From NCBI RefSeq assembly GCF_006539865.1, contig NZ_BJNV01000021.1, positions 1 through 63,695 on the forward strand: a stretch of DNA of 63,695 bases, read 5' to 3'. The DNA is from Zoogloea ramigera. Its GTDB lineage: Bacteria; Pseudomonadota; Gammaproteobacteria; Burkholderiales; Rhodocyclaceae. Under the pieces are notes generated by a model. That model did not search any database, was not told the DNA's origin, and saw nothing but the letters and a program-made list of their open reading frames with translations. Both the position numbers and the translations under genes were made by a program. Position 1 is the stretch's first letter, and each line of letters starts with the position of its first letter. Shown piece after piece: positions 1 through 63,695 of the stretch.

Positions 1-282
1 TTAACTCCGATTGTTCTCTTGAGAAACAGGCCAATGTTTCTCCGCCCCCGCCGAGGCCTGCATGGCCTTGGAATGCTCTCAAGGAAACGCAGGGCCGCCT
101 CAAGTTCACGGGGGCGGGCTGGGCGGAGCCCGGCCCTGGGGGCGCTCAAAAGCGAAATCGCTGGGTGCAATCCCGTCTTTCCGCATAAATGCACGCCGTG
201 GCGATAAGGCGGGCCCCGCGCCCCGGCTTTTGCTATCGTGCGTCCGGTCTCGACCCTCCCTGGGCCTGCAAGGCCTGCTGCC
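1..282. other. Left-edge intergenic region
   Basis: No convincing gene is visible in the first 282 bases. Short open frames here lack ribosome-binding sites and look like by-products of high GC. The stretch holds one copy of a dispersed GC-rich repeat (76-148, described separately). It also supplies the upstream region of the methyltransferase gene, where the only weak -10-like hexamer is TATCGT near 233. Confidence 0.6.
76..148 (+). repeat. Dispersed intergenic repeat, copy A
   Basis: This 73-bp segment begins CTCTCAAGGAAAC and ends GGCCCTGGGGGCGCTCA. The same start, a central CACGGGGG(G)CGGGCTGGGCGGA block and the same end recur at 35175-35259 (opposite strand) and, shortened, at 49702-49749. 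All three copies sit between genes. It is a small non-coding repeat family of unknown function. Confidence 0.75.
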
Positions 283-1464
283 ATGAACCACCGCGAGCGT
301 TTTCTCGAGTTGCAGTCCGCCCTCAAGGCTCATGAAGCCCTGTGGCGACCGTCGCCTTTCTATATGCGCCGGCCCCCGTGGTGCGAGGCCTGGCCGGCCC
401 TTGCGGCGGCGGCGCTGGCGCTGGACGATGTGGCACTGGAGCATCTCGTCGCCGACCCGGACGCCTGCCGGGCCTGGCTGGCGCCGCGGCTGCCGGTGGC
501 CGCCCGGCTGGGCGAATTGTGCGACCTCGCGCCGCTGCCCCAGCGGGCGCTGCCGCCCTCCGGACGGCATTTCGACTGGCACATCCCCGGCCGCAAGCGG
601 GAGCAGATCGAGGCCTTCGCGGCCCACAGCCCGGCCCTGTGGGTGCCGCTGCTGGAGTGGTGTGCCGGCAAGGGGCACCTGGGGCGACGGCTGGCGGTGA
701 GCGACGGGCTGCCGGTGAGCTCGCTCGAGATCGACCCGGCCCTCTGCGCGGACGCCGAGCACCTCGCCGCCCGCGCCGGCGTGGCCCAGACCGTGCTGTG
801 CGCCGACGCCCTGGCGCCCGACTCCCGCCACCACGTGCGTGGGCAGGCGGTGCTGGCGCTGCATGCCTGTGGCGAGCTGCACCGCTCGCTGGTGCGGTCG
901 GCGGCCAGCGACGGGGCGAGCGGCTACCGGATCGCCCCCTGTTGTTATTACCGGGGCGCCCAGGATGGCTACCGCCCCTTGAGCCGCGACGCCGACCTGC
1001 AGCTGGATGGCGGCGCGCTGCGCCTGGCGGTGACCGAGACCGTCACCGCGCCGCGGCGCATCCAGCACAAGCTGGCCCGGGACCAGGCCTGGAAGCTGGG
1101 CTTCGTCGCGCTGCGCAACGCGCTCCAGGGCGAGGCGATCCGCCCCTTCAAGCCGGTGCCCACGGCCTGGCAGGGCGGCAGCTTCGCCGACTACTGCCGC
1201 CTGCTGGCCGGGCGTGAAGGCCTGGCGCTGCCGGACGAGGTGGACTGGGCCCGCTGGGAGGCGGCCGGCGAGCAGCGCCGCGGCGAGGTGCGGCGCCTGG
1301 AGCTGGTGCGCCACGGCTTCCGCCGGGCGCTGGAGGTGTGGCTGGTGATGGACCTGGCGCTGGGCCTCGAGGAGGCAGGCTTCGAGGTGGAGGTGGGCAC
1401 CTTCTGCGACCGCGCCCTGACGCCCCGAAACCTGATGGTGCTGGCCGAACGACGGAGCGGATAG
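283..1464 (+). CDS. SAM-dependent methyltransferase (Methyltransf_32-like)
   Basis: Predicted cytoplasmic methyltransferase of 393 residues with unknown substrate. The middle of the protein carries a Rossmann motif I (PLLEWCAGKGHLGRRLA, about residues 120-136), followed by an acidic SLEID strand end that would contact S-adenosylmethionine. A CCYY motif after motif IV recalls the GSTCD/Methyltransf_32 group. An in-frame start 15 codons upstream exists, but ATG at 283 begins the recognisable protein. The gene stands alone, ahead of an OmpA-like gene on the same strand. The family is fairly certain; the target (RNA, protein or small molecule) cannot be read from the sequence. Confidence 0.8.
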   Translation: MNHRERFLELQSALKAHEALWRPSPFYMRRPPWCEAWPALAAAALALDDVALEHLVADPDACRAWLAPRLPVAARLGELCDLAPLPQRALPPSGRHFDWHIPGRKREQIEAFAAHSPALWVPLLEWCAGKGHLGRRLAVSDGLPVSSLEIDPALCADAEHLAARAGVAQTVLCADALAPDSRHHVRGQAVLALHACGELHRSLVRSAASDGASGYRIAPCCYYRGAQDGYRPLSRDADLQLDGGALRLAVTETVTAPRRIQHKLARDQAWKLGFVALRNALQGEAIRPFKPVPTAWQGGSFADYCRLLAGREGLALPDEVDWARWEAAGEQRRGEVRRLELVRHGFRRALEVWLVMDLALGLEEAGFEVEVGTFCDRALTPRNLMVLAERRSG

Positions 1465-1577
1465 TGGCGGGTGGCCGGGAATTTAACAATTCTGCGGCCC
1501 ACCCCCTCAAGCGCATCCGGGTTAACCGGTATACTTGCGCGACTTAATTTCAACCTTGACCCGTAAAGGATTTTTCG

Positions 1578-2060
1578 ATGCAAGAAGACGACGACAACCA
1601 GAACCTCGTGCTGGGTATCCTGTTCGGCATCATCGCGCTGGTGGTTGGCCTGGTGATCGGCTTGAGTGTCTATGTGACCGGCCAGAACCGCGCTCCCGCC
1701 CCGGTGGCTGCCGTGGTGGCTGAAGAACCCGAGATCGCCGAAGTGGGCGAGCCGCTGGTCAAGTTCTACTTCGAATCCGGCAAGGCGGAGCTGCCCGCCG
1801 GCGCGCCCGACGAACTCGCCAAGGTCATCGCCAAGCTGAACGAAGACCCGTCCAAGCTGGTGCTGCTGTCCGGCTACCACGACGAAACCGGCGGTGCCGC
1901 GGTGAACGCCGAAGTGGCCAAGGACCGCGCCGTGGCGGTCAAGGACGCGCTCGTCGCCGCCGGCCTGGCTGCCGACAAGGTGAAGATGCGCAAGCCGGCC
2001 GTGACCCTCGGTGGTGCCGATCCCGCCGAAGCCCGCCGCGTGGAGGTTCGCGTCCAGTAA
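1578..2060 (+). CDS. OmpA-like domain protein with N-terminal membrane anchor
   Basis: A 160-residue protein with one N-terminal transmembrane helix (about residues 10-33, LVLGILFGIIALVVGLVIGL) and a C-terminal OmpA/MotB-type peptidoglycan-binding fold. Visible family signatures are VKFYFESGKAELP at the start of the domain, SGYHDETG in place of the usual GHTDxxG, and EARRVEVRV in place of NRRVEI. The substitutions at the usual Asp/Arg contacts make true peptidoglycan binding uncertain. It probably sits in the inner membrane with the domain in the periplasm. A strong terminator follows at 2088-2112, so it appears to be a single-gene unit. Confidence 0.8.
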   Translation: MQEDDDNQNLVLGILFGIIALVVGLVIGLSVYVTGQNRAPAPVAAVVAEEPEIAEVGEPLVKFYFESGKAELPAGAPDELAKVIAKLNEDPSKLVLLSGYHDETGGAAVNAEVAKDRAVAVKDALVAAGLAADKVKMRKPAVTLGGADPAEARRVEVRVQ

Positions 2061-2087
2061 GGATGTCGAGCCCGCTGCAGGTTCATG

Positions 2088-2112
2088 AAAGCCGGGCTTG
2101 CCCGGCTTTTTT
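2088..2112 (+). terminator. Rho-independent terminator after the OmpA-like gene
   Basis: Perfect hairpin GCCGGG-CTTG-CCCGGC at 2091-2106, preceded by AAA and followed by a run of six T. It lies 28 bases after the OmpA-like stop codon. Confidence 0.9.
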
Positions 2113-2379
2113 ACGTGTATTCCGCCGGGCAGCGTCGTGTCGCGGGGCCGTCGCTGCGCCTGGAATGCGGAAACCGCCAGGTGCGGCGGAGGTGGCCATT
2201 GGAGCATGGCCGTTATGGTGCGGGGCCACCGGCGATGCCGTCGGGCCGGTGTTTTTGTTGCGCGGTGTTACGTCCACGGCCGCCACGCCCCAATCCGGGC
2301 CGCGGGCGGAACGCCGTCACGGCGGGGCGGCCGCGATTACGTCATCATTCGGCCCTGATCCTTTCACTTTCCGTCCCCG

Positions 2380-3261
2380 ATGAGCCTTCCCCGTGCCCCC
2401 CGCCTCCTTGCCGCGCTTCTGCTGGCCGTTTCTGCCCTGGGTGTGCAAGCGGCCGGCGCAGAGCCCGAGGCGCCCGCGTGGAGCGAGGAGCCGCCGGCCA
2501 TCGCCCGCCTGCTGGAGAGCGGCTATCGGGCCGAGCTCAAGCGTCAGCCCGGGGTGGCGGCGGCCGAGTATTGCGCGGCGGCGCGGGACGGCAGCGTGGA
2601 AGGCCAGTATCGCCTGGGCCGCCTGTACCTGATGGGGCAGGGCGTGGCGCGGGACAACCAGGTGGCGCTCACGCTGCTGTCGATCGCGGCCCAGCGCGGC
2701 CACGAGAAGGCGGCCAGCCTGGTGGGCGGGCTGGGCGTGGGCGAGCGACTGCCCGATTGCCTGCTCACCGGCGCGGCGCCGGTGGTGGCTGCTGATGTGA
2801 ACGAGGTGGTGCCCCACGAGGTGGTCGAGCGTTTCGTGAAGGCCTTGCCGACCGACAAGCGCCGCCACGCCATGCTGGTGCAGAAGCTGGCGCCGCGTTT
2901 CAAGGTGGACCCGCGCCTTGCGCTGGCGATCGTGCGTACAGAATCCAACTTCGACGCGGCGGCCCGCTCGCCGAAGAACGCCCTCGGGCTGATGCAATTG
3001 ATCCCCGACACCGCCGAGCGTTTCGGCGTGCGCGACGCCCTCGACCCCGAGCAGAACGTGCGCGGCGGCCTGGCCTACCTGCGCTGGCTGCTCAGCCAGT
3101 TCAAGGGCGACGTGGCGCTGGCGGCGGCGGCCTACAACGCGGGCGAGGGCAACGTGCTGCGCTACAAGGGCGTGCCGCCCTTTGCCGAAACCCAGGAATA
3201 CGTGCGCCGCATCCTGACCTTCTACCGCGCGCCGCGCCACGCGGAGACGCTGAAGGGCTGA
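2380..3261 (+). CDS. Lytic transglycosylase with Sel1-like repeat
   Basis: A 293-residue secreted murein hydrolase. Residues 1-25 form a signal peptide (LLAALLLAVSALGVQAAGA). Residues about 60-110 carry a Sel1/TPR-like repeat (GQYRLGRLYLMGQGV). The C-terminal half is a family 1 SLT domain: the catalytic glutamate is E188 in RTESNFD, followed by GLMQLIP and AAYNAGEGNV, all at expected spacing. It should cleave peptidoglycan between MurNAc and GlcNAc, leaving 1,6-anhydro ends. The sequence does not show whether it acts in general wall turnover or in assembly of an envelope machine. Confidence 0.9.
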   Translation: MSLPRAPRLLAALLLAVSALGVQAAGAEPEAPAWSEEPPAIARLLESGYRAELKRQPGVAAAEYCAAARDGSVEGQYRLGRLYLMGQGVARDNQVALTLLSIAAQRGHEKAASLVGGLGVGERLPDCLLTGAAPVVAADVNEVVPHEVVERFVKALPTDKRRHAMLVQKLAPRFKVDPRLALAIVRTESNFDAAARSPKNALGLMQLIPDTAERFGVRDALDPEQNVRGGLAYLRWLLSQFKGDVALAAAAYNAGEGNVLRYKGVPPFAETQEYVRRILTFYRAPRHAETLKG

Positions 3262-3303
3262 GTGCCCTGCCGGCCGCGGCGGGCCGGCTTGCGGGCGAAA
3301 GCG

Positions 3304-4071
3304 TCAGGCCTGCAGCTCGGCGTGCAGGGCGACGAATTCCTGGGTGAGCTTGTGCTTCGGGTCGAGGTGGATCATCGGCTTGGCCTGCTCGTGGCTCTCG
3401 CGGATGCGGATCGAGCTGGAAAGATAGGTCTTGAAGAGCGGCAGGCCTTCGGCGATGAGCTCCTGGACCAGCTTCTGGGGCAGGCTGGCGCGGGGCTGGA
3501 ACTGGTTCACCACGATGCCCTCGACCTGTAGGTCGCGGTTGTGGTCGGCCTTGATCTCCTGGACGTTGTCGAGCAGCGCGTAAAGCGCCCGGCGCGAGAA
3601 GTCGTCGCAGTCGAAGGGGATCAGGCAGCGCTGGGTGGCGATCAGTGCCGAGCGGGTGTAGAAGTTGAGCGCCGGCGGGGTGTCGATGAAGACCGCGTCG
3701 AAGTCGTCGGCGATCTCGTCGAGGGCCTCGCGCAACTTGAAGATCTTGTAACGGGACTCGAGCTTGCTTTGCAGGTCGCCCAGATCGGGGTGGGACGGCA
3801 TGATGGCCAGCCCGGAATAAGGCGTGGCGTGGATGAAGTCGGCGGTTTTTTTGGGGTTGAACTTGAAGTTCAGGCTCTGCTCGAAGAGGCCGGCCACGGT
3901 GTTCTCGGCGTCGTCGGCGGAATCGCCCAGCAGGTAGTGGGTCGAGTTGCCCTGGGGGTCGAGGTCGACCACCAGGGTGCGCAGGCCGTTGTGGGCGCTG
4001 ATCGCAGCCAGGTTGCAGGTGATGGTGGATTTGCCCACGCCGCCCTTCTGGTTGAACACCACGCGTCGCAT
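3304..4071 (-). CDS. Orphan ParA-family ATPase
   Basis: A 255-residue ParA/MinD-type ATPase. The deviant Walker A motif NQKGGVGKST starts at residue 6, the A' motif LVVDLDPQGNST follows, and Walker B is VFIDTPP. The ATG at 4071 is preferred because GGGAGAGAAG precedes it directly; an in-frame ATG 18 codons upstream would add residues ahead of the conserved first strand. No parB-like gene lies next to it, so it probably positions some cargo other than a ParB-parS complex. It converges on the transglycosylase gene and diverges from the RNA/maeB region. Confidence 0.85.
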   Translation of the reverse strand: MRRVVFNQKGGVGKSTITCNLAAISAHNGLRTLVVDLDPQGNSTHYLLGDSADDAENTVAGLFEQSLNFKFNPKKTADFIHATPYSGLAIMPSHPDLGDLQSKLESRYKIFKLREALDEIADDFDAVFIDTPPALNFYTRSALIATQRCLIPFDCDDFSRRALYALLDNVQEIKADHNRDLQVEGIVVNQFQPRASLPQKLVQELIAEGLPLFKTYLSSSIRIRESHEQAKPMIHLDPKHKLTQEFVALHAELQA

Positions 4072-4186
4072 CTTCTCTCCCCTTTGTGCGGAATATTTTG
4101 GAATGCGCGCGATTGTGCCACGCAATCGGGGTCTCTCCGTATTTACCGAGGGTGCGAAATCACGGCTCCTCGGGTAAACTCTTATT

Positions 4187-4370
4187 GATTGAGAACAGGC
4201 AGTGTACGCCGCTGTACCGATGGCGCGTTCTTGTCCTCATGCGGCAGGCGGGCTGCCAACTGCAAGCGTTGGTGCGCCGGGCTCCGCATGAGCGACTGCC
4301 CGTTTCCGGGCAACACCAGGGTTCAAGACTTCCGGCCACGATCATCCATCTAGCGGATGAGGGCCGTTTT
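4187..4370 (+). ncRNA. Structured RNA candidate, possibly 6S RNA (ssrS)
   Basis: No ORF explains this conserved-looking stretch upstream of maeB. It can fold as a long rod: CCGCT 4209-4213 with AGCGG 4352-4356, TGGC 4221-4224 with GCCA 4335-4338, TCTTG 4229-4233 with CAAGA 4324-4328, then CTCATGCGG 4236-4244 with CCGCATGAG 4284-4292 and an apical CCAAC/GTTGG. A side hairpin GCCCG-TTTC-CGGGC lies at 4298-4311. The GGGTTCAAGA element closing the stem resembles the 3' strand of 6S RNA. A TAAACT -10 candidate is at 4175-4180. The fold is seen in the sequence; the 6S identity is a guess, and a maeB leader is the alternative. Confidence 0.42.
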
Positions 4371-4439
4371 TCCGCTGTCGACGCTGCGTTTGTGCCGCAA
4401 CGCCGTCAGAACAATAACTAGCGAGAAGAAGAGAGATAC

Positions 4440-6734
4440 ATGGACAAGGATTTCATCGCCGCCGCCCTCGAATACCACCGCAGCCCGACCCGCGGCAAGA
4501 TCTCGGTGGTGCCCACCAAGGGCCTGACCAACCAGCGTGACCTGGCGCTGGCCTATTCGCCGGGCGTGGCGGCTGCCTGCGATGCGATCGTTGCCGACCC
4601 GGCCGATGCGCAGGAATACACCTCCCGCGGCAATCTGGTGGCGGTGGTCACCAACGGCACCGCGGTGCTGGGCCTGGGCAACATCGGCCCGCTGGCCGCC
4701 AAGCCGGTTATGGAAGGCAAGGGTTGCCTGTTCAAGAAGTTCGCCAATATCGACGTGTTCGACATCGAACTGGCCGAGAACGACCCGGACAAGCTCATCG
4801 ACATCATCGCCGCCCTCGAGCCCACGCTCGGCGGCATCAACCTCGAAGACATCAAGGCGCCCGAGTGCTTCTACATCGAGAAGAAGCTGCGTGAGCGCAT
4901 GAACATTCCGGTCTTCCACGACGACCAGCACGGCACCGCGATCATCTCGGCGGCGGCGATGCTCAACGGCCTCAAGGTGGTGGGCAAGAAGATCGAGGAC
5001 GTCAAGGTGGTGTGCTCCGGCGCCGGCGCCGCGGCGATCGCCTGCCTCGAGCTGTGGTGCGGCCTCGGCATCCGCCGCGAGAACGTTTACGTGTGCGACT
5101 CCAAGGGCGTGATCTACGTGGGCCGCGACGAGAACATGGAGCCCACCAAGGCCCGCTACGCCCAGAATACCGAGTTCCGCACCCTCGCCGACGCGATGGT
5201 CGGTGCTGACGTCTTCCTCGGCCTGTCCACCTCCGGCGTGCTCAAGCAGGACATGGTCAAGAGCATGGCCGACAAGCCGCTGATCTTCGCGCTGGCCAAC
5301 CCGACGCCCGAGATCATGCCCGAGCTGGCCAAGGAAGTGCGCCCCGACGCGATCATCGCCACCGGCCGTTCGGACTATCCGAACCAGGTGAACAACGTGC
5401 TGTGCTTCCCCTTCATCTTCCGGGGCGCCCTCGACGTGGCGGCCACCAAGATCACCGAGGAGATGAAGCTCGCCTGCGTGAAGGCGATCGCCGAGCTGGC
5501 CGAGGCCGAGTCGTCCGACGTGGTGGCCCAGGCCTACCGTGACGCCGACCTCAACTTCGGCCCCAACTACCTGATTCCGAAGCCCTTCGACCCGCGCCTG
5601 ATCGTCAAGATCGCCCCGGCCGTGGCCCAGGCCGCCATCGACTCGGGCGTCGCCACGCGCGAGATCGACATGGAGGCTTACATCCAGAGCCTCAACGAGT
5701 TCGTGTATCAGTCCGGCATCGTCATGAAGCCGGTGTTCACCCGCGCCAAGAGCGTGTCCCTCGAGAACAAGCGCGTGCTCTACTCGGAAGGCGAGAGCGA
5801 GCGCGTGCTGCGCGCCGTGCGGGCGGTTGTTGACGAAAACCTGGCGCGCCCGATCCTCATCGGCCGCCCGTCGGTGATCGACATGCGCATCGAGAAGCTC
5901 GGCCTCAACCTCAAGTCCGGCCGTGATTTCGATGTGGTCAACATCGAGTCCGACAGCCGCTATCGCGAGCTGTGGCAAGAGTACTACCGCCTGATGGGCC
6001 GCGACGGCGTCACGCCGGATTCCGCCCGCGAGGCCCTGCGCGCCGACTCCACCCTGATCGGCTGCATGCTGCTGCGCCGCGGCGACGCCGACGCCCTGAT
6101 CTGCGGCACCACCGGCTCCTACGACCAGCACTTCCGCCACGTCGAGAACCTCATCGGCCAGAAGCGCGGCGCCAGCCTGTTCGCCTCCATGAACATCCTG
6201 CTGCTGCCCAAGCGCGTGCTGGCGATCGCCGACACCTACGTGAACGAGATGCCCAACGCCGAGGAAACCGCCGAGATCGCCCTGATGGCGGCCGACGAGA
6301 TGCGCCGTTTCGGCATCGAGCCGAAGGTGGCCCTGCTGTCCCACTCCAACTTCGGCAGCGCCCGCAGCTCCTCGTCCCAGAAGATGCGCGCGGCCCGCGA
6401 CATCCTGCGCCTCAAGGCCCCCGACCTGCAGTGCGACGGCGAGATGCACGGTGACTCGGCCCTGTCGCCGGAGATCCGCGATCGCCTGCACCCGGACTCG
6501 ACCCTCCACGGCGAGGCCAACCTGCTGGTGATGCCCAACCTGGACGCCGCCAACATCGCCTTCAACCTGCTCAAGGTGGCCAACGGCGACGGCGTGGCGG
6601 TCGGCCCGATCCTGCTGGGCAGCGCCCGGGCGGTGCACATCCTCACCCCGTCGGCGTCGGTGCGCCGGCTGGTGAACATGACCGCGCTGGCGGTGGTGGA
6701 TGCCCGCGAGCAGCGCGAGGAATCGCCGGTCTAA
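4440..6734 (+). CDS. maeB: NADP-dependent malic enzyme with phosphotransacetylase-like domain
   Basis: A 764-residue MaeB, the long hybrid malic enzyme. It decarboxylates malate to pyruvate with NADP+, feeding NADPH and pyruvate to biosynthesis. Residues about 15-420 are the malic enzyme half, with [17 protein letters not shown], the catalytic region HDDQHGTA and a GAGAAAIA nucleotide-binding turn. Residues about 430-760 are the phosphotransacetylase-like regulatory half, which usually binds acetyl-CoA and sets oligomerisation. A purine-rich AGAAGAAGAGAG region precedes the ATG. The full length matches the family. A GC-rich hairpin at 6747-6771 follows the gene. Confidence 0.97.
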
Positions 6735-6746
6735 CGCTGTCCGGCA

Positions 6747-6771
6747 CGCCGCCCCGCAACCCGGGGCGGCG
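6747..6771 (+). terminator. GC-rich hairpin after maeB
   Basis: CGCCGCCCCG pairs with CGGGGCGGCG around a short loop, 13 bases after the maeB stop. There is no T-run, so it may protect the 3' end or terminate weakly rather than act as a classic terminator. Confidence 0.5.
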
Positions 6772-6798
6772 GTCATGCGTCTGCCTCACTTCGTCCGG

Positions 6799-6819
6799 TA
6801 CAATCTGTGTCATACAGAT
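6799..6819 (+). promoter_or_regulatory. qor promoter -10 with overlapping inverted repeat
   Basis: A TACAAT -10 hexamer lies at 6799-6804. It overlaps the inverted repeat ATCTGT-GTCAT-ACAGAT (6803-6819), a perfect 6-bp dyad 17 bases before the oxidoreductase ATG. The geometry suits a repressor or redox-sensor operator over the start site. No -35 is convincing and the regulator is unknown. Confidence 0.5.
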
Positions 6820-6835
6820 CTGCCTGAGGTGACGC

Positions 6836-7810
6836 ATGCCCCGTCTCATCCGCTTTGACCGCATCGGCGGCCCCGACGTCCTGCAATGGGTCGAGGCCAG
6901 CCTGCCTGCGCCGGCTACCGGCGAGGTGCAGGTCCGCCACCTGGCGGTCGGCGTCAATTTCATCGACACCTATCATCGCTCCGGGCTCTACCCGGTGCCG
7001 CTGCCGTCCGGCCTCGGCCAAGAGGCTGCCGGCGTCGTGGAGGCGGTGGGCGAGGGCGTCACCGAATTCGCCCCGGGCGACCGGGTCGCCTACGCGGGCG
7101 GGCCGCTGGGGGCTTACTCCGAAGCGCGCAACATTGCCGCCTGTGAGCTGGTGAAGCTGCCCGACGCGCTGTCCTTCGAGCAGGGCGCAGCGGTCATGAT
7201 GCAGGGCCTCACCGCCCAGTACCTGCTGCGGCGCACCTATCGCGTGCAGCCGGGCGACACCATCCTCATCCATGCCGCGGCCGGCGGCGTCGGGCTGATC
7301 GTCTGCCAGTGGGCAAAGGCCCTCGGCGCCACCGTGATCGGCACCGTGAGCTCCGACGAGAAGGCCGAACTCGCCCGCAGCCACGGCTGCGACCACCCCA
7401 TCGTGACGAGCCGCGAGAAGGTCTCGGTGCGGGTGCGCGAGATCACCGCCGGTGAGGGTGTGCCGGTGGTCTACGACTCGATCGGCAAGGATACCTTCAT
7501 GGACTCCCTGGCCTGCCTGCGCCCCCTCGGCATGATGGTCAGTTTCGGCAACGCCTCGGGGCCGGTGCCGGCCTTCGAGCCGGCCCTGCTGGCGAAGATG
7601 GGCTCCCTGTTCCTCACCCGGCCGACCCTGTTCCACTACACCGCCCGCCGGGCCGACCTGCTGGCGATGGCCGACGAGCTCTTTGCCATGGTCGCCGCGG
7701 GGCAGGTGCGCATCTCGGTCAACCAGCGTTATCCCCTCAAGGATGCCGCGCTGGCCCACGCGGCGCTCGAGGCGCGGCGTACCACCGGCTCCACCGTATT
7801 GATTCCGTGA
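6836..7810 (+). CDS. NADPH:quinone oxidoreductase (zinc-independent MDR family)
   Basis: A 324-residue soluble oxidoreductase of the QorA/zeta-crystallin type, expected to reduce quinones with NADPH. It has the N-terminal GroES-like fold with NFIDTYHRSGLYPVPLPSGL, the family glycine stretch GQEAAGVVEAVG, and a Rossmann domain with IHAAAGGVG at about residue 144. The zinc-binding cysteines of alcohol dehydrogenases are absent, as expected for this branch. The stop codon TGA sits beside the start of the next small gene, suggesting cotranscription. An inverted repeat over the promoter hints at regulated, perhaps redox-responsive, expression. Confidence 0.9.
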   Translation: MPRLIRFDRIGGPDVLQWVEASLPAPATGEVQVRHLAVGVNFIDTYHRSGLYPVPLPSGLGQEAAGVVEAVGEGVTEFAPGDRVAYAGGPLGAYSEARNIAACELVKLPDALSFEQGAAVMMQGLTAQYLLRRTYRVQPGDTILIHAAAGGVGLIVCQWAKALGATVIGTVSSDEKAELARSHGCDHPIVTSREKVSVRVREITAGEGVPVVYDSIGKDTFMDSLACLRPLGMMVSFGNASGPVPAFEPALLAKMGSLFLTRPTLFHYTARRADLLAMADELFAMVAAGQVRISVNQRYPLKDAALAHAALEARRTTGSTVLIP

Positions 7811-7812
7811 AC

Positions 7813-8199
7813 ATGAAAAGCCTGATTTCCCGCGGCGGCCTGCTGGCGGCCCTTCTTGTCCTGTCCCTCGGTCTGTCGCCCCGGCCGGGCCTCGCCCAGT
7901 CGCCCGCGGCACCCGTCCTGACGCCGATCCAGGTGGCCTACCTGCAGGCCGAAACCCGCCGCATCGAGGAGGCTTTTGTGCAGAAGGTGATGCTCATCAG
8001 CGGGGCGAGCCGCGAGCAGGTGCTTCGGGCGATCCCCGCCAAGGGCCGCCTGACCGACCGCCTGCCGCGCATCTACAACGCCCTCGAGCGCGACCTGAAG
8101 GCGCCGCTCACCGATGAGCAGCAGGGCCGCATCTACGCTGCCGAAGGCGAGCGCAAGCAGGCCCTGAAGGATCTGCCGGCCCAGGCCGCCGCCAGGTAA
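7813..8199 (+). CDS. Small secreted protein of unknown function
   Basis: A 128-residue protein with a clear signal peptide (about residues 1-29, LLAALLVLSLGLSPRPGLAQ, cleavage near AQ-SP). The mature part is helical and charged, with no domain I recognise. ATG at 7813 is chosen; a GTG at 7807 overlapping the upstream stop as GTGA is also possible and would add two residues. It starts directly after the quinone oxidoreductase and is probably cotranscribed with it. A perfect 9-bp hairpin closes the unit. Confidence 0.7.
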   Translation: MKSLISRGGLLAALLVLSLGLSPRPGLAQSPAAPVLTPIQVAYLQAETRRIEEAFVQKVMLISGASREQVLRAIPAKGRLTDRLPRIYNALERDLKAPLTDEQQGRIYAAEGERKQALKDLPAQAAAR

Positions 8200-8202
8200 G
8201 CA

Positions 8203-8226
8203 CGCGCCCCCGGCTTTGGGGGCGCG
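8203..8226. terminator. Hairpin between convergent genes
   Basis: CGCGCCCCC (8203-8211) pairs perfectly with GGGGGCGCG (8218-8226) around a GGCTTT loop. It lies between two convergent genes and has no U-tract in either direction. It may slow polymerase from both sides. Confidence 0.55.
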
Positions 8227-8241
8227 GCGCTGTGCCGGTTT

Positions 8242-9273
8242 TCAGAAGAGTTCGATGTCGCCGGAGGGCTGCTCGCGCACCGAGATCATGCCTTCGGCCA
8301 GCAGGGCCTCGTAGTTGGCGAGCTGGTTGCGGCCGTTTTCCTTGGCCACATACAGCGCGTCGTCGGCCCGCCCGACGATCTCGGGGATGGTGTCCTCGGG
8401 CTTGATCATGGTGTAGCCGATGCTGGCGGTCACCCGGCCGATCTGCGGAAAGTTGTAGTCTTCGACGGCCCGGCGAAAGCGCTCGAGGGCGCGGTGCACC
8501 TCGGCCTCGGTCGCCGCCCGCAGCACCACCACGAACTCTTCTCCGCCGAAGCGGAACAGCTTGTCCTGCTGCCGGAAGCTCTGGCGCATGATGCGGGCGA
8601 GCAGCAGCAGCACCTCGTCGCCGTACAGGTGGCCGAACTGGTCATTGACCCGCTTGAAGTGATCCACGTCCACCACCGCCAGCCAGTGCTGGTGGCTGTC
8701 CTCGGGGCGTCGACGGCGCTTGTCGTCGTCGGTGGGGCGGGCGATGTTGCCGAGAATCTTGCCGATGTTCTCGTCGAAGGTCTTGCGGTTGCGCAGCCCC
8801 GTAAGGGTGTCGCGCTCGCTGTAGTCGAGCAGGTTGAGGTAGTTGCGGTAGAGCCCCAGAAAGCCTTCGGCGGTGCCCAGGTCGTCATCGTCGAGGGGCG
8901 CGGCGCAGATGACCTCGAGCACCCCCAGCACGCCCCGTTCGACGCGGATCGGGAAGCAATGCACGAACACTCCGCCCGCCTCATCGTGGCGCCGGACGAT
9001 CTGGGCCGCTTCGACGCAGGCCTGCATCTCGGGCCGTGTGCTGACCGGCACCGGGTCGCTGCCCGGCTCGAACTCGGAGTTGAAACGCAGGCCATCCTGG
9101 CCGACGTGGGTGACCCGCTCGAGAAAATGGCCGCTCTCTTCGGACTGCACCTTGTAGAGGTTGACCTCCTTCGCCTTCACCAGCTCGAAGAGGGCCGATG
9201 CAACGCCGGCCTCGAGCAGGCTGCGGTCCCGGTGCTGGGTGATCGATTCGACGTGCTTGAGGACGTGGATCAT
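8242..9273 (-). CDS. Diguanylate cyclase (GAF-like sensor plus GGDEF)
   Basis: A 343-residue cytoplasmic protein that should make c-di-GMP from two GTP. The N-terminal 165 residues look like a GAF-type sensor (SLLEAGVASALFELVKAKEVNLYK). The C-terminal domain has the active-site signature FRFGGEEFVVV and an intact RQQD inhibitory site five residues before it, so product inhibition is likely. The ATG at 9273 begins the recognisable protein; an in-frame start 28 codons upstream adds basic residues without domain character. There is no membrane segment, so the signal must be intracellular. Confidence 0.88.
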   Translation of the reverse strand: MIHVLKHVESITQHRDRSLLEAGVASALFELVKAKEVNLYKVQSEESGHFLERVTHVGQDGLRFNSEFEPGSDPVPVSTRPEMQACVEAAQIVRRHDEAGGVFVHCFPIRVERGVLGVLEVICAAPLDDDDLGTAEGFLGLYRNYLNLLDYSERDTLTGLRNRKTFDENIGKILGNIARPTDDDKRRRRPEDSHQHWLAVVDVDHFKRVNDQFGHLYGDEVLLLLARIMRQSFRQQDKLFRFGGEEFVVVLRAATEAEVHRALERFRRAVEDYNFPQIGRVTASIGYTMIKPEDTIPEIVGRADDALYVAKENGRNQLANYEALLAEGMISVREQPSGDIELF

Positions 9274-9429
9274 GGTGCCCTGGGGTGTGCGAGATAACCT
9301 TTTATTATATTGCCTCAAATCGGGTGGCTTGCGCCTTGTTGTGATGCTTGCGGCCATCCGTCACGAAACACCGGCCGGGCCGGCGGGGCGAGGCCGGCAG
9401 GTCGGGGGCGGCGAGGGGGAGGCCGTGGG

Positions 9430-9435
9430 TATAAT
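9430..9435 (+). promoter_or_regulatory. Consensus -10 (TATAAT) before the rhomboid gene
   Basis: A perfect TATAAT hexamer lies 33 bases before the TTG start at 9469, putting the transcript start near 9442. No good -35 is seen. It argues against the ATG at 9310 as the protein start. Confidence 0.5.
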
Positions 9436-9468
9436 CGGGATCGATCTGTCACCAGCCTGGCGCTCTCC

Positions 9469-10590
9469 TTGAACTACGACACTTTCATCAACGTGCTGTT
9501 TTCCCGGGTCGAGGGGGCGGTGGTCACACGCGCCCTGGTGGTCGCCAATGCGTTGATCTTCGCGCTGCTCGCCCTCCTGTGCATGAACCCGATGCAGATC
9601 CCCTCCGATCTGCTGATCCGGATGGGCGGAAACTTCGCACCGCTGGTCCAGAAGGACGAGCCGTGGCGCCTCTTCACGGCGCTCTTCCTGCACGGCGGGC
9701 TGCTCCACGTGGGCCTCAACATGTGGGCCCTGCACCAGGCCGGGCAGGTGGTCGAGCGCTTGTATGGCCGTGCCGGTTTCGCAGTGCTCTACCTGGTGGC
9801 CGGGCTGCTGGGCAACCTGGCCAGCCTGTGGTGGAAGCCGGGGCCGGTGAGCGTGGGCGCCTCGGGGGCGATCTTCGGCGTCTATGGCGCGCTGCTGGCC
9901 TATCTGGTGCTCCAGCGCGGCTCGGTGCCCAACGAGATCTTCCGCGAGATGCGCGCGGGGACGCTGGGCTTCATCGGTTATTCGCTGTTTGCAGGCTTCT
10001 CCATCCCCGGTATCGACAACGCCGCCCACCTGGGCGGGCTGCTCGGTGGGCTGGTGATGGGCGCGGCGCTGGCCCAGCCGGTGGTGGCGCCCGAGCCGGT
10101 GAGCTGGCGCTCGCCCCGGGCGCTGGGCGGGGTCGCCCTCAGCATCGCGCTCGGGGCCGGGTTGTGGTGGTCGGCGCCCCAGAGCGTGCGCCGCTTCGAG
10201 GTGGACAGCGCCTACACCCAGGCCCTGCAGCGCTTCTCGGTGGACGAGCAGGAGCTGCTGCGGGAGCAGGCCGCGCTCCTCGAGGCGCTGCGCCAGAAAC
10301 GCCTGAGCGACAGCGCCGCCCTCGACAAGCTCGAGCACGACCTCATCCCCCGCTGGGAGCGCGCCATCACCCAGCTCGGCTGGCGCCAGGTCCCGGCCGG
10401 CCAGGAGATGCAGCGCGACGAGCTGGTGCATTACGCCCAGACCCGCCGCGACGCGCTCCAGGCCATGGTGCAGGGCTTCGAGACCCGGCAGCCGTTGTGG
10501 TTCGAGCGCTCCCGCAGCCTGCAGCTGCAGGCCGACAACATCCTCCTGCAGATGCGCCTGCGCCGGTCGCTGGAGGCCGCCGGGCGCTAG
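9469..10590 (+). CDS. Rhomboid-family intramembrane serine protease
   Basis: A 373-residue polytopic membrane protease. The catalytic dyad is present: S132 in VGASGAIFG and H187 in NAAHLGGLLGG, with the family HVGLNMWAL motif upstream. After about six helices comes a soluble C-terminal extension of some 150 residues, rich in charge and probably coiled-coil (residues about 240-373), of unknown role. I place the start at TTG 9469 because a TATAAT promoter lies inside the longer frame that begins at 9310; no ribosome-binding site is strong. It cleaves membrane-spanning substrates, unidentified here. Confidence 0.85.
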   Translation: MNYDTFINVLFSRVEGAVVTRALVVANALIFALLALLCMNPMQIPSDLLIRMGGNFAPLVQKDEPWRLFTALFLHGGLLHVGLNMWALHQAGQVVERLYGRAGFAVLYLVAGLLGNLASLWWKPGPVSVGASGAIFGVYGALLAYLVLQRGSVPNEIFREMRAGTLGFIGYSLFAGFSIPGIDNAAHLGGLLGGLVMGAALAQPVVAPEPVSWRSPRALGGVALSIALGAGLWWSAPQSVRRFEVDSAYTQALQRFSVDEQELLREQAALLEALRQKRLSDSAALDKLEHDLIPRWERAITQLGWRQVPAGQEMQRDELVHYAQTRRDALQAMVQGFETRQPLWFERSRSLQLQADNILLQMRLRRSLEAAGR

Positions 10591-10641
10591 CGCCGCAGCG
10601 AGAAATTGCACCCTGGGGGTGATGGGGCCGCGGGTGGCGGG

Positions 10642-10647
10642 TAAAAT
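10642..10647 (+). promoter_or_regulatory. dnaE -10 element placed for a leaderless transcript
   Basis: TAAAAT lies only six bases before the dnaE ATG at 10654, so transcription would start at or next to the A of the ATG. The -35 match is poor (GTGATG at 10619-10624, 17-bp spacing). No ribosome-binding site precedes the ATG, which supports a leaderless message. Confidence 0.45.
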
Positions 10648-10653
10648 CCGCGG

Positions 10654-14145
<3,492 letters not shown>

Positions 14146-14151
14146 GGTGGG

Positions 14152-14190
14152 GTGTGGGTAGTGGGGAGTGGGGGCGGGTTCCCACTGACA
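14152..14190 (+). repeat. G-rich arm flanking the minisatellite (left)
   Basis: A run of GTGGGTAGTGGGGAGTGGG-type sequence. Its inverted counterpart is the C-rich tract at 14557-14597 (ATTACCCATTTCCCACTCCCC). The two imperfect arms bracket the minisatellite and could pair as a large stem in RNA or single-stranded DNA. The G-runs could also form G-quadruplexes. Confidence 0.65.
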
Positions 14191-14208
14191 CTCCCCCGGT
14201 TTGCTGGC

Positions 14209-14502
14209 TCAGCCTCACTCAAACCTGACTCAGCCTCACTCAAACCTGACTCGTCCTCGCTCAGACCTGACCCAGCCTCGCTCAAACCTGACTCGTCCTC
14301 GCTCAGACCTGACCCAGCCTCACTCAAACCTGACTCGTCCTCGCTCAGACCTGACCCAGCCTCACTCAGACCTGACTCGTCCTCACTCAGACCTGACCCA
14401 GCCTCACTCAGACCTGACTCGTCCTCGCTCAAACCTAGCCCAGCCTCGCTCAGACCTGACTCGTCCTCGCTCAAACCTAGCCCATCCTCACTCCGACCCG
14501 AC
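14209..14502 (+). repeat. 21-bp minisatellite, 14 units
   Basis: Fourteen contiguous units of 21 bp, for example TCAGCCTCACTCAAACCTG plus AC. Units alternate between a TCGTCCTCGCTCAGACC type and a CCAGCCTCACTCA type, giving a 42-bp higher-order period from about unit 3. The first two units are identical and the last is the most diverged. Because 21 is divisible by three and the unit lacks stops, several frames stay open on both strands (heptapeptides such as SGLSEDE). I consider these by-products, since there is no ribosome-binding site or signal. It lies between dnaE and the cupin gene. Confidence 0.95.
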
Positions 14503-14556
14503 TCCCCCAACGCCCCTCCGCAGCCTGCCTCCGGGTGACGCCCGTCGAGCCCGCTC

Positions 14557-14597
14557 CACCCAATCCCCATTACCCATTTCCCACTCCCCACCCACCC
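14557..14597 (-). repeat. C-rich arm flanking the minisatellite (right)
   Basis: Inverted partner of the G-rich tract at 14152-14190. Read on the minus strand it gives GGGTGGGGAGTGGGAAATGG. It ends one base before the cupin ATG, so it forms that gene's entire 5' region. Confidence 0.65.
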
Positions 14598-14598
14598 C

Positions 14599-15075
14599 AT
14601 GTCCGATTTCTTCTTAGACGCCGCCCTGCTCGACGAACTCAGCGCCCGCGCGCGCGACGTGCCCCGCCTGCGGGCCCATCACAACCTGCATGACAGCCCG
14701 GAGGCGCCGGCGCATCGGATGCTGGTGGCGATGGAGCCCGGCTCTTACGTGCGGCCCCATCGTCACCTCGACCCCAACAAGGCCGAGACCATCATCGTGC
14801 TGCGCGGGCGGCTCGGGGTGCTGGTGTTCGATGACGAGGGGCGGCTGCAGGCGGCCCGCGAGATGGCGCCGGGCGGGGCGGTGATCGGCTACAACATTCC
14901 GCCCGGGGTCTTCCACAGCATCGTGTGCCTGGCGGCCGGGACGCTGTTCATCGAGGCCAAGGCCGGCCCCTACGCGGTGCCGCTGGATGCCGAGTGGGGC
15001 ACCTGGGCCCCGGCCGAGGGCGAACCCGGGGTGGCCGAGGCGCTGGCCGCGATGGGGGCGGCCTTCAGCGGTTGA
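14599..15075 (+). CDS. Cupin-fold metalloprotein, WbuC family
   Basis: A 158-residue single-domain cupin. Family features are the N-terminal segment DFFLDAALLDELSARAR, then HHNLHDSPEAPAHRML, the metal site PHRHLDPNKAETIIVLRG and GVFHSI in cupin motif 2. WbuC proteins are named for their place in O-antigen clusters, but no such genes are visible here, so the substrate is unknown. No ribosome-binding site is visible, because the C-rich minisatellite arm runs up to the ATG. The 3' end overlaps the convergent GGDEF-EAL gene by 11 bases. Confidence 0.85.
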   Translation: MSDFFLDAALLDELSARARDVPRLRAHHNLHDSPEAPAHRMLVAMEPGSYVRPHRHLDPNKAETIIVLRGRLGVLVFDDEGRLQAAREMAPGGAVIGYNIPPGVFHSIVCLAAGTLFIEAKAGPYAVPLDAEWGTWAPAEGEPGVAEALAAMGAAFSG

Positions 15076-17539
15076 GGGGCAGGCCGCGCTGCAGCAGGGC
15101 CGGGATGGCGTCGGCCGGCACGGGGCGGCTGAACAGGTAGCCCTGGGCGGCGGTGCAGCCTTCGCGGCGCAGGAAGTCCATCTGCTCGAGGGTCTCGGTG
15201 CCCTCGGCGATGACTTCGAGGCGCAGGTTGTGGCCGAGCTGGATGATGGTGCGGATGATCACCGCGTCGTCCGGGTTCTGGGCCAGGTCGCGCACGAAGC
15301 TCTGGTCGATCTTGAGCCGGTCGACCGGGAAGCGCTTGAGGTAGGCGAGGCTGGAGTAGCCGGTGCCGAAGTCGTCGATCGACAGGCGCACGCCCAGCGC
15401 CTTCAGGCGGCCGAGGGTGAGGATCACGTCGGGGCCGGATTCCATCAGCAGCGACTCGGTGAGCTCGAGCTCCAGCCAGCGGCCGTCCAGGCCGCTCTCG
15501 TCGAGGGCCGCGGCGACCCCCGCGACGATGTCGCTGCGGCGAAACTGCAGCGCCGACAGATTGACCCCCACCGGCACCGGGTCGAGGCCCGCGTCCTGCC
15601 ACTGGCGGGCCTGGCGGCAGGCCTCCCGCAGCACCCAGTCGCCGATCGGGATGATCAGCCCGCACTCCTCGGCGAGCGGGATGAAGCGGGACGGCGGCAC
15701 GTTGCCGAGGGGCTCGCTGGCCCAGCGCAGCAGCGCCTCGAGGCCGATGATGCGGCCGCTGGCCAGATCCACCTGGGCCTGGTAGGCGAGCCGCAGCTCC
15801 TGGCGGCCGATGGCCTGGCGCAGGCCGTTCTCGAGCTGCAGGCGCTCGAGGGTGTTCACGTTCATGCGCTCGTCGAAGAAGCGGTAGGTGTTACGGCCGC
15901 TCTCCTTGGCGTGGTACATGGCCGTGTCGGCGTTCTTCATGAGCGTCTCGGGGTCATGGCCGTCCTCCGGGAAGAGGGCGATGCCGATCGAGAACGAGGT
16001 GCGCAGCTGCTGGCCGTCCACGTCGAAGGCCGCATCCAGCTGGTCGAGGATCTTGGCGGCGACCCGCCCGGCCTCGTCGGGTGAATCGACGCCGGTGAGC
16101 ACGATGATGAATTCGTCGCCCCCCTGCCGGCTCACCGTGTCGGTCTCGCGGACGCATTGGCGGAGCCGCCCGGCCACCCCCTGCAGCAGCTTGTCGCCGG
16201 TGAGGTGGCCGAGGGAGTCGTTGATGGTCTTGAAGCGGTCGAGGTCGAGGAACATCAGCGCGATGCGCTTGCCCTGGCGGGTGGCGTGGGCCAGGGCCTG
16301 GTCGAGACGGTCCTGCAGCAGGGCCCGGTTGGGCAGGCCGGTGAGGGCGTCGTGCTGGGCCAGGTAGGCGATGCGGGCCTCCGAGGCCTTGCGCTCGGTG
16401 ATGTCGGAAAACACCGCCACGTAGTGGGTGATGCGGCCGTTGCTGTCGCGCACCGTGCTGATCGACAGGGAGGCCGGGTAGAGGCTGCCGTCCTTGCGGC
16501 GGTCCTGGATCTCGCCCTTCCAGACGCCGAGGATGCGCAGGTCGCGCCACATGGCTTCGTAGAACTCGCGGCCGTGGGTGCCCGAGCCGAGCAGGCGCGG
16601 CGTCTTGCCGATGACGTCCTCGGCCGCATAGCCGGTGACCTCGGTGAAGGCCTGGTTGACCGACAGGATGCGCTCTTCGGCGTCGGTGACGATGATCGCC
16701 TCGACGCTGTTGCGGAACACCGTGAGGGCGAGCCGCCGCTGCTCTTCGTGCTCCCGCCCGAGGGTGATGTCGGCGAGGGTGCTGACCACGCCGCGGAGCT
16801 CGCCGCTCTCGTCGTCGAAGAAGGGCTTGGCGTTGATCCACAGCCAGCGCCGGCTGCCGTCCGGGCGCTCGATGCCGAGGGTGCCGGTTTTGGGTTTGCC
16901 GCTGGCCAGCGCGCGCAGGGACGGAATGTGACGGGGCGGGAAGATGTCGCCGTTTTCATCGAAATAGCGCAGGCGGCCGTCCTCGGTCTGCCAGTCGGCC
17001 ATCTCCTGGGGGCTGAGGCCGAGCAGCTCGGCGGCGGCGGCGTTGTAGCTCTGCACCCGGCCCGTGGCGTCGCGCAGGATCACGCCTTCGCCCATCGCCG
17101 ACAGCAGGGTGCGCATGTGCTGCTCGCGGTCGCGCAGCTCGGCCTCGGTGTTGCGGCGGTCGGTGATGTCGAGGCAGGAGCCGATGTAGCCGGCGAACTC
17201 GCCGTTGCGGGCGTAGATCGGGCGGCCGGCGTCGATGATCCAGCGGTACTCGCCGTCGTGGCGGCGCAGCCGGTATTCCATCTCGAAGGGGGTGCGCACC
17301 GCGAAGTGCTCGAGGTAGGTGCGCACGCAGCGGTCGAAGTCTTCGCTGTGAACGCCCCGCGTCCAGCCGTTACCCACCTCCTCGGCGAGGCTGCGGCCGG
17401 TGAAGTCGAGCCAGGTCTGGTTGAAGTAGTTGCAGTGGGTGTCGGTGCCGGCACGCCAGATGAGCGTGGGAAAGTGCTCGAACAGGGACATCGGAAAGTC
17501 CCACGGGTCGTCACCGGCAGAGGGGAAAGGAGCGTCCAT
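15065..17539 (-). CDS. PAS-PAS-PAS-GGDEF-EAL c-di-GMP turnover protein
   Basis: An 824-residue soluble signalling protein. Three PAS modules occupy about residues 15-395 (FEHFPTLIWRAGTDTHCNYF; VILRDATGRVQSYNAAAAEL; IIVTDAEERILSVNQAFTEV). The GGDEF domain (about 395-560) has RQGGDEFII; the EAL domain (about 570-820) has EALLRW, ELTESLLM and DDFGTGYSSLAYLKRFPVD. Both active-site signatures look intact, so it could make or degrade c-di-GMP; the net activity cannot be called. There is no membrane segment. The PAS domains may bind heme, flavin or a small ligand. Confidence 0.92.
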   Translation of the reverse strand: MDAPFPSAGDDPWDFPMSLFEHFPTLIWRAGTDTHCNYFNQTWLDFTGRSLAEEVGNGWTRGVHSEDFDRCVRTYLEHFAVRTPFEMEYRLRRHDGEYRWIIDAGRPIYARNGEFAGYIGSCLDITDRRNTEAELRDREQHMRTLLSAMGEGVILRDATGRVQSYNAAAAELLGLSPQEMADWQTEDGRLRYFDENGDIFPPRHIPSLRALASGKPKTGTLGIERPDGSRRWLWINAKPFFDDESGELRGVVSTLADITLGREHEEQRRLALTVFRNSVEAIIVTDAEERILSVNQAFTEVTGYAAEDVIGKTPRLLGSGTHGREFYEAMWRDLRILGVWKGEIQDRRKDGSLYPASLSISTVRDSNGRITHYVAVFSDITERKASEARIAYLAQHDALTGLPNRALLQDRLDQALAHATRQGKRIALMFLDLDRFKTINDSLGHLTGDKLLQGVAGRLRQCVRETDTVSRQGGDEFIIVLTGVDSPDEAGRVAAKILDQLDAAFDVDGQQLRTSFSIGIALFPEDGHDPETLMKNADTAMYHAKESGRNTYRFFDERMNVNTLERLQLENGLRQAIGRQELRLAYQAQVDLASGRIIGLEALLRWASEPLGNVPPSRFIPLAEECGLIIPIGDWVLREACRQARQWQDAGLDPVPVGVNLSALQFRRSDIVAGVAAALDESGLDGRWLELELTESLLMESGPDVILTLGRLKALGVRLSIDDFGTGYSSLAYLKRFPVDRLKIDQSFVRDLAQNPDDAVIIRTIIQLGHNLRLEVIAEGTETLEQMDFLRREGCTAAQGYLFSRPVPADAIPALLQRGLPLNR

Positions 17540-17640
17540 GTTCGCAGGTGGGGCGCGAGGCGGTTGGGCAGGTGGCAGATGTTGAGTGATAACGGCGATT
17601 ATCTGCCCGTCTTGCGTGCAATGTGGGCCGGCGGTGCGTG

Positions 17641-17674
17641 TTGAACCTAGAAACGGCAGTTGACCGCTTTCCGC
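17641..17674 (+). repeat. 34-bp dispersed repeat, copy 1
   Basis: This intergenic segment, containing AAACGGCAGTTGACCGCTTT, matches 29 of 34 bases with the reverse complement of 49516-49549. Both copies are non-coding. It is a second small repeat family, distinct from the CTCTCAAGG family. Confidence 0.6.
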
Positions 17675-17705
17675 TGCCTCGAGAACCGCATGGATGCCTT
17701 CCAGG

Positions 17706-17999
17706 TTAAAGGGTCTCCTCGCGGCGGAAACCCGCCTCGACGGGGGCTGGGGCGGCCTCCCAGCTCACCTCGCCGACCCGGGCGGCCGGTGGCCCACGGC
17801 GCGCCCAGGCGATGAGTTCGTCGAGGGCCGGTGCGGGGCCGGCGACGAGGGCCTCGACGCTGCCGTCGCTGCGGTTGCGCACCCAGCCGGAGAGCCCGAG
17901 GCGGGTGGCTTCAAGGTGAAGGGCGTTGCGGTAGCCGACTCCCTGCACCAGGCCGCGGATGCGCAGCAGGCGGGCGGACGCTTCAGAGGGTGTCTTCAT
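17706..17999 (-). CDS. acyP: Acylphosphatase
   Basis: A 97-residue acylphosphatase that hydrolyses carboxyl-phosphate bonds in small acyl phosphates. It has the signature RIRGLVQGVGYRNALHLEA with the phosphate-binding arginine, the catalytic asparagine in GWVRNRSDGSVEAL, and the usual length. The ATG lies inside the end of the SulP transporter gene (17-bp overlap), so the two are almost certainly cotranscribed and translationally coupled. The link to anion transport is contextual only. Confidence 0.92.
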   Translation of the reverse strand: MKTPSEASARLLRIRGLVQGVGYRNALHLEATRLGLSGWVRNRSDGSVEALVAGPAPALDELIAWARRGPPAARVGEVSWEAAPAPVEAGFRREETL

Positions 18000-19668
18000 C
18001 CATGAACCTCGGCAGGAGCTGGCGGGCCCGGGCGAGGGCGCTGTAGAGGTCGCTGCACAGGTTGTTGGGGCCGACCTCGTCGCCGAAGCCCGAGCGCCGG
18101 ATGAGGGATTCGGGCTGGGTGTTGAGGTTGCACAGGATCAGCGCGCAGCCGCGTTTGTGGAGGTTCTTGCACAGGCTCTCGAGGCCTTCCATGCCGGTGG
18201 TGTCCATGCTCACCAGGTGCTGCATCTCGAGGATGACCACCTCGGGGTGGTTCTCGGCGGGGTCGAGCAGGGCCTCGAGCTTGTGGATGGCGCCGAAGAA
18301 CAGCGAGCCGTACACGGAATAGGCCACCACCCGCGGGGCGCCGTCGGGGTAGAGGAAGCCGGGCATCATCGACAGCTCGGCGAGGGGCAGGCGCTCGACG
18401 CGGGTGAGGTCGGACATCCGGTAGATGAAGAACAGGCTCGCCAGCACCATGCCGAGCTCGACGGCGAGGGTGAGGTCGAACAGCACGGTGACGAAGAAGG
18501 TGGTCAGCAGGGTCGTGCGGTAGGGCAGCGAGAAGCGGCTGAGGCCCTTGAACTCGTGCCATTCGCCCATGTTGATCGACACCACCACGACGATCGCCGA
18601 CAGGGTGGCGAGGGGGATGTGGCGGGCGAAGGGGGCGAACACCAGCACGATGGCGAGGAGCACGAACGCGTGGGCGATGCCGGCCACCGGCGTGCGGCCG
18701 CCGGTGCGCACGTTGGTGGCGGTGCGGGCGATGGCGCCGGTGGCCGCAAAGCCGCCGAAGAGCGGCGCCACCAGGTTGGCGAGGCCCTGGGCGATGAGCT
18801 CCTGGTTGGGGTCGTGGCGGTCGTCGATGGCCGAATCGGCGACCCGCGCCGACAGCAGCGATTCGATGGCGCCCAGGAGCGCGATGGTGAGCGCCGGGGA
18901 GATCAGCTTGCCCAGCGTGGCGAGGGAGAGCTCGGGCAGCCCGATGGCGGGCAGCTCCTGGGGGATGCCGTTGAAGCGGCTGCCGATGGTCTCGACCGGC
19001 AGCTGCAGGATGGCGTTGGCCGCGGTGGCCAGCACCAGCACACCCAGCGGCCCCGGCAGCCGGCCGACCGCCGGGTAGCGCCGCGCCAGGCGGTTCCACG
19101 ACAGCAGCACCAGCAGCGAGGCCACCGACAGGGCGACGGTGGGGATGTCGAGGGTGTCCAGGTGGGTGACCAGGGCCTTGACCTTGCCGAAGAACTCGCC
19201 GGGCATGTGCTCGATCTGGAGGCCGAGGAAATCCTTGATCTGGGCGAGAAAGATCACCACCGCGATGCCGTTGGTGAAGCCGATCACCACCGTCTTGGGG
19301 ATGAAGCGGATCAGGTTGCCGATGCGGAAGACGCCCATCGCCACCAGCATGGCGCCGGCCAGCATGGTGGCCACCAGCAGGTTCTGCACGCCGTAGTCGA
19401 CGACGATGGCGTAGATGATGGGGATGAAGGCGCCGGTGGGGCCGCCGATCTGCACCCGCGAGCCGCCGAGGGCCGAGATGATGAAGCCGGCCACGATGGC
19501 CGTCCAGATGCCGGCGGTGGGCGACATGCCGGAGGCAATCGCGAAGGCCATCGCCAGCGGCAGCGCCAGTACGCCGACCGTCAGGCCGGCGGAGACGTCA
19601 TGGCTGAGCTGCCCCTTGCCGTAGCCGGGCAGGGTGTCGAGGAGCTTGGGGTGGAACGAGAATTTCAT
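17983..19668 (-). CDS. SulP family anion transporter with STAS domain
   Basis: A 561-residue inner-membrane transporter. The N-terminal 420 residues form the multi-helix SulP core, with LAMAFAIASGMSPTAGIWTA at the start and GFTNGIAVVIFLAQIKDFLG in the middle. The C-terminal 130 residues are a STAS domain (VVILEMQHLVSMDTTGMEGL). Family members carry sulfate, bicarbonate, dicarboxylates or other anions, often with H+ or Na+. No sulfate-assimilation or carbonic-anhydrase gene is adjacent, so the substrate is open. acyP follows with overlap. Confidence 0.92.
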   Translation of the reverse strand: MKFSFHPKLLDTLPGYGKGQLSHDVSAGLTVGVLALPLAMAFAIASGMSPTAGIWTAIVAGFIISALGGSRVQIGGPTGAFIPIIYAIVVDYGVQNLLVATMLAGAMLVAMGVFRIGNLIRFIPKTVVIGFTNGIAVVIFLAQIKDFLGLQIEHMPGEFFGKVKALVTHLDTLDIPTVALSVASLLVLLSWNRLARRYPAVGRLPGPLGVLVLATAANAILQLPVETIGSRFNGIPQELPAIGLPELSLATLGKLISPALTIALLGAIESLLSARVADSAIDDRHDPNQELIAQGLANLVAPLFGGFAATGAIARTATNVRTGGRTPVAGIAHAFVLLAIVLVFAPFARHIPLATLSAIVVVVSINMGEWHEFKGLSRFSLPYRTTLLTTFFVTVLFDLTLAVELGMVLASLFFIYRMSDLTRVERLPLAELSMMPGFLYPDGAPRVVAYSVYGSLFFGAIHKLEALLDPAENHPEVVILEMQHLVSMDTTGMEGLESLCKNLHKRGCALILCNLNTQPESLIRRSGFGDEVGPNNLCSDLYSALARARQLLPRFMDEDTL

Positions 19669-19798
19669 GGTGCCTCCGCAGTCGAGGGGGAATGGGCGCG
19701 GCGCCGTGGGGCGCCAGGTGCGGAGGGCTTTGGCCGGGGCCGGTGCGGTGCTGGATGATCCAGCGTTTGCTCGGGGTCAGCGGCACGGCCGGCGTGAT

Positions 19799-20080
19799 CT
19801 ACGAGAAGCGGCCGTCGTTGGCGGCGGATTTGCCGCGGGAGGCGGCATGCATGACCTCGACCAGCATCTTCACGGCCGCGATGAAGACGGTGACGATGCC
19901 ACCACCGATGCAGATCCAGGCCTGCAGCGTGTTGGCCGGAAAGCCGGGCAGGATGGAGGCACGGTCTTCCATGAGGTAGGCCGCGCCCACCGCGAGCACC
20001 AGCACGCCGATGATGTCGAGCAGCGCCCAGCCCCAGAAGGCCGGGGTGAGGCGGGGAAGGGGAGATTGCCGGTTTTGCAT
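19799..20080 (-). CDS. Small two-helix membrane protein, unknown
   Basis: A 93-residue hydrophobic protein with two predicted transmembrane helices (about residues 15-37, WALLDIIGVLVLAVGAAYLM, and 53-75, AWICIGGGIVTVFIAAVKML) and a short charged tail. I recognise no family. It lies between metG and the SulP gene on the same strand and could be part of that transcript. Codon use is similar to its neighbours. Confidence 0.7.
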   Translation of the reverse strand: MQNRQSPLPRLTPAFWGWALLDIIGVLVLAVGAAYLMEDRASILPGFPANTLQAWICIGGGIVTVFIAAVKMLVEVMHAASRGKSAANDGRFS

Positions 20081-20152
20081 GTCGGGACTCAGTCTAGGGG
20101 GCGGCGCTGACGCTGGGCTTACGTAGCCCGGCGTGTGGCGCCGCCCGGGCCG

Positions 20153-22303
20153 TCACTTGACCCGCATGCCGGGCTGGGCGCCGGCGTCGGGGCTGAGGAT
20201 GAAGAGGCCGGGGTTGCCCTCGCCGGAGGCGGCCAGCACCATGCCCTCGGACATGCCGAACTTCATCTTGCGCGGCGCCAGGTTGGCGACCATCACGGTG
20301 AGGCGGCCGACCAGGGTGGCCGGGTCGTAGGCGCTCTTGATGCCGGCGAACACCTGGCGCGGCTGCGGCTCGCCGATGTCGAGCATCAGCTTGATGAGCT
20401 TGGCTGCGCCCTCGACGTGCTCGGCCGAGACGATGCGGGCGATGCGGAGGTCGACCTTGGTGAAGTCGTCGATCGAGATGAAGGGCTCGAACTCGCTGGC
20501 CTGGGCGGTTTCGGTGGCGGCGGCGTGGGCCTGGTGCTGGGCGTGGCGCTGCTCGGAGTGGGCCTCCTTGGCGGCAGCCTTGGCCGGCTTGGCGTCGGCG
20601 GCCGGGGCGAGGGAGTCGCGGTTGGCCTCGAGGAGGGCGTCGACCTGCTTGCGCTCGATGCGGGTCATGAGGTGGGTGTAGGGCTTGATGGCGTGGCCGG
20701 CGGGGAGCGGCGCGAGGGCGTCGGCCCAGGTGATCGGGGTGATCGCCAGGAAGTCCTCGACCTGGGCGGCGAGGGCCGGCAGCACGGGCTTGAGGAGGCC
20801 GGTGAGGGCCTTGAAGATGTTGATTGCGGTGGAGCACACGACGTGCAGGCGGGCGTCCTGGCCCTCGAGCTTGGCGAGCTCCCAGGGCTTGTTGTCGTTG
20901 ACGTAGCCGTTGGCCTGGTCGGCGAACTCCATGATCTTGCGCAGGGCGCGGCTGAAGTCGCGGGCCTCGAAGGCGGCGGCGACCTCGTCGGCCTTCCAGT
21001 CGAGGCCGATGGCCGGGTCGTGGGCGGCGAGCTGGCCGCCAAAGCGCTTGGCGATGAAGCCCGCGCAGCGGCTGGCGATATTGACGAACTTGCCGACCAG
21101 ATCGGAATTGACCTTGGCGATCATGTCGTCGAGGTTGAGGTCGACGTCTTCCATGGTGCCGTTGGACTTGCCGGCGAAGTAGTAGCGCAGCCACTCGGGG
21201 TTGAGCTTTTGATCGAGGTAGCTGCGGGCGGTGATGAAGGTGCCGCGGCTCTTGCTCATCTTGGCGCCGTCGACGGTGAGAAAGCCATTCACGCTCAGCT
21301 GGGTCGGCGCGCGGTAGCCGGCGAAGTGCAGCATCGCGGGCCAGAACAGGGCGTGGAAATACAGGATGTCCTTGCCGATGAAGTGGATCAGCTCGGTGCC
21401 GGCCGCCGCGGCCGGGCCGGCTTCGGTGAATTCGGCGACGTTAATGTCGCCGCGCTTGTCGGCGAGGTTCTTGAAGCTGGCGAAGTAGCCGATCGGGGCG
21501 TCGAGCCACACATAGAAGTACTTGCCCGGCGCGCCGGGGATCTCGAAGCCGAAGTAGGGCGCGTCGCGGGAGATGTCCCAGTCGGAGAGCTTGTTCTCGC
21601 CGGCCTCGCCGAGCCACTCCTTCATCTTGTTGGCGGCCTCCTGCTGCAGGCGGCGGCTGCCGTCGGGGGTGCTGCCCTGGGTCCAGCCGCGCAGGAACTC
21701 GACGGCCTGCGGGTCGGACAGGCGGAAGAAGTAGTGCTCTGAGGTGCGCAGCACCGGCTTGGCGCCGGAGACGGCCGAGTAGGGGTTCTTGAGCTCGGTG
21801 GGGGCGTAGGCGGCGCCGCAGGCCTCGCAGTTGTCGCCGTACTGGTCCGCCGCGCCGCACTTGGGGCACTCGCCCTTGATGAAGCGGTCGGGCAGGAACA
21901 TCTCCTTGACCGGGTCGTAGAACTGCTCGATGGAGCGGGTGTCGATGAGCTTGGCGCCGTCGCGCAGCCGGGTGTAGATGTCTTCGGCGTACCAGCGGTT
22001 CTCGGGGCTGTGGGTCGAGTGGTAGTTGTCGAAGGCCACGCCGAAGTCGCGGAAGTCGCGGCTGTGCTCGCCGTGCACGCGGTCGATGAGCTGCTCGGGG
22101 GTCAGGCCCTCTTTTTCGGCGCGCAGCATGACCGGCGTGCCGTGGGTGTCGTCGGCGCAGACGTAATGCACCTGGTTGCCGCGCATGCGCTGGTAACGCA
22201 CCCAGATGTCGGCCTGGATGTAGCCCACCAGGTGGCCGAGGTGGATGTCGCCGTTGGCGTAGGGCAGGGCATTGGTGACGAGGATCTTGCGCACGGAAGT
22301 CAT
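20153..22303 (-). CDS. metG: Methionyl-tRNA synthetase
   Basis: A 716-residue class I synthetase that charges tRNA-Met. The HIGH-type motif appears as HLGHLVGY, and the KMSKS loop as [10 protein letters not shown] zinc knuckle is visible as [18 protein letters not shown]. The C-terminal 110 residues are an OB-fold tRNA-binding domain ([20 protein letters not shown]), joined by a low-complexity Ala/His/Gln linker. Length and domain order match the dimeric MetG1 form. The gene diverges from apbC, leaving a 226-bp shared upstream region. Confidence 0.98.
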
Positions 22304-22529
22304 GGGTGGGGCCTGATGCGTGATTGTTCTAAGCCCCGCATTCTAGCAAAGCGCGGGCCGGCCCAAGGGTTGCGGTGCGGGCTGCGGTGCGCGCCGGGGC
22401 GCTGCGGGGCTCTCCGTACCGGGCCGAGGCGTGGTGCCCGGCGTGGCATTCGGCCCGGTGCTTAACGTCGGGCCGGCTTTTGGTTAAACTGTACCAAATT
22501 ACTCGGGTTTTACCGCTCCCGTCCGACCC

Positions 22530-23660
22530 ATGTTCTCCTTCTTTCGCCGCAAACCGGCCACCGACACCATGAGCCTCAGCGAACAAAGCGTCCTCGACAG
22601 CATCAAGCAGTTTGCCGACCCCAACACCGGCAAGGATTACGTTGCGTCCCGCGCGGTGAAGAACCTGCGCGTGAGCGGCGCCGACGTGTCCTTCGACATC
22701 GAGCTGGGCTACCCGGCAAAAACGCAGATCGACGCCATCCGTGCCGCGCTGATCGCCCAGGTGAAGGCGGTGCCGGGCGTCGGCAACGTGAGCGCCAATG
22801 TGCACGTCAAGATCGTCCCCCACGCCGTGCAGCAGGGCGTGAAGCTGCTGCCGGGGGTGAAGAACATCATCGCGGTGGCCTCGGGCAAGGGCGGCGTGGG
22901 CAAGAGCACCACGGCGGTCAACCTGGCGCTGGCGCTGGTGGCCGAAGGGGCCAGGGTGGGCATGCTGGACGCCGACATCTACGGCCCGTCCCAGCCGCAG
23001 ATGCTGGGCATCGGCGGCGAGCGCCCCGAGAGCCACGACGGCAAGACCATGGAGCCGCTCGAGGCCCACGGCCTGCAGGTGATGTCGATCGGCTTTCTGG
23101 TGGATGTGGAGACGCCGATGGTGTGGCGCGGCCCGATGGCCACCCAGGCCCTCAACCAGCTGCTCAAGGACACCCACTGGCAGGATCTGGATTACCTGAT
23201 CATCGACATGCCGCCGGGCACCGGCGACATCCAGCTGACGCTGTCGCAGACCGTTCCGGTGACCGGTGCGGTGATTGTCACGACGCCCCAGGATATCGCC
23301 TTGCTCGACGCCCGCAAGGGCCTCAAGATGTTCGAGAAGGTCGGCGTGCCGATCATCGGCATCGTCGAGAACATGAGCATCCACATCTGCTCGAAGTGCG
23401 GCCATGAGGAGCACATCTTCGGCGCCGGTGGTGGCGAGGCCATGTGCAAGGACTACGGCGTGCCCTTCCTGGGGGCGCTGCCGCTCGACATCCAGATCCG
23501 CAAGGAAGTCGACAGCGGCGTGCCCACCGTGGTCGCCGACCCGGACGGCCGTGTCGCCGAGCTCTACAAGGGCATCGCCCGCCGGGTGGCGATCACCGTG
23601 GCCGAGCGGGCCAAGGACATGAGCCACAAATTCCCCAACATCGTGGTACAGAACACATGA
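22530..23660 (+). CDS. apbC: Iron-sulfur cluster carrier protein ApbC/Mrp
   Basis: A 376-residue P-loop ATPase that carries Fe-S clusters to target enzymes. An N-terminal MIP18-like domain (SLSEQSVLDSIKQFADPNTG) is followed by the deviant Walker A ASGKGGVGKSTTAVNLALAL. The C-terminal CxxC cluster ligand is ICSKCG. Most relatives begin at the internal MSLSEQ methionine (22569); the 13-residue basic/aromatic extension MFSFFRRKPATDT is either genuine or an annotation artefact. Neither start has a clear ribosome-binding site. The stop overlaps the next ATG as ATGA. Confidence 0.95.
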   Translation: MFSFFRRKPATDTMSLSEQSVLDSIKQFADPNTGKDYVASRAVKNLRVSGADVSFDIELGYPAKTQIDAIRAALIAQVKAVPGVGNVSANVHVKIVPHAVQQGVKLLPGVKNIIAVASGKGGVGKSTTAVNLALALVAEGARVGMLDADIYGPSQPQMLGIGGERPESHDGKTMEPLEAHGLQVMSIGFLVDVETPMVWRGPMATQALNQLLKDTHWQDLDYLIIDMPPGTGDIQLTLSQTVPVTGAVIVTTPQDIALLDARKGLKMFEKVGVPIIGIVENMSIHICSKCGHEEHIFGAGGGEAMCKDYGVPFLGALPLDIQIRKEVDSGVPTVVADPDGRVAELYKGIARRVAITVAERAKDMSHKFPNIVVQNT

Positions 23661-23851
23661 AGCGTTTCATCAAGCTGGCCGGCGCAGGCGTGCTCGCGCT
23701 TGCAACCCTGGGCCTGTCCGGCTGCATCGTCGGCACGGTGGTCGGCACCGCCGTCGACGTGGGCGTCGAGGTCGTCAAGGTGCCGTTCAAGGTCGGCAAG
23801 GGCATCTACGACGTGGTGAAGGACGACGAGCCCGCACCCAAGAAGGACTGA
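23657..23851 (+). CDS. Small lipoprotein (NF038104-like)
   Basis: A 64-residue predicted lipoprotein. The signal peptide MKRFIKLAGAGVLALATLGL ends in a lipobox LSGC, so the mature protein starts at C22. The rest is Gly/Val-rich (VGTVVGTAVDVGVEVVKVPF) with a short charged tail. I associate this pattern with the NF038104 lipoprotein family, whose function is unknown. The ATG overlaps the apbC stop as ATGA, indicating translational coupling. Confidence 0.85.
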   Translation: MKRFIKLAGAGVLALATLGLSGCIVGTVVGTAVDVGVEVVKVPFKVGKGIYDVVKDDEPAPKKD

Positions 23852-23955
23852 TCATCGCCTGCTCGGGCCAGCCCCGGGCGATGGCGTTGCGGATTGCCCG
23901 GAAATTTCCGCCGGGCTGCATGTAGAATGCGCGTTTTTGAGCAAGGGCTGCCAGC

Positions 23956-24525
23956 GTGAGCATCAAGTCGGACAAGTGGATTCGCCGCATGGCGGAGGGC
24001 GATGCACAGATGATCGAGCCCTTTGCCCCGGAGCTGGTGCGCCAGAACGAGGGCGGCAAGATCGTCTCCTACGGCACCTCGAGCTACGGCTACGACGTGC
24101 GCGTCGCCAACGAATTCAAGATCTTCACGAACATCAACTCCACCATCGTCGACCCGAAGAACTTCGACGAGCGGAACTTCGTGGATTTCACCGGCGACGT
24201 GTGCATCATCCCGCCGAACTCCTTCGCGCTGGCCCGCACGGTGGAATACTTCCGCATCCCGCGCAGCGTGCTCACGGTGTGCCTGGGCAAGTCCACCTAT
24301 GCCCGCTGCGGCATCATCGTCAATGTGACGCCCCTCGAGCCCGAGTGGGAGGGCCATGTGACGCTGGAGTTTTCCAACACCACGCCGCTGCCCGCCAAGA
24401 TCTACGCCAACGAGGGCGTGGCCCAGATGCTGTTCTTCGAGTCCGACGAGGTGTGCGCCACGTCGTACAAAGACCGGGGCGGCAAGTATCTGGGGCAGAC
24501 CGGCGTCACGCTGCCGAAAATCTGA
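23956..24525 (+). CDS. dcd: dCTP deaminase
   Basis: A 189-residue dCTP deaminase, which converts dCTP to dUTP for thymidylate synthesis. Visible family features are the N-terminal [12 protein letters not shown], the substrate loop [13 protein letters not shown], and the catalytic region [20 protein letters not shown] with its conserved glutamate. Translation begins at GTG 23956, the only start that keeps the family N-terminus. A TAGAAT -10 candidate lies at 23923-23928. Its product feeds, via dUTPase, the ThyA reaction encoded further along this window. Confidence 0.97.
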
Positions 24526-24639
24526 AATACTTGTAGGCTAGAGTTTTGAACATCGGGCGGACCACGCGTAGCCACGCGGGTCCGCCCAAAGCTTTTTGTT
24601 GATCCCGCCCGCCCCAGCGTGGGCATCGAGGAGTCGAGC

Positions 24640-26883
24640 ATGCGCTTCAATTTTCCGGTCATCGTCATCGACGAGGATTACCGTTCGGAAAACACCTCTG
24701 GCCTGGGCATCCGCGCCCTGGCGGAAGCCATCGAGAAGGAAGGCCTGCAGGTTCTGGGCGTGACCAGCTACGGTGACATGGCGTCCTTCGCCCAGCAGCA
24801 GAGCCGCGGCTCGGCCTTCATCCTGTCCATCGACGACGAGGAGTTCTCGTCGCCCGAGGCCGCCGCCAAGGCCATCGCCGACCTGCGCGCCTTCGTCAGC
24901 GAGATCCGGATGCGCAACGCCGACATCCCCATCTTCCTGCACGGCGAGACCCGCACCTCCCGCCACATCCCCAACGATGTGCTGCGCGAGCTGCATGGCT
25001 TCATCCACATGTACGAGGACACGCCGGAGTTCATCGCCCGCAACGTGGTGCGCGAGGCCAAGGCCTACCTCGAGTCCCTGCCGCCGCCGTTCTTCCAGGC
25101 CCTGGTCCATTACGCGTCCGACGGCTCGTATTCGTGGCACTGCCCCGGCCACTCCGGCGGCGTCGCCTTCCTGAAGAGCCCGGTGGGGCAGATGTTCCAC
25201 CAGTTCTTCGGCGAGAACATGCTCCGCGCCGACGTCTGCAATGCTGTCGAAGAGCTCGGCCAGCTGCTCGACCACACCGGCCCGGTGGCGGCCTCCGAGC
25301 GCAATGCGGCGCGCATCTTCAACTGCGACCACCTGTACTTCGTCACCAACGGCACGTCCACCTCCAACAAGATCGTCTGGCACTCCACCGTGGCGCCGGG
25401 CGACGTGGTGGTGGTCGACCGCAACTGCCACAAGTCGGTGCTCCACGCGATCATGATGACCGGCGCGATCCCGGTCTTCCTGATGCCGACCCGCAACAAC
25501 TTCGGCATCATCGGCCCGATCCCGCGCAGCGAGTTCGACTGGGAGAGCATTCAGAAGAAGATCGCCGCCAACCCCTTCATCGCCGATAAAACGGTCAAGC
25601 CGCGGGTGCTCACCATCACCCAGTCCACCTACGACGGCGTGCTCTACAACGTGGAGGCCATCAAGGACGAACTCGACGGCAAGATCGACACGCTGCACTT
25701 CGACGAGGCCTGGCTGCCCCACGCGGCCTTCCACGATTTCTACGGCGATTACCACGCCATCGGCGCCGATCGGCCCCGCTGCCGCGAGTCGATGATCTTT
25801 TCGACCCAGTCCACCCACAAGCTGCTGGCCGGCCTGTCCCAGGCCTCGCAGATCCTGGTGCAGGACGCCCAGAACCAGCACCTCGACCGCGACGTGTTCA
25901 ACGAGGCCTACCTCATGCACACCTCCACCAGCCCGCAGTACGCGATCATCGCGTCCTGCGACGTGGCGGCGGCGATGATGGAAGAGCCCGGCGGCACCGC
26001 GCTGGTCGAAGAATCCATCGCCGAAGCCCTCGACTTCCGCCGCGCCATGCGCAAGGTGGACGAGGAGTGGGGCGCCGACTGGTGGTTCAAGGTGTGGGGG
26101 CCGGACGACTTGTCTGAGGAAGGCATCGAGGAGCGCGAGGCCTGGATGCTCAAGCCCGGCGAGCGCTGGCACGGCTTCGGCGATCTGGCCGAAGGCTTCA
26201 ACATGCTCGACCCGATCAAGGCCACCATCATCACCCCGGGCCTCGACGTGGACGGCGAGTTTGCCGAGCGCGGCATCCCGGCGGCCATCGTCACCAAGTA
26301 CCTTGCCGAACACGGCGTTATCGTCGAAAAGTGCGGCCTCTACAGCTTCTTCATCATGTTCACCATCGGCATCACAAAGGGCCGCTGGAACAGCATGGTG
26401 ACCGAGCTGCAGCAGTTCAAGGACGACTACGACAAGAACCAGCCGCTCTGGAAGGTGCTGCCCGAGTTCGTCCAGAAGAACCCGCGCTACGAGCGCGTCG
26501 GCCTGCGCGACCTGTGCCGCGACATCCACGCGGTGTATCGCGCCAGCGACGTGGCCCGCCTCACCACCGAAATGTACCTCTCGGACATGGTGCCGGCCAT
26601 GAAACCCGCCGACGCCTTCGCCCGCATGGCCCACCGCGAGATCGAGCGCGTGCCCATCGACGACCTGGAAGGCCGCGTCACCAGCGTGCTGCTCACCCCC
26701 TACCCGCCGGGCATTCCGCTGCTGATCCCGGGTGAGCGCTTCAACCGCACGGTGGTGCGCTACCTGCAGTTCGCCCGCGAGTTCAACGAGCGCTTCCCGG
26801 GCTTCGAGACCGACGTGCATGGCCTCGTGAAGGAGGTGAAGGACGGGCGCATCCACTACTTTGTGGATTGTGTGAGGGGCTGA
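24640..26883 (+). CDS. PLP-dependent arginine/lysine/ornithine decarboxylase
   Basis: A 747-residue fold-type I decarboxylase of the Orn/Lys/Arg group. The N-terminal wing domain resembles a response-regulator fold (FPVIVIDEDYRSENTSGLG). The core has SWHCPGHSGGVAFLKSP, the cofactor region TFDEAWLPHA-type HFDEAWLPHAAFHDFY, and the PLP lysine in STQSTHKLLAGLSQ. ATG 24640 has GAGGAG upstream and is preferred over GTG 24619. The substrate cannot be assigned from motifs alone; arginine or lysine is most likely given the length. It would yield agmatine or cadaverine and consume protons. A strong terminator follows. Confidence 0.92.
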   Translation: MRFNFPVIVIDEDYRSENTSGLGIRALAEAIEKEGLQVLGVTSYGDMASFAQQQSRGSAFILSIDDEEFSSPEAAAKAIADLRAFVSEIRMRNADIPIFLHGETRTSRHIPNDVLRELHGFIHMYEDTPEFIARNVVREAKAYLESLPPPFFQALVHYASDGSYSWHCPGHSGGVAFLKSPVGQMFHQFFGENMLRADVCNAVEELGQLLDHTGPVAASERNAARIFNCDHLYFVTNGTSTSNKIVWHSTVAPGDVVVVDRNCHKSVLHAIMMTGAIPVFLMPTRNNFGIIGPIPRSEFDWESIQKKIAANPFIADKTVKPRVLTITQSTYDGVLYNVEAIKDELDGKIDTLHFDEAWLPHAAFHDFYGDYHAIGADRPRCRESMIFSTQSTHKLLAGLSQASQILVQDAQNQHLDRDVFNEAYLMHTSTSPQYAIIASCDVAAAMMEEPGGTALVEESIAEALDFRRAMRKVDEEWGADWWFKVWGPDDLSEEGIEEREAWMLKPGERWHGFGDLAEGFNMLDPIKATIITPGLDVDGEFAERGIPAAIVTKYLAEHGVIVEKCGLYSFFIMFTIGITKGRWNSMVTELQQFKDDYDKNQPLWKVLPEFVQKNPRYERVGLRDLCRDIHAVYRASDVARLTTEMYLSDMVPAMKPADAFARMAHREIERVPIDDLEGRVTSVLLTPYPPGIPLLIPGERFNRTVVRYLQFAREFNERFPGFETDVHGLVKEVKDGRIHYFVDCVRG

Positions 26884-26902
26884 GCGCCCTGTCTGCCCCA
26901 AT

Positions 26903-26932
26903 AAAAACGCCGCGGAGTCCGCGGCGTTTTTT
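26903..26932 (+). terminator. Rho-independent terminator after the decarboxylase
   Basis: AACGCCGCGG-AGT-CCGCGGCGTT is a perfect 10-bp hairpin flanked by an A-run upstream and a T-run downstream, so it could work in both directions. Confidence 0.95.
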
Positions 26933-27050
26933 CATTTCGGGTCTGAAGGCGCGGCGCGCTTGGCCGGGCAGAGGAGGCGATTTACACTTCGGCACACCTG
27001 TCCAGCATTTCTGGCAGCTTCCGCCTTGCCGTAGCTCATGAGCCTTAACA

Positions 27051-28580
27051 ATGTCCGTTGAACCAGAACACTCCTCGGCTCAGCCCGCCTCCTCGCTCGA
27101 ACCTCCTTCGCGAAAGTGGGTATGGTGCAGCAGCGACGAATCCATTGCGCGGGGCCAGATTTCGGTGCTCGCCGTGCTGGAGGTCCCGTGCGCAGTGGCT
27201 TTGTTCTGGTGGATCACCACGATCTCGCCGTGGCCTTGGTTCACGGTTGTTGGTTTGATGGCCGCGCCCATGCTGTTACTGCGCTCGCCGGCCTCGATTG
27301 CGGCGGGGAAGGCGAGCTTCCAAGCCTATTCGAATAGTGGGAACTTGCTCGCCCGGACGCAACTTGTTGTCATTGCGGGTTTTGCCGCGATGGCGAGTGG
27401 GTCAATCTGTTTCACGTGGGCGCCAGATTTTCTGACGGGGCTCGGAGGTTGGTCATCATTCCTCGGATGCGTGGTGGTTGGGGTTCTTGCGGTTGTTGTT
27501 GTACGCGCGATTGTGATCGCTGGGTTAGGTTTGGTTCTAGGAACCAAGTTGGCAAGGTTCAATGTGGCTGAAGTCGAGATTGCCGTGAAAATAGCAGCGG
27601 CGGTAGCTGTCACGATTGCAGTCGTTGACTTTGATATGGTCAGGGGCGCGGCTACCGTTGCAGGCGCGATCGTGGGCAATAGTGCGCTTGTGCATGCGAA
27701 GGAGGTGCAGGCTTTGTTATTTGCCTTGCTGCCATTGGTGGGCATGGTCTCGCGAATCACTCTTATGCGCTTTTGTGCAACCCTGCATCATTTCAGTGAA
27801 GGATTGGATGAATATGCGAAAAATTGGTGGGAAACCGTGCTCACCATTGACCTGCTGCATCCGCCTGTGTTGCTGCCTGGGGCTGGTCCGGTCTTCGGGG
27901 GCCTTCCTGTTGCCCAGCTCTGGCGTATGTCCTTACCTAGCGGTTCGGTCGTTGAGAGAGTGTTGAACGCAGTCATCAAAGTCGGCTTGATATTTCTGAT
28001 TTATGTCCCGGCTCTGCTCTACCGCTGGAACATCAAGGCCAGTTCCTGGCTGTGGGGGCCGGTGGCGTTCGTTCTGAGGCCGGTGGTGTGGGTGAATGAC
28101 GAGGCGATGCGGAGCAAGACTGCGTTCTGGACCACCTGGGTGCTGCAGTCTGCGATGGGAAGCGGTGCTGTGGCGCTGGCGGCTTGGCTGTCGATGGGCT
28201 TTCTGCAGGCCGATCTGGCCGGCGAATTACCGCGCTGGCTGCAAACCGCGCGGGCCCGCTGGCCGGCGCCTGACCTTGGGTTGCGCTACTTCCTGCTGTG
28301 GTGTGTCGTGCTGTTGATGGCGGCGTTGCTGTTTGCCGCCTACCGGATGCGCGCAGCCCATGCAAAGGCCCTTGAAGGGGCCGGCGATTTCCACAAGGGT
28401 TACGATCCAGAACTGAAAGCCGAGTTCACCCGTCTCGCTCAACCGGTACGGCGTCTTCTGCGCTGGAATCTGGCAATGATTGCGCTGGCGATCTGGATAT
28501 TCGCGCTGTGGTGGTCGCTGGAGCGCTGGCCGGCGGAGTTGAACGGCGTGTTGTGGGGGTGGCTGAAGCCCTTGCTTTAG
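27051..28580 (+). CDS. Polytopic membrane protein, unknown, partly AT-richer
   Basis: A 509-residue protein with about nine predicted transmembrane segments, for example FTVVGLMAAPMLLLR, GCVVVGVLAVVVVRAIVIAG and VIKVGLIFLIYVPALLYRW. I recognise no family. The first two-thirds of the gene (to about 28000) are clearly less GC-rich than the neighbours, with codons such as GTT, TTG and ATT that surrounding genes avoid. The last third returns to local composition. No ribosome-binding site is obvious. It follows a strong terminator and converges on folA, so it is its own unit. Possible acquired gene. Confidence 0.7.
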   Translation: MSVEPEHSSAQPASSLEPPSRKWVWCSSDESIARGQISVLAVLEVPCAVALFWWITTISPWPWFTVVGLMAAPMLLLRSPASIAAGKASFQAYSNSGNLLARTQLVVIAGFAAMASGSICFTWAPDFLTGLGGWSSFLGCVVVGVLAVVVVRAIVIAGLGLVLGTKLARFNVAEVEIAVKIAAAVAVTIAVVDFDMVRGAATVAGAIVGNSALVHAKEVQALLFALLPLVGMVSRITLMRFCATLHHFSEGLDEYAKNWWETVLTIDLLHPPVLLPGAGPVFGGLPVAQLWRMSLPSGSVVERVLNAVIKVGLIFLIYVPALLYRWNIKASSWLWGPVAFVLRPVVWVNDEAMRSKTAFWTTWVLQSAMGSGAVALAAWLSMGFLQADLAGELPRWLQTARARWPAPDLGLRYFLLWCVVLLMAALLFAAYRMRAAHAKALEGAGDFHKGYDPELKAEFTRLAQPVRRLLRWNLAMIALAIWIFALWWSLERWPAELNGVLWGWLKPLL

Positions 28581-28608
28581 CCGCGAGATCCAGCCCCTGT
28601 TGCCGGCC

Positions 28609-29109
28609 CTAGCCTTGTCGCTCGTAGGTGACGAACGCAAACGGCAGGCCGGATTCCGCCACGCGGGGCTCGCGGGCGGTTTCGTGCCAGAGGCTGCGGT
28701 CGAAGTCGGGGAAGAAGGCGTCGCCTTCGTAAGGCTGGTCGATCTCGGTGAGGACCAGGCGGTCGGCCAGCGGCAGGGCCTGGCGGTAGAGCTCGGCGCC
28801 GCCGATCACGAAGGCGGTCTCGGCGTCGCCCGCAGCCGCCACGGCGGCCTCCAGGCTGGCGACCACGCTGGCGCCGCGGGCCTCGAAGGCGGGGTTGCGG
28901 CTCACCACGATGTTCACCCGGCCCGGCAGCGGGCGGAAGGCGGCGGGGAGCGATTCCCAGGTCTTGCGGCCCATGATCACCGGCTTGCCGCGGGTGGTCT
29001 CGCGGAAGAACTTCATGTCTTCGGGCAGGTGCCAGGGCAGGCGGTTTTCGACGCCGATCACGCCGCCGCGGGCGCAGGCGGCGATCAGCGCCAGGATGGG
29101 CTTGCTCAT
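28609..29109 (-). CDS. folA: Dihydrofolate reductase
   Basis: A 166-residue DHFR that reduces dihydrofolate to tetrahydrofolate with NADPH. It shows [20 protein letters not shown], the active-site [16 protein letters not shown] with the conserved acid D30-equivalent, GRKTWESLP and the nucleotide-binding [13 protein letters not shown]. The ATG overlaps the thyA stop as ATGA. This matches biology, since ThyA oxidises the folate that FolA restores. Confidence 0.97.
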
Positions 29110-29900
29110 ACCGCCACCGGGGCCTTGATGTGCGGGTGCGGGTCGTAGCCCTCGAGGGTGAAGTCCTCGATCTTGAACGCGAAGATGTCCTTCACCTCCG
29201 GGTTGATCCGTAGCTGCGGCAGGGCCCGCGGTTCGCGTGAGAGCTGCAGCTGGGCCTGTTCGAGGTGGTTTGCATACAGGTGGCAGTCGCCGCCGGTCCA
29301 CACGAAATCACCCGGCTCGTAGCCGCACACCTGGGCCACCATCAGGGTGAGCAGCGCGTAGCTGGCGATGTTGAAGGGCACGCCCAGGAAGATGTCGGCG
29401 CTGCGCTGGTAGAGCTGGCAACTCAGCTTGCCGCCGGCCACGTAGAACTGGAACAGCGCGTGGCAGGGCGGCAGGGCCATGCGGTCGACCTCGGACGGGT
29501 TCCAGGCCGACACGATGTGGCGGCGGGAGTCCGGGTTGTTCTTGAGGGCCGCGATGAGCTGGCTGATCTGGTCGATGCTGCGCCCGTCAGGGGCTTCCCA
29601 GCTGCGCCACTGCTTGCCGTAGACCGGGCCGAGCTCGCCGTTTTCGTCGGCCCATTCGTCCCAGATCGAAACGCCGTTGTCTTTCAGGTATTTAATATTC
29701 GTGTCGCCGCGCAGAAACCACAACAGCTCGTGGATGATGGAGCGGGTGTGGAGCTTTTTTGTGGTGAGCAGCGGGAAGCCTTCGGCCAGATCGAAGCGCA
29801 TCTGCCAGCCGAAGACGGAGAGGGTGCCGGTGCCGGTGCGGTCGCTCTTGCTGTGGCCGCGTTCGGCCACGTGGCGCATGAGTTCGAGGTACTGTCGCAT
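29106..29900 (-). CDS. thyA: Thymidylate synthase
   Basis: A 264-residue ThyA that methylates dUMP to dTMP using methylenetetrahydrofolate. The catalytic cysteine is in [13 protein letters not shown]. Other family blocks are [27 protein letters not shown] and [20 protein letters not shown]. The length equals the E. coli enzyme. It heads the thyA-folA pair, with a 4-bp overlap, and diverges from the PilZ-type gene. Confidence 0.98.
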
Positions 29901-30086
29901 GGCGGGCCCGGGGCTTTAAAAAGGAGCCCGATTTTAACCGATCCGGGCCCGAGCGAAGCCGCGAATCCTGCCTCCCAGGGCGCCCCGTGTGCCCGCACGC
30001 CTGGGGGCCAAAGGCCTCGAAAGGCCTTTGTGCTAACATCGAAGGCTTAACGATATTTTGCAACAATTTGAAAGGCGCGAGTGTTT

Positions 30087-31544
30087 ATGGCAGCAGGCAC
30101 GGTGGTCGAGAAGGCGCATCCGCTTCTCCAAGCTGAGGCCCTCGGCCGCACGCTCGCGGACATCGGCAGCAACGGCGCACCGGCGGCCCTGGTCCAGGTG
30201 ATCCGCTGGCTCGACTCCTTTCAGTTCGAAGAGGTGCCCTTCGCCGATCTGGCCCGCCTGGTCGTCGCCCTCGACGAGGCGGCCCAGCCCCAGCTGCGCT
30301 ACGCCTCCGAGCTCTACCTGTCCAACGCCTATGGCTCGCGCAGCGCGCGCTACAAGGCGATTGGGCGCGACTACTACGCCAGCCTGGGCCGCGCCTACGA
30401 CCTCGTGATGGCCGGCCTGGCCACCGATTTCTCCCTCGAGCCCGGCAATCGCCTGCGCCTCGAGATGCTGCTCCGCATGGTGCGCGCCGCGGCCGGCGAG
30501 ATGAAGTGGGTGGCCTTCGACTACCACGAGCTCACCGAAGCCGTCTGGCGCCGGGCCGGCGCCGCCTATCGGGCGGCCCACGCGGCGGGCGGGCTCAACG
30601 TGCCGGTCACGGTACGCGAGGGGCGCGAGACCCGTTCGACGATCTCCCGCGAGTTCACCCGGCTGGTGGCCCTGCAATGCGCCAGCCTCGACCAGCTGCC
30701 GCCCGACCGCATCGAGGCGACCGACAAGCTGGTGCGCTACCTGCAAACATCCCTCGACCTCTCCATCGAGCCGGCGGATGGCAGCCTGTTCTCGATCGAT
30801 CTCGCCAAGCTCGCCGCGCCGCGCCGCGTGCTCGGGGCGGCCGAGCCCCAGCCGGGTTCGCTGCGCTACTTCCGCGCTGCCGACGCGGTGCCGATGCTCG
30901 ACGAGCTGCGCCGGATGCTCGCCGAGGGTGCCCTCGACCCGGCCTTTGCCGGCGTCGGCGCGGGTGCTGTGGCGTCGGCGATCCGCCATCTGTCGCGCCA
31001 GTGGGGGCCGGTGCCGCCGATGCGGCAGTACCGCCGCCACCCGGTGCAGGGCTCCATCGCGCTGGCGACGGGGCTGGGCTTCATCCGCTCGCTGATCTCC
31101 GGCGAGGCGCTGATGCGTCCGGCCGCCGCCTGGTCGCTCACCGACGCCAGCCGCAACGGCTTCGCCGTCTCGTCGCCCAACGTGGATGGCGAGGTGTGCC
31201 GGGTCGGGGCGATGGTGGCGGCCAACCTGGGCGACGGCGGGCGCTGGGTGCTGGCCGTGGTGCGCCGGGTCCGCCTGGGCGAGCGGGGCGCCGCGATGGG
31301 CCTGCAGACGATCTCGAGCGACCCGCAGCTGCTGGTGTTCGACGACGGCAGCCGCAGCTGGAACGGCATCCTGTGCGACGTGCCGGTGGCCGGCCGGGGT
31401 GTGCGCATCGCCTGCGAGCCGGGCGTACTGCGCACCGGCATCCACGTGTTCGCCAAGGTGGCAGGGCGCCTCCTCAAGCTCACGCCGGCGGGCATTCTGC
31501 AAAACGGGCCCGGCTACCAGATCGTCGGGTGCAATGTGGTTTGA
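30087..31544 (+). CDS. Large protein with candidate C-terminal PilZ (c-di-GMP) domain
   Basis: A 485-residue soluble protein. Most of it (residues 1-300) is helical with no family I recognise (for example YASELYLSNAYGSRSARYKA). The C-terminal part carries the two PilZ hallmarks: R313-x3-R317 in RQYRRHP and D353-x-S-x2-G358 in TDASRNGF. The spacing of about 36 residues between them fits. The ATG at 30087 is chosen because AAAGGCGCGAG lies just upstream; a GTG at 30081 is possible. PilZ domains bind c-di-GMP, so this is a likely effector of the cyclases elsewhere in the window. The role of the long N-terminus is unknown. Confidence 0.65.
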   Translation: MAAGTVVEKAHPLLQAEALGRTLADIGSNGAPAALVQVIRWLDSFQFEEVPFADLARLVVALDEAAQPQLRYASELYLSNAYGSRSARYKAIGRDYYASLGRAYDLVMAGLATDFSLEPGNRLRLEMLLRMVRAAAGEMKWVAFDYHELTEAVWRRAGAAYRAAHAAGGLNVPVTVREGRETRSTISREFTRLVALQCASLDQLPPDRIEATDKLVRYLQTSLDLSIEPADGSLFSIDLAKLAAPRRVLGAAEPQPGSLRYFRAADAVPMLDELRRMLAEGALDPAFAGVGAGAVASAIRHLSRQWGPVPPMRQYRRHPVQGSIALATGLGFIRSLISGEALMRPAAAWSLTDASRNGFAVSSPNVDGEVCRVGAMVAANLGDGGRWVLAVVRRVRLGERGAAMGLQTISSDPQLLVFDDGSRSWNGILCDVPVAGRGVRIACEPGVLRTGIHVFAKVAGRLLKLTPAGILQNGPGYQIVGCNVV

Positions 31545-31588
31545 GGGCACGATAAATGCCCGCTATGGGCTTCATATCGAACCAATGT

Positions 31589-31617
31589 TTGACGCGCAGA
31601 TTTCCAGCTGCTAACTT
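31589..31617 (+). promoter_or_regulatory. leuL-leuA promoter
   Basis: TTGACG (31589-31594), a 17-bp spacer, then TAACTT (31612-31617) with a TG extension just before it. This is the best vegetative promoter match in the window. The start site would fall at 31624-31625, on the leader-peptide ATG. Confidence 0.75.
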
Positions 31618-31624
31618 TGCGCTC

Positions 31625-31696
31625 ATGAACGCCGCGCAACAGACCACTCGCTTCTCTCCTCTGGCCCTCCCCGGGCTGGGTCTGCTGCTGCCCTGA
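31625..31696 (+). CDS. leuL: Leucine-rich leader peptide of leuA
   Basis: A 23-residue ORF starting [10 protein letters not shown] and ending LPGLGLLLP. Six of its last eleven residues are leucine, including three consecutive CTG codons near the stop. It lies 239 bases before leuA and directly after the promoter. This is the layout of a translation-controlled attenuator: ribosomes stall at Leu codons when charged tRNA-Leu is scarce, which would favour leuA expression. The stop region lies in a small hairpin (GCCC-TGAC-GGGC), and a T-run is at about 31729-31734. The precise competing stems are not resolved by eye. Confidence 0.7.
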
Positions 31697-31934
31697 CGGG
31701 CACACATCTATCTCCCCTCCCTGTTGGTTTTTTCCAGTGTCGCCCGATGTGGGCGGAATGCGCCCCCGTACGCACAGCCTTTGGAGCCCTTGCCATGACC
31801 TCGTCGAATCTTGCCCTGCTGTCCCTGCGACTGCGCCCCGGTTGCCAGGCCTCGAACCCGCGGCAGTCTGGCAGCCCCGTGTCCGCATCCCATCATTCGC
31901 AGCGCATCCGACGACAGACAAGGACAAGATCATC
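31697..31934 (+). promoter_or_regulatory. leuA leader/attenuator region
   Basis: Non-coding leader between leuL and leuA. It holds a T-run (TTGGTTTTTTCC near 31730) without an obvious strong stem directly in front. It also contains a second leucine-rich open frame at 31796 ([16 protein letters not shown], five Leu in twelve residues), which runs past the leuA start in another frame. Either could couple leucine supply to leuA expression; only the first has a promoter-proximal position. Confidence 0.45.
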
Positions 31935-33629
31935 ATGTTGAAGAACCCGAACACCAAGTATTCCGCCTTTCCCCCGGTCGCCCTCGCCGACCGCCAGTGG
32001 CCCAGCCGCCAGATCACCCATCCGCCCATCTGGATGAGCACCGATCTCCGCGACGGCAACCAGGCCCTCTTCGAACCCATGAACGCCGCCCGCAAGTTGC
32101 AGATGTTCCGCAAGCTCGTGGCGATCGGCTTCAAGGAGATCGAAGTCGCTTTCCCCTCCGCCTCCCAGACCGATTTCGACTTCGTCCGCCAGCTCATCGA
32201 GAACGGCGAGATCCCCGACGACGTGACCATCGAGGTCTTGAGCCAGGCCCGCGAGCACCTTATCCGCCGCACCATGGAATCGGTGCGCGGCGCGCGGCGT
32301 GTCATCGTGCACATCTACAACGCTACCTCGCCGGTCTTCCGCGAGACCGTGTTCGGGATGAGCAGGGACGAAGTCCGCCAGCTTGCCGTCGACAGCGTGA
32401 TGCTCGTCAAGCAGCTCGCCGCCGAGCAGCCGGGCACCGAGTTCGTGCTCCAGTACAGCCCCGAAACCTTCACCGCCACCGAGCTCGATTTTGCCCGCGA
32501 GGTGTGCGATGCGGTGGTCGCCGCCTGGGACCCGCAGCCGGGCGAGAAGGTGATCCTCAACCTCCCGGCCACCGTCGAGGTGGCGATGCCCAACGTGTAC
32601 GCCGACCAGGTCGAGTGGATGCACCGCCACCTCGCCCGCCGAGAGCAGATCGTCCTCAGCGTGCATCCCCACAACGACCGGGGCACCGCCGTGGCCGCGG
32701 CCGAGCTCGCGATGCTCGCCGGCGCCGACCGGGTCGAGGGCTGCCTCTTCGGCAACGGCGAGCGCACCGGCAATGTGGATGTGGTGACCCTCGCCCTCAA
32801 CATGTACACCCAGGGTATCCACCCGGGCCTCGATTTTTCGGACATCAACTCCGTGGCCCGGATCAGCGAGGAATGCACCCAGTTGCCGGTGCATCCCCGC
32901 CACCCCTACGTGGGCGATCTCGTGTTCACGGCCTTCTCGGGTTCCCACCAGGACGCGATCAAGAAGGGCTTCGAGCGCCAGCGTCCGGATGCCCCGTGGG
33001 CCGTGCCCTACATGCCCGTCGACCCGGCCGACCTCGGCCGCAGCTACGATTCGGTGATCCGTGTGAACAGCCAGTCGGGCAAGGGCGGTGTCGCGCACTT
33101 GCTCCAGGCCCACTACGGGCTCGTGATGCCGCGGCGGATGCAGGTGGAGTTCAGTGCCGCGGTGCAGCGCCTCACCGACCGCAGCGGCCAGGAGGTGGAT
33201 GCCCACCAGTTGTGGACACTCTTCGGTGAGGAGTATTTCGAGGCCGATGCGCCGGTGCGCTACGTGGCCCACCACCTCTTCGAGGCGGGCAGCCGGCAGG
33301 GCATCCGCATCGAGGCGGAGGTGGGCGGCCAGCCGGTGGTATTTACCGGCGAGGGCAATGGCCCGGTCGAGGCTGCGGTGGCGGCCCTCGGCGTGCCGAT
33401 TCGGGTGCAGGGCTTCGAGGAGCGCTCGATGGGCGAGGGGGCCGACGCGGCGGCGGTGGCCATCGTCGAGGTGGCGATGGACGGGGTGGCCGGCAGCTGC
33501 TTCGGTGCCGGCATGCATCGCAACACGGTGACGGCCTCGGTGCGGGCCATCGTCAGTGCGGCCAACCGCATCCGGGTGCGGCGGGGCGACACCGCGGCGG
33601 CCACCGAGGCCGCCGACTGTGCCACCTGA
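31935..33629 (+). CDS. leuA: 2-isopropylmalate synthase
   Basis: A 564-residue LeuA, catalysing the first committed step of leucine synthesis from 2-ketoisovalerate and acetyl-CoA. The signature [16 protein letters not shown] marks the active site, [15 protein letters not shown] the metal-binding histidines, and the C-terminal 120 residues form the regulatory dimer domain ([19 protein letters not shown]). The length places it in the long class, as in actinobacteria and many betaproteobacteria. ATG 31935 is preceded by AAGGACAAGA. No other leu gene is adjacent. A terminator at 33646-33683 ends the unit. Confidence 0.96.
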
Positions 33630-33645
33630 ACGCGGTAAAGGCTAG

Positions 33646-33683
33646 CGAAAAATGGGCCGGGTCATCCCCGGCCCATTTTGTTT
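33646..33683. terminator. Bidirectional terminator between leuA and metY
   Basis: AATGGGCCGGG pairs with CCCGGCCCATT around TCATC, with A's on the left and T's on the right. It lies between the two convergent stop codons and would stop transcription in both directions. Confidence 0.93.
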
Positions 33684-34965
33684 AAACCGCCGCCAGCGCC
33701 TGGTCGATGTCGGCCAGGATGTCGTCGATGTGCTCGATGCCGATCGACAGGCGCACCATGTCGGCCGCCACGCCGGCCTTGGCGAGTTCGTCGGCGGACA
33801 GCTGGCGGTGGGTCGTGGAGGCCGGGTGGCAGGCCAGGCTCTTGCAATCGCCGATGTTCACCAGCCGGGTGACCAGCTTGAGGGCGTCCTGGAAGCGGGC
33901 GCCGGCGGACTTGCCGTCACCGTCGGCGCTCTTGACGCCGAAGTTGATGATGCCCGACGCGCGGCCGCCCATGTACTTCTGCACCAGGGCGTGGTCCGGG
34001 TGGTCGGCGAGGCCGGCGTAATTGACCCACGCGGCCTTCGGGTGGCTCTGCAGGAAGGCCGCCACCTTGGTGGTGTTCTCGCAGATGCGGTCCATGCGCA
34101 GGGCCAGCGTCTCGATGCCCTGCAGGATCATGAAGGCGTTGAACGGGCTGATCGCTGCGCCCATGCCCCGCAGCGGCACCACCCGGGCGCGACCGATGTA
34201 GGCGGCCGGGCCGAGGGCCTCGGTGTACACCACGCCGTGGTAGGACACGTCGGGCTCGTTGAGCCGCGGGAAGCGCGCCTTATGCTCGGCCCACGGGAAC
34301 TTGCCGCTGTCGACGATGATGCCGCCCAGCGTGGTGCCGTGGCCGCCCAGGTATTTGGTGAGCGAATGCACCACGATGTCGGCGCCGTGCTCGATGGGCC
34401 GGCACAGGTAGGGCGAGGGCACGGTGTTGTCCACGATCAGCGGGACACCATGGGCGTGGGCGATGGCGGCCAGGGCCTCGAAGTCGGTGATGTTGCCCAG
34501 CGGGTTGCCCACCGATTCGCAGTAGATGGCCTTGGTGCGGGCGTCGATCAGCGGCGCAAACGAGGCCGGGTCGCGGTAGTCCGCAAAGCGCACCTGGATG
34601 CCGAGCTGGGGCAGGGTGTGGGCGAACAGGTTGTAGGTGCCGCCGTAGAGCGTGGAGGCCGAGATGATGTTGTCGCCGGCTTCGGCGATGGTCTGGATCG
34701 CGTAGGTGATGGCCGACATCCCGGAGGCCACCGCCAGCCCGGCGATGCCGCCTTCCATGGCCGCCACGCGGGCTTCGAGCACGGCCTGGGTCGGGTTCAT
34801 GATGCGGGTATAGATGTTGCCCGCCACCTTCAGATCGAACAGGTCGGCCCCGTGCTGGGTGTCGTCGAAGGCGTAGGAGGTGGTCTGGTAGATGGGAACC
34901 GCCACGGCCTTGGTGGTCGGGTCCGGGCTGTAGCCGCCATGAACGGCCAGGGTTTCGAGTTTCAT
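33682..34965 (-). CDS. metY: O-acetylhomoserine sulfhydrylase
   Basis: A 427-residue PLP enzyme of the Cys/Met metabolism family, converting O-acetylhomoserine and sulfide to homocysteine. Markers are [40 protein letters not shown], the PLP lysine in [16 protein letters not shown] and [10 protein letters not shown] near the end. The longer form, with an insertion before HPASTTH, separates it from cystathionine synthases. The upstream region (34966-35060) folds into two hairpins, so leader-level control is possible. No sulfide-producing genes are next to it. Confidence 0.95.
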
Positions 34966-35006
34966 CGTCTTTCTCCGGGTTGAAATGGCGGGACGGTGGA
35001 ATAAAG

Positions 35007-35046
35007 CCCTGCTTTTTCAGGGTTTTCCCGGGGGGACCTCCGGGAA
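35007..35046 (-). promoter_or_regulatory. Tandem hairpins in the metY 5' leader
   Basis: Two stem-loops lie in the metY leader: CCCTG-loop-CAGGG (35007-35022) followed on the transcript by a CTTTATT stretch, and TTCCCGG/CCGGGAA (35025-35046) ending in AAAA. I could not match them to a known SAM or SAH riboswitch consensus. They may form a small attenuator or simply structure the leader. Confidence 0.4.
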
Positions 35047-35174
35047 TTGCCAGCTCCCCGTCCTTTTGTCGCCTGGGGATAATACGCAAAGTGACGCGTG
35101 GACAGTCCTGATCTTTGGCAAGCCCGGAAACAAAACAATACCGGGCGGGGCCTACGGGCGCGCAGCGACACACC

Positions 35175-35259
35175 TGAGCGCCTCCAGGGCCGGGTTCCGC
35201 CCAGCCCGCCCCCCGTGGGGGGCAAGGAAACTTTGGGTGGCCCGGTGTTTCCTTGAGAG
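35175..35259 (-). repeat. Dispersed intergenic repeat, copy B
   Basis: Read on the minus strand this 85-bp segment starts CTCTCAAGGAAACACCGGGC and ends CCCGGCCCTGGAGGCGCTCA, matching copy A (76-148) with a 12-bp insertion around TTTCCTTGCCCC. It stops 15 bases before the ATG at 35274. Confidence 0.75.
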
Positions 35260-35273
35260 GCAAGGAGGAGGAA

Positions 35274-35681
35274 ATGGAAATCAAAGCACGCCGGTCCACC
35301 TGGCTCGAGCTTGCCGTGGCGCCCCTGTGGCGGCTCGGTCAGGCGCGGGTCCGGGTGCATGCGCTGGGAGGCGGCCACGCGGGCTGCCTGGCGATCACCT
35401 TGGACGAGCGCTGGCTGTGTGCCAACGACGGCCGCCTGACCGTTTTCAAGTGCCGGGACGCATTGATGCGCTTTCTCGGGCTGTTGCGCATCGATCACAT
35501 GGAAGACGGCGAGGCCTGCGAGTCACCCACGCCCTGCGGCCGGCAGGACGTGCAGTGCATGCGCCTCGGCCGTCGCGGCCTGTGCGTCTGCGCCGACGGT
35601 CGGCCCCGCGGCGGGCTGTCTGGCGGGCAGTCTCAAACCATCTGGCCGAGGGTTTCGCTCAGCAGCGACGCCATGCGCTGA
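35274..35681 (+). CDS. Small protein of unknown function
   Basis: A 135-residue ORF beginning [20 protein letters not shown]. The strongest support is a near-perfect ribosome-binding site AAGGAGGAGGAA directly before the ATG. The sequence is basic and Cys-containing ([11 protein letters not shown]), with no family I recognise. The last 49 bases overlap the convergent macrodomain gene, so either its C-terminus or its reality is open to doubt. Dispersed repeat copy B lies directly upstream. Confidence 0.5.
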
Positions 35682-36154
35682 TCGAAGGCGGCGAGCACGA
35701 TCTCGTCGATCGTGCCCGGCCCTGCCAGGGCGGCACGGCAGCTTTCCACCGCGATGCGCGCGGCGGCTTCGGGCGGAAAACCATACACGCCGCAGCTGAT
35801 GGCCGGGAACGCGATCGACCGCAGCGCGTGGGCCGCGGCCAGGGCCAGGCTGTTGCGATAGCAGTCGGTCAGCGCGGCGGCTTCTCCGCACTCGCCTCCG
35901 CGCCACACCGGCCCGACGGTGTGGATCACATGGCGCGCCGGCAGCCGGAAGCCCGGCGTGATCTTTGCCGCGCCCGTCGGGCAGCCCCCCAGGCCGGCGC
36001 AGAAGGCGGTGAGCTCCGGCCCTGCCGCCCGGTGGATGGCCCCATCCACCCCACCGCCGCCCAGCAGGCTCGAATTGGCTGCATTGACGATCGCGTCCAC
36101 GGCGAGGGTGGTGATGTCGCCTTGCCAGACGCGGATTCCTTTTACCTCGTTCAT
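35633..36154 (-). CDS. Macrodomain protein (O-acetyl-ADP-ribose deacetylase type)
   Basis: A 173-residue single macrodomain. The ADP-ribose site is clear: [20 protein letters not shown], then [27 protein letters not shown] and [10 protein letters not shown]. This is the MacroD/YmdB type, which hydrolyses O-acetyl-ADP-ribose or removes ADP-ribose from proteins. ATG 36154 has AGGGAGAGGGAA upstream; a longer in-frame start 32 codons earlier lacks that support. No ADP-ribosyltransferase gene is next to it. Confidence 0.92.
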
Positions 36155-36262
36155 GTTTCCCTCTCCCTGGTTGCAGCCGCAATTCTGCACCGACGCCGCG
36201 TCGGCATGAAGCCGCGCCCATGCCGCGGGTAGGCACCCGTCCTGAGTCATGCTATATTTTCG

Positions 36263-36277
36263 GTAATACGGTATTAC
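36263..36277 (+). promoter_or_regulatory. Perfect palindrome upstream of the parA-like gene
   Basis: GTAATAC-G-GTATTAC, a perfect 7-1-7 dyad, sits 14 bases before the ATG at 36292. It is AT-rich in a GC-rich setting and lies just after a TATATT hexamer (36253-36258), so a bound protein would block transcription. The coupled downstream gene encodes a candidate ribbon-helix-helix DNA-binding domain, which makes autoregulation plausible. Confidence 0.65.
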
Positions 36278-36291
36278 GCAATAGGTGCGGC

Positions 36292-36969
36292 ATGGGGAAA
36301 CCCGGGGTGATCACCGTCCTCTCCCAGAAGGGCGGGGCAGGCAAGTCCACACTCACGATGCAGCTGGCGGGTGGCCTCGCCCGCGCGGGTCGGCGGGTGG
36401 CCATCATCGACCTCGACCCGCAGGAGACATCCCTGCGCTGGGCGCAGTCGGCCGACCCGGCCACGCCCTTCCCGGCCCACGTCGTGCGTCTGGAGGGCGA
36501 GCCTGCCGGTCTGCATCAGCAGATCAAGGCCGCCCGCAAGGGCGTCGACCATGTGCTGCTGGATTGCCCGCCCTCCATCGAGCACGCCGCCACGCTCGCC
36601 GCCCTCGACGAGGCCGACCTGGCCCTGGTGCCGGTGGTGCCGAGCCCGGCCGACCTGTGGTCCACCAAGGGCGTCGAGCGGCTGATCCTGCAGGTTCAGG
36701 CGGGCCGCAAGGGTTCCGCCCGGCCTCTCAAGGCGGCGCTGGTGCCCAACCGCGTGCTGCGCACCAACCTCGCCTGGGACGTGCTCGAGGTGATGCGTGA
36801 TTTCTCGTTGCCGGTGCTGGGCGCCGGCTTATCCCAGCGCAACGCCTTCGCGCAGAGCGCGGTCATCGGCGGCTCGGTCTATCAGTTGGGCCGGGCCGCT
36901 GCCGAGGCTGCGCGGGAGGTGGACAAGCTTGTTACCGAAGTATTGAAACTGACAGGAGAGAAGATATGA
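36292..36969 (+). CDS. ParA-like ATPase, partner of a ribbon-helix-helix protein
   Basis: A 225-residue ParA-type ATPase of the short class without an N-terminal DNA-binding region. The deviant Walker A is [18 protein letters not shown], the A' motif [16 protein letters not shown], Walker [10 protein letters not shown]. The C-terminal part resembles plasmid type Ib ParA/ParF and chromosomal cargo-positioning relatives. The stop overlaps the next gene's start as ATGA, so the pair is coupled. A perfect palindrome precedes the gene. There is no parS-like repeat array or replication gene, so plasmid partitioning is unlikely; positioning of a cellular cargo is an inference. Confidence 0.88.
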
Positions 36970-37748
36970 ACACCAAGACCAAAGCGGCCCTCCGCTCCAG
37001 CCTGGAGCAGGAGAGCAAGGCCCTCGAGGCGCGTCTGCCCGAAGCGGTGGCCGAAGCCCCCGTCAGCGTCGCCGCCGTCGAGGCGGCCCCCGCTGCGCTG
37101 GCTGTGCCCGAAGCCGTGCCCGCGCCGGTCGAAGTGGCGCCCGTCGCGGCGCCGGCCAAGGTCGAGCCGGAGCCTGTGGCGGCGCCGGTCGTCGCGGAAG
37201 CTGTCGCGCCGGCCGTCGTGCCTGAGAGCGCCAAGCCCGCCGCTGCCTCCAAGAAAGCCGCCGCTCCCAGGAAACCAGCGGCTCCGCGCGCCACCAAGGC
37301 CGCTGTGGCGGCGGTAAAGCCCGTCAAGGCCGCCCCCGTTGCGGCAAAGGCCGCGGTGGCCAAGCCGGCAGCCCCGGTCGCCGCACCGGCGGCGCAGGCC
37401 GCCGACAAGAAGGCCAAGCCCGCCAAGCCGGTGAAGGCTGTGAAGGTGGAGAAGGCCGTCAAGCCCGCGAAGGTCGAGAAGATCGCCAAGGCTGCAAAGC
37501 CGGCCAAGGCGGAAAAGCCCGTCAAGCTGCCCCGCGAGAAGGTCGTGCGCGATTCGTTTTCGATGCCCAAGAGCGAACACGCTCAGCTCAAGGTGCTGCG
37601 CGAGACCCTGGCCAAGGGCGGACGCATCTGCACCAAGTCCGAGCTGCTGCGCGCCGGCATCCAGCTGCTGCTGAAGGTGCCCGCCGCCGACGCGAAGGCG
37701 CTGGTGGAAGCTCTGCCGGTGGTGCCTAAGGGCAAGAGCGCCAAGTAA
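36966..37748 (+). CDS. Ala/Lys/Pro-rich protein with C-terminal ribbon-helix-helix-like domain
   Basis: A 260-residue two-part protein. Residues about 1-190 are low-complexity and histone H1-like (KPAAASKKAAAPRKPAAPRA, VKAVKVEKAVKPAKVEK), expected to be disordered and strongly basic. Residues 193-238 fit a ribbon-helix-helix fold: a short strand VVRDSFSMP, helix one KSEHAQLKVLRETLAKG, turn, helix two TKSELLRAGIQLLLKV. The ATG is within the parA stop, with AGGAGAG upstream. It may bind the palindrome at 36263-36277 and serve as the adaptor activating the ATPase, like ParG with ParF. That role is an inference; a phasin or nucleoid-associated role is the alternative. Confidence 0.7.
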   Translation: MNTKTKAALRSSLEQESKALEARLPEAVAEAPVSVAAVEAAPAALAVPEAVPAPVEVAPVAAPAKVEPEPVAAPVVAEAVAPAVVPESAKPAAASKKAAAPRKPAAPRATKAAVAAVKPVKAAPVAAKAAVAKPAAPVAAPAAQAADKKAKPAKPVKAVKVEKAVKPAKVEKIAKAAKPAKAEKPVKLPREKVVRDSFSMPKSEHAQLKVLRETLAKGGRICTKSELLRAGIQLLLKVPAADAKALVEALPVVPKGKSAK

Positions 37749-37755
37749 GCGCTGG

Positions 37756-37785
37756 CCGGCAGCCGCCGGCGGGGGCTGCCGGTGA
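37756..37785. terminator. GC-rich hairpin between convergent genes
   Basis: CCGGCAGCC pairs with GGCTGCCGG in the gap between the RHH gene and pabBC. There is no T-run, so termination strength is uncertain. Confidence 0.5.
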
Positions 37786-37804
37786 TCGAGGCGTTGTCCG
37801 GCAG

Positions 37805-39589
37805 CTAGCCTGCGCCGCCGGCCACCCGGACGCGGACGAGCCCGCGCAGCCCGTTGCCGACAAACACCGCCTCCGCTTCCTGCAGGTCGTCGAGGCCGAG
37901 GCGGGCTTCCACAGCCCGGCCTTCCCGCAGCAGGCGGCGGCGCAGCACGCCGTTCAGCAGCCCCGCCGCTAGCGGCGGCGTCATCAGCACGCCGCCCCGC
38001 TCGACGAAGACATTCGTGCGGGCGCCTTCCGTAAGCTCTCCCTTTTCGTTCAGGAACACCGCGTCGAAATGCCCGGCGGCCATCACCCGGGCGAGCTCCG
38101 AATCGTAGAGCGCGCGGGCGGTGGTCTTGTGGCGCAGCAGCATGTCGCGGCTGTCCACGCGGCAGGGGGACACCACGATGGTGGGCGAATCTCCCGGCGC
38201 TCCGGCCGCGAGGCTGGCATTCTCGAAGCTGAAATCGCCCGACTGGCCGAGGGTCACCCGCACGCGGCGGGCGTCGGCGGCGTGGATCTGCGCCAGCCCG
38301 GCGCGGAAGGCCGCTTCGTCGAACGGAAAATCGAAGGCCGCTGCCGAGGCGGCGAGGCGCTCCAGGTGCTCGGTGAGAAAAGGGTAGCCCGCGCCCGGCT
38401 CGAGGCGCAGGGTCTCGATCAGGCGCAGGCCCTTGGGCAGGGCGGTCAGGAAGCGCGACTTGAGGTGGCATTCAGCCCACTCGGCGCCCGCCCGGGAGTC
38501 GATCACGATGCCGCTGCCCACGTCGAGCCGGGCCTTGCCGGCGGCGTCGATGAACAGGCTGCGGATCGGCACGCTGAAGCGGAAGTCGCCCCCGGGCCGG
38601 ATCCAGCCGAGGGCGCCGCAGTACAAGCCGCGGGGGCGCTCCTCGAGCTCGCGGATGATCTCCATCGCGCGGATCTTGGGCGCGCCGGTGATCGAGCCGC
38701 AGGGAAACAGCGCCCTGAAGATCTCGGGCAGGCTGGCGTCCACCGGCTCGGCGACGACCCGGGAGGTCATCTGCCAGACGGTGGGGTAGGCCTCGATGCG
38801 GCACAGGTCTTCGACGCGCACGCCGCCCGGCGGAGCGAGGCGGCCCATGTCGTTGCGGATGAGGTCGACGATCATCACGTTCTCGGCCCGGTCCTTCTCG
38901 GAGGCGGCGAGGGCGGCCGGGTCGGTGTGGCGCGGGGCGGTGCCCTTCATCGGCCGGCTCGCCAGGCGCTGCCCCTGGCGCTCGAGGAAGAGCTCGGGGG
39001 AGCGCGACAGGATGGCGCCGCCGGCATGGGCGATGAAGGCGCCGTAGCGCACCGGCTGCGCGGCCCGCAGGGCCTGGTAGAGCCGGGCCGGGTTGCCGAA
39101 GGCTTCGCCATCGAGGGGGAAGGTGAGGTTCACCTGGTAGCAGTCGCCCGCCGAGATGTAGCGGCGGATGCGCTCGACTTGCGCCAGGTAGTTGGCCTCG
39201 CTGATCGCCGGCTGCATCCGGCCGGTGCCGCCCACGTCGCTGCCGGCCCGGGCGGCGAGCCAGGCTTCGCAGGCGTCGTCGTCGAGCCATTCGCCGTGTT
39301 CGAAGACCCAGCCGGTGACGAGCGGGCCGTGCTCCGGCGGGAGCAGGGGCTGCAGGCGGGGTTCGATCGCGTAGCCGAGCTCGTAATGGGCGGCGAGGGC
39401 GACCCATGCGCCGCCTCGGGCGGCGTCTTCGAGCGTTTGCAGGCAGGCTGCCCAGCGGGATGGATCGGTGCAGCGGACTTCTTCGCGCAGCTGCGTCAGC
39501 AGCCACGCGCCGGCGGGTGAGCTGTCGTCGCGGCTGTCGAACAGGGCGAAGGCGGGGGAAGTGGCGGAGGTGGAGGGCTTGGCTGGCAC
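37805..39589 (-). CDS. pabB: Aminodeoxychorismate synthase component I fused to aminodeoxychorismate lyase
   Basis: A 594-residue PabB-PabC fusion. Residues about 1-370 are the chorismate-binding PabB part (SAGDCYQVNLTFPLDGEAF, SRPMKGTAPRHTD, PCGSITGAPKIRAMEI, DVGSGIVIDS). Residues about 385-590 are a class IV PLP lyase, with the PLP lysine region LRHKTTARALYDSE and the substrate block FLNEKGELTEGARTNVFVE. Together they turn chorismate plus ammonia into 4-aminobenzoate for folate. The glutamine amidotransferase PabA is not in the window. The product supports the folate cycle used by ThyA and FolA. Confidence 0.95.
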   Translation of the reverse strand: MPAKPSTSATSPAFALFDSRDDSSPAGAWLLTQLREEVRCTDPSRWAACLQTLEDAARGGAWVALAAHYELGYAIEPRLQPLLPPEHGPLVTGWVFEHGEWLDDDACEAWLAARAGSDVGGTGRMQPAISEANYLAQVERIRRYISAGDCYQVNLTFPLDGEAFGNPARLYQALRAAQPVRYGAFIAHAGGAILSRSPELFLERQGQRLASRPMKGTAPRHTDPAALAASEKDRAENVMIVDLIRNDMGRLAPPGGVRVEDLCRIEAYPTVWQMTSRVVAEPVDASLPEIFRALFPCGSITGAPKIRAMEIIRELEERPRGLYCGALGWIRPGGDFRFSVPIRSLFIDAAGKARLDVGSGIVIDSRAGAEWAECHLKSRFLTALPKGLRLIETLRLEPGAGYPFLTEHLERLAASAAAFDFPFDEAAFRAGLAQIHAADARRVRVTLGQSGDFSFENASLAAGAPGDSPTIVVSPCRVDSRDMLLRHKTTARALYDSELARVMAAGHFDAVFLNEKGELTEGARTNVFVERGGVLMTPPLAAGLLNGVLRRRLLREGRAVEARLGLDDLQEAEAVFVGNGLRGLVRVRVAGGAG

Positions 39590-39735
39590 GCGGCGCAGTT
39601 TACCCGCTCGCGCCGCGGCCGCGTAGCGCTTGCAGTGTGAAGCCAGCCCGTGGCGACGGTCCGAAGGCCGTGCCGGCGGAGCGTGAGGAAGGGTGGAAGT
39701 TGCGGGACCGCGCTTGGGCGGCCCCGGGGAGCGGC

Positions 39736-40917
39736 TTACAGCAAGGGGCTGCCGGCGTGTTCGCCGCGCTCGTACACCACGTGGGCGCGGCCGACCAGCA
39801 GCGGGTCGAGGGTGCCGATCTGCTCCAGGTCTTTATTGGTGTAGGGCAGCTTGTGGAGGATGTAGCGCATGGCGTTGAGGCGCGCGCGCTTCTTGCAATC
39901 CGACTTGATCACCGTCCACGGGGCGTCGGCGGTGTCGGTGTGGAAGAACATGGCCTCCTTGGCCTTGGTGTAGTCGTCCCACTTGTCGAGGGAGGCCAGG
40001 TCGATGGGACTGAGCTTCCACTGCTTGAGCGGATGGGCCTCGCGTTCCTTGAAGCGGCGGCGTTGTTCTTCGCGGCTCACCGAGAACCAGAACTTGATGA
40101 GGTGCACGCCGCTGCGTACCAGGTGGCGCTCGAACTCGGGCGTCTGGCGCATGAACTCGAGGTATTCGTCGGGGGAGCAGAAGCCCATGACGCGCTCGAC
40201 GCCGGCCCGGTTGTACCAGGAGCGGTCGAACAGCGCCATCTCACCGGCGGTGGGGAGGTGCTGCACGTAGCGCTGGAAATACCACTGGCCGCGCTCGGTG
40301 TCGGTGGGTTTTTCAAGGGCCACCACGTGGGCGCCGCGGGGGTTGAGGTGCTCCATGAAGCGCTTGATGGTGCCGCCCTTGCCGGCCGCGTCGCGGCCTT
40401 CGAAGAGGATCACCACCCGCTGGCCGGACTCCTTGACCCAGGCCTGGAGCTTGAGCAGCTCGACCTGCAGGCGGTACTTTTGTTTCTCGTAGGCCTTGCG
40501 GGACATCAGGTTCTTGTAGGGGTAGGCGCCTTCGCGCCAGCCCTCGGCGAGCTCGTCGTCCGGGTGGGAGGGGAGCTTGCGATAGATGGGTTCTTCTTCT
40601 GCGAACAGGGCCTTGCGCAGGATGGCAGCGTCGTCGGGCGAGGCGCCGGCCAGGATGGCCTGGAGGGTCTCGGCGATGCTGTGGGTGTCGTGGCGGGCCA
40701 GCGTGGCCACGATGTCGCTGACGGCGGTGAGCTTGGAGTCGCGGGCCGCCTCGACGGCCTCGTCGACGGCGAACTCCTCGATGGCGGCGGGGGTGGCCTT
40801 GGGGGCAATGTCACCGGCGGCGGCGCGGCGGGGGGCCTTGGCGCGCGAGGTGGCCGGCTTGCGGGGGGATTCGGCGGGGATGGCGGGCGCTGCGGGGGTG
40901 TCGTCCTTGGTGCTCAT
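39736..40917 (-). CDS. ppk2: Polyphosphate kinase 2
   Basis: A 393-residue PPK2. The conserved C-terminal 270 residues carry Walker A GRDAAGKGGTIKRFMEHLNP, Walker B region LFDRSWYNRAGVERVMGF, and the lid with RRRFKEREAHPLKQWKLSP. The N-terminal 110 residues are Ala/Pro/Lys-rich and probably flexible. It transfers phosphate between polyphosphate and nucleotides; whether ADP or GDP is preferred is not evident. Polyphosphate handling is common in Rhodocyclales. A separate transcript is likely, since the neighbouring pabBC gene lies 146 bp downstream. Confidence 0.95.
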   Translation of the reverse strand: MSTKDDTPAAPAIPAESPRKPATSRAKAPRRAAAGDIAPKATPAAIEEFAVDEAVEAARDSKLTAVSDIVATLARHDTHSIAETLQAILAGASPDDAAILRKALFAEEEPIYRKLPSHPDDELAEGWREGAYPYKNLMSRKAYEKQKYRLQVELLKLQAWVKESGQRVVILFEGRDAAGKGGTIKRFMEHLNPRGAHVVALEKPTDTERGQWYFQRYVQHLPTAGEMALFDRSWYNRAGVERVMGFCSPDEYLEFMRQTPEFERHLVRSGVHLIKFWFSVSREEQRRRFKEREAHPLKQWKLSPIDLASLDKWDDYTKAKEAMFFHTDTADAPWTVIKSDCKKRARLNAMRYILHKLPYTNKDLEQIGTLDPLLVGRAHVVYERGEHAGSPLL

Positions 40918-41080
40918 GGCGTTCCTCTCCTGTTATTGAAATTATCGCGACCTGCGGCGGAGGGTGCTTCCGGCGCATGTGCAAAGCATCAAGTTTCGGA
41001 GAATCAGCCTGCCGTGACCATGATAAAACGCAAAAGCTGTGCACCCCTTGCCGTAAAAATCCGGCGCCGCTTGGTGGGCG

Positions 41081-41998
41081 CTAGGCGCGGGTTTCAGCGC
41101 GGGCGCAGCGGGCCGAGTAGGCCTCGCAGCGCTCGATGTATTCCTGGGCGCTCTTGGGCATCGGGGTGCGGGCGCGGGTGATGTCGCTGATGAGGTCGCG
41201 GCCGCGCTGGAGGAGCTGGCGGCCGTCGGCGACCAGGTGCTGGTCTTCGAGGCCCTCGGGCATCGCGGCGGCGTTGAAATGGGCGCACAGGCGCTCGCCG
41301 GCCGTCACGAAGCTGGTCCAGACGTCGAAGATGTCGGGGTCGGTGCGCAGGGTCTCGGTTTTTGTCTTGGCGGCGCAGGCGAACGCCTGCACGTGGGGGC
41401 CGAGGCCGGCGAAGCAGGGCAGCGGCCCGAAGTTGGCGGCGATGGCTCCGGCGATGCGGTCGATGTCGCGCAGGGTGAGGGCGATCTTGACGTAGCGGCT
41501 CTCGTAGAAGTCTTCGAGGGGGATCGAGAAGGCCTTGAAGGGCTCGCCCCACAGCTCGTCGATGCCCTCCTCGCCGGAGCGGTGCAGCACCAGCCGGCCG
41601 AGGCCGAGGGCTTCCTGGAGGCAGCGACCGCATTCGCGCATCAGGGCGTTGTCGGACTGGATCTCGATGCCGACGCTCTGCAGCTCGACGAGCTTGGTGA
41701 AGATGTCGGCGGCCCGGTTGAAGAGGGCGCCGGCGAGCATCGCGCCCTTGACCCGGCGGCGTTCGGGATCGGTTTCGTCCTCATAGCTCTTGCGCGCTTC
41801 GTTGAGGCGGCTGCCGGGGATGTTGAGGCCGTGCTCGACGTGGTTGAACAGGCGCCGGGTGAGGGCGCCGATCAGCTTGCGCTTGGCCTGCAGGGTGTCT
41901 TCGGGGACGGTGTAGGTCTTGACCCAGTAATCTGAGTAGAAGACGCGCTCGCGCCCGTCGATGATCCGACGAGTGCCTTCCGGAACAGTGTTATCCAT
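41081..41998 (-). CDS. Conserved-looking soluble protein of unknown function
   Basis: A 305-residue protein with no family I recognise. It is mainly helical and acidic/basic mixed (ALTRRLFNHVEHGLNIPGSR, AGALFNRAADIFTKLVELQS), with no signal peptide or membrane segment. Several Cys/His residues occur (MRECGRCLQEAL) but make no clear metal site. Start ATG 41998 is chosen; an upstream in-frame start at 42040 adds 14 residues. It lies downstream of the moaA-mobA-moeA genes on the same strand, 111 bases after moeA, so it may share their transcript. Confidence 0.75.
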   Translation of the reverse strand: MDNTVPEGTRRIIDGRERVFYSDYWVKTYTVPEDTLQAKRKLIGALTRRLFNHVEHGLNIPGSRLNEARKSYEDETDPERRRVKGAMLAGALFNRAADIFTKLVELQSVGIEIQSDNALMRECGRCLQEALGLGRLVLHRSGEEGIDELWGEPFKAFSIPLEDFYESRYVKIALTLRDIDRIAGAIAANFGPLPCFAGLGPHVQAFACAAKTKTETLRTDPDIFDVWTSFVTAGERLCAHFNAAAMPEGLEDQHLVADGRQLLQRGRDLISDITRARTPMPKSAQEYIERCEAYSARCARAETRA

Positions 41999-42109
41999 GG
42001 TCCGCTCGGGGTGGTTGATCGGGGCGGCTTGGCCGTCCAAGGCTCAAATTTTGCACCATAAAACGCCAGCGGACGCAATCGACTGTCAATTTCGGTTTCG
42101 TGGAGGAAC

Positions 42110-43384
42110 TTAAACCAGCCCGTCGAAGAGCTGGACCGCCACCGGCTCGCCTGCGGCGATGCTGGTCTGGTCGGGGCCGAGGACGATGAAGCAGTTGGCG
42201 TCGGCCATCGAGCTGAGGATGCCGGAGCCCTGGGCGCCGGTGGTCCGCACCTGCCAGGCGCCGCTCTCTTGAGACAGCACGCCGCGGAGGAACTCGGTGC
42301 GCCCGGGGGCCTTGCGCAGCGGAGTGGTGCATGGGGCCTGCAGCATGGGCTGTGCCGGCAGCGGATGAACGCCGGCCAGGCGCAGCAGGGCCGGCTGCAC
42401 GAACTGGTAAAAGCTCACCATCGTCGCCACCGGGTTGCCGGGCAGGCCGAACAGCCAGGCGGAGTCGCCCGCGCGCCCGATGCGCCCGAAGGCCATCGGT
42501 CGGCCGGGCTTCATGGCGATCTTCCAGAACAGCACCTCGCCGAGGCGGGCCATCATGTCGCGGGTGAAGTCGGCGTCGCCCACCGAGACGCCGCCGCTGG
42601 TGATCACCACGTCGGCCACCGAGGCGGCTTCGCGCAGGGTGGTCTCGAGGGCGTCCGGGTCGTCGCGCACGACGCCGATGTCGATCACGTCGACGCCCAG
42701 GCGGGTGAGCATGCCGAACAGGGTGTAGCGGTTGCTGTCGTAGATCTGGCCGTCACGGGCGGCGCTGCCCAGCGTGACCACCTCGTCGCCGGTGGAGAAG
42801 AAGGCCACCCGCAGGCGCCGCCGCACGGCCACCTCGCTGATGCCGAGGGAGGCGACGAGGCCGAGCTCGGCCGGGCGGATCTGGCGCCCGGCGGCCAGCG
42901 CCACCTGGCCGGCGTGGAGGTCTTCACCGGCGCGGCGGATGTTGTGGCCGGCGCGCTGGCCCGGGGCGAGGGTGACGCGGCCGCCTTCGGCGTGGGCGGC
43001 TTCCTGCATCACCACGGTGTCGACACCGGCCGGCAGGCGGGCGCCGGTCATGATGCGCACGGCCTGGCCGGGGCCCACGCTGGCGTCGCAGGGCTGGCCG
43101 GCGTAGGCGGTGCCGACGATCTCGAGGGTCGTCGGGCCGTCGGCGGCGAGGTCGGCGCCGCGCAGGCCGTAGCCGTCCATGGCCGAGTTGTCGTGGGCGG
43201 GGACGTCTATGGGGCAGATCACGCTTTCGGCGAGCACCCGGCCGAGGGCGTCGCGCAGCGGGATGTGTTCGGTGCCGGCGATGGGGCTGAGTGCGTCGAT
43301 GATGAGCTGGCGGCCGGTGTCCACCGACAGGGTCTCGGGGCGATAGTCGGCGTGAGCCTGGAACTGCAGGGCGAGGGATGTCAC
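42110..43384 (-). CDS. moeA: Molybdopterin molybdenumtransferase
   Basis: A 424-residue MoeA that inserts molybdate into adenylylated molybdopterin. Family blocks are AHDNSAMDGYGLR, GTAYAGQPCDASVGPGQAVR, RIMTGARLPAGVDTVVMQE, SGGVSVGDADFT and LFGLPGNPVATM. Translation starts at a GTG that overlaps the mobA stop as GTGA, fixing the start despite the longer open frame. It is the last gene of moaA-mobA-moeA. Confidence 0.95.
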   Translation of the reverse strand: MTSLALQFQAHADYRPETLSVDTGRQLIIDALSPIAGTEHIPLRDALGRVLAESVICPIDVPAHDNSAMDGYGLRGADLAADGPTTLEIVGTAYAGQPCDASVGPGQAVRIMTGARLPAGVDTVVMQEAAHAEGGRVTLAPGQRAGHNIRRAGEDLHAGQVALAAGRQIRPAELGLVASLGISEVAVRRRLRVAFFSTGDEVVTLGSAARDGQIYDSNRYTLFGMLTRLGVDVIDIGVVRDDPDALETTLREAASVADVVITSGGVSVGDADFTRDMMARLGEVLFWKIAMKPGRPMAFGRIGRAGDSAWLFGLPGNPVATMVSFYQFVQPALLRLAGVHPLPAQPMLQAPCTTPLRKAPGRTEFLRGVLSQESGAWQVRTTGAQGSGILSSMADANCFIVLGPDQTSIAAGEPVAVQLFDGLV

Positions 43385-43986
43385 CGGGCGGTGTCTCCAG
43401 CTTGGTGCGCGCGGAGCTCGTCCGGCGTGTTGATGTTGGCGAAGGCTTCGGGGCAGTCGTCGAAGGGGCAGGGGGCCCAGCACAGGCGCCGCAGCCAGGC
43501 CTCCATGCGGCGCCCGCCGGCGTTGATGAAGGCCTGCAGCTCGGGCAGCTCGTCGCTGCGGATAAGGCTGAATACCGGGTGCAGCTGCTCGCCGGTGCGC
43601 GCCACCGCGATGCTGGCCTTGTGAGCCGTGAGACAGGCCGCGAGGCGACTCACCAGGTCGGCGGGCAGGAAGGGCGAATCGCAGGGCACGGTGAGCAGGT
43701 AGGGCGTGGTGCACGCGGCCAGCCCCGCTTCGAGGCCGGCCAGCGGCCCGGCGTGGCCTTCGATGCGATCGCCGACGACCGGGTAGCCGAAGCCGGCGTA
43801 GATGTCGTGGTTCTGGTTGGCGTTGATGATGAGCTGCCCGACCTGGGGTGCCAGGCGCCGGATGATGTGCTCCACCAGCGGTTCGCCGCCCAGCAGGCTG
43901 AGGCCCTTGTCGACACCGCCCATCCGGCGCCCGAGGCCGCCGGCGAGCACCAGGCCGGTGATGCGTTCGGGGGTGGGGGGGATCAT
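43381..43986 (-). CDS. mobA: Molybdenum cofactor guanylyltransferase
   Basis: A 201-residue MobA, attaching GMP to molybdopterin to make the MGD cofactor. The GTP-binding signature LVLAGGLGRRMGGVDKGLSL and the PCDSPFLPADLV block are intact. The start at 43986 leaves seven bases after the moaA stop codon. The stop overlaps moeA as GTGA. A bis-MGD enzyme such as nitrate or perchlorate/formate oxidoreductase is implied elsewhere in the genome. Confidence 0.95.
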   Translation of the reverse strand: MIPPTPERITGLVLAGGLGRRMGGVDKGLSLLGGEPLVEHIIRRLAPQVGQLIINANQNHDIYAGFGYPVVGDRIEGHAGPLAGLEAGLAACTTPYLLTVPCDSPFLPADLVSRLAACLTAHKASIAVARTGEQLHPVFSLIRSDELPELQAFINAGGRRMEAWLRRLCWAPCPFDDCPEAFANINTPDELRAHQAGDTAR

Positions 43987-43993
43987 CGCGTCA

Positions 43994-45082
43994 TCATCCA
44001 CCGATGTAGGACATCTCGATCTTGCGCAGCGCGGCGGTCTCGGCCGTGCGGATCTCGGAGTAGCGGTCACCCCGCTGCTGCCACAGGCGGCCGATCACCG
44101 CCGACAGCTCGGCGTCGCTGCGGCCCTGGCGGAGCAGGGTCTGCAGGTCGTGGCCTTGCTGGGCGAACAGGCAGGTGTACAGGCTGCCCTCGGTGGACAG
44201 GCGGGCGCGGGTGCAGGTGGAGCAGAAGGCCTGGGTGACCGACGAAATCACGCCGATTTCGCCGCCGCCGTCTGTGTAGCGCCAGCGCTCGGCCACCTCG
44301 CCCGGATAATTGGGGTCGATGGCTTCGAGGGGTAAGGCTTCGTGGATGCGCCGCACCACCTCGGCCGAGGGCACCACATCGTCCATGCGCCAGCCGTTGG
44401 AGCTGCCGACGTCCATGAACTCGATGAAGCGCAGGATGTGGCCGCTGCCGCGGAAATGGCGGGCCATGGGGATGATCTCGTGGTCGTTGAGGCCACGCTT
44501 GACGACCATGTTCACCTTGAGCGGCGCGAGGCCGGCGGCTTCGGCGGCGGCGATGCCGGCCAGCACGTCGGAGACCGGCACGTCCATGTCGTTCATGGCG
44601 CGGAAGGTGGCGTCGTCGAGGGAGTCGAGGCTGACCGTGACCCGGGCCAGCCCGGCGGCCTTGAGGGCGGCGGCCTTCTTGGGCAGTAGCACGCCGTTGG
44701 TGGTGAGGGTCACCTCCATGCCGGGGATCTCGGCGAGGCTGGCGACCAGGCGTTCGAGGTTGCGGCGCAGCAGCGGCTCGCCGCCGGTGAGGCGGATCTT
44801 GCTGACGCCGTGGGCGGCAAAGATGCGCGCGAGGCGGGTGATCTCCTCGAAGCTCAGCAGGGATTGCCGCGGCAGGAAGCGGTAGTCGTCGTTGAACACC
44901 GCCTTGGGCATGCAATACACGCAGCGGAAGTTGCAGCGGTCGGTGACCGAGATGCGCAGATCCTTGACCGCCCGGCCACGGCTGTCCACCAGCCGGCCGC
45001 TGGGGGGCGGGAGTTCGGCCGGGACCACCGGCTGCTGCCGGAGCTGACGCTCGTCGGCGAGGGGAATGACTTTCTGGTTCAT
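43994..45082 (-). CDS. moaA: GTP 3',8-cyclase
   Basis: A 362-residue radical SAM enzyme beginning molybdopterin synthesis. The first cluster site is CNFRCVYC; the second, C-terminal one is [10 protein letters not shown] with LYTCLFAQ. The protein ends in the functional Gly-Gly (SYIGG). [14 protein letters not shown] is the SAM-contacting segment. It heads the moaA-mobA-moeA operon. No Moco riboswitch was recognised in the upstream 220 bases. Confidence 0.97.
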
Positions 45083-45310
45083 CGTCTCGGGGAGACTGAA
45101 GCTGGGAGCGTTGTTATACGCCCTCTGGCGGCACGGGAACCTTGTTCCGGGGCAAGTGCGGTGGGAAGTCGGTTGAAACGAATCGTTGAAAATTATGGCG
45201 GGCCGGCGGGCGCAGCGCAATCGCCGGGGCGATCCGCACGGCTGTCGGACTTGGCGATGTGGCTGGAGGCCTGGCCCCGGAATATGCTGCGGGATCACGC
45301 GGCCGGCGCC
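45083..45310. other. Upstream region of moaA
   Basis: About 230 bases without a gene. It should contain the moaA promoter, but no -35/-10 pair stands out. Short open frames here have no ribosome-binding site. The region ends at the MITE target duplication. Confidence 0.5.
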
Positions 45311-45368
45311 AATGAAAAGGCTCTGTCACCGTTATCTGTGGAAATACACCAACCCGGGGATGCTCCCT

Positions 45369-45388
45369 GTAGGTGCGAGCTTGCTCGC
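45369..45388 (+). repeat. REP-like palindrome, left
   Basis: GTAGGTGCGAGCTTGCTCGC, containing the perfect palindrome TGCGAGCTTGCTCGCA (45374-45389). It is nearly identical to Pseudomonas-type REP sequences and matches its partner at 19 of 20 positions. Confidence 0.85.
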
Positions 45389-45433
45389 ACAGCGCGGGTT
45401 GAAGAGCGCGTAATCCTTGTTTCGCCTCCGCGG

Positions 45434-45453
45434 GCGAGCAAGCTCGCCCCTAC
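45434..45453 (-). repeat. REP-like palindrome, right
   Basis: On the minus strand GTAGGGGCGAGCTTGCTCGC, the inverted partner of 45369-45388. The pair forms a BIME-like unit 45 bases apart, within the MITE. No RAYT transposase gene is visible nearby. Confidence 0.85.
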
Positions 45454-45525
45454 ACGTTGTGCCAGCAATGCGGCCTGGGCACGGGCTTTCAAAAGACTCC
45501 ACAGGTAACGGTGACATAGCCAATG

Positions 45526-45557
45526 AAAAAGCCCGGAGGGCTTGCGCCGTTCCGGGC
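45526..45557 (-). terminator. pilA terminator, T-run shared with the MITE target duplication
   Basis: On the minus strand GCCCGGA (45551-45557) is followed by a loop, then TCCGGGC (45531-45537) and five T's (45526-45530). The T-run overlaps the 8-bp target duplication of the MITE, so the element inserted exactly at the terminator end. Confidence 0.8.
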
Positions 45558-45599
45558 CTTGATCACGCGGTCGCCATGCGGCGACCGGGTGCATGGGAA

Positions 45600-46046
45600 T
45601 TAGCAGATCGGGGGGCTGGCCGTCTTGCAGGAGCCCGTCTTTTCCCAGGTGATCGAAGCCGCACCCGCAGTGGCAGTCGGGGTCAGAATGTAGGTTTCGC
45701 CGCCCAGGCCGCCGGTGGCGATTGCGGTGGCGGTGATTATGCCGTTCTTGACGGCAAGGGTAGCGACGCTGCCGACCCCAGACCCTGCAGCGATGTCCGC
45801 AGGGATCGACCAGCTGCCGTCAGCGCCCTTTGCGCCGCCGTCGCAGCCCGTCGCGCCGTTGTTGTTCTGGATGCAAAGCTCAACGGCAGACTTGTAACCG
45901 CCCGTCTGGGAGATGAGGTCCGAGAACTTCGCCTTACGCTGGAACTGCTGGTACTGGGGCACGGCGACCGCGGCCAGGATGCCGATGATGGCAACGACGA
46001 TCATGAGTTCGATCAGGGTAAAACCGGCTTGCTTTCTCTTTTGCAT
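45600..46046 (-). CDS. pilA: Type IV major pilin
   Basis: A 148-residue prepilin. A short basic leader MQKRKQAG precedes the cleavage site and the class III motif [20 protein letters not shown] with the conserved Glu5. The C-terminus has a disulfide loop C-KTASPPI-C, and a second Cys pair ([11 protein letters not shown]) lies mid-protein. This matches type IVa major pilins of betaproteobacteria. Transcription starts from a sigma-54 promoter at 46103-46118, as expected for PilS/PilR control. The gene is single, ended by a terminator that now carries a MITE at its tail. Confidence 0.95.
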
Positions 46047-46102
46047 GAGATTCTCCGTTTGGTTGGATGACGAACGGGATTTGGACCCGACGGGTTGTCC
46101 AA

Positions 46103-46118
46103 TGCAATCGGCGTGCCA
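46103..46118 (-). promoter_or_regulatory. Sigma-54 promoter of pilA
   Basis: On the minus strand TGGCAC-GCCGA-TTGCA, a perfect -24/-12 match with the GG and GC at the right spacing, 57 bases upstream of the pilA ATG. PilR is the expected activator; its site was not located. Confidence 0.93.
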
Positions 46119-46324
46119 GAAATCGAACTAAATTGAAAATCGCTTGTAATACAGCAGCCTGGATTTCTTTCTTGAGCGGGTTTCGATCCGCCGGGCACGG
46201 CAGCAGCGTCAGATAGTGACAATTTTCGGCAGTCCGTCTGACAAAATCGGGCAGAACGAATCGCGGGTGGGCCTTGTCTCCGCTACATGGGCCACCGATC
46301 TGGCCGGGAATGGAGGATGGATTC

Positions 46325-47098
46325 ATGGACGGTAATGACAGGTTCGCTTCGGCCCGCATCCTGTGGGTGCGGCGCTGGAGCCCGCGCTTGTTGTCGTTCC
46401 GGATCGAGCGCGAGCCGGGCTTTCGCTTCGTGCCGGGGCAGTTTGCACGCCTGGGCTGCGTGAGCGCTGACGGGGTGCCGGTGTGGCGGGCCTACTCGAT
46501 GGCCTCGGCCAGCTGGGACGACTATCTGGAGTTTTATTCGATCCTGGTGCCGGGCGGGGCATTCACGTCGCAGCTGGTGGCCCTGAAGGTGGGCGACAGC
46601 CTGATGATCGAGCGTAAGCCCAACGGCTTCTTCACCACCAACCGCTTCGCCGATGGTCGCGACCTGTGGATGCTGGCTACCGGCACCGGCCTCGCGCCTT
46701 ACCTGGCGATTCTGCAGGACGAGACGACCTGGCAGCGCTTCGAGCGGCTGATTCTGGTGCATGGCGCGCGGGAGGCGGTCGACCTGGCCTACCGCGACGA
46801 GATCGCCGCGCTGCGGGCCCACCCCCTGTGGGCCGAGCACGGCCACAAGCTGATCTACCAGCCGGTGGTGACCCGGGAGCCGCTGGCCGGGGCGCTGCCG
46901 GCGCGCATCCCCGAGCTGATCCGCGATGGGCGCCTGGAGGCGGCGGTGGGCCTGCCCCTCGGCCTGGATGAATCGCGGGTGATGATCTGCGGTAGCCCCG
47001 AGATGGTGCGTGATTGCCACAAGGCGCTGATGGAGCGGGGTTTTCGGCTCAGCCGGCTGGCAGCTCCGGCGCAGATCGCGGTGGAAAACGCCTGGTGA
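46325..47098 (+). CDS. fpr: Ferredoxin--NADP reductase
   Basis: A 257-residue FAD enzyme shuttling electrons between NADPH and ferredoxin or flavodoxin. The FAD contact is WRAYSMASASWDDYLEFYS, the NADP site LATGTGLAPYLAIL, and the C-terminal MICGSPEMVRD matches bacterial Fpr. The last residues ENAW are the typical aromatic-capped C-terminus of this subclass. ATG 46325 has GGAGGA seven bases upstream and is preferred over the earlier starts. It diverges from pilA. Confidence 0.92.
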   Translation: MDGNDRFASARILWVRRWSPRLLSFRIEREPGFRFVPGQFARLGCVSADGVPVWRAYSMASASWDDYLEFYSILVPGGAFTSQLVALKVGDSLMIERKPNGFFTTNRFADGRDLWMLATGTGLAPYLAILQDETTWQRFERLILVHGAREAVDLAYRDEIAALRAHPLWAEHGHKLIYQPVVTREPLAGALPARIPELIRDGRLEAAVGLPLGLDESRVMICGSPEMVRDCHKALMERGFRLSRLAAPAQIAVENAW

Positions 47099-47132
47099 CG
47101 TGCCCGCAAACGGTGCCTGGGTGAGCGGCGCG

Positions 47133-47149
47133 TGCCTTTAATTGGTGCG
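47133..47149 (+). promoter_or_regulatory. NtrC-type binding site, distal
   Basis: TGCCTTTAATTGGTGCG, a half-degraded version of the TGCAC-N7-GTGCA dyad, centred about 126 bases upstream of the predicted amtB start site. Confidence 0.55.
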
Positions 47150-47162
47150 TGGTGAGCCGTCA

Positions 47163-47179
47163 TGCACGTTCATGGTGCG
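47163..47179 (+). promoter_or_regulatory. NtrC-type binding site, proximal
   Basis: TGCACGTTCATGGTGCG matches the NtrC dyad TGCAC-N7-GTGCA at nine of ten consensus positions. It is centred about 96 bases upstream of the amtB start site, a normal enhancer distance. Confidence 0.75.
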
Positions 47180-47241
47180 TCGTGCTTGGGGGGGAGAATT
47201 TCAAGTTGTTGATTTGACTTGATTTGTTGTGTGGGCTCAGC

Positions 47242-47266
47242 TGGCGCGGCACTTGCATAGTGCCGC
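47242..47266 (+). promoter_or_regulatory. Sigma-54 promoter of amtB with overlapping hairpin
   Basis: TGGCGC-GGCAC-TTGCA (47242-47257) is a -24/-12 element, 46 bases before the AtG of amtB to its end-facing side. The dyad GCGGCAC-TTGCATA-GTGCCGC (47246-47266) overlaps the -12 and reaches the start site. The dyad could be an additional operator. Confidence 0.88.
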
Positions 47267-47287
47267 ACTTCGATTCTGGAGCCCAAA

Positions 47288-48490
47288 ATGGAGCAAGTCA
47301 GTCACGCCAGCAATGTGGTCTTCGTCCTGCTCGGTGCCATCATGGTGCTGGCCATGCACGCAGGCTTTGCCTTCCTTGAGGTCGGAACGGTGCGCAAGAA
47401 GAACCAGGTCAATGCCCTGGTCAAGATCCTGACGGATTTCTGCGTTTCCGCGATCGCCTATTTCTTCATCGGTTACACCATCGCCTATGGTGCCCACTTC
47501 TTCGCGAGCGCCGAGGTGCTGTCGCAGAAGAGCGGCTACGAGATGGTGAAGTTCTTCTTCCTGCTCACCTTCGCGGCGGCGATCCCGGCGATCATCTCGG
47601 GCGGTATCGCCGAGCGGGCCAAGTTTCACCCCCAGAGCATCGCCACGCTGATGCTGGTGGGCTTTGTGTATCCCTTCTTCGAGGGCATCGCCTGGAACGA
47701 CAACTTCGGCCTGCAACCCTGGCTGGAGGCCACCTTCGGCGCCAAGTTCCATGACTTCGCCGGCTCGGTGGTGGTTCATGCGATGGGCGGCTGGATCGCG
47801 CTGCCGGCGGTGCTGCTGCTGGGCGCCCGGCGCGGCCGTTACACCAAGGAAGGCCACGTCTCGGCCCACCCGCCGTCCAACATCCCCTTCCTGGCCCTCG
47901 GGGCGTGGATCCTCACGGTGGGCTGGTTCGGTTTCAACGTGATGTCGGCCCAGACCCTCGACAAGGTGAGCGGGCTGGTGGCCCTCAATTCGCTGATGGC
48001 GATGGTGGGCGGCACGCTGGCGGCGATGGTGCTGGGCAAGAACGACCCTGGCTTCATCCACAACGGGCCGTTGGCCGGGCTGGTGGCGGTGTGCGCGGGC
48101 TCCGACCTGATGCACCCGGTGGGGGCGCTCATCACCGGCCTGATCGCCGGGGGGCTCTTCGTGCATTTATTCACCATCACCCAGAACCGCTGGAAGATCG
48201 ACGACGTGCTGGGCGTGTGGCCGCTGCACGGGCTGTGCGGTGCCTGGGGTGGCCTGGCGGCGGGGATCTTCGGCATCCAGTCGCTGGGCGGGATGGGCGG
48301 GGTGAGCTTTACGGCTCAGCTCATCGGCACCCTGGCGGCCATCGTGGTGGCGCTGGCGGGCGGCACCATCGTGTACGGCACGCTAAAGACCCTGGTGGGC
48401 ATCCGCCTCGACCCGGAGGAGGAGTTCGACGGCGCCGACCTGACGATCCACAAGATCACCGCGACGCCGGACCGGGAGACCCACTGGTAA
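47288..48490 (+). CDS. amtB: Ammonium transporter
   Basis: A 400-residue Amt/Mep channel with about eleven membrane helices and no obvious signal peptide. Markers are HAGFAFLEVGTVRKKNQVN, the pore region FAGSVVVHAMGGWIALPAVL with the first twin-His, and GVWPLHGLCGAWGGLAAGIF with the second. The C-terminal tail ends EEFDGADLTIHKI, the usual regulatory tail contacting GlnK. No glnK gene is adjacent. NtrC-type sites and a sigma-54 promoter upstream show expected nitrogen-limitation control. Confidence 0.96.
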   Translation: MEQVSHASNVVFVLLGAIMVLAMHAGFAFLEVGTVRKKNQVNALVKILTDFCVSAIAYFFIGYTIAYGAHFFASAEVLSQKSGYEMVKFFFLLTFAAAIPAIISGGIAERAKFHPQSIATLMLVGFVYPFFEGIAWNDNFGLQPWLEATFGAKFHDFAGSVVVHAMGGWIALPAVLLLGARRGRYTKEGHVSAHPPSNIPFLALGAWILTVGWFGFNVMSAQTLDKVSGLVALNSLMAMVGGTLAAMVLGKNDPGFIHNGPLAGLVAVCAGSDLMHPVGALITGLIAGGLFVHLFTITQNRWKIDDVLGVWPLHGLCGAWGGLAAGIFGIQSLGGMGGVSFTAQLIGTLAAIVVALAGGTIVYGTLKTLVGIRLDPEEEFDGADLTIHKITATPDRETHW

Positions 48491-48526
48491 GCGGGCTCGC
48501 CCGGCCGCCGCGTTGCCGCGGTGGCC

Positions 48527-48730
48527 TCAGGCTGCCAGCGCCGCCTCGGTTCCGTCTTCGGGCCAGGCGGCGTTGTCGTTGGGGCTGGGGCTTGCCGGAG
48601 TGGGCCGGGAGGCGTCGAGATCGGGCACGAACAGCAGCGACGGCCACTGGTCGTCCACCAGAAACGCGGTGATCTCGGGGCCGAAGAGGCGCTGCCAGGT
48701 TTGCCTAAGGGTTGCTTCGACGATGTGCAT
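48527..48730 (-). CDS. Small protein of unknown function
   Basis: A 67-residue ORF, MHIVEATLRQTWQRLFGPEI at its start, with GGAG seven bases upstream of the ATG. It converges on amtB and uses codons like its neighbours. There is no signal, membrane helix or family I recognise. It is the only plausible gene in the 48491-48893 gap and could still be spurious. Confidence 0.45.
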   Translation of the reverse strand: MHIVEATLRQTWQRLFGPEITAFLVDDQWPSLLFVPDLDASRPTPASPSPNDNAAWPEDGTEAALAA

Positions 48731-48893
48731 GCTCTGCTCCAGGGCTTGTCGCTGCTGGCCGGGCCAGCGTTGATGGCGATGCTAGGGGCCCTGGATGACA
48801 GCCCGGCGACGGGAAGGCTGCAGCGCTGTTAACGCGTGCAGAGCCGTCGCCCGGGCCGTCGGCATGACCTGCCGGGGCGGCGGGGCACGCGCC

Positions 48894-49181
48894 TCAGGCG
48901 AGGGTGTACAGGCGCACGTCGAGGGGTTCGGCGAGCAGGGCCTGGGTGTTGGCAACAAGGCCCTTGAGGTGGGCGGTGGCCATGTGCGCGTCGATGGCGG
49001 CCTGGTCGGCCCATTCTTCGACGAAGGTGAATTCGGCCGGGTTGGCGATGTTGGCGAGCAGCTCGTAGCGGACGCAGCCGGCTTCCTTGCGGGTCGGTTC
49101 GAGCATGGCCAGGCACTCGGCGCGCAGGGCGTCGATGGCGTCGGGGCGGGCGATGAGGCGGGCGATGATGCGGATGCTCAT
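48894..49181 (-). CDS. Antibiotic-biosynthesis-monooxygenase-like protein (quinol monooxygenase type)
   Basis: A 95-residue dimeric alpha-beta barrel protein of the ABM/YgiN group. The N-terminal strand MSIRIIARLIARPDAIDALR, the central GCVRYELLANIANPAEFTFV and EEWADQAAIDAHMATAHLKG are typical. Members oxidise quinols or other aromatics without cofactors, or are simply stress proteins. CAGGAGAACACC precedes the ATG. Confidence 0.88.
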   Translation of the reverse strand: MSIRIIARLIARPDAIDALRAECLAMLEPTRKEAGCVRYELLANIANPAEFTFVEEWADQAAIDAHMATAHLKGLVANTQALLAEPLDVRLYTLA

Positions 49182-49746
49182 GGTGTTCTCCTGGTGGGGT
49201 GGTGGGTGCGATCGGCCCGGGAAGGGCCGCTGATTCTAGCCCATCGCTGGTGTGCGGCGGCCGGGCTTCGCTCGGTGGGGCGGTGTGTACAACCCGGTGC
49301 TCATGCCGGCCCCGGCCGTCGGGGTTAGTGAGCCGCAAGCGAAGAGTATGTTTCGGGACGCGCTCGACGCGCTGCGCGCCGGGCTGCGTCTGCTGGCGAG
49401 CTTCAATGGCAGCGACCACAAGTAGGCCCGACGGATGTCCAGGCGTGCCGGCGGTCGTGTCGCGTGCTCACCCTCGGAAGGTAGGAAAGTGAGTGCTCAT
49501 GCGGTGCTTGACCTTGCGGAAAGCGGTCGACTGCCGTTTTCAAGTTGAAGGGCAGCGCGATGTTCGTCGGGCGCGCGGCGGCCTTGTCCGACAGCTGGGA
49601 GTTGCCCGGCGGGCTTCTTCTGCATGGGCGGGCCCGTCGGTTGGACGAAGCCCAGGAAGCTAAATGTGCTGCGTTATAAGGGTTTTGCGCGCAGATGGCG
49701 GCTCTCAAGGACCCCACGGGGGTGGCGGAGCCCGGCCCTGGGGGGC
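49182..49746. other. 565-bp intergenic region with two repeat families
   Basis: No convincing gene. A 25-codon frame at 49349 (MFRDALDALRAGLRLLASFN) is too short to call and may be a remnant. The region carries copy 2 of the 34-bp repeat (49516-49549) and copy C of the CTCTCAAGG repeat (49702-49749). The rest shows nothing I can name. Confidence 0.6.
49516..49549 (-). repeat. 34-bp dispersed repeat, copy 2
   Basis: Reverse complement matches 17641-17674 at 29 of 34 bases, centred on ACGGCAGT(C/T)GACCGCTTTC. Confidence 0.6.
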
Positions 49747-49749
49747 TCA
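49702..49749 (+). repeat. Dispersed intergenic repeat, copy C (short)
   Basis: A shortened copy of the family at 76-148: CTCTCAAGG joined directly to CCCCACGGGGGTGGCGGAGC and the GGCCCTGGGGGGCTCA end. Its last three bases are the stop codon of the DctP gene. Confidence 0.7.
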
Positions 49750-50748
49750 TTTGCCGGTGCTTGCTCCGCGTGCCTGCTTGAGCCCGGCAACCACGCCCGG
49801 GGGGAGGGCTTTCAGGGTTTTGTCGGTGACCGGGCGCAGCAGGTCGGCCATCTTGCGTGCCTCGCCATCGGGCAGCCGGGTGACGACCATGCCGCGTTTC
49901 CTGAGGTTCTCGAGCGCAGCGCCTTCCATGCTGCGCGCTCGGCCGCGCTGGAACGCGGCCGACTCGCGGGCAGCGTCGGCGAGCATCGATCTGTGGGCCG
50001 CGTCGAGGCCGTCCCAGACCTTTTTGCTGATGAGCACCGATTGGGGGTTGTACTGGTGGCGGCTGAGCAGCAGGTACTTTTGTACGCGGTCGAAGCGGTT
50101 GGCGTCGATGACGGTGACGGGGTTGTCCTGCCCGTCGACGGCTTTGGTTTCGAGGGCGGCGTAGACATCCGGGAAGGGAATCGGCACGGCCTGCGCGCCC
50201 AGCGCCCTGACCCAGTCGAGGTTGAGCGGGGTGGGGATCACGCGCAGCTTCAGGCCCTGGAGGTCGGCGACGGTGTGGATCGGCCGCAGGCTGTTGGTGA
50301 TCTGCCGAAAACCCAGCTCGTAATAGGCCAGGCCGACCAGCCCCTTATCGTGCAGGGCGTCGTGCATCGACCGCCCGAAGGGCCCGTCGAGGAGCGCGTC
50401 GGCATCGCCGTCGCCCGACAACAGCAGCGGCAGGTCGAACACCGCGAAGGCCTTGACCTGATTGGCCAGGATGCCCGAGTTGAGGGACGCCATCTCGAGG
50501 GTGCCCGCCTGGAGTGCGGCGATGCTGACCTCGTCGGAGCCCAGCGTGCCGCCAGGAAACACCATGACCTTGACGCGCCCGCGGGAGCGCGCCTCGACGA
50601 GCTCGGCGAAGCGCTCCAGCCCGAGCACGATCGGGTGGCCGCGGGGGTTCTGCGTGGCGATCCGGAGGGTCTTTTCCTGGGCTGCCGCTGCCGTGGCGAT
50701 GATGGCCAGGAGCGTCGCCAGGCCGAGCCGGACGAAGGAGGGTTTCAC
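49747..50748 (-). CDS. Orphan TRAP transporter substrate-binding protein (DctP family)
   Basis: A 333-residue periplasmic binding protein. The signal peptide MKPSFVRLGLATLLAIIATA is cleaved near AAA-QE. Family blocks are LRIATQNPRGHPIVLGLERF, FPGGTLGSDEVSIAALQAGT, the ligand arginine region LKLRVIPTPLNLDWVRALGA and ALETKAVDGQDNPVTVI. The start is GTG 50748, with AAGGGA upstream; earlier in-frame starts lack signal-peptide logic. No dctQ or dctM membrane genes lie nearby. It diverges from a large hybrid kinase, so a sensing role is possible. Confidence 0.9.
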   Translation of the reverse strand: MKPSFVRLGLATLLAIIATAAAAQEKTLRIATQNPRGHPIVLGLERFAELVEARSRGRVKVMVFPGGTLGSDEVSIAALQAGTLEMASLNSGILANQVKAFAVFDLPLLLSGDGDADALLDGPFGRSMHDALHDKGLVGLAYYELGFRQITNSLRPIHTVADLQGLKLRVIPTPLNLDWVRALGAQAVPIPFPDVYAALETKAVDGQDNPVTVIDANRFDRVQKYLLLSRHQYNPQSVLISKKVWDGLDAAHRSMLADAARESAAFQRGRARSMEGAALENLRKRGMVVTRLPDGEARKMADLLRPVTDKTLKALPPGVVAGLKQARGASTGK

Positions 50749-50781
50749 GGAGATCCCTTCATCATGGTTGTAAGTGTGCCG

Positions 50782-50813
50782 GGCAGACAGCTGTGCCCGA
50801 TGTGCTGTCTGCC
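50782..50813. promoter_or_regulatory. Inverted repeat between dctP and the hybrid kinase
   Basis: GGCAGACAGC and GCTGTCTGCC, perfect 10-bp arms with a 12-bp spacer, in the divergent intergenic region, 34 bases before the dctP start. It could be an operator for one or both genes, or an mRNA hairpin in the dctP leader. Confidence 0.6.
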
Positions 50814-50960
50814 ACATGGGCTCTTCACTATATACGTCCAGGCACCCTTCGGATTGGCGCAGTCGTGCCGTAAACGGCTGGCTGAAGCCCAAATTTTCGA
50901 CCATGCGGTGGTCGGTGCGGGTGTCTCTGGATGTGGGTATTTGTGTAAAGGCGAGTCCAA

Positions 50961-55364
<4,404 letters not shown>

Positions 55365-55390
55365 CACGCAACACACGCCGGGAGGCGACC

Positions 55391-56515
55391 ATGGACACCA
55401 CCCACGACACCCTCATCAAACCCACCCTGCTGGCCGTCGACGACACCGCCGACAACCTGGCGCTGCTCAACGACCTGCTCAGCAAGCAATACAAGGTCAA
55501 GCTCGCCAACAGCGGCGCCAAGGCCCTCAAGATCGCGGCCGCGGCGCCTCCCCCCGACCTCATCCTGCTCGACATCATGATGCCCGGGATGGATGGTTAC
55601 GAGGTCTGCCGGCAGCTCAAGCTGCAGGCGGCCACCCGGGACATCCCGGTGATCTTCCTCACCGCCTGCGCCGACGCCGAAGCCGAGCGGGCCGGCCTGG
55701 AGGCGGGCGCCGTCGACTACGTCACCAAGCCCTTCAACCCGCCGGTGCTGCTGGCCCGCGTCAAGACCCACCTGGCGCTCAAGGCGCAGGCTGATTTCCT
55801 GCGCGACAAGAGCGCCTTCCTCGAAGCGGAGGTGGACAAGCGCACGCGGGAGATCCGGGCCATCCAGGACGTCACCATCCACACCCTGGCGTCGCTTGCC
55901 GAAACCCGCGACTCGGAGACCGGCAACCACATCCGTCGCACCCAGTTCTACGTGAAGGCGCTGGCCCGGCGCCTGTGCGAGAACCCGGGCCTCGCCGCCA
56001 TCCTCACCCCGCGCTACATCGAGATGCTGTTCAAGTCGGCGCCGCTCCACGACATCGGCAAGGTCGGCATCCCCGACTCCATCCTGCTTAAGCCCGGGCG
56101 CCTGAGCCCGGAAGAGTTCGAGATCATGAAGACCCACACCACCCTGGGCCGGCAGGCCATCGAGCACGCCGAGCAGCTGCTGGGAATGCAGGTGGACTTC
56201 CTGTCGATGAGCAAGGATATCGCCCAGTCCCACCAGGAGAAATGGGACGGCTCGGGTTACCCCCAGCAGCTGGCGGGCGACGCCATCCCCCTGTCGGCCC
56301 GCCTGATGGCGCTGGCCGACGTCTACGACGCCCTCATCAGCCGGCGGATCTACAAGCCTGCGATGTCCCACGCGCAGGCCGCCGAGATCATCGTCGCGGG
56401 CCGCGGTCAACATTTCGACCCGGACGTCGTCGATGCCTTCCTGGCCATCCAGGACGAGTTCCAGGCCATCGCCCGGCGCTTTTCCGACGCCGAAGCCGGG
56501 GCCGCACACGAGTAG
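55391..56515 (+). CDS. Response regulator with HD-GYP c-di-GMP phosphodiesterase domain
   Basis: A 374-residue two-domain regulator. The receiver (about 11-130) has D61 in LILLDIMMPGMDGYE. A coiled linker leads to an HD-GYP domain (about 175-360) with HDIGKVGIPDSILLKPG and HQEKWDGSGYP, both signatures intact. It should degrade c-di-GMP when phosphorylated. ATG 55391 has GGAGG five bases upstream; the longer frame inside the kinase end is rejected. It follows the hybrid kinase by 26 bases and is probably in the same operon, giving a kinase-to-c-di-GMP output. Confidence 0.95.
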   Translation: MDTTHDTLIKPTLLAVDDTADNLALLNDLLSKQYKVKLANSGAKALKIAAAAPPPDLILLDIMMPGMDGYEVCRQLKLQAATRDIPVIFLTACADAEAERAGLEAGAVDYVTKPFNPPVLLARVKTHLALKAQADFLRDKSAFLEAEVDKRTREIRAIQDVTIHTLASLAETRDSETGNHIRRTQFYVKALARRLCENPGLAAILTPRYIEMLFKSAPLHDIGKVGIPDSILLKPGRLSPEEFEIMKTHTTLGRQAIEHAEQLLGMQVDFLSMSKDIAQSHQEKWDGSGYPQQLAGDAIPLSARLMALADVYDALISRRIYKPAMSHAQAAEIIVAGRGQHFDPDVVDAFLAIQDEFQAIARRFSDAEAGAAHE

Positions 56516-56660
56516 CCGGGCGCCCACGCCAGCCCCCGTTTGCCGCGTCCGCCCGGTACGCAATCAGCGATGTGAGGGCGCTGCCGCTGTCGCGGCCCAT
56601 CCCACCCCATAAGCTCCGATTTTTCTCTTCGGCACGCCGCTGCGCATTTTCAGGATCGTC

Positions 56661-58613
56661 ATGTTTTCAAAGAAGACCTCACCCCAGGCCAGGCGCTCGC
56701 CTGCCCAGCAGGAAGCGTTTTTTCGCAATAGACGAAAGGCGCTGATCTATTCCGGTTCGGTCGGCCTCTCTGCGCTGACCGGTTGCGAAACCCTGCCTCC
56801 GGCGCTGCGCCAGCTGGCGGCGGAGGACGACAGCGTGCTGACGCCCAGGGTGCCAGCGTTCGAACGCAAGGGCGCACAGGCGCGCGCCGCCTCCCAGGCA
56901 ATCTTCAGGCAGGTCGACAACCGGCAGCCGGTCGTCCCGGCGCAAGCACCCCAGGGTCTCTCCGCGCCATTGATCGCCGCGGCAAAGGGCTACGAGAAAA
57001 CCAAGCGGACGCTGCTGGCGTCCCTGGCGCCGGGGCAACGCATCAGCTACGAGGATACGGCGACGCTGGTCGGCCCCGCCGTGGCAGGCGTCCTGCGCAC
57101 CCTGTTCAACGAAATCGCCGCCCAGGAGCGGGACACCCAGACGCTCAAGACGGCCCGCAGCAAGCCGGCCGCGCCGCGCCGGCAGGTGGAGCGGCGCGGA
57201 ACCGTGGTGACGATTCCCCACGGTCACATGCTGTCCTACGTGCAGAAAGGCTATTGCATGGACCCCTCGCTCCCCGCGCCGGGGCGTGACGATGCCTTCG
57301 AGATCTGGCACGTCTCCGAGCGGGTCCCCAAGGAGTTGGTGCCGCTGTTTCAGGCCGTCGGCAAATGGGCCGCCCTGCCGCAAAACAAAGGCAGCGCCCA
57401 GAGCCTGACCTGGGCGATCATGGGGGCCGGAACGGAATCGAGCTGGGCAAAAAACATCAGCCAGAAAGCCCTGGCGCAGATGGACGAGGCGATGCCCGGC
57501 GGTGCGCGTGCGTTCGCCAGCTACCATAACAGCCAGATGCTGGCGCGCGCCCTGATCAAGAAGGTCATGAAGAGCACCAAGCTGGATCGCTACATCGACC
57601 CGAACCAGCTGCTCGACAACAACCGCCGGGACGCCGCCGCCAACGAGTTGCTCCAGGAGCTGATCCGCCAGGGCCAGGCCATGCCGGGCGGGAAGGGTGT
57701 TGGATACACCATGCTCGCGCCGAACGTCGCCGCCCGCTCGACCGGTGACGCGACCCTGAGCCCCAAGGTCCAGGTGGTGAATGTCTCCGGCCAGGATTTC
57801 GACTATGAGCTGCTGGACTGGTTTGCCCAGCCCGTCGCGCCCAAGCAGGGGACCTCGGCGACCAACGACATCACCGCCATCAGCGACACCGCGGTGCCGG
57901 TGCAGGAGCAGGGCGGCGCGGCGAAGGATGAAGAGCGTGGCAAGTTCCTGAATGACTTCTTGAAGGATCTCTCGAAGTTTGCCGCCGAGGGCTTGCTGGA
58001 CAGCTTTGCCAAGCACGCGCCAGCGGCGTCGAACGCCATCGCCAGGGGCGCCAGCAAGGCGGCCCAGGCCGTCAACCTGCCGCGCAACGTTCGCAAGCCC
58101 CTGATCGAGGCGGCCGCGTCGGCGGTTTCTGCCGTGCCGGTGGTGGGCAACGTGCTGTCCGCCTACGAGTTCATCTCCGGGAAGGACTGGTACACCGGCG
58201 ACGATCTGTCGGCAATGGAGCGCGCCGGCGCCTTGCTGGGCACCGTGCCGGGGGCCAACGCCCTGAAGGCGGTCTCCAAGGCCTGGAAAGTCAGCGCCGG
58301 TGCGGGCGCGCTGCGTAATGCCGCCAACAATTCGGCGCTGTTCCGCCTGGTCGATAAAACCGAAGGTGCGCGGACGCTCAATGACTTCATCTGGAGCGAC
58401 ACGGCCAACAATATTTCATCGGCCGTCGCGCCGGACAGCGCCCTGACCCGCGTGCTGGACTGGAACGCCGGCACCAAGGAGACGGCCAGCCAGGTGCTGG
58501 CGGCCAGCTGGGCCACGCTGCCGTGGCAGAAGCCGGTGGCCCAGGGCCTCAAGGCGTTCAGCCAATCGGCGCAGAAATATCTGCCCGGGCTCGAGCCGCA
58601 AACCGCCCCATGA
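56661..58613 (+). CDS. Lipoprotein-like protein with pretoxin-like (PT-TG) segment
   Basis: A 650-residue protein of unknown function. The N-terminus has FRNRRKALIYSGSVGLSALT followed by GC, which reads as a basic, possibly twin-arginine signal with a lipobox ending at C42. A central block near residue 197 is GYCMDPSLPAPGRDDAFEIW. Near residues 492-531 a segment VPVVGNVLSAYEFISGKDWY followed by TGDDLSAMERAGALLGTVPG resembles the PT-TG pretoxin domain of polymorphic toxins. No toxin domain I know follows. The next gene's ATG overlaps the stop as ATGA. Similarity to pretoxin is by eye only. Confidence 0.6.
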   Translation: MFSKKTSPQARRSPAQQEAFFRNRRKALIYSGSVGLSALTGCETLPPALRQLAAEDDSVLTPRVPAFERKGAQARAASQAIFRQVDNRQPVVPAQAPQGLSAPLIAAAKGYEKTKRTLLASLAPGQRISYEDTATLVGPAVAGVLRTLFNEIAAQERDTQTLKTARSKPAAPRRQVERRGTVVTIPHGHMLSYVQKGYCMDPSLPAPGRDDAFEIWHVSERVPKELVPLFQAVGKWAALPQNKGSAQSLTWAIMGAGTESSWAKNISQKALAQMDEAMPGGARAFASYHNSQMLARALIKKVMKSTKLDRYIDPNQLLDNNRRDAAANELLQELIRQGQAMPGGKGVGYTMLAPNVAARSTGDATLSPKVQVVNVSGQDFDYELLDWFAQPVAPKQGTSATNDITAISDTAVPVQEQGGAAKDEERGKFLNDFLKDLSKFAAEGLLDSFAKHAPAASNAIARGASKAAQAVNLPRNVRKPLIEAAASAVSAVPVVGNVLSAYEFISGKDWYTGDDLSAMERAGALLGTVPGANALKAVSKAWKVSAGAGALRNAANNSALFRLVDKTEGARTLNDFIWSDTANNISSAVAPDSALTRVLDWNAGTKETASQVLAASWATLPWQKPVAQGLKAFSQSAQKYLPGLEPQTAP

Positions 58614-59404
58614 GCGGCCAGCCCCCGCTTGAGGGCCGCGAGTCCCTGGTGTTGAGATGGATGTGCAGCGCACCGGGCCGTCGGCGGGGAAGGGTGGCGC
58701 TGGCACCCTCCGGTTTTGCTGCGGTGGCCGCGCGCCGGGTCGGGCTGGCTGGCCTTGCCGCATGCTTGGCCTGGTACGCCTCGCTGAGCGTGGCCGAGTT
58801 TCCCGAGACCGCCTTCGCGCTGCTGGCGCCCCATGTCAGCCGGCCGATGCTCTATCTGCTGCCGATCTGGTCGGTCGGGCTCGGCGTTGTGCTGCTCCTT
58901 GCCGTGCGTGTCTGCCTGCCGGCGGCACGCTGGCTGGTGCCGCTGCCGTGCTTCACGCTGTGGCCGGCGCTCATCGCGCTGACGGCGCTGCCGGAGCCGG
59001 CGTTGGTCTGGTTCCCGCTGGGCTTCGCGGGTGGGATCGGGATGCTGGCCCTGGAGCCTCGCTGGGAGAGCCTCAGACTGGCCGGCCGCGCGCGTCGGGC
59101 GGCAGGAGAGCGGCTTATCCTCGGCGTGGTGCCTGCCGCGACGATCCTGTCAGGCGCGGCAGGGGCCGAGAGCCCCGCGTTGTCCTTGTTTGCCGTGCTG
59201 ATGGCGGCCCTGTCGTCCTTGATCGCCTTCCGGGCTCACGCCTCGTTTCTGTCGATGTGCCGCTACCTGACCGCCTTGCGGGAGCCTGGCGATGGGGACG
59301 GGGGGCGCAGCGCGCTGATCGTGATGGCCTGCCTGTGGCTGTGGCCGGTGTGGGTGTTCGATGGCTGGGGGTGGTTCGTTACCGGCGGGCCGTCGCGCCG
59401 ATGA
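58610..59404 (+). CDS. Membrane protein coupled to the lipoprotein gene
   Basis: A 264-residue protein with about six hydrophobic segments, for example PMLYLLPIWSVGLGVVLLLA and SALIVMACLWLWPVWVFDGW, and a soluble basic N-terminus of some 40 residues. Its ATG overlaps the stop of the preceding gene (58610-58613), so the two are made together. I recognise no family. If the upstream protein were a toxin, this would sit where an immunity gene does; a simple partner of an envelope complex is equally possible. Confidence 0.75.
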   Translation: MSGQPPLEGRESLVLRWMCSAPGRRRGRVALAPSGFAAVAARRVGLAGLAACLAWYASLSVAEFPETAFALLAPHVSRPMLYLLPIWSVGLGVVLLLAVRVCLPAARWLVPLPCFTLWPALIALTALPEPALVWFPLGFAGGIGMLALEPRWESLRLAGRARRAAGERLILGVVPAATILSGAAGAESPALSLFAVLMAALSSLIAFRAHASFLSMCRYLTALREPGDGDGGRSALIVMACLWLWPVWVFDGWGWFVTGGPSRR

Positions 59405-59741
59405 ACCGGGCGGGGCCGACTTCAGCCCCGCAGGGCTGCGGCCCGTCGGGCTTGTCGCCCGGCATCGAAGCGCCAGGGTAAGGCACGGCGGTTGATCGCT
59501 TCGTACAGTCTTGAGAAACACGTAAGCACGGATTCTTCCACTTCCTCTTGCCGTTGCCCCACGGGTGAGGGCGCCATGCAGCCGCTGGCACAGCCGGGCT
59601 GAGGCCTGCCTTTATCGCTTCGCCTTGCAGGCATTGCATTGGCCTGCCAGGTTGTCGTTTCGCGCCAGGACTCCTGCCTGAACGTGTCCGTGGGCGTGTC
59701 AGGCTACCGCTTTCAGGTCGAGGCCCGCCGGTGGGGCGCAG
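59405..59741. other. 337-bp region without a convincing gene
   Basis: Short open frames on the minus strand at 59379-59639 lack ribosome-binding sites and protein-like composition. A few small GC-rich dyads occur. No named element is recognised. Confidence 0.5.
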
Positions 59742-60149
59742 CTAATGGAGGCGGGACGAGCCACCGCCGGGCACGTACTCGCCCGGGAGCGGTTCCTCGT
59801 CGTCGTCCAGGTCGTACTCCCCCGGAGCCGAGTTGCGGATGGCGGCGATTCTGGCATCGACGATGGCCATGTGACTTTCGTGCAACTTTTTCTTGGCGGC
59901 GGCCATGACCGCCTCGGCACGGGCCACCTCTTTCTCGAGGGCCAGCATCTTTTCGTAGGAAGCCGTCGCATCTTCAACCATGGGAGCGAGCTTGCCGAGT
60001 TTCTCGGGAGGCATGGCCTTGAGTGCCAGCAGGAACTCGATGTCCTCCTTGAGCTCCTTGGCGGTAGGTTGCTTCAGGGGCTTGGCCTTGGGTGGGCTCT
60101 TGGGCTTGGGTGGCGTCTTGGGCTTGGATGGCGTCTTCGGCTTGGTCAT
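59742..60149 (-). CDS. Basic Pro/Lys N-terminus plus coiled-coil protein, unknown
   Basis: A 135-residue cytoplasmic protein. Residues 1-28 are a KPK/TPPKPKSPPKAK low-complexity tract; residues 30-110 are a helical, probably coiled-coil region (TASYEKMLALEKEVARAEAV); the tail is acidic (EYDLDDDEEPLPGEY). The ATG has CCAGGAGGTCAC upstream, an excellent ribosome-binding site. No family is recognised. The bipolar charge pattern recalls small nucleoid- or granule-associated proteins, but that is only an impression. Confidence 0.75.
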   Translation of the reverse strand: MTKPKTPSKPKTPPKPKSPPKAKPLKQPTAKELKEDIEFLLALKAMPPEKLGKLAPMVEDATASYEKMLALEKEVARAEAVMAAAKKKLHESHMAIVDARIAAIRNSAPGEYDLDDDEEPLPGEYVPGGGSSRLH

Positions 60150-60274
60150 GTGACCTCCTGGGGCGATGGATATGCTCGATGCCTCGGCAGAGTTGTAATA
60201 CTAGGCGCGATAGCTGTCCCGCGTAAAGAACAACGTCGTATCGTCGCGCCATGCCGTCGTGGTGGGGGCCGCTT

Positions 60275-61129
60275 TCAGCCGATCGCGCGGATGCCGCGGC
60301 ATTTCGGATAGCTACCGCAGCCCCAGAACTGATTGCCGGCGTTGGCGCCCTGGCGCGCCGTGCGGCGCACCATCGGGCTGCCGCACCGGGGGCAAACGGG
60401 CGGAGCATTGGCGGCGGGCATTTCCGCAGGGGGCGGGCCGGGCATCGCAGCCGGCCGCTGGTCCTTGACCCGCGCTATCAACCCGGCCAGCGCGCTGCCG
60501 TCGATCAGCTCGATGTTGCGGCCCCTGGCAAAGGCCTCGGCATCTTTGGTGAACACGCCGGAGGTGACCACGAAGCCGCCGGTCGCCCCCCGCGCCGCCA
60601 TCGCCCCGTAAAGCTCCCGCACCACGGTGACCGACACCTTGTAGGCCCGCCACTGTTTGCACTGGACCAGGAACAGCTCGTTGCCCTTGCGAAGCTCGAC
60701 GTCGATACCACCGTCGGCACCGCCGCCGCCGGTCTCGGCAACCGCGTAGCCGCGCATCCGGAAGGCCTCGCCGACCAGCAGCTCGAAGTCCTGCCAGCTC
60801 ATGCTGTGCAGCGCGCAGCCCGAGGCGTTGTCGGCGACGCTCCGGACCAGGGCCTCACGCTTGCGGCGCCCGAGGAAGGAGACCAGCGCGCCCGTCACCA
60901 GGATGATCGGCAGGATGTACTGCCCGCCCGTTGCCAGACCCTTCAGAATGGCCTCGTTCATCATCGATCCCATCTGGCCGGGCACCGGGTTGAGCACCAC
61001 GGGGGCGGTGGCATAGGGGTGCAGCACGGCGTAGCTGACCGGTGCGAGGGTCAGGCACAGCCACCAGGGCAGCAGGGCGGCGAGCTCAACGAGGTCTTCG
61101 GCGAGGCTTGAGCGTTTGCGGCGGGACAT
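60275..61129 (-). CDS. Membrane-anchored Mrr-type nuclease with zinc finger
   Basis: A 284-residue three-part protein. Two hydrophobic helices lie at about residues 13-37 and 66-86. The centre (about 105-215) is an Mrr/restriction-endonuclease fold with ETGGGGADGGIDVELRKG and FLVQCKQW, giving the catalytic D and QxK. The C-terminus is a topoisomerase-type C4 zinc finger (CPRCGSPMVRR ... WGCGSYPKCRG). Such proteins cut or bind DNA, some restricting methylated DNA. No methylase or restriction partner is next to it, so housekeeping DNA turnover is also possible. Confidence 0.85.
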   Translation of the reverse strand: MSRRKRSSLAEDLVELAALLPWWLCLTLAPVSYAVLHPYATAPVVLNPVPGQMGSMMNEAILKGLATGGQYILPIILVTGALVSFLGRRKREALVRSVADNASGCALHSMSWQDFELLVGEAFRMRGYAVAETGGGGADGGIDVELRKGNELFLVQCKQWRAYKVSVTVVRELYGAMAARGATGGFVVTSGVFTKDAEAFARGRNIELIDGSALAGLIARVKDQRPAAMPGPPPAEMPAANAPPVCPRCGSPMVRRTARQGANAGNQFWGCGSYPKCRGIRAIG

Positions 61130-61432
61130 GGGCGGAGCAGGTTTGAATGAATTGAGGCTGACGGGTGCAGATCAAGCTGCTATCCGCGCCGGGCAGATGG
61201 ATTTTGTGCAGACATCGCGTTCGGCGAGCCTGGGCATCCGCATTATCGCAGACGGGAAGTCGGACGTCATGAGGGGGCGCTCGATTCCCGCGGTGGCCGG
61301 CGGGCGTGCTTGGCGTGTGACCCCGAGGGGCGGCCTTCACCGGTTTATATGGCATGGGCAGCCTGGGATTCCGCAATCAAGCCGACAACAAAAAACCAGA
61401 CCTTGCGGATCGACTTTTCTGCGCGCTTGTCT
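61130..61432. other. Spacer between the nuclease gene and the tRNA relic
   Basis: About 300 bases with no gene I can support. Open frames are short and without signals. The base composition starts to drop towards the tRNA relic. Confidence 0.5.
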
Positions 61433-61483
61433 TGGTTTCTCGACCTGAGCTCGAACCGGGAGCCTACGGATTAACAGTCCGGA
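61433..61483 (-). pseudogene. Decayed 3' end of a tRNA-Asn gene, possible attachment-site scar
   Basis: Read on the minus strand the segment contains GGACTGTTAATCC (the Asn anticodon arm with anticodon GTT), then GTAGGCTCCC, GGTTCGAGC (T-loop) and TCGAGAAACCA (acceptor end with CCA). The 5' half of the tRNA is missing: the bases upstream cannot form the acceptor and D arms. The T-stem has a mismatch, so it is inactive. Integrative elements that use tRNA 3' ends leave such copies. No integrase is visible. Confidence 0.6.
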
Positions 61484-61594
61484 GAAGTGTCGCCGCGTAT
61501 GGGAGGCCTGGTCTGGATTTCCAAGGGCTTGGCGGCGCCGCCCGGTACGACGCGGTCGATTTCGCGTGACCAGAGATGAACCAGATGGCCGAGC

Positions 61595-61786
61595 TTACCC
61601 CAGCGATGAACCGGCGGAGGGCTTCTTGAGCGGCCGGCAAAACTGCCTAATTGGAGCCTGCCGCCACTCCGCCAGAGTGCTCGTCGGAATGCTTGAGTAG
61701 TCGATGGCCTCATCAGGTTGGGTACGCAGAGCCTCCAGTTCCGCAACCGGAGGCGGGGACAGTTTGTTATTGCACGTCCCGCTCAT
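61595..61786 (-). CDS. Third gene of the toxin-antitoxin operon, BrnA-like small protein
   Basis: A 63-residue protein. Its core, AELEALRTQPDEAIDYSSIP then EWRQAPIRQFCRPLKK, follows a pattern seen in BrnA-type and similar small antitoxins (acidic D/E-IDxSxIP then W...R...YRPxK). The ATG overlaps the stop of the HTH antitoxin gene as ATGA (61783-61786), so it is translated with it. It makes the locus a three-gene operon. No BrnT toxin is present. The family is judged by eye and could be wrong; the coupling is clear. Confidence 0.65.
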   Translation of the reverse strand: MSGTCNNKLSPPPVAELEALRTQPDEAIDYSSIPTSTLAEWRQAPIRQFCRPLKKPSAGSSLG

Positions 61787-62094
61787 GCAGCCGCTAACGG
61801 CTCGCCGCCGGCTGACGCGTGGAGCTTGATCTTCAGTGCCTTGATGACCTTCAGGATCGTCGAGAACTCCGGGTTGCCGGTGGGTGAGAGCGCCTTGTAG
61901 AGGCCTTCACGGGTGATTCCCGTAGCCTTCGCCAACTGGGTCATGCCTTGGGCCCGGGCGATGTCATTGAGTGCAGCACGCACAACGCTGCCGTCACCCG
62001 GATCTTCTTCCAGGCAAGCGTCCAGATACATCGCCATGTCTTCTTCGGATTGAAGCTGATCAACAGGATCCCAACGGGAGAACTGTTCGCTCAT
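61783..62094 (-). CDS. HTH antitoxin of a RelE/HigB-type module
   Basis: A 103-residue antitoxin of the addiction-module antidote type. An acidic N-terminus (EEDMAMYLDACLEEDPGDGS) that should wrap the toxin is followed by a Cro/CI-type helix-turn-helix (MTQLAKATGITREGLYKALS). ATG 62094 overlaps the toxin stop as ATGA. Order is toxin first, antitoxin second, as in higBA. It likely represses its own promoter at 62397-62425. Confidence 0.9.
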   Translation of the reverse strand: MSEQFSRWDPVDQLQSEEDMAMYLDACLEEDPGDGSVVRAALNDIARAQGMTQLAKATGITREGLYKALSPTGNPEFSTILKVIKALKIKLHASAGGEPLAAA

Positions 62095-62390
62095 GGTTTC
62101 CACTCCTTCGCAATCTCGAGCGCTCGATTGATATCGGCGTCCTGGGTGCTCTTGTCCCCACCGGCAAGCAGCACCACGATGATCGGGCCCTGCTGCAAGT
62201 AGTAGAGCCGGTAACCGGGGCCGTAATCGATACGAATTTCATTGACACCATCTCTGACCGGCTTGGCATCACCAAAGTTACCGGTTTCTGCCACACGGCG
62301 GATCCGGGCATTGATGCGCATGATGACCGCTCGATCCTTCAGCTTGGCCAGCCAGCGTGAGAAGGTCGTGCTTTGAACGATTCCAAGCAT
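62091..62390 (-). CDS. RelE/HigB-type toxin
   Basis: A 99-residue toxin of the phage Gp49/HigB-like addiction killer group. It begins MLGIVQSTTFSRWLAKLKDR and has RINARIRRVAETGNFGDAKP, then EIRIDYGPGYRLYYLQ and the GGDKSTQDADINRALEIAKE tail, all typical. Members cleave mRNA at the ribosome. ATG 62390 is preferred because the -10 hexamer covers the region just after the upstream ATG at 62408. It heads the operon. Confidence 0.9.
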   Translation of the reverse strand: MLGIVQSTTFSRWLAKLKDRAVIMRINARIRRVAETGNFGDAKPVRDGVNEIRIDYGPGYRLYYLQQGPIIVVLLAGGDKSTQDADINRALEIAKEWKP

Positions 62391-62396
62391 AAGCTG

Positions 62397-62425
62397 AGTG
62401 TAGTCCATGGGTTACACTTGGGCAA
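62397..62425 (-). promoter_or_regulatory. Promoter of the toxin-antitoxin operon
   Basis: On the minus strand TTGCCC (62420-62425), 17-bp spacer, TACACT (62397-62402). The start site would fall at or next to 62390, the A of the toxin ATG, so the message would be leaderless. Confidence 0.65.
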
Positions 62426-62618
62426 CTAAAGCAGCCCGGCGATGCCATCGTGACTGGTGTGGCTTCTGTTCATTAAGGACAGCCTGCTCCGCAGTAACTG
62501 CACAACCCAAGTTGTTTCGAGGCTAGATGAGACTTATCGGCCGGACTGGGAGCGTGAACTTTCGGTGAGAGGCGCGCCAGCGATAGCGGGTGCAGGGTCG
62601 GATTGCGGTGAAAGCGGG

Positions 62619-62647
62619 TGAAAATCGCCGCAGAATATGCGGCGATT
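62619..62647 (-). terminator. Terminator of the right-edge gene
   Basis: AATCGCCGCA and TGCGGCGATT form a perfect 10-bp stem with a five-base loop (62623-62647), followed on the minus strand by TTTT overlap and CACC. It ends the gene at 62664-63695. Confidence 0.9.
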
Positions 62648-62663
62648 GATTCGTCAGCCTCGA

Positions 62664-63695
62664 TTACCCCTCGTAATTAGCCTTGATGGCTTGATATAGC
62701 TTGGTGGCAGCTTGTTGAGCCGCAGCTTTCTGATCTCCATCTACCGGTTCCAGTGCCACGCCGTCTCGGCCGCTGACATAGGTTGGGCCGCCGACATCGT
62801 CATCATAGTCCGAGCCACCTTCGTTGATTACCCGGTATTCATCCTTCGACAGATCGGTGCCGAGCAGTTTGGCTAGATAGAACCAGGTCCAGCACTGCTG
62901 CATGTTCAACCGATCATAGCCTTCGATCAGCTCTCGCATGGCTTCGGTATCACCGTGTTGCGCTGCCATCGTCCAGTAGCGCCATGCATTCTGGCGCCGG
63001 CCGAGTTGTTCGGCGAGGTCAGCAACATACGCTGCGTCGATGCTGGAGGACAAGGTGGTTCGTTGCTCGAAGAAGGCTGGATCACCAAACTGATCTGCCA
63101 TTTCGAGCAAGGCGGCTTCATGGCCAAGTGCGCCGGCGGCCCGGAGGTGGTGTTCGTACTTCCCGTCACTATGGAGCGCGACCGAGTATGCGTCTGCCCA
63201 TTCCTTTTCCACGCCTGTGAGTACACGGCCGTTACGTCCTTCGTTGTACCAGTACTCACTGCCAGAACTCGGTTCATCGAAGGGATCGTCCGAGGGGGCG
63301 TGGATGAGGGCTAAGGCGTCGTGGGCGTTGGCGTCCCCCTTTTCGGCCGCAGTAGTTAGCCCCTCGAGCAGGATAGGGGAGGCGAGGGAGGCGCGATCAA
63401 ACCACGGATCAAACGTGGAGACCTCATCCTCATCGGCGACCTCGTCATCAAACTCGTAGAGATCATGAGCAGGCACTCCGTGGGTCTCGTACCGCAGATG
63501 CGCGACAAGATCCGTAATCCGGATAACGCCGATCTCTCGTTCGGAGAGGTGGGCGGGGAGTACCCGGGCGACACCGAGTGCGGTCTCCGGAGGATAGTTG
63601 AGTTCCAGGCAGCGGCGCCCGACCGCATCGCTGTGCTTGGCTGGACGTTGACTGGTGATGCTGCCATGCGTGAGAACGTGGTCAGCGCATAAGGC
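62664..63695 (-). CDS. Partial gene at the right edge: Sel1-like repeat protein, unknown
   Basis: The reading frame stays open from the stop at 62664 to the window edge (344 codons), so the gene is cut. A GTG at 63476 could start a 270-residue protein, but the 73 codons before it read as real protein (LNYPPETALGVARVLPAHLS, IGVIRITDLVAHLRYETHGV) and have no stop, so I regard the gene as partial. The middle has Sel1/TPR-like helices (WRYWTMAAQHGDTEAMRELI). Composition is less GC-rich than the core genes, as for the toxin-antitoxin operon beside it. The function is unknown. Confidence 0.65.
   Translation of the reverse strand, partial: ALCADHVLTHGSITSQRPAKHSDAVGRRCLELNYPPETALGVARVLPAHLSEREIGVIRITDLVAHLRYETHGVPAHDLYEFDDEVADEDEVSTFDPWFDRASLASPILLEGLTTAAEKGDANAHDALALIHAPSDDPFDEPSSGSEYWYNEGRNGRVLTGVEKEWADAYSVALHSDGKYEHHLRAAGALGHEAALLEMADQFGDPAFFEQRTTLSSSIDAAYVADLAEQLGRRQNAWRYWTMAAQHGDTEAMRELIEGYDRLNMQQCWTWFYLAKLLGTDLSKDEYRVINEGGSDYDDDVGGPTYVSGRDGVALEPVDGDQKAAAQQAATKLYQAIKANYEG

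Follow-up and report, generated by a model that had tools for sequence, protein, structure and literature searches.

A REPIN-carrying MITE with IS1595-type ends in the pilin terminator of Zoogloea ramigera

Group IIC introns and Tn7 insert at or beside intrinsic terminators, as does the Zoogloea element described here, although the enzymes are unrelated and in the present case the T-tract itself is duplicated. For members of the IS1595 family, the accessible portions of the literature give 8-bp target duplications as usual (PMC8101967), AT-rich 8-bp repeats for ISApl4 (PMC12561309), and, in Beta- and Gammaproteobacteria, an overrepresentation both between genes and at distances of 500-550 bp to the nearest gene (PMC9208149). 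For a MITE containing a GTAG REP there is a precedent in Coxiella (PMC5896051; also the review PMC10969869, both as far as accessible), and this QMITE2, which is 150-190 bp long, has TIRs, 7-11 nt repeats and a GTAG REP and sits mostly at 3' untranslated or intergenic sites (PMC5896051), resembles our element in these respects. REPINs are dispersed and consist of two inverted GTAG-headed REPs (accessible text of PMC3116915, PMC3733652 and PMC3686654), as does the cargo of our element. Terminator targeting is not named for IS1595 in the accessible text of PMC9208149, neither IS1595 nor terminators are named in that of PMC3189936, and IS1595 has no occurrence in the main text of the QMITE2 paper (PMC5896051). 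A literature search over partly accessible sources, with most subscription journals outside its reach, found neither a report of terminator targeting by IS1595 nor one of an IS1595 MITE that contains a complete REPIN.

The window, by which we mean the whole 63,695-nt stretch of DNA analysed, belongs to Zoogloea genome G000 and holds a non-coding element of 203 bp (45319-45521) in the terminator of a pilin gene. Like the IS1595 insertion sequences annotated on plasmids as ISAchd1, ISOar1 and ISAma5, the group to which this element belongs makes 8-bp AT-rich duplications, and the element shares its ends with an IS whose transposase fits IS1595 models and an IS1/IS1595 zinc-binding domain model; unlike these ISs, it is 203 bp long, lacks a transposase and has arms past the TIR that are dissimilar to the IS. 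It departs from QMITE2 in having IS1595-type ends and in its cargo, a REP pair that is found in free form as well and whose type varies by genome, and from the described REPINs in that its REPIN rides inside a DDE-type MITE in a host genome with a partial RAYT match only. The features of the locus are as follows.

43994..45082, minus strand: moaA, the next gene downstream of the insertion (TIGR02666 above cut-off)
45311..45318, no strand: left 8-bp target duplication, AATGAAAA (sequence, direct repeat)
45319..45342, plus strand: left TIR, 24 bp (ends shared with the IS1595-family IS at L028 1063-2111)
45343..45368, plus strand: left inner arm of the MITE, non-coding (top similarity among 16 arms compared 0.77, to L040 of G008)
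45369..45453, plus strand: REPIN cargo, 85 bp, two inverted REPs (93% to free REPIN L156 in G008)
45369..45390, plus strand: REP 1 with GTAG head (REP-pattern search)
45432..45453, minus strand: REP 2 with GTAG head on the minus strand (REP-pattern search)
45454..45497, minus strand: right inner arm of the MITE, non-coding (top similarity among 16 arms compared 0.77, to L036 of G018)
45498..45521, minus strand: right TIR, 24 bp (inverted repeat, TIR pattern)
45522..45529, no strand: right 8-bp target duplication, on the minus strand TTTTCATT, within the terminator T-tract (sequence, direct repeat)
45528..45560, minus strand: hairpin of the intrinsic terminator that follows the pilin gene (inverted repeat, RNA fold, consensus match)
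45600..46046, minus strand: type IV pilin-like gene (PF07963, PF00114)

An earlier note, made from the letters alone, had described 24-bp terminal inverted repeats and an exact 8-bp duplication around a pair of REPs, and this architecture stands. The two TIRs are identical at 22 of 24 positions (92%), AATGAAAA borders the element exactly on both sides (45311-45318 and 45522-45529), and with up to 3 mismatches allowed the TIR pattern has two matches in the window, compared with none in any of 100 shuffled versions. The REPs lie at 45369-45390 (plus) and 45432-45453 (minus), so that a real REP pair is present inside a transposed MITE and two kinds of small mobile DNA are nested as proposed; the likeness to Pseudomonas REPs also holds, given that the core GCGAGCTTGCTCGC is found within the published P. 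fluorescens REP PF8 (accessible part of PMC3686654). As DNA the element has a far stronger fold than 200 shuffled sequences (z -7.1). A transposase gene is absent from the 203 bp: three ORFs of at least 80 aa overlap the element and none is contained in it. An Rfam search of 44900-46300 returned nothing at E 0.5.

Combining these data with the comparisons set out below, we suggest, with a probability of roughly 80%, that the element is a 203-bp non-autonomous MITE of the IS1595 family that sits in the pilin terminator T-tract, was likely moved in trans and has a REPIN as passenger. In this model, the MITE would have jumped into the T-tract, duplicating 8 bp, and would most likely have been moved by the transposase of an IS1595-family IS of ~1.05 kb with the same 24-bp ends; the IS is found in another Zoogloea genome and its action in trans would account for the mobility. 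The REPIN of ~85 bp would have been carried as a passenger; within the window MITE it may have been replaced by recombination or gene conversion, and in other copies, above all those of G007, the cargo appears to have spread with its MITE. An insertion just after the hairpin would keep hairpin and T-tract so that such sites would be harmless. The position would reflect a terminator preference of the transposase or else the superior survival of insertions of this kind.

That the T-run of the pilin terminator was the target, as first proposed from the sequence, is borne out by RNA folding, in which the terminator forms on the minus strand a strong hairpin running into TTTTTCATT, and by the pilin domains PF07963 and PF00114. 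A simple consensus scan also detects this terminator, with a count of 1 against a shuffle mean of 1.2 that is not above chance. Among 24 pilin loci compared, each only a few kb long so that a more distant moaA would escape notice, the pilin gene stands beside moaA in three: the window's own (L113), L116 of G018 and L120 of G008. In both sister species the site is empty, with AACGACAA in L116 and AACGAAAA in L120 directly before the same terminator (BLAST, direct inspection), and neither orthologous pilin-moaA locus has a TIR (best 7 mismatches). These empty orthologous sites, which the earlier note had named as a check, demonstrate a jump into the pilin terminator T-tract with duplication of 8 bp. 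The pilin-moaA spacer of L120 bears a different insertion elsewhere. From the ORF list and by eye, this spacer has an apparent PIN-domain toxin/antitoxin pair at ~579-1200 on the minus strand, which is absent from the corresponding spacer of the window.

Across the family of copies, target duplications are 84% AT against a background of 36%. The association with terminators could accordingly reflect AT-rich targeting together with loss of insertions elsewhere, that is, survivorship; the AT-rich repeats of ISApl4 (PMC12561309, in its accessible part) are in line with this reading, as is the finding that 15-35% of the non-coding Zoogloea octamers containing 5-7 T are next to a hairpin in any case. 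Against it, the enrichment remains when T-rich duplications abutting a hairpin (stem of at least 6, loop of 3-9) are compared with non-coding octamers of the same genus and equal T count, the non-coding regions being taken from a simple GC-by-codon-position gene finder and not from curated annotation. In Zoogloea 14 of 26 T-rich sides are at hairpins (expected 5.76, P 2.6e-4) and 12 have no hairpin contact; for two-sided elements the count is 8/10 (P 2.8e-5) against an expectation of 2.22 that is somewhat low because the Zoogloea rate for TTTTTTTT is 0, from 2 octamers. Massilia gave 12 of 14 T-rich sides at hairpins (expected 4.34, P 7e-6), and the subset obtained after the idea had formed gave 10 of 12 (expected 3.87, P 1.1e-4). 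The Massilia background consisted of 400 kb of other Massilia sequence, which replaced a small one that held the insertions themselves (rates 0.22-0.60; the result would be weak). Broader controls were discarded as too lenient (two-sided 10/19 against 2.05 expected, 2.16 in another run; single-sided 6/35 against 1.66). By the strict rule, terminator association was found in none of four Aromatoleum insertions (L090, L092, L102, L096/L196) and not in the one from Thauera (L101).

The samples for terminator association are small, and the matched test covers the rows with a visible T-rich side, leaving aside 16 of 42 Zoogloea and 9 of 23 Massilia list rows (among the latter L089 repeats L185 and L109 repeats L183) as well as the insertions in Aromatoleum, in Thauera and in two further MAGs (L100, L106), none of which was scored as a terminator site. 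Relatives of the window element are often located in terminators; target choice and selective survival are inseparable here, and we give survivorship somewhat less than an even chance. A transposon group favouring terminator T-tracts, if true, would explain the harmless build-up of its copies.

The REPIN is a regular part of these MITEs. REP-like sequence, partly mutated, lies in the middle of all 13 aligned elements, and REP sequence (up to 2 mismatches, within 226 bp) is found inward of 31/36 non-IS TIR ends, outward of 1/34 and inward of 0/5 IS ends. Counted per element, 23 of 27 distinct non-IS elements have a REP, the exceptions being L040, L070, L075 and L078, of which L078 apparently holds a REP interrupted by another repeat; in these counts elements with identical first 40 inner bases were taken once, and ends with fewer than 120 inner bases (L062, L079, IS ends at contig edges) were set aside. 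The REP core differs by genome: that of the window is GAGCTTGCTC, G021 has mostly GACTTCAGTC, and G007 has both GAACTTGTTC and GAATTCATTC.

Such variation of REP core and spacer types between and within genomes would be expected if a RAYT had inserted REPINs repeatedly and independently into empty MITEs at a favoured internal site. The variable distance from TIR to REP, the G007 copy L035, whose 67-bp REPIN is closest to a free one, and the presence of RAYT genes in the genus point the same way; however, the REPIN is central throughout and no clear empty MITE exists among the 27, as the four exceptions appear by eye to be decayed, interrupted or doubtful. We consider repeated insertion unlikely, though with enough in its favour to be kept in view.

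The proposed check for a RAYT gene had a divided outcome. In the genus the genes are present, with matches to NF047646 in 12/23 genomes at E 0.001, of which 9/23 exceed the cut-off, and matches to PF01797 in 9/23; as in described REPIN systems, a RAYT gene stands between REPs in G021 (L145 322-753). In G000, NF047646 gives a single match, partial in that it covers positions 1-59 of 146, with 38.5 bits against a cut-off of 80, and the PF01797 search of this genome gave no RAYT. The partial match, at G000:C4:104060-104233, lies within an open frame of 295 aa. MITE and REPIN both look orphaned in this draft genome, and a DDE-type MITE that regularly carries REPINs would be another route for REP persistence in genomes without an intact RAYT.

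Returning to the passenger of the window MITE, we find a similarity of 0.93 between its REPIN and a free one in a sister species (L156, G008), compared with at most 0.72 for other MITE-borne REPINs. The arms nearest to those of the window include the ones of G008 and G018 MITEs (L036, L037, L040, L074; 0.70-0.77), and the REPINs of the three that were compared (L036, L037, L074) reach only 0.61-0.68 to the window REPIN. Given that the window REPIN is far closer to a free one than to MITE-borne ones, it probably entered this MITE from the free pool in place of an earlier REPIN, through recombination or gene conversion. Of 20 MITE-borne REPINs (17 and 3 decayed), 7 have a free REPIN as closest relative and 11 a MITE-borne one, the other 2 being ties; the free REPINs sampled are only part of the pool, and this mixed count suggests that exchange, likely in the window element, is not general. 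Six of the 11 REPINs with a MITE-borne nearest relative are G007 copies; their mutual similarity of 0.92-0.95 indicates that there the MITE spread together with its cargo. A bolder model is a partnership of two enzymes. RAYT would spread the REPINs inside a genome, IS1595-type MITEs would carry them into terminator T-tracts, and one REPIN could replace another within the MITE, which would thereby serve as lasting carrier for whichever REPIN family is present in the genome; the T-tracts of intrinsic terminators would be targets that the IS1595 subgroup having these ends recognises actively. We regard this model as speculative and rather unlikely.

REPINs are also abundant outside MITEs. The REP pattern has 34 matches in G000 (14 forward, 20 reverse; reversed-pattern control 0), and of 45 places in 43 loci that were first taken as free, 41 have no TIR at the limits used, three have decayed TIRs (L152, L172, L174) and in L147 one side is doubtful; with shuffled flanks, one TIR side as good turns up in 11/450. 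Because of this abundance, we conclude that REPIN and MITE are separate mobile units. Alternatively, REP-bearing MITEs would be the source and free REPINs would be MITEs without their ends, as proposed for Coxiella QMITE2, small copies of which are essentially REP elements (accessible part of PMC5896051). The build of 84-88 bp common to MITE-borne and many free REPINs, and the three places with decayed TIRs along with L147, are compatible with such an origin, but the 41 places without TIR speak against it, as do genomes rich in REP matches and without a TIR at up to 2 mismatches (G010 with 138, G012 with 131, G017 with 108; G003 has 189 and 1 TIR), and we rate it as quite unlikely. The high flank scores of L140 and L145 probably stem from another repeat common with L031, core words of which are in both.

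The family assignment rests on a partner IS. In Zoogloea genome G004 an IS of 1,049 bp (L028 1063-2111) has ends as in the element (0 and 0-1 mismatches to the TIR pattern), an 8-bp duplication and a gene of 321 aa, whose product belongs to the IS1595 family (PF12762; NF033547 with 194 bits, cut-off 75). IS elements with this type of ends occur in Zoogloea, Aromatoleum, Thauera and Massilia, and L028's is the protein among them that was scanned for family. In PLSDB 58 plasmid records match it at 1e-30, all at identity below 60%; among the matches listed (30 of 58), 24 are annotated and 21 of these name IS1595. ISL3 elements have an 8-bp duplication and GG-starting ends. An ISL3-family MITE, the assignment made in the earlier note from the ends and the duplication, would be compatible with both features as well but is scarcely credible, being contradicted by the IS1595-family transposase between the same type of ends and by the naming of the plasmid matches; ISL3 was dropped on the family of this partner transposase.

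Past the TIR, the MITE shares little with the L028 IS (local scores of 12-19, compared with 106-232 for IS-classed ends and 57 for L079, an IS end by eye), and descent of the MITE from that IS is a candidate only. A transposase of the L028 type has 0 matches in the 207-contig draft G000; present mobility of the window element is unsupported, and a transposase partner in the same genome is not required for past mobility.

Relatives with these ends are present in other genomes of the genus, as the copy search suggested at the outset has now revealed. The TIR pattern is found in 9/23 genomes of the genus, the own one included, at up to 2 mismatches, and in 9/395 genomes of the family at up to 1 mismatch; outside Zoogloea it matches in Aromatoleum, Thauera, Massilia and two other MAGs. 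The 8-bp duplication is exact in many other copies and has 1-2 mismatches in others. In G000 the window copy is alone at up to 3 mismatches, and there are two decayed relatives with REPINs (L172 178-419 in G000:C5 and L174 149-397 in G000:C97). A search of this genome with the whole 219 bp gave no second near-identical copy, the 14 other matches being to the REPIN part, and in the genus the sole other near-full-length match is 69% identical (G007:C159).

Several of the copies show features of their own. The decayed MITE of L172 stands after a hairpin and a T run. L032 of G007:C159 holds at 586-803 a MITE copy within a REP-like palindrome, GGGGCGAATTCATTCGCCCC, the middle of which is the 8-bp duplication. 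Two MITE copies (L031 748-1122 and L078 from 155 onward, G021) have another repeat, of the GTCGGGTTAGCGCAGCGTAACCCGAC type, nested in them, apparently inside the REP in one case. The flanks of L036 (G018, 684) and L037 (G008, 614) are alike, which suggests one old MITE insertion common to two species, and the two are not counted as independent. Finally, the arms at the two ends of the MITE in L038 of G021 (491-694) are of one kind, as would result from recombination between two copies through the REPIN.
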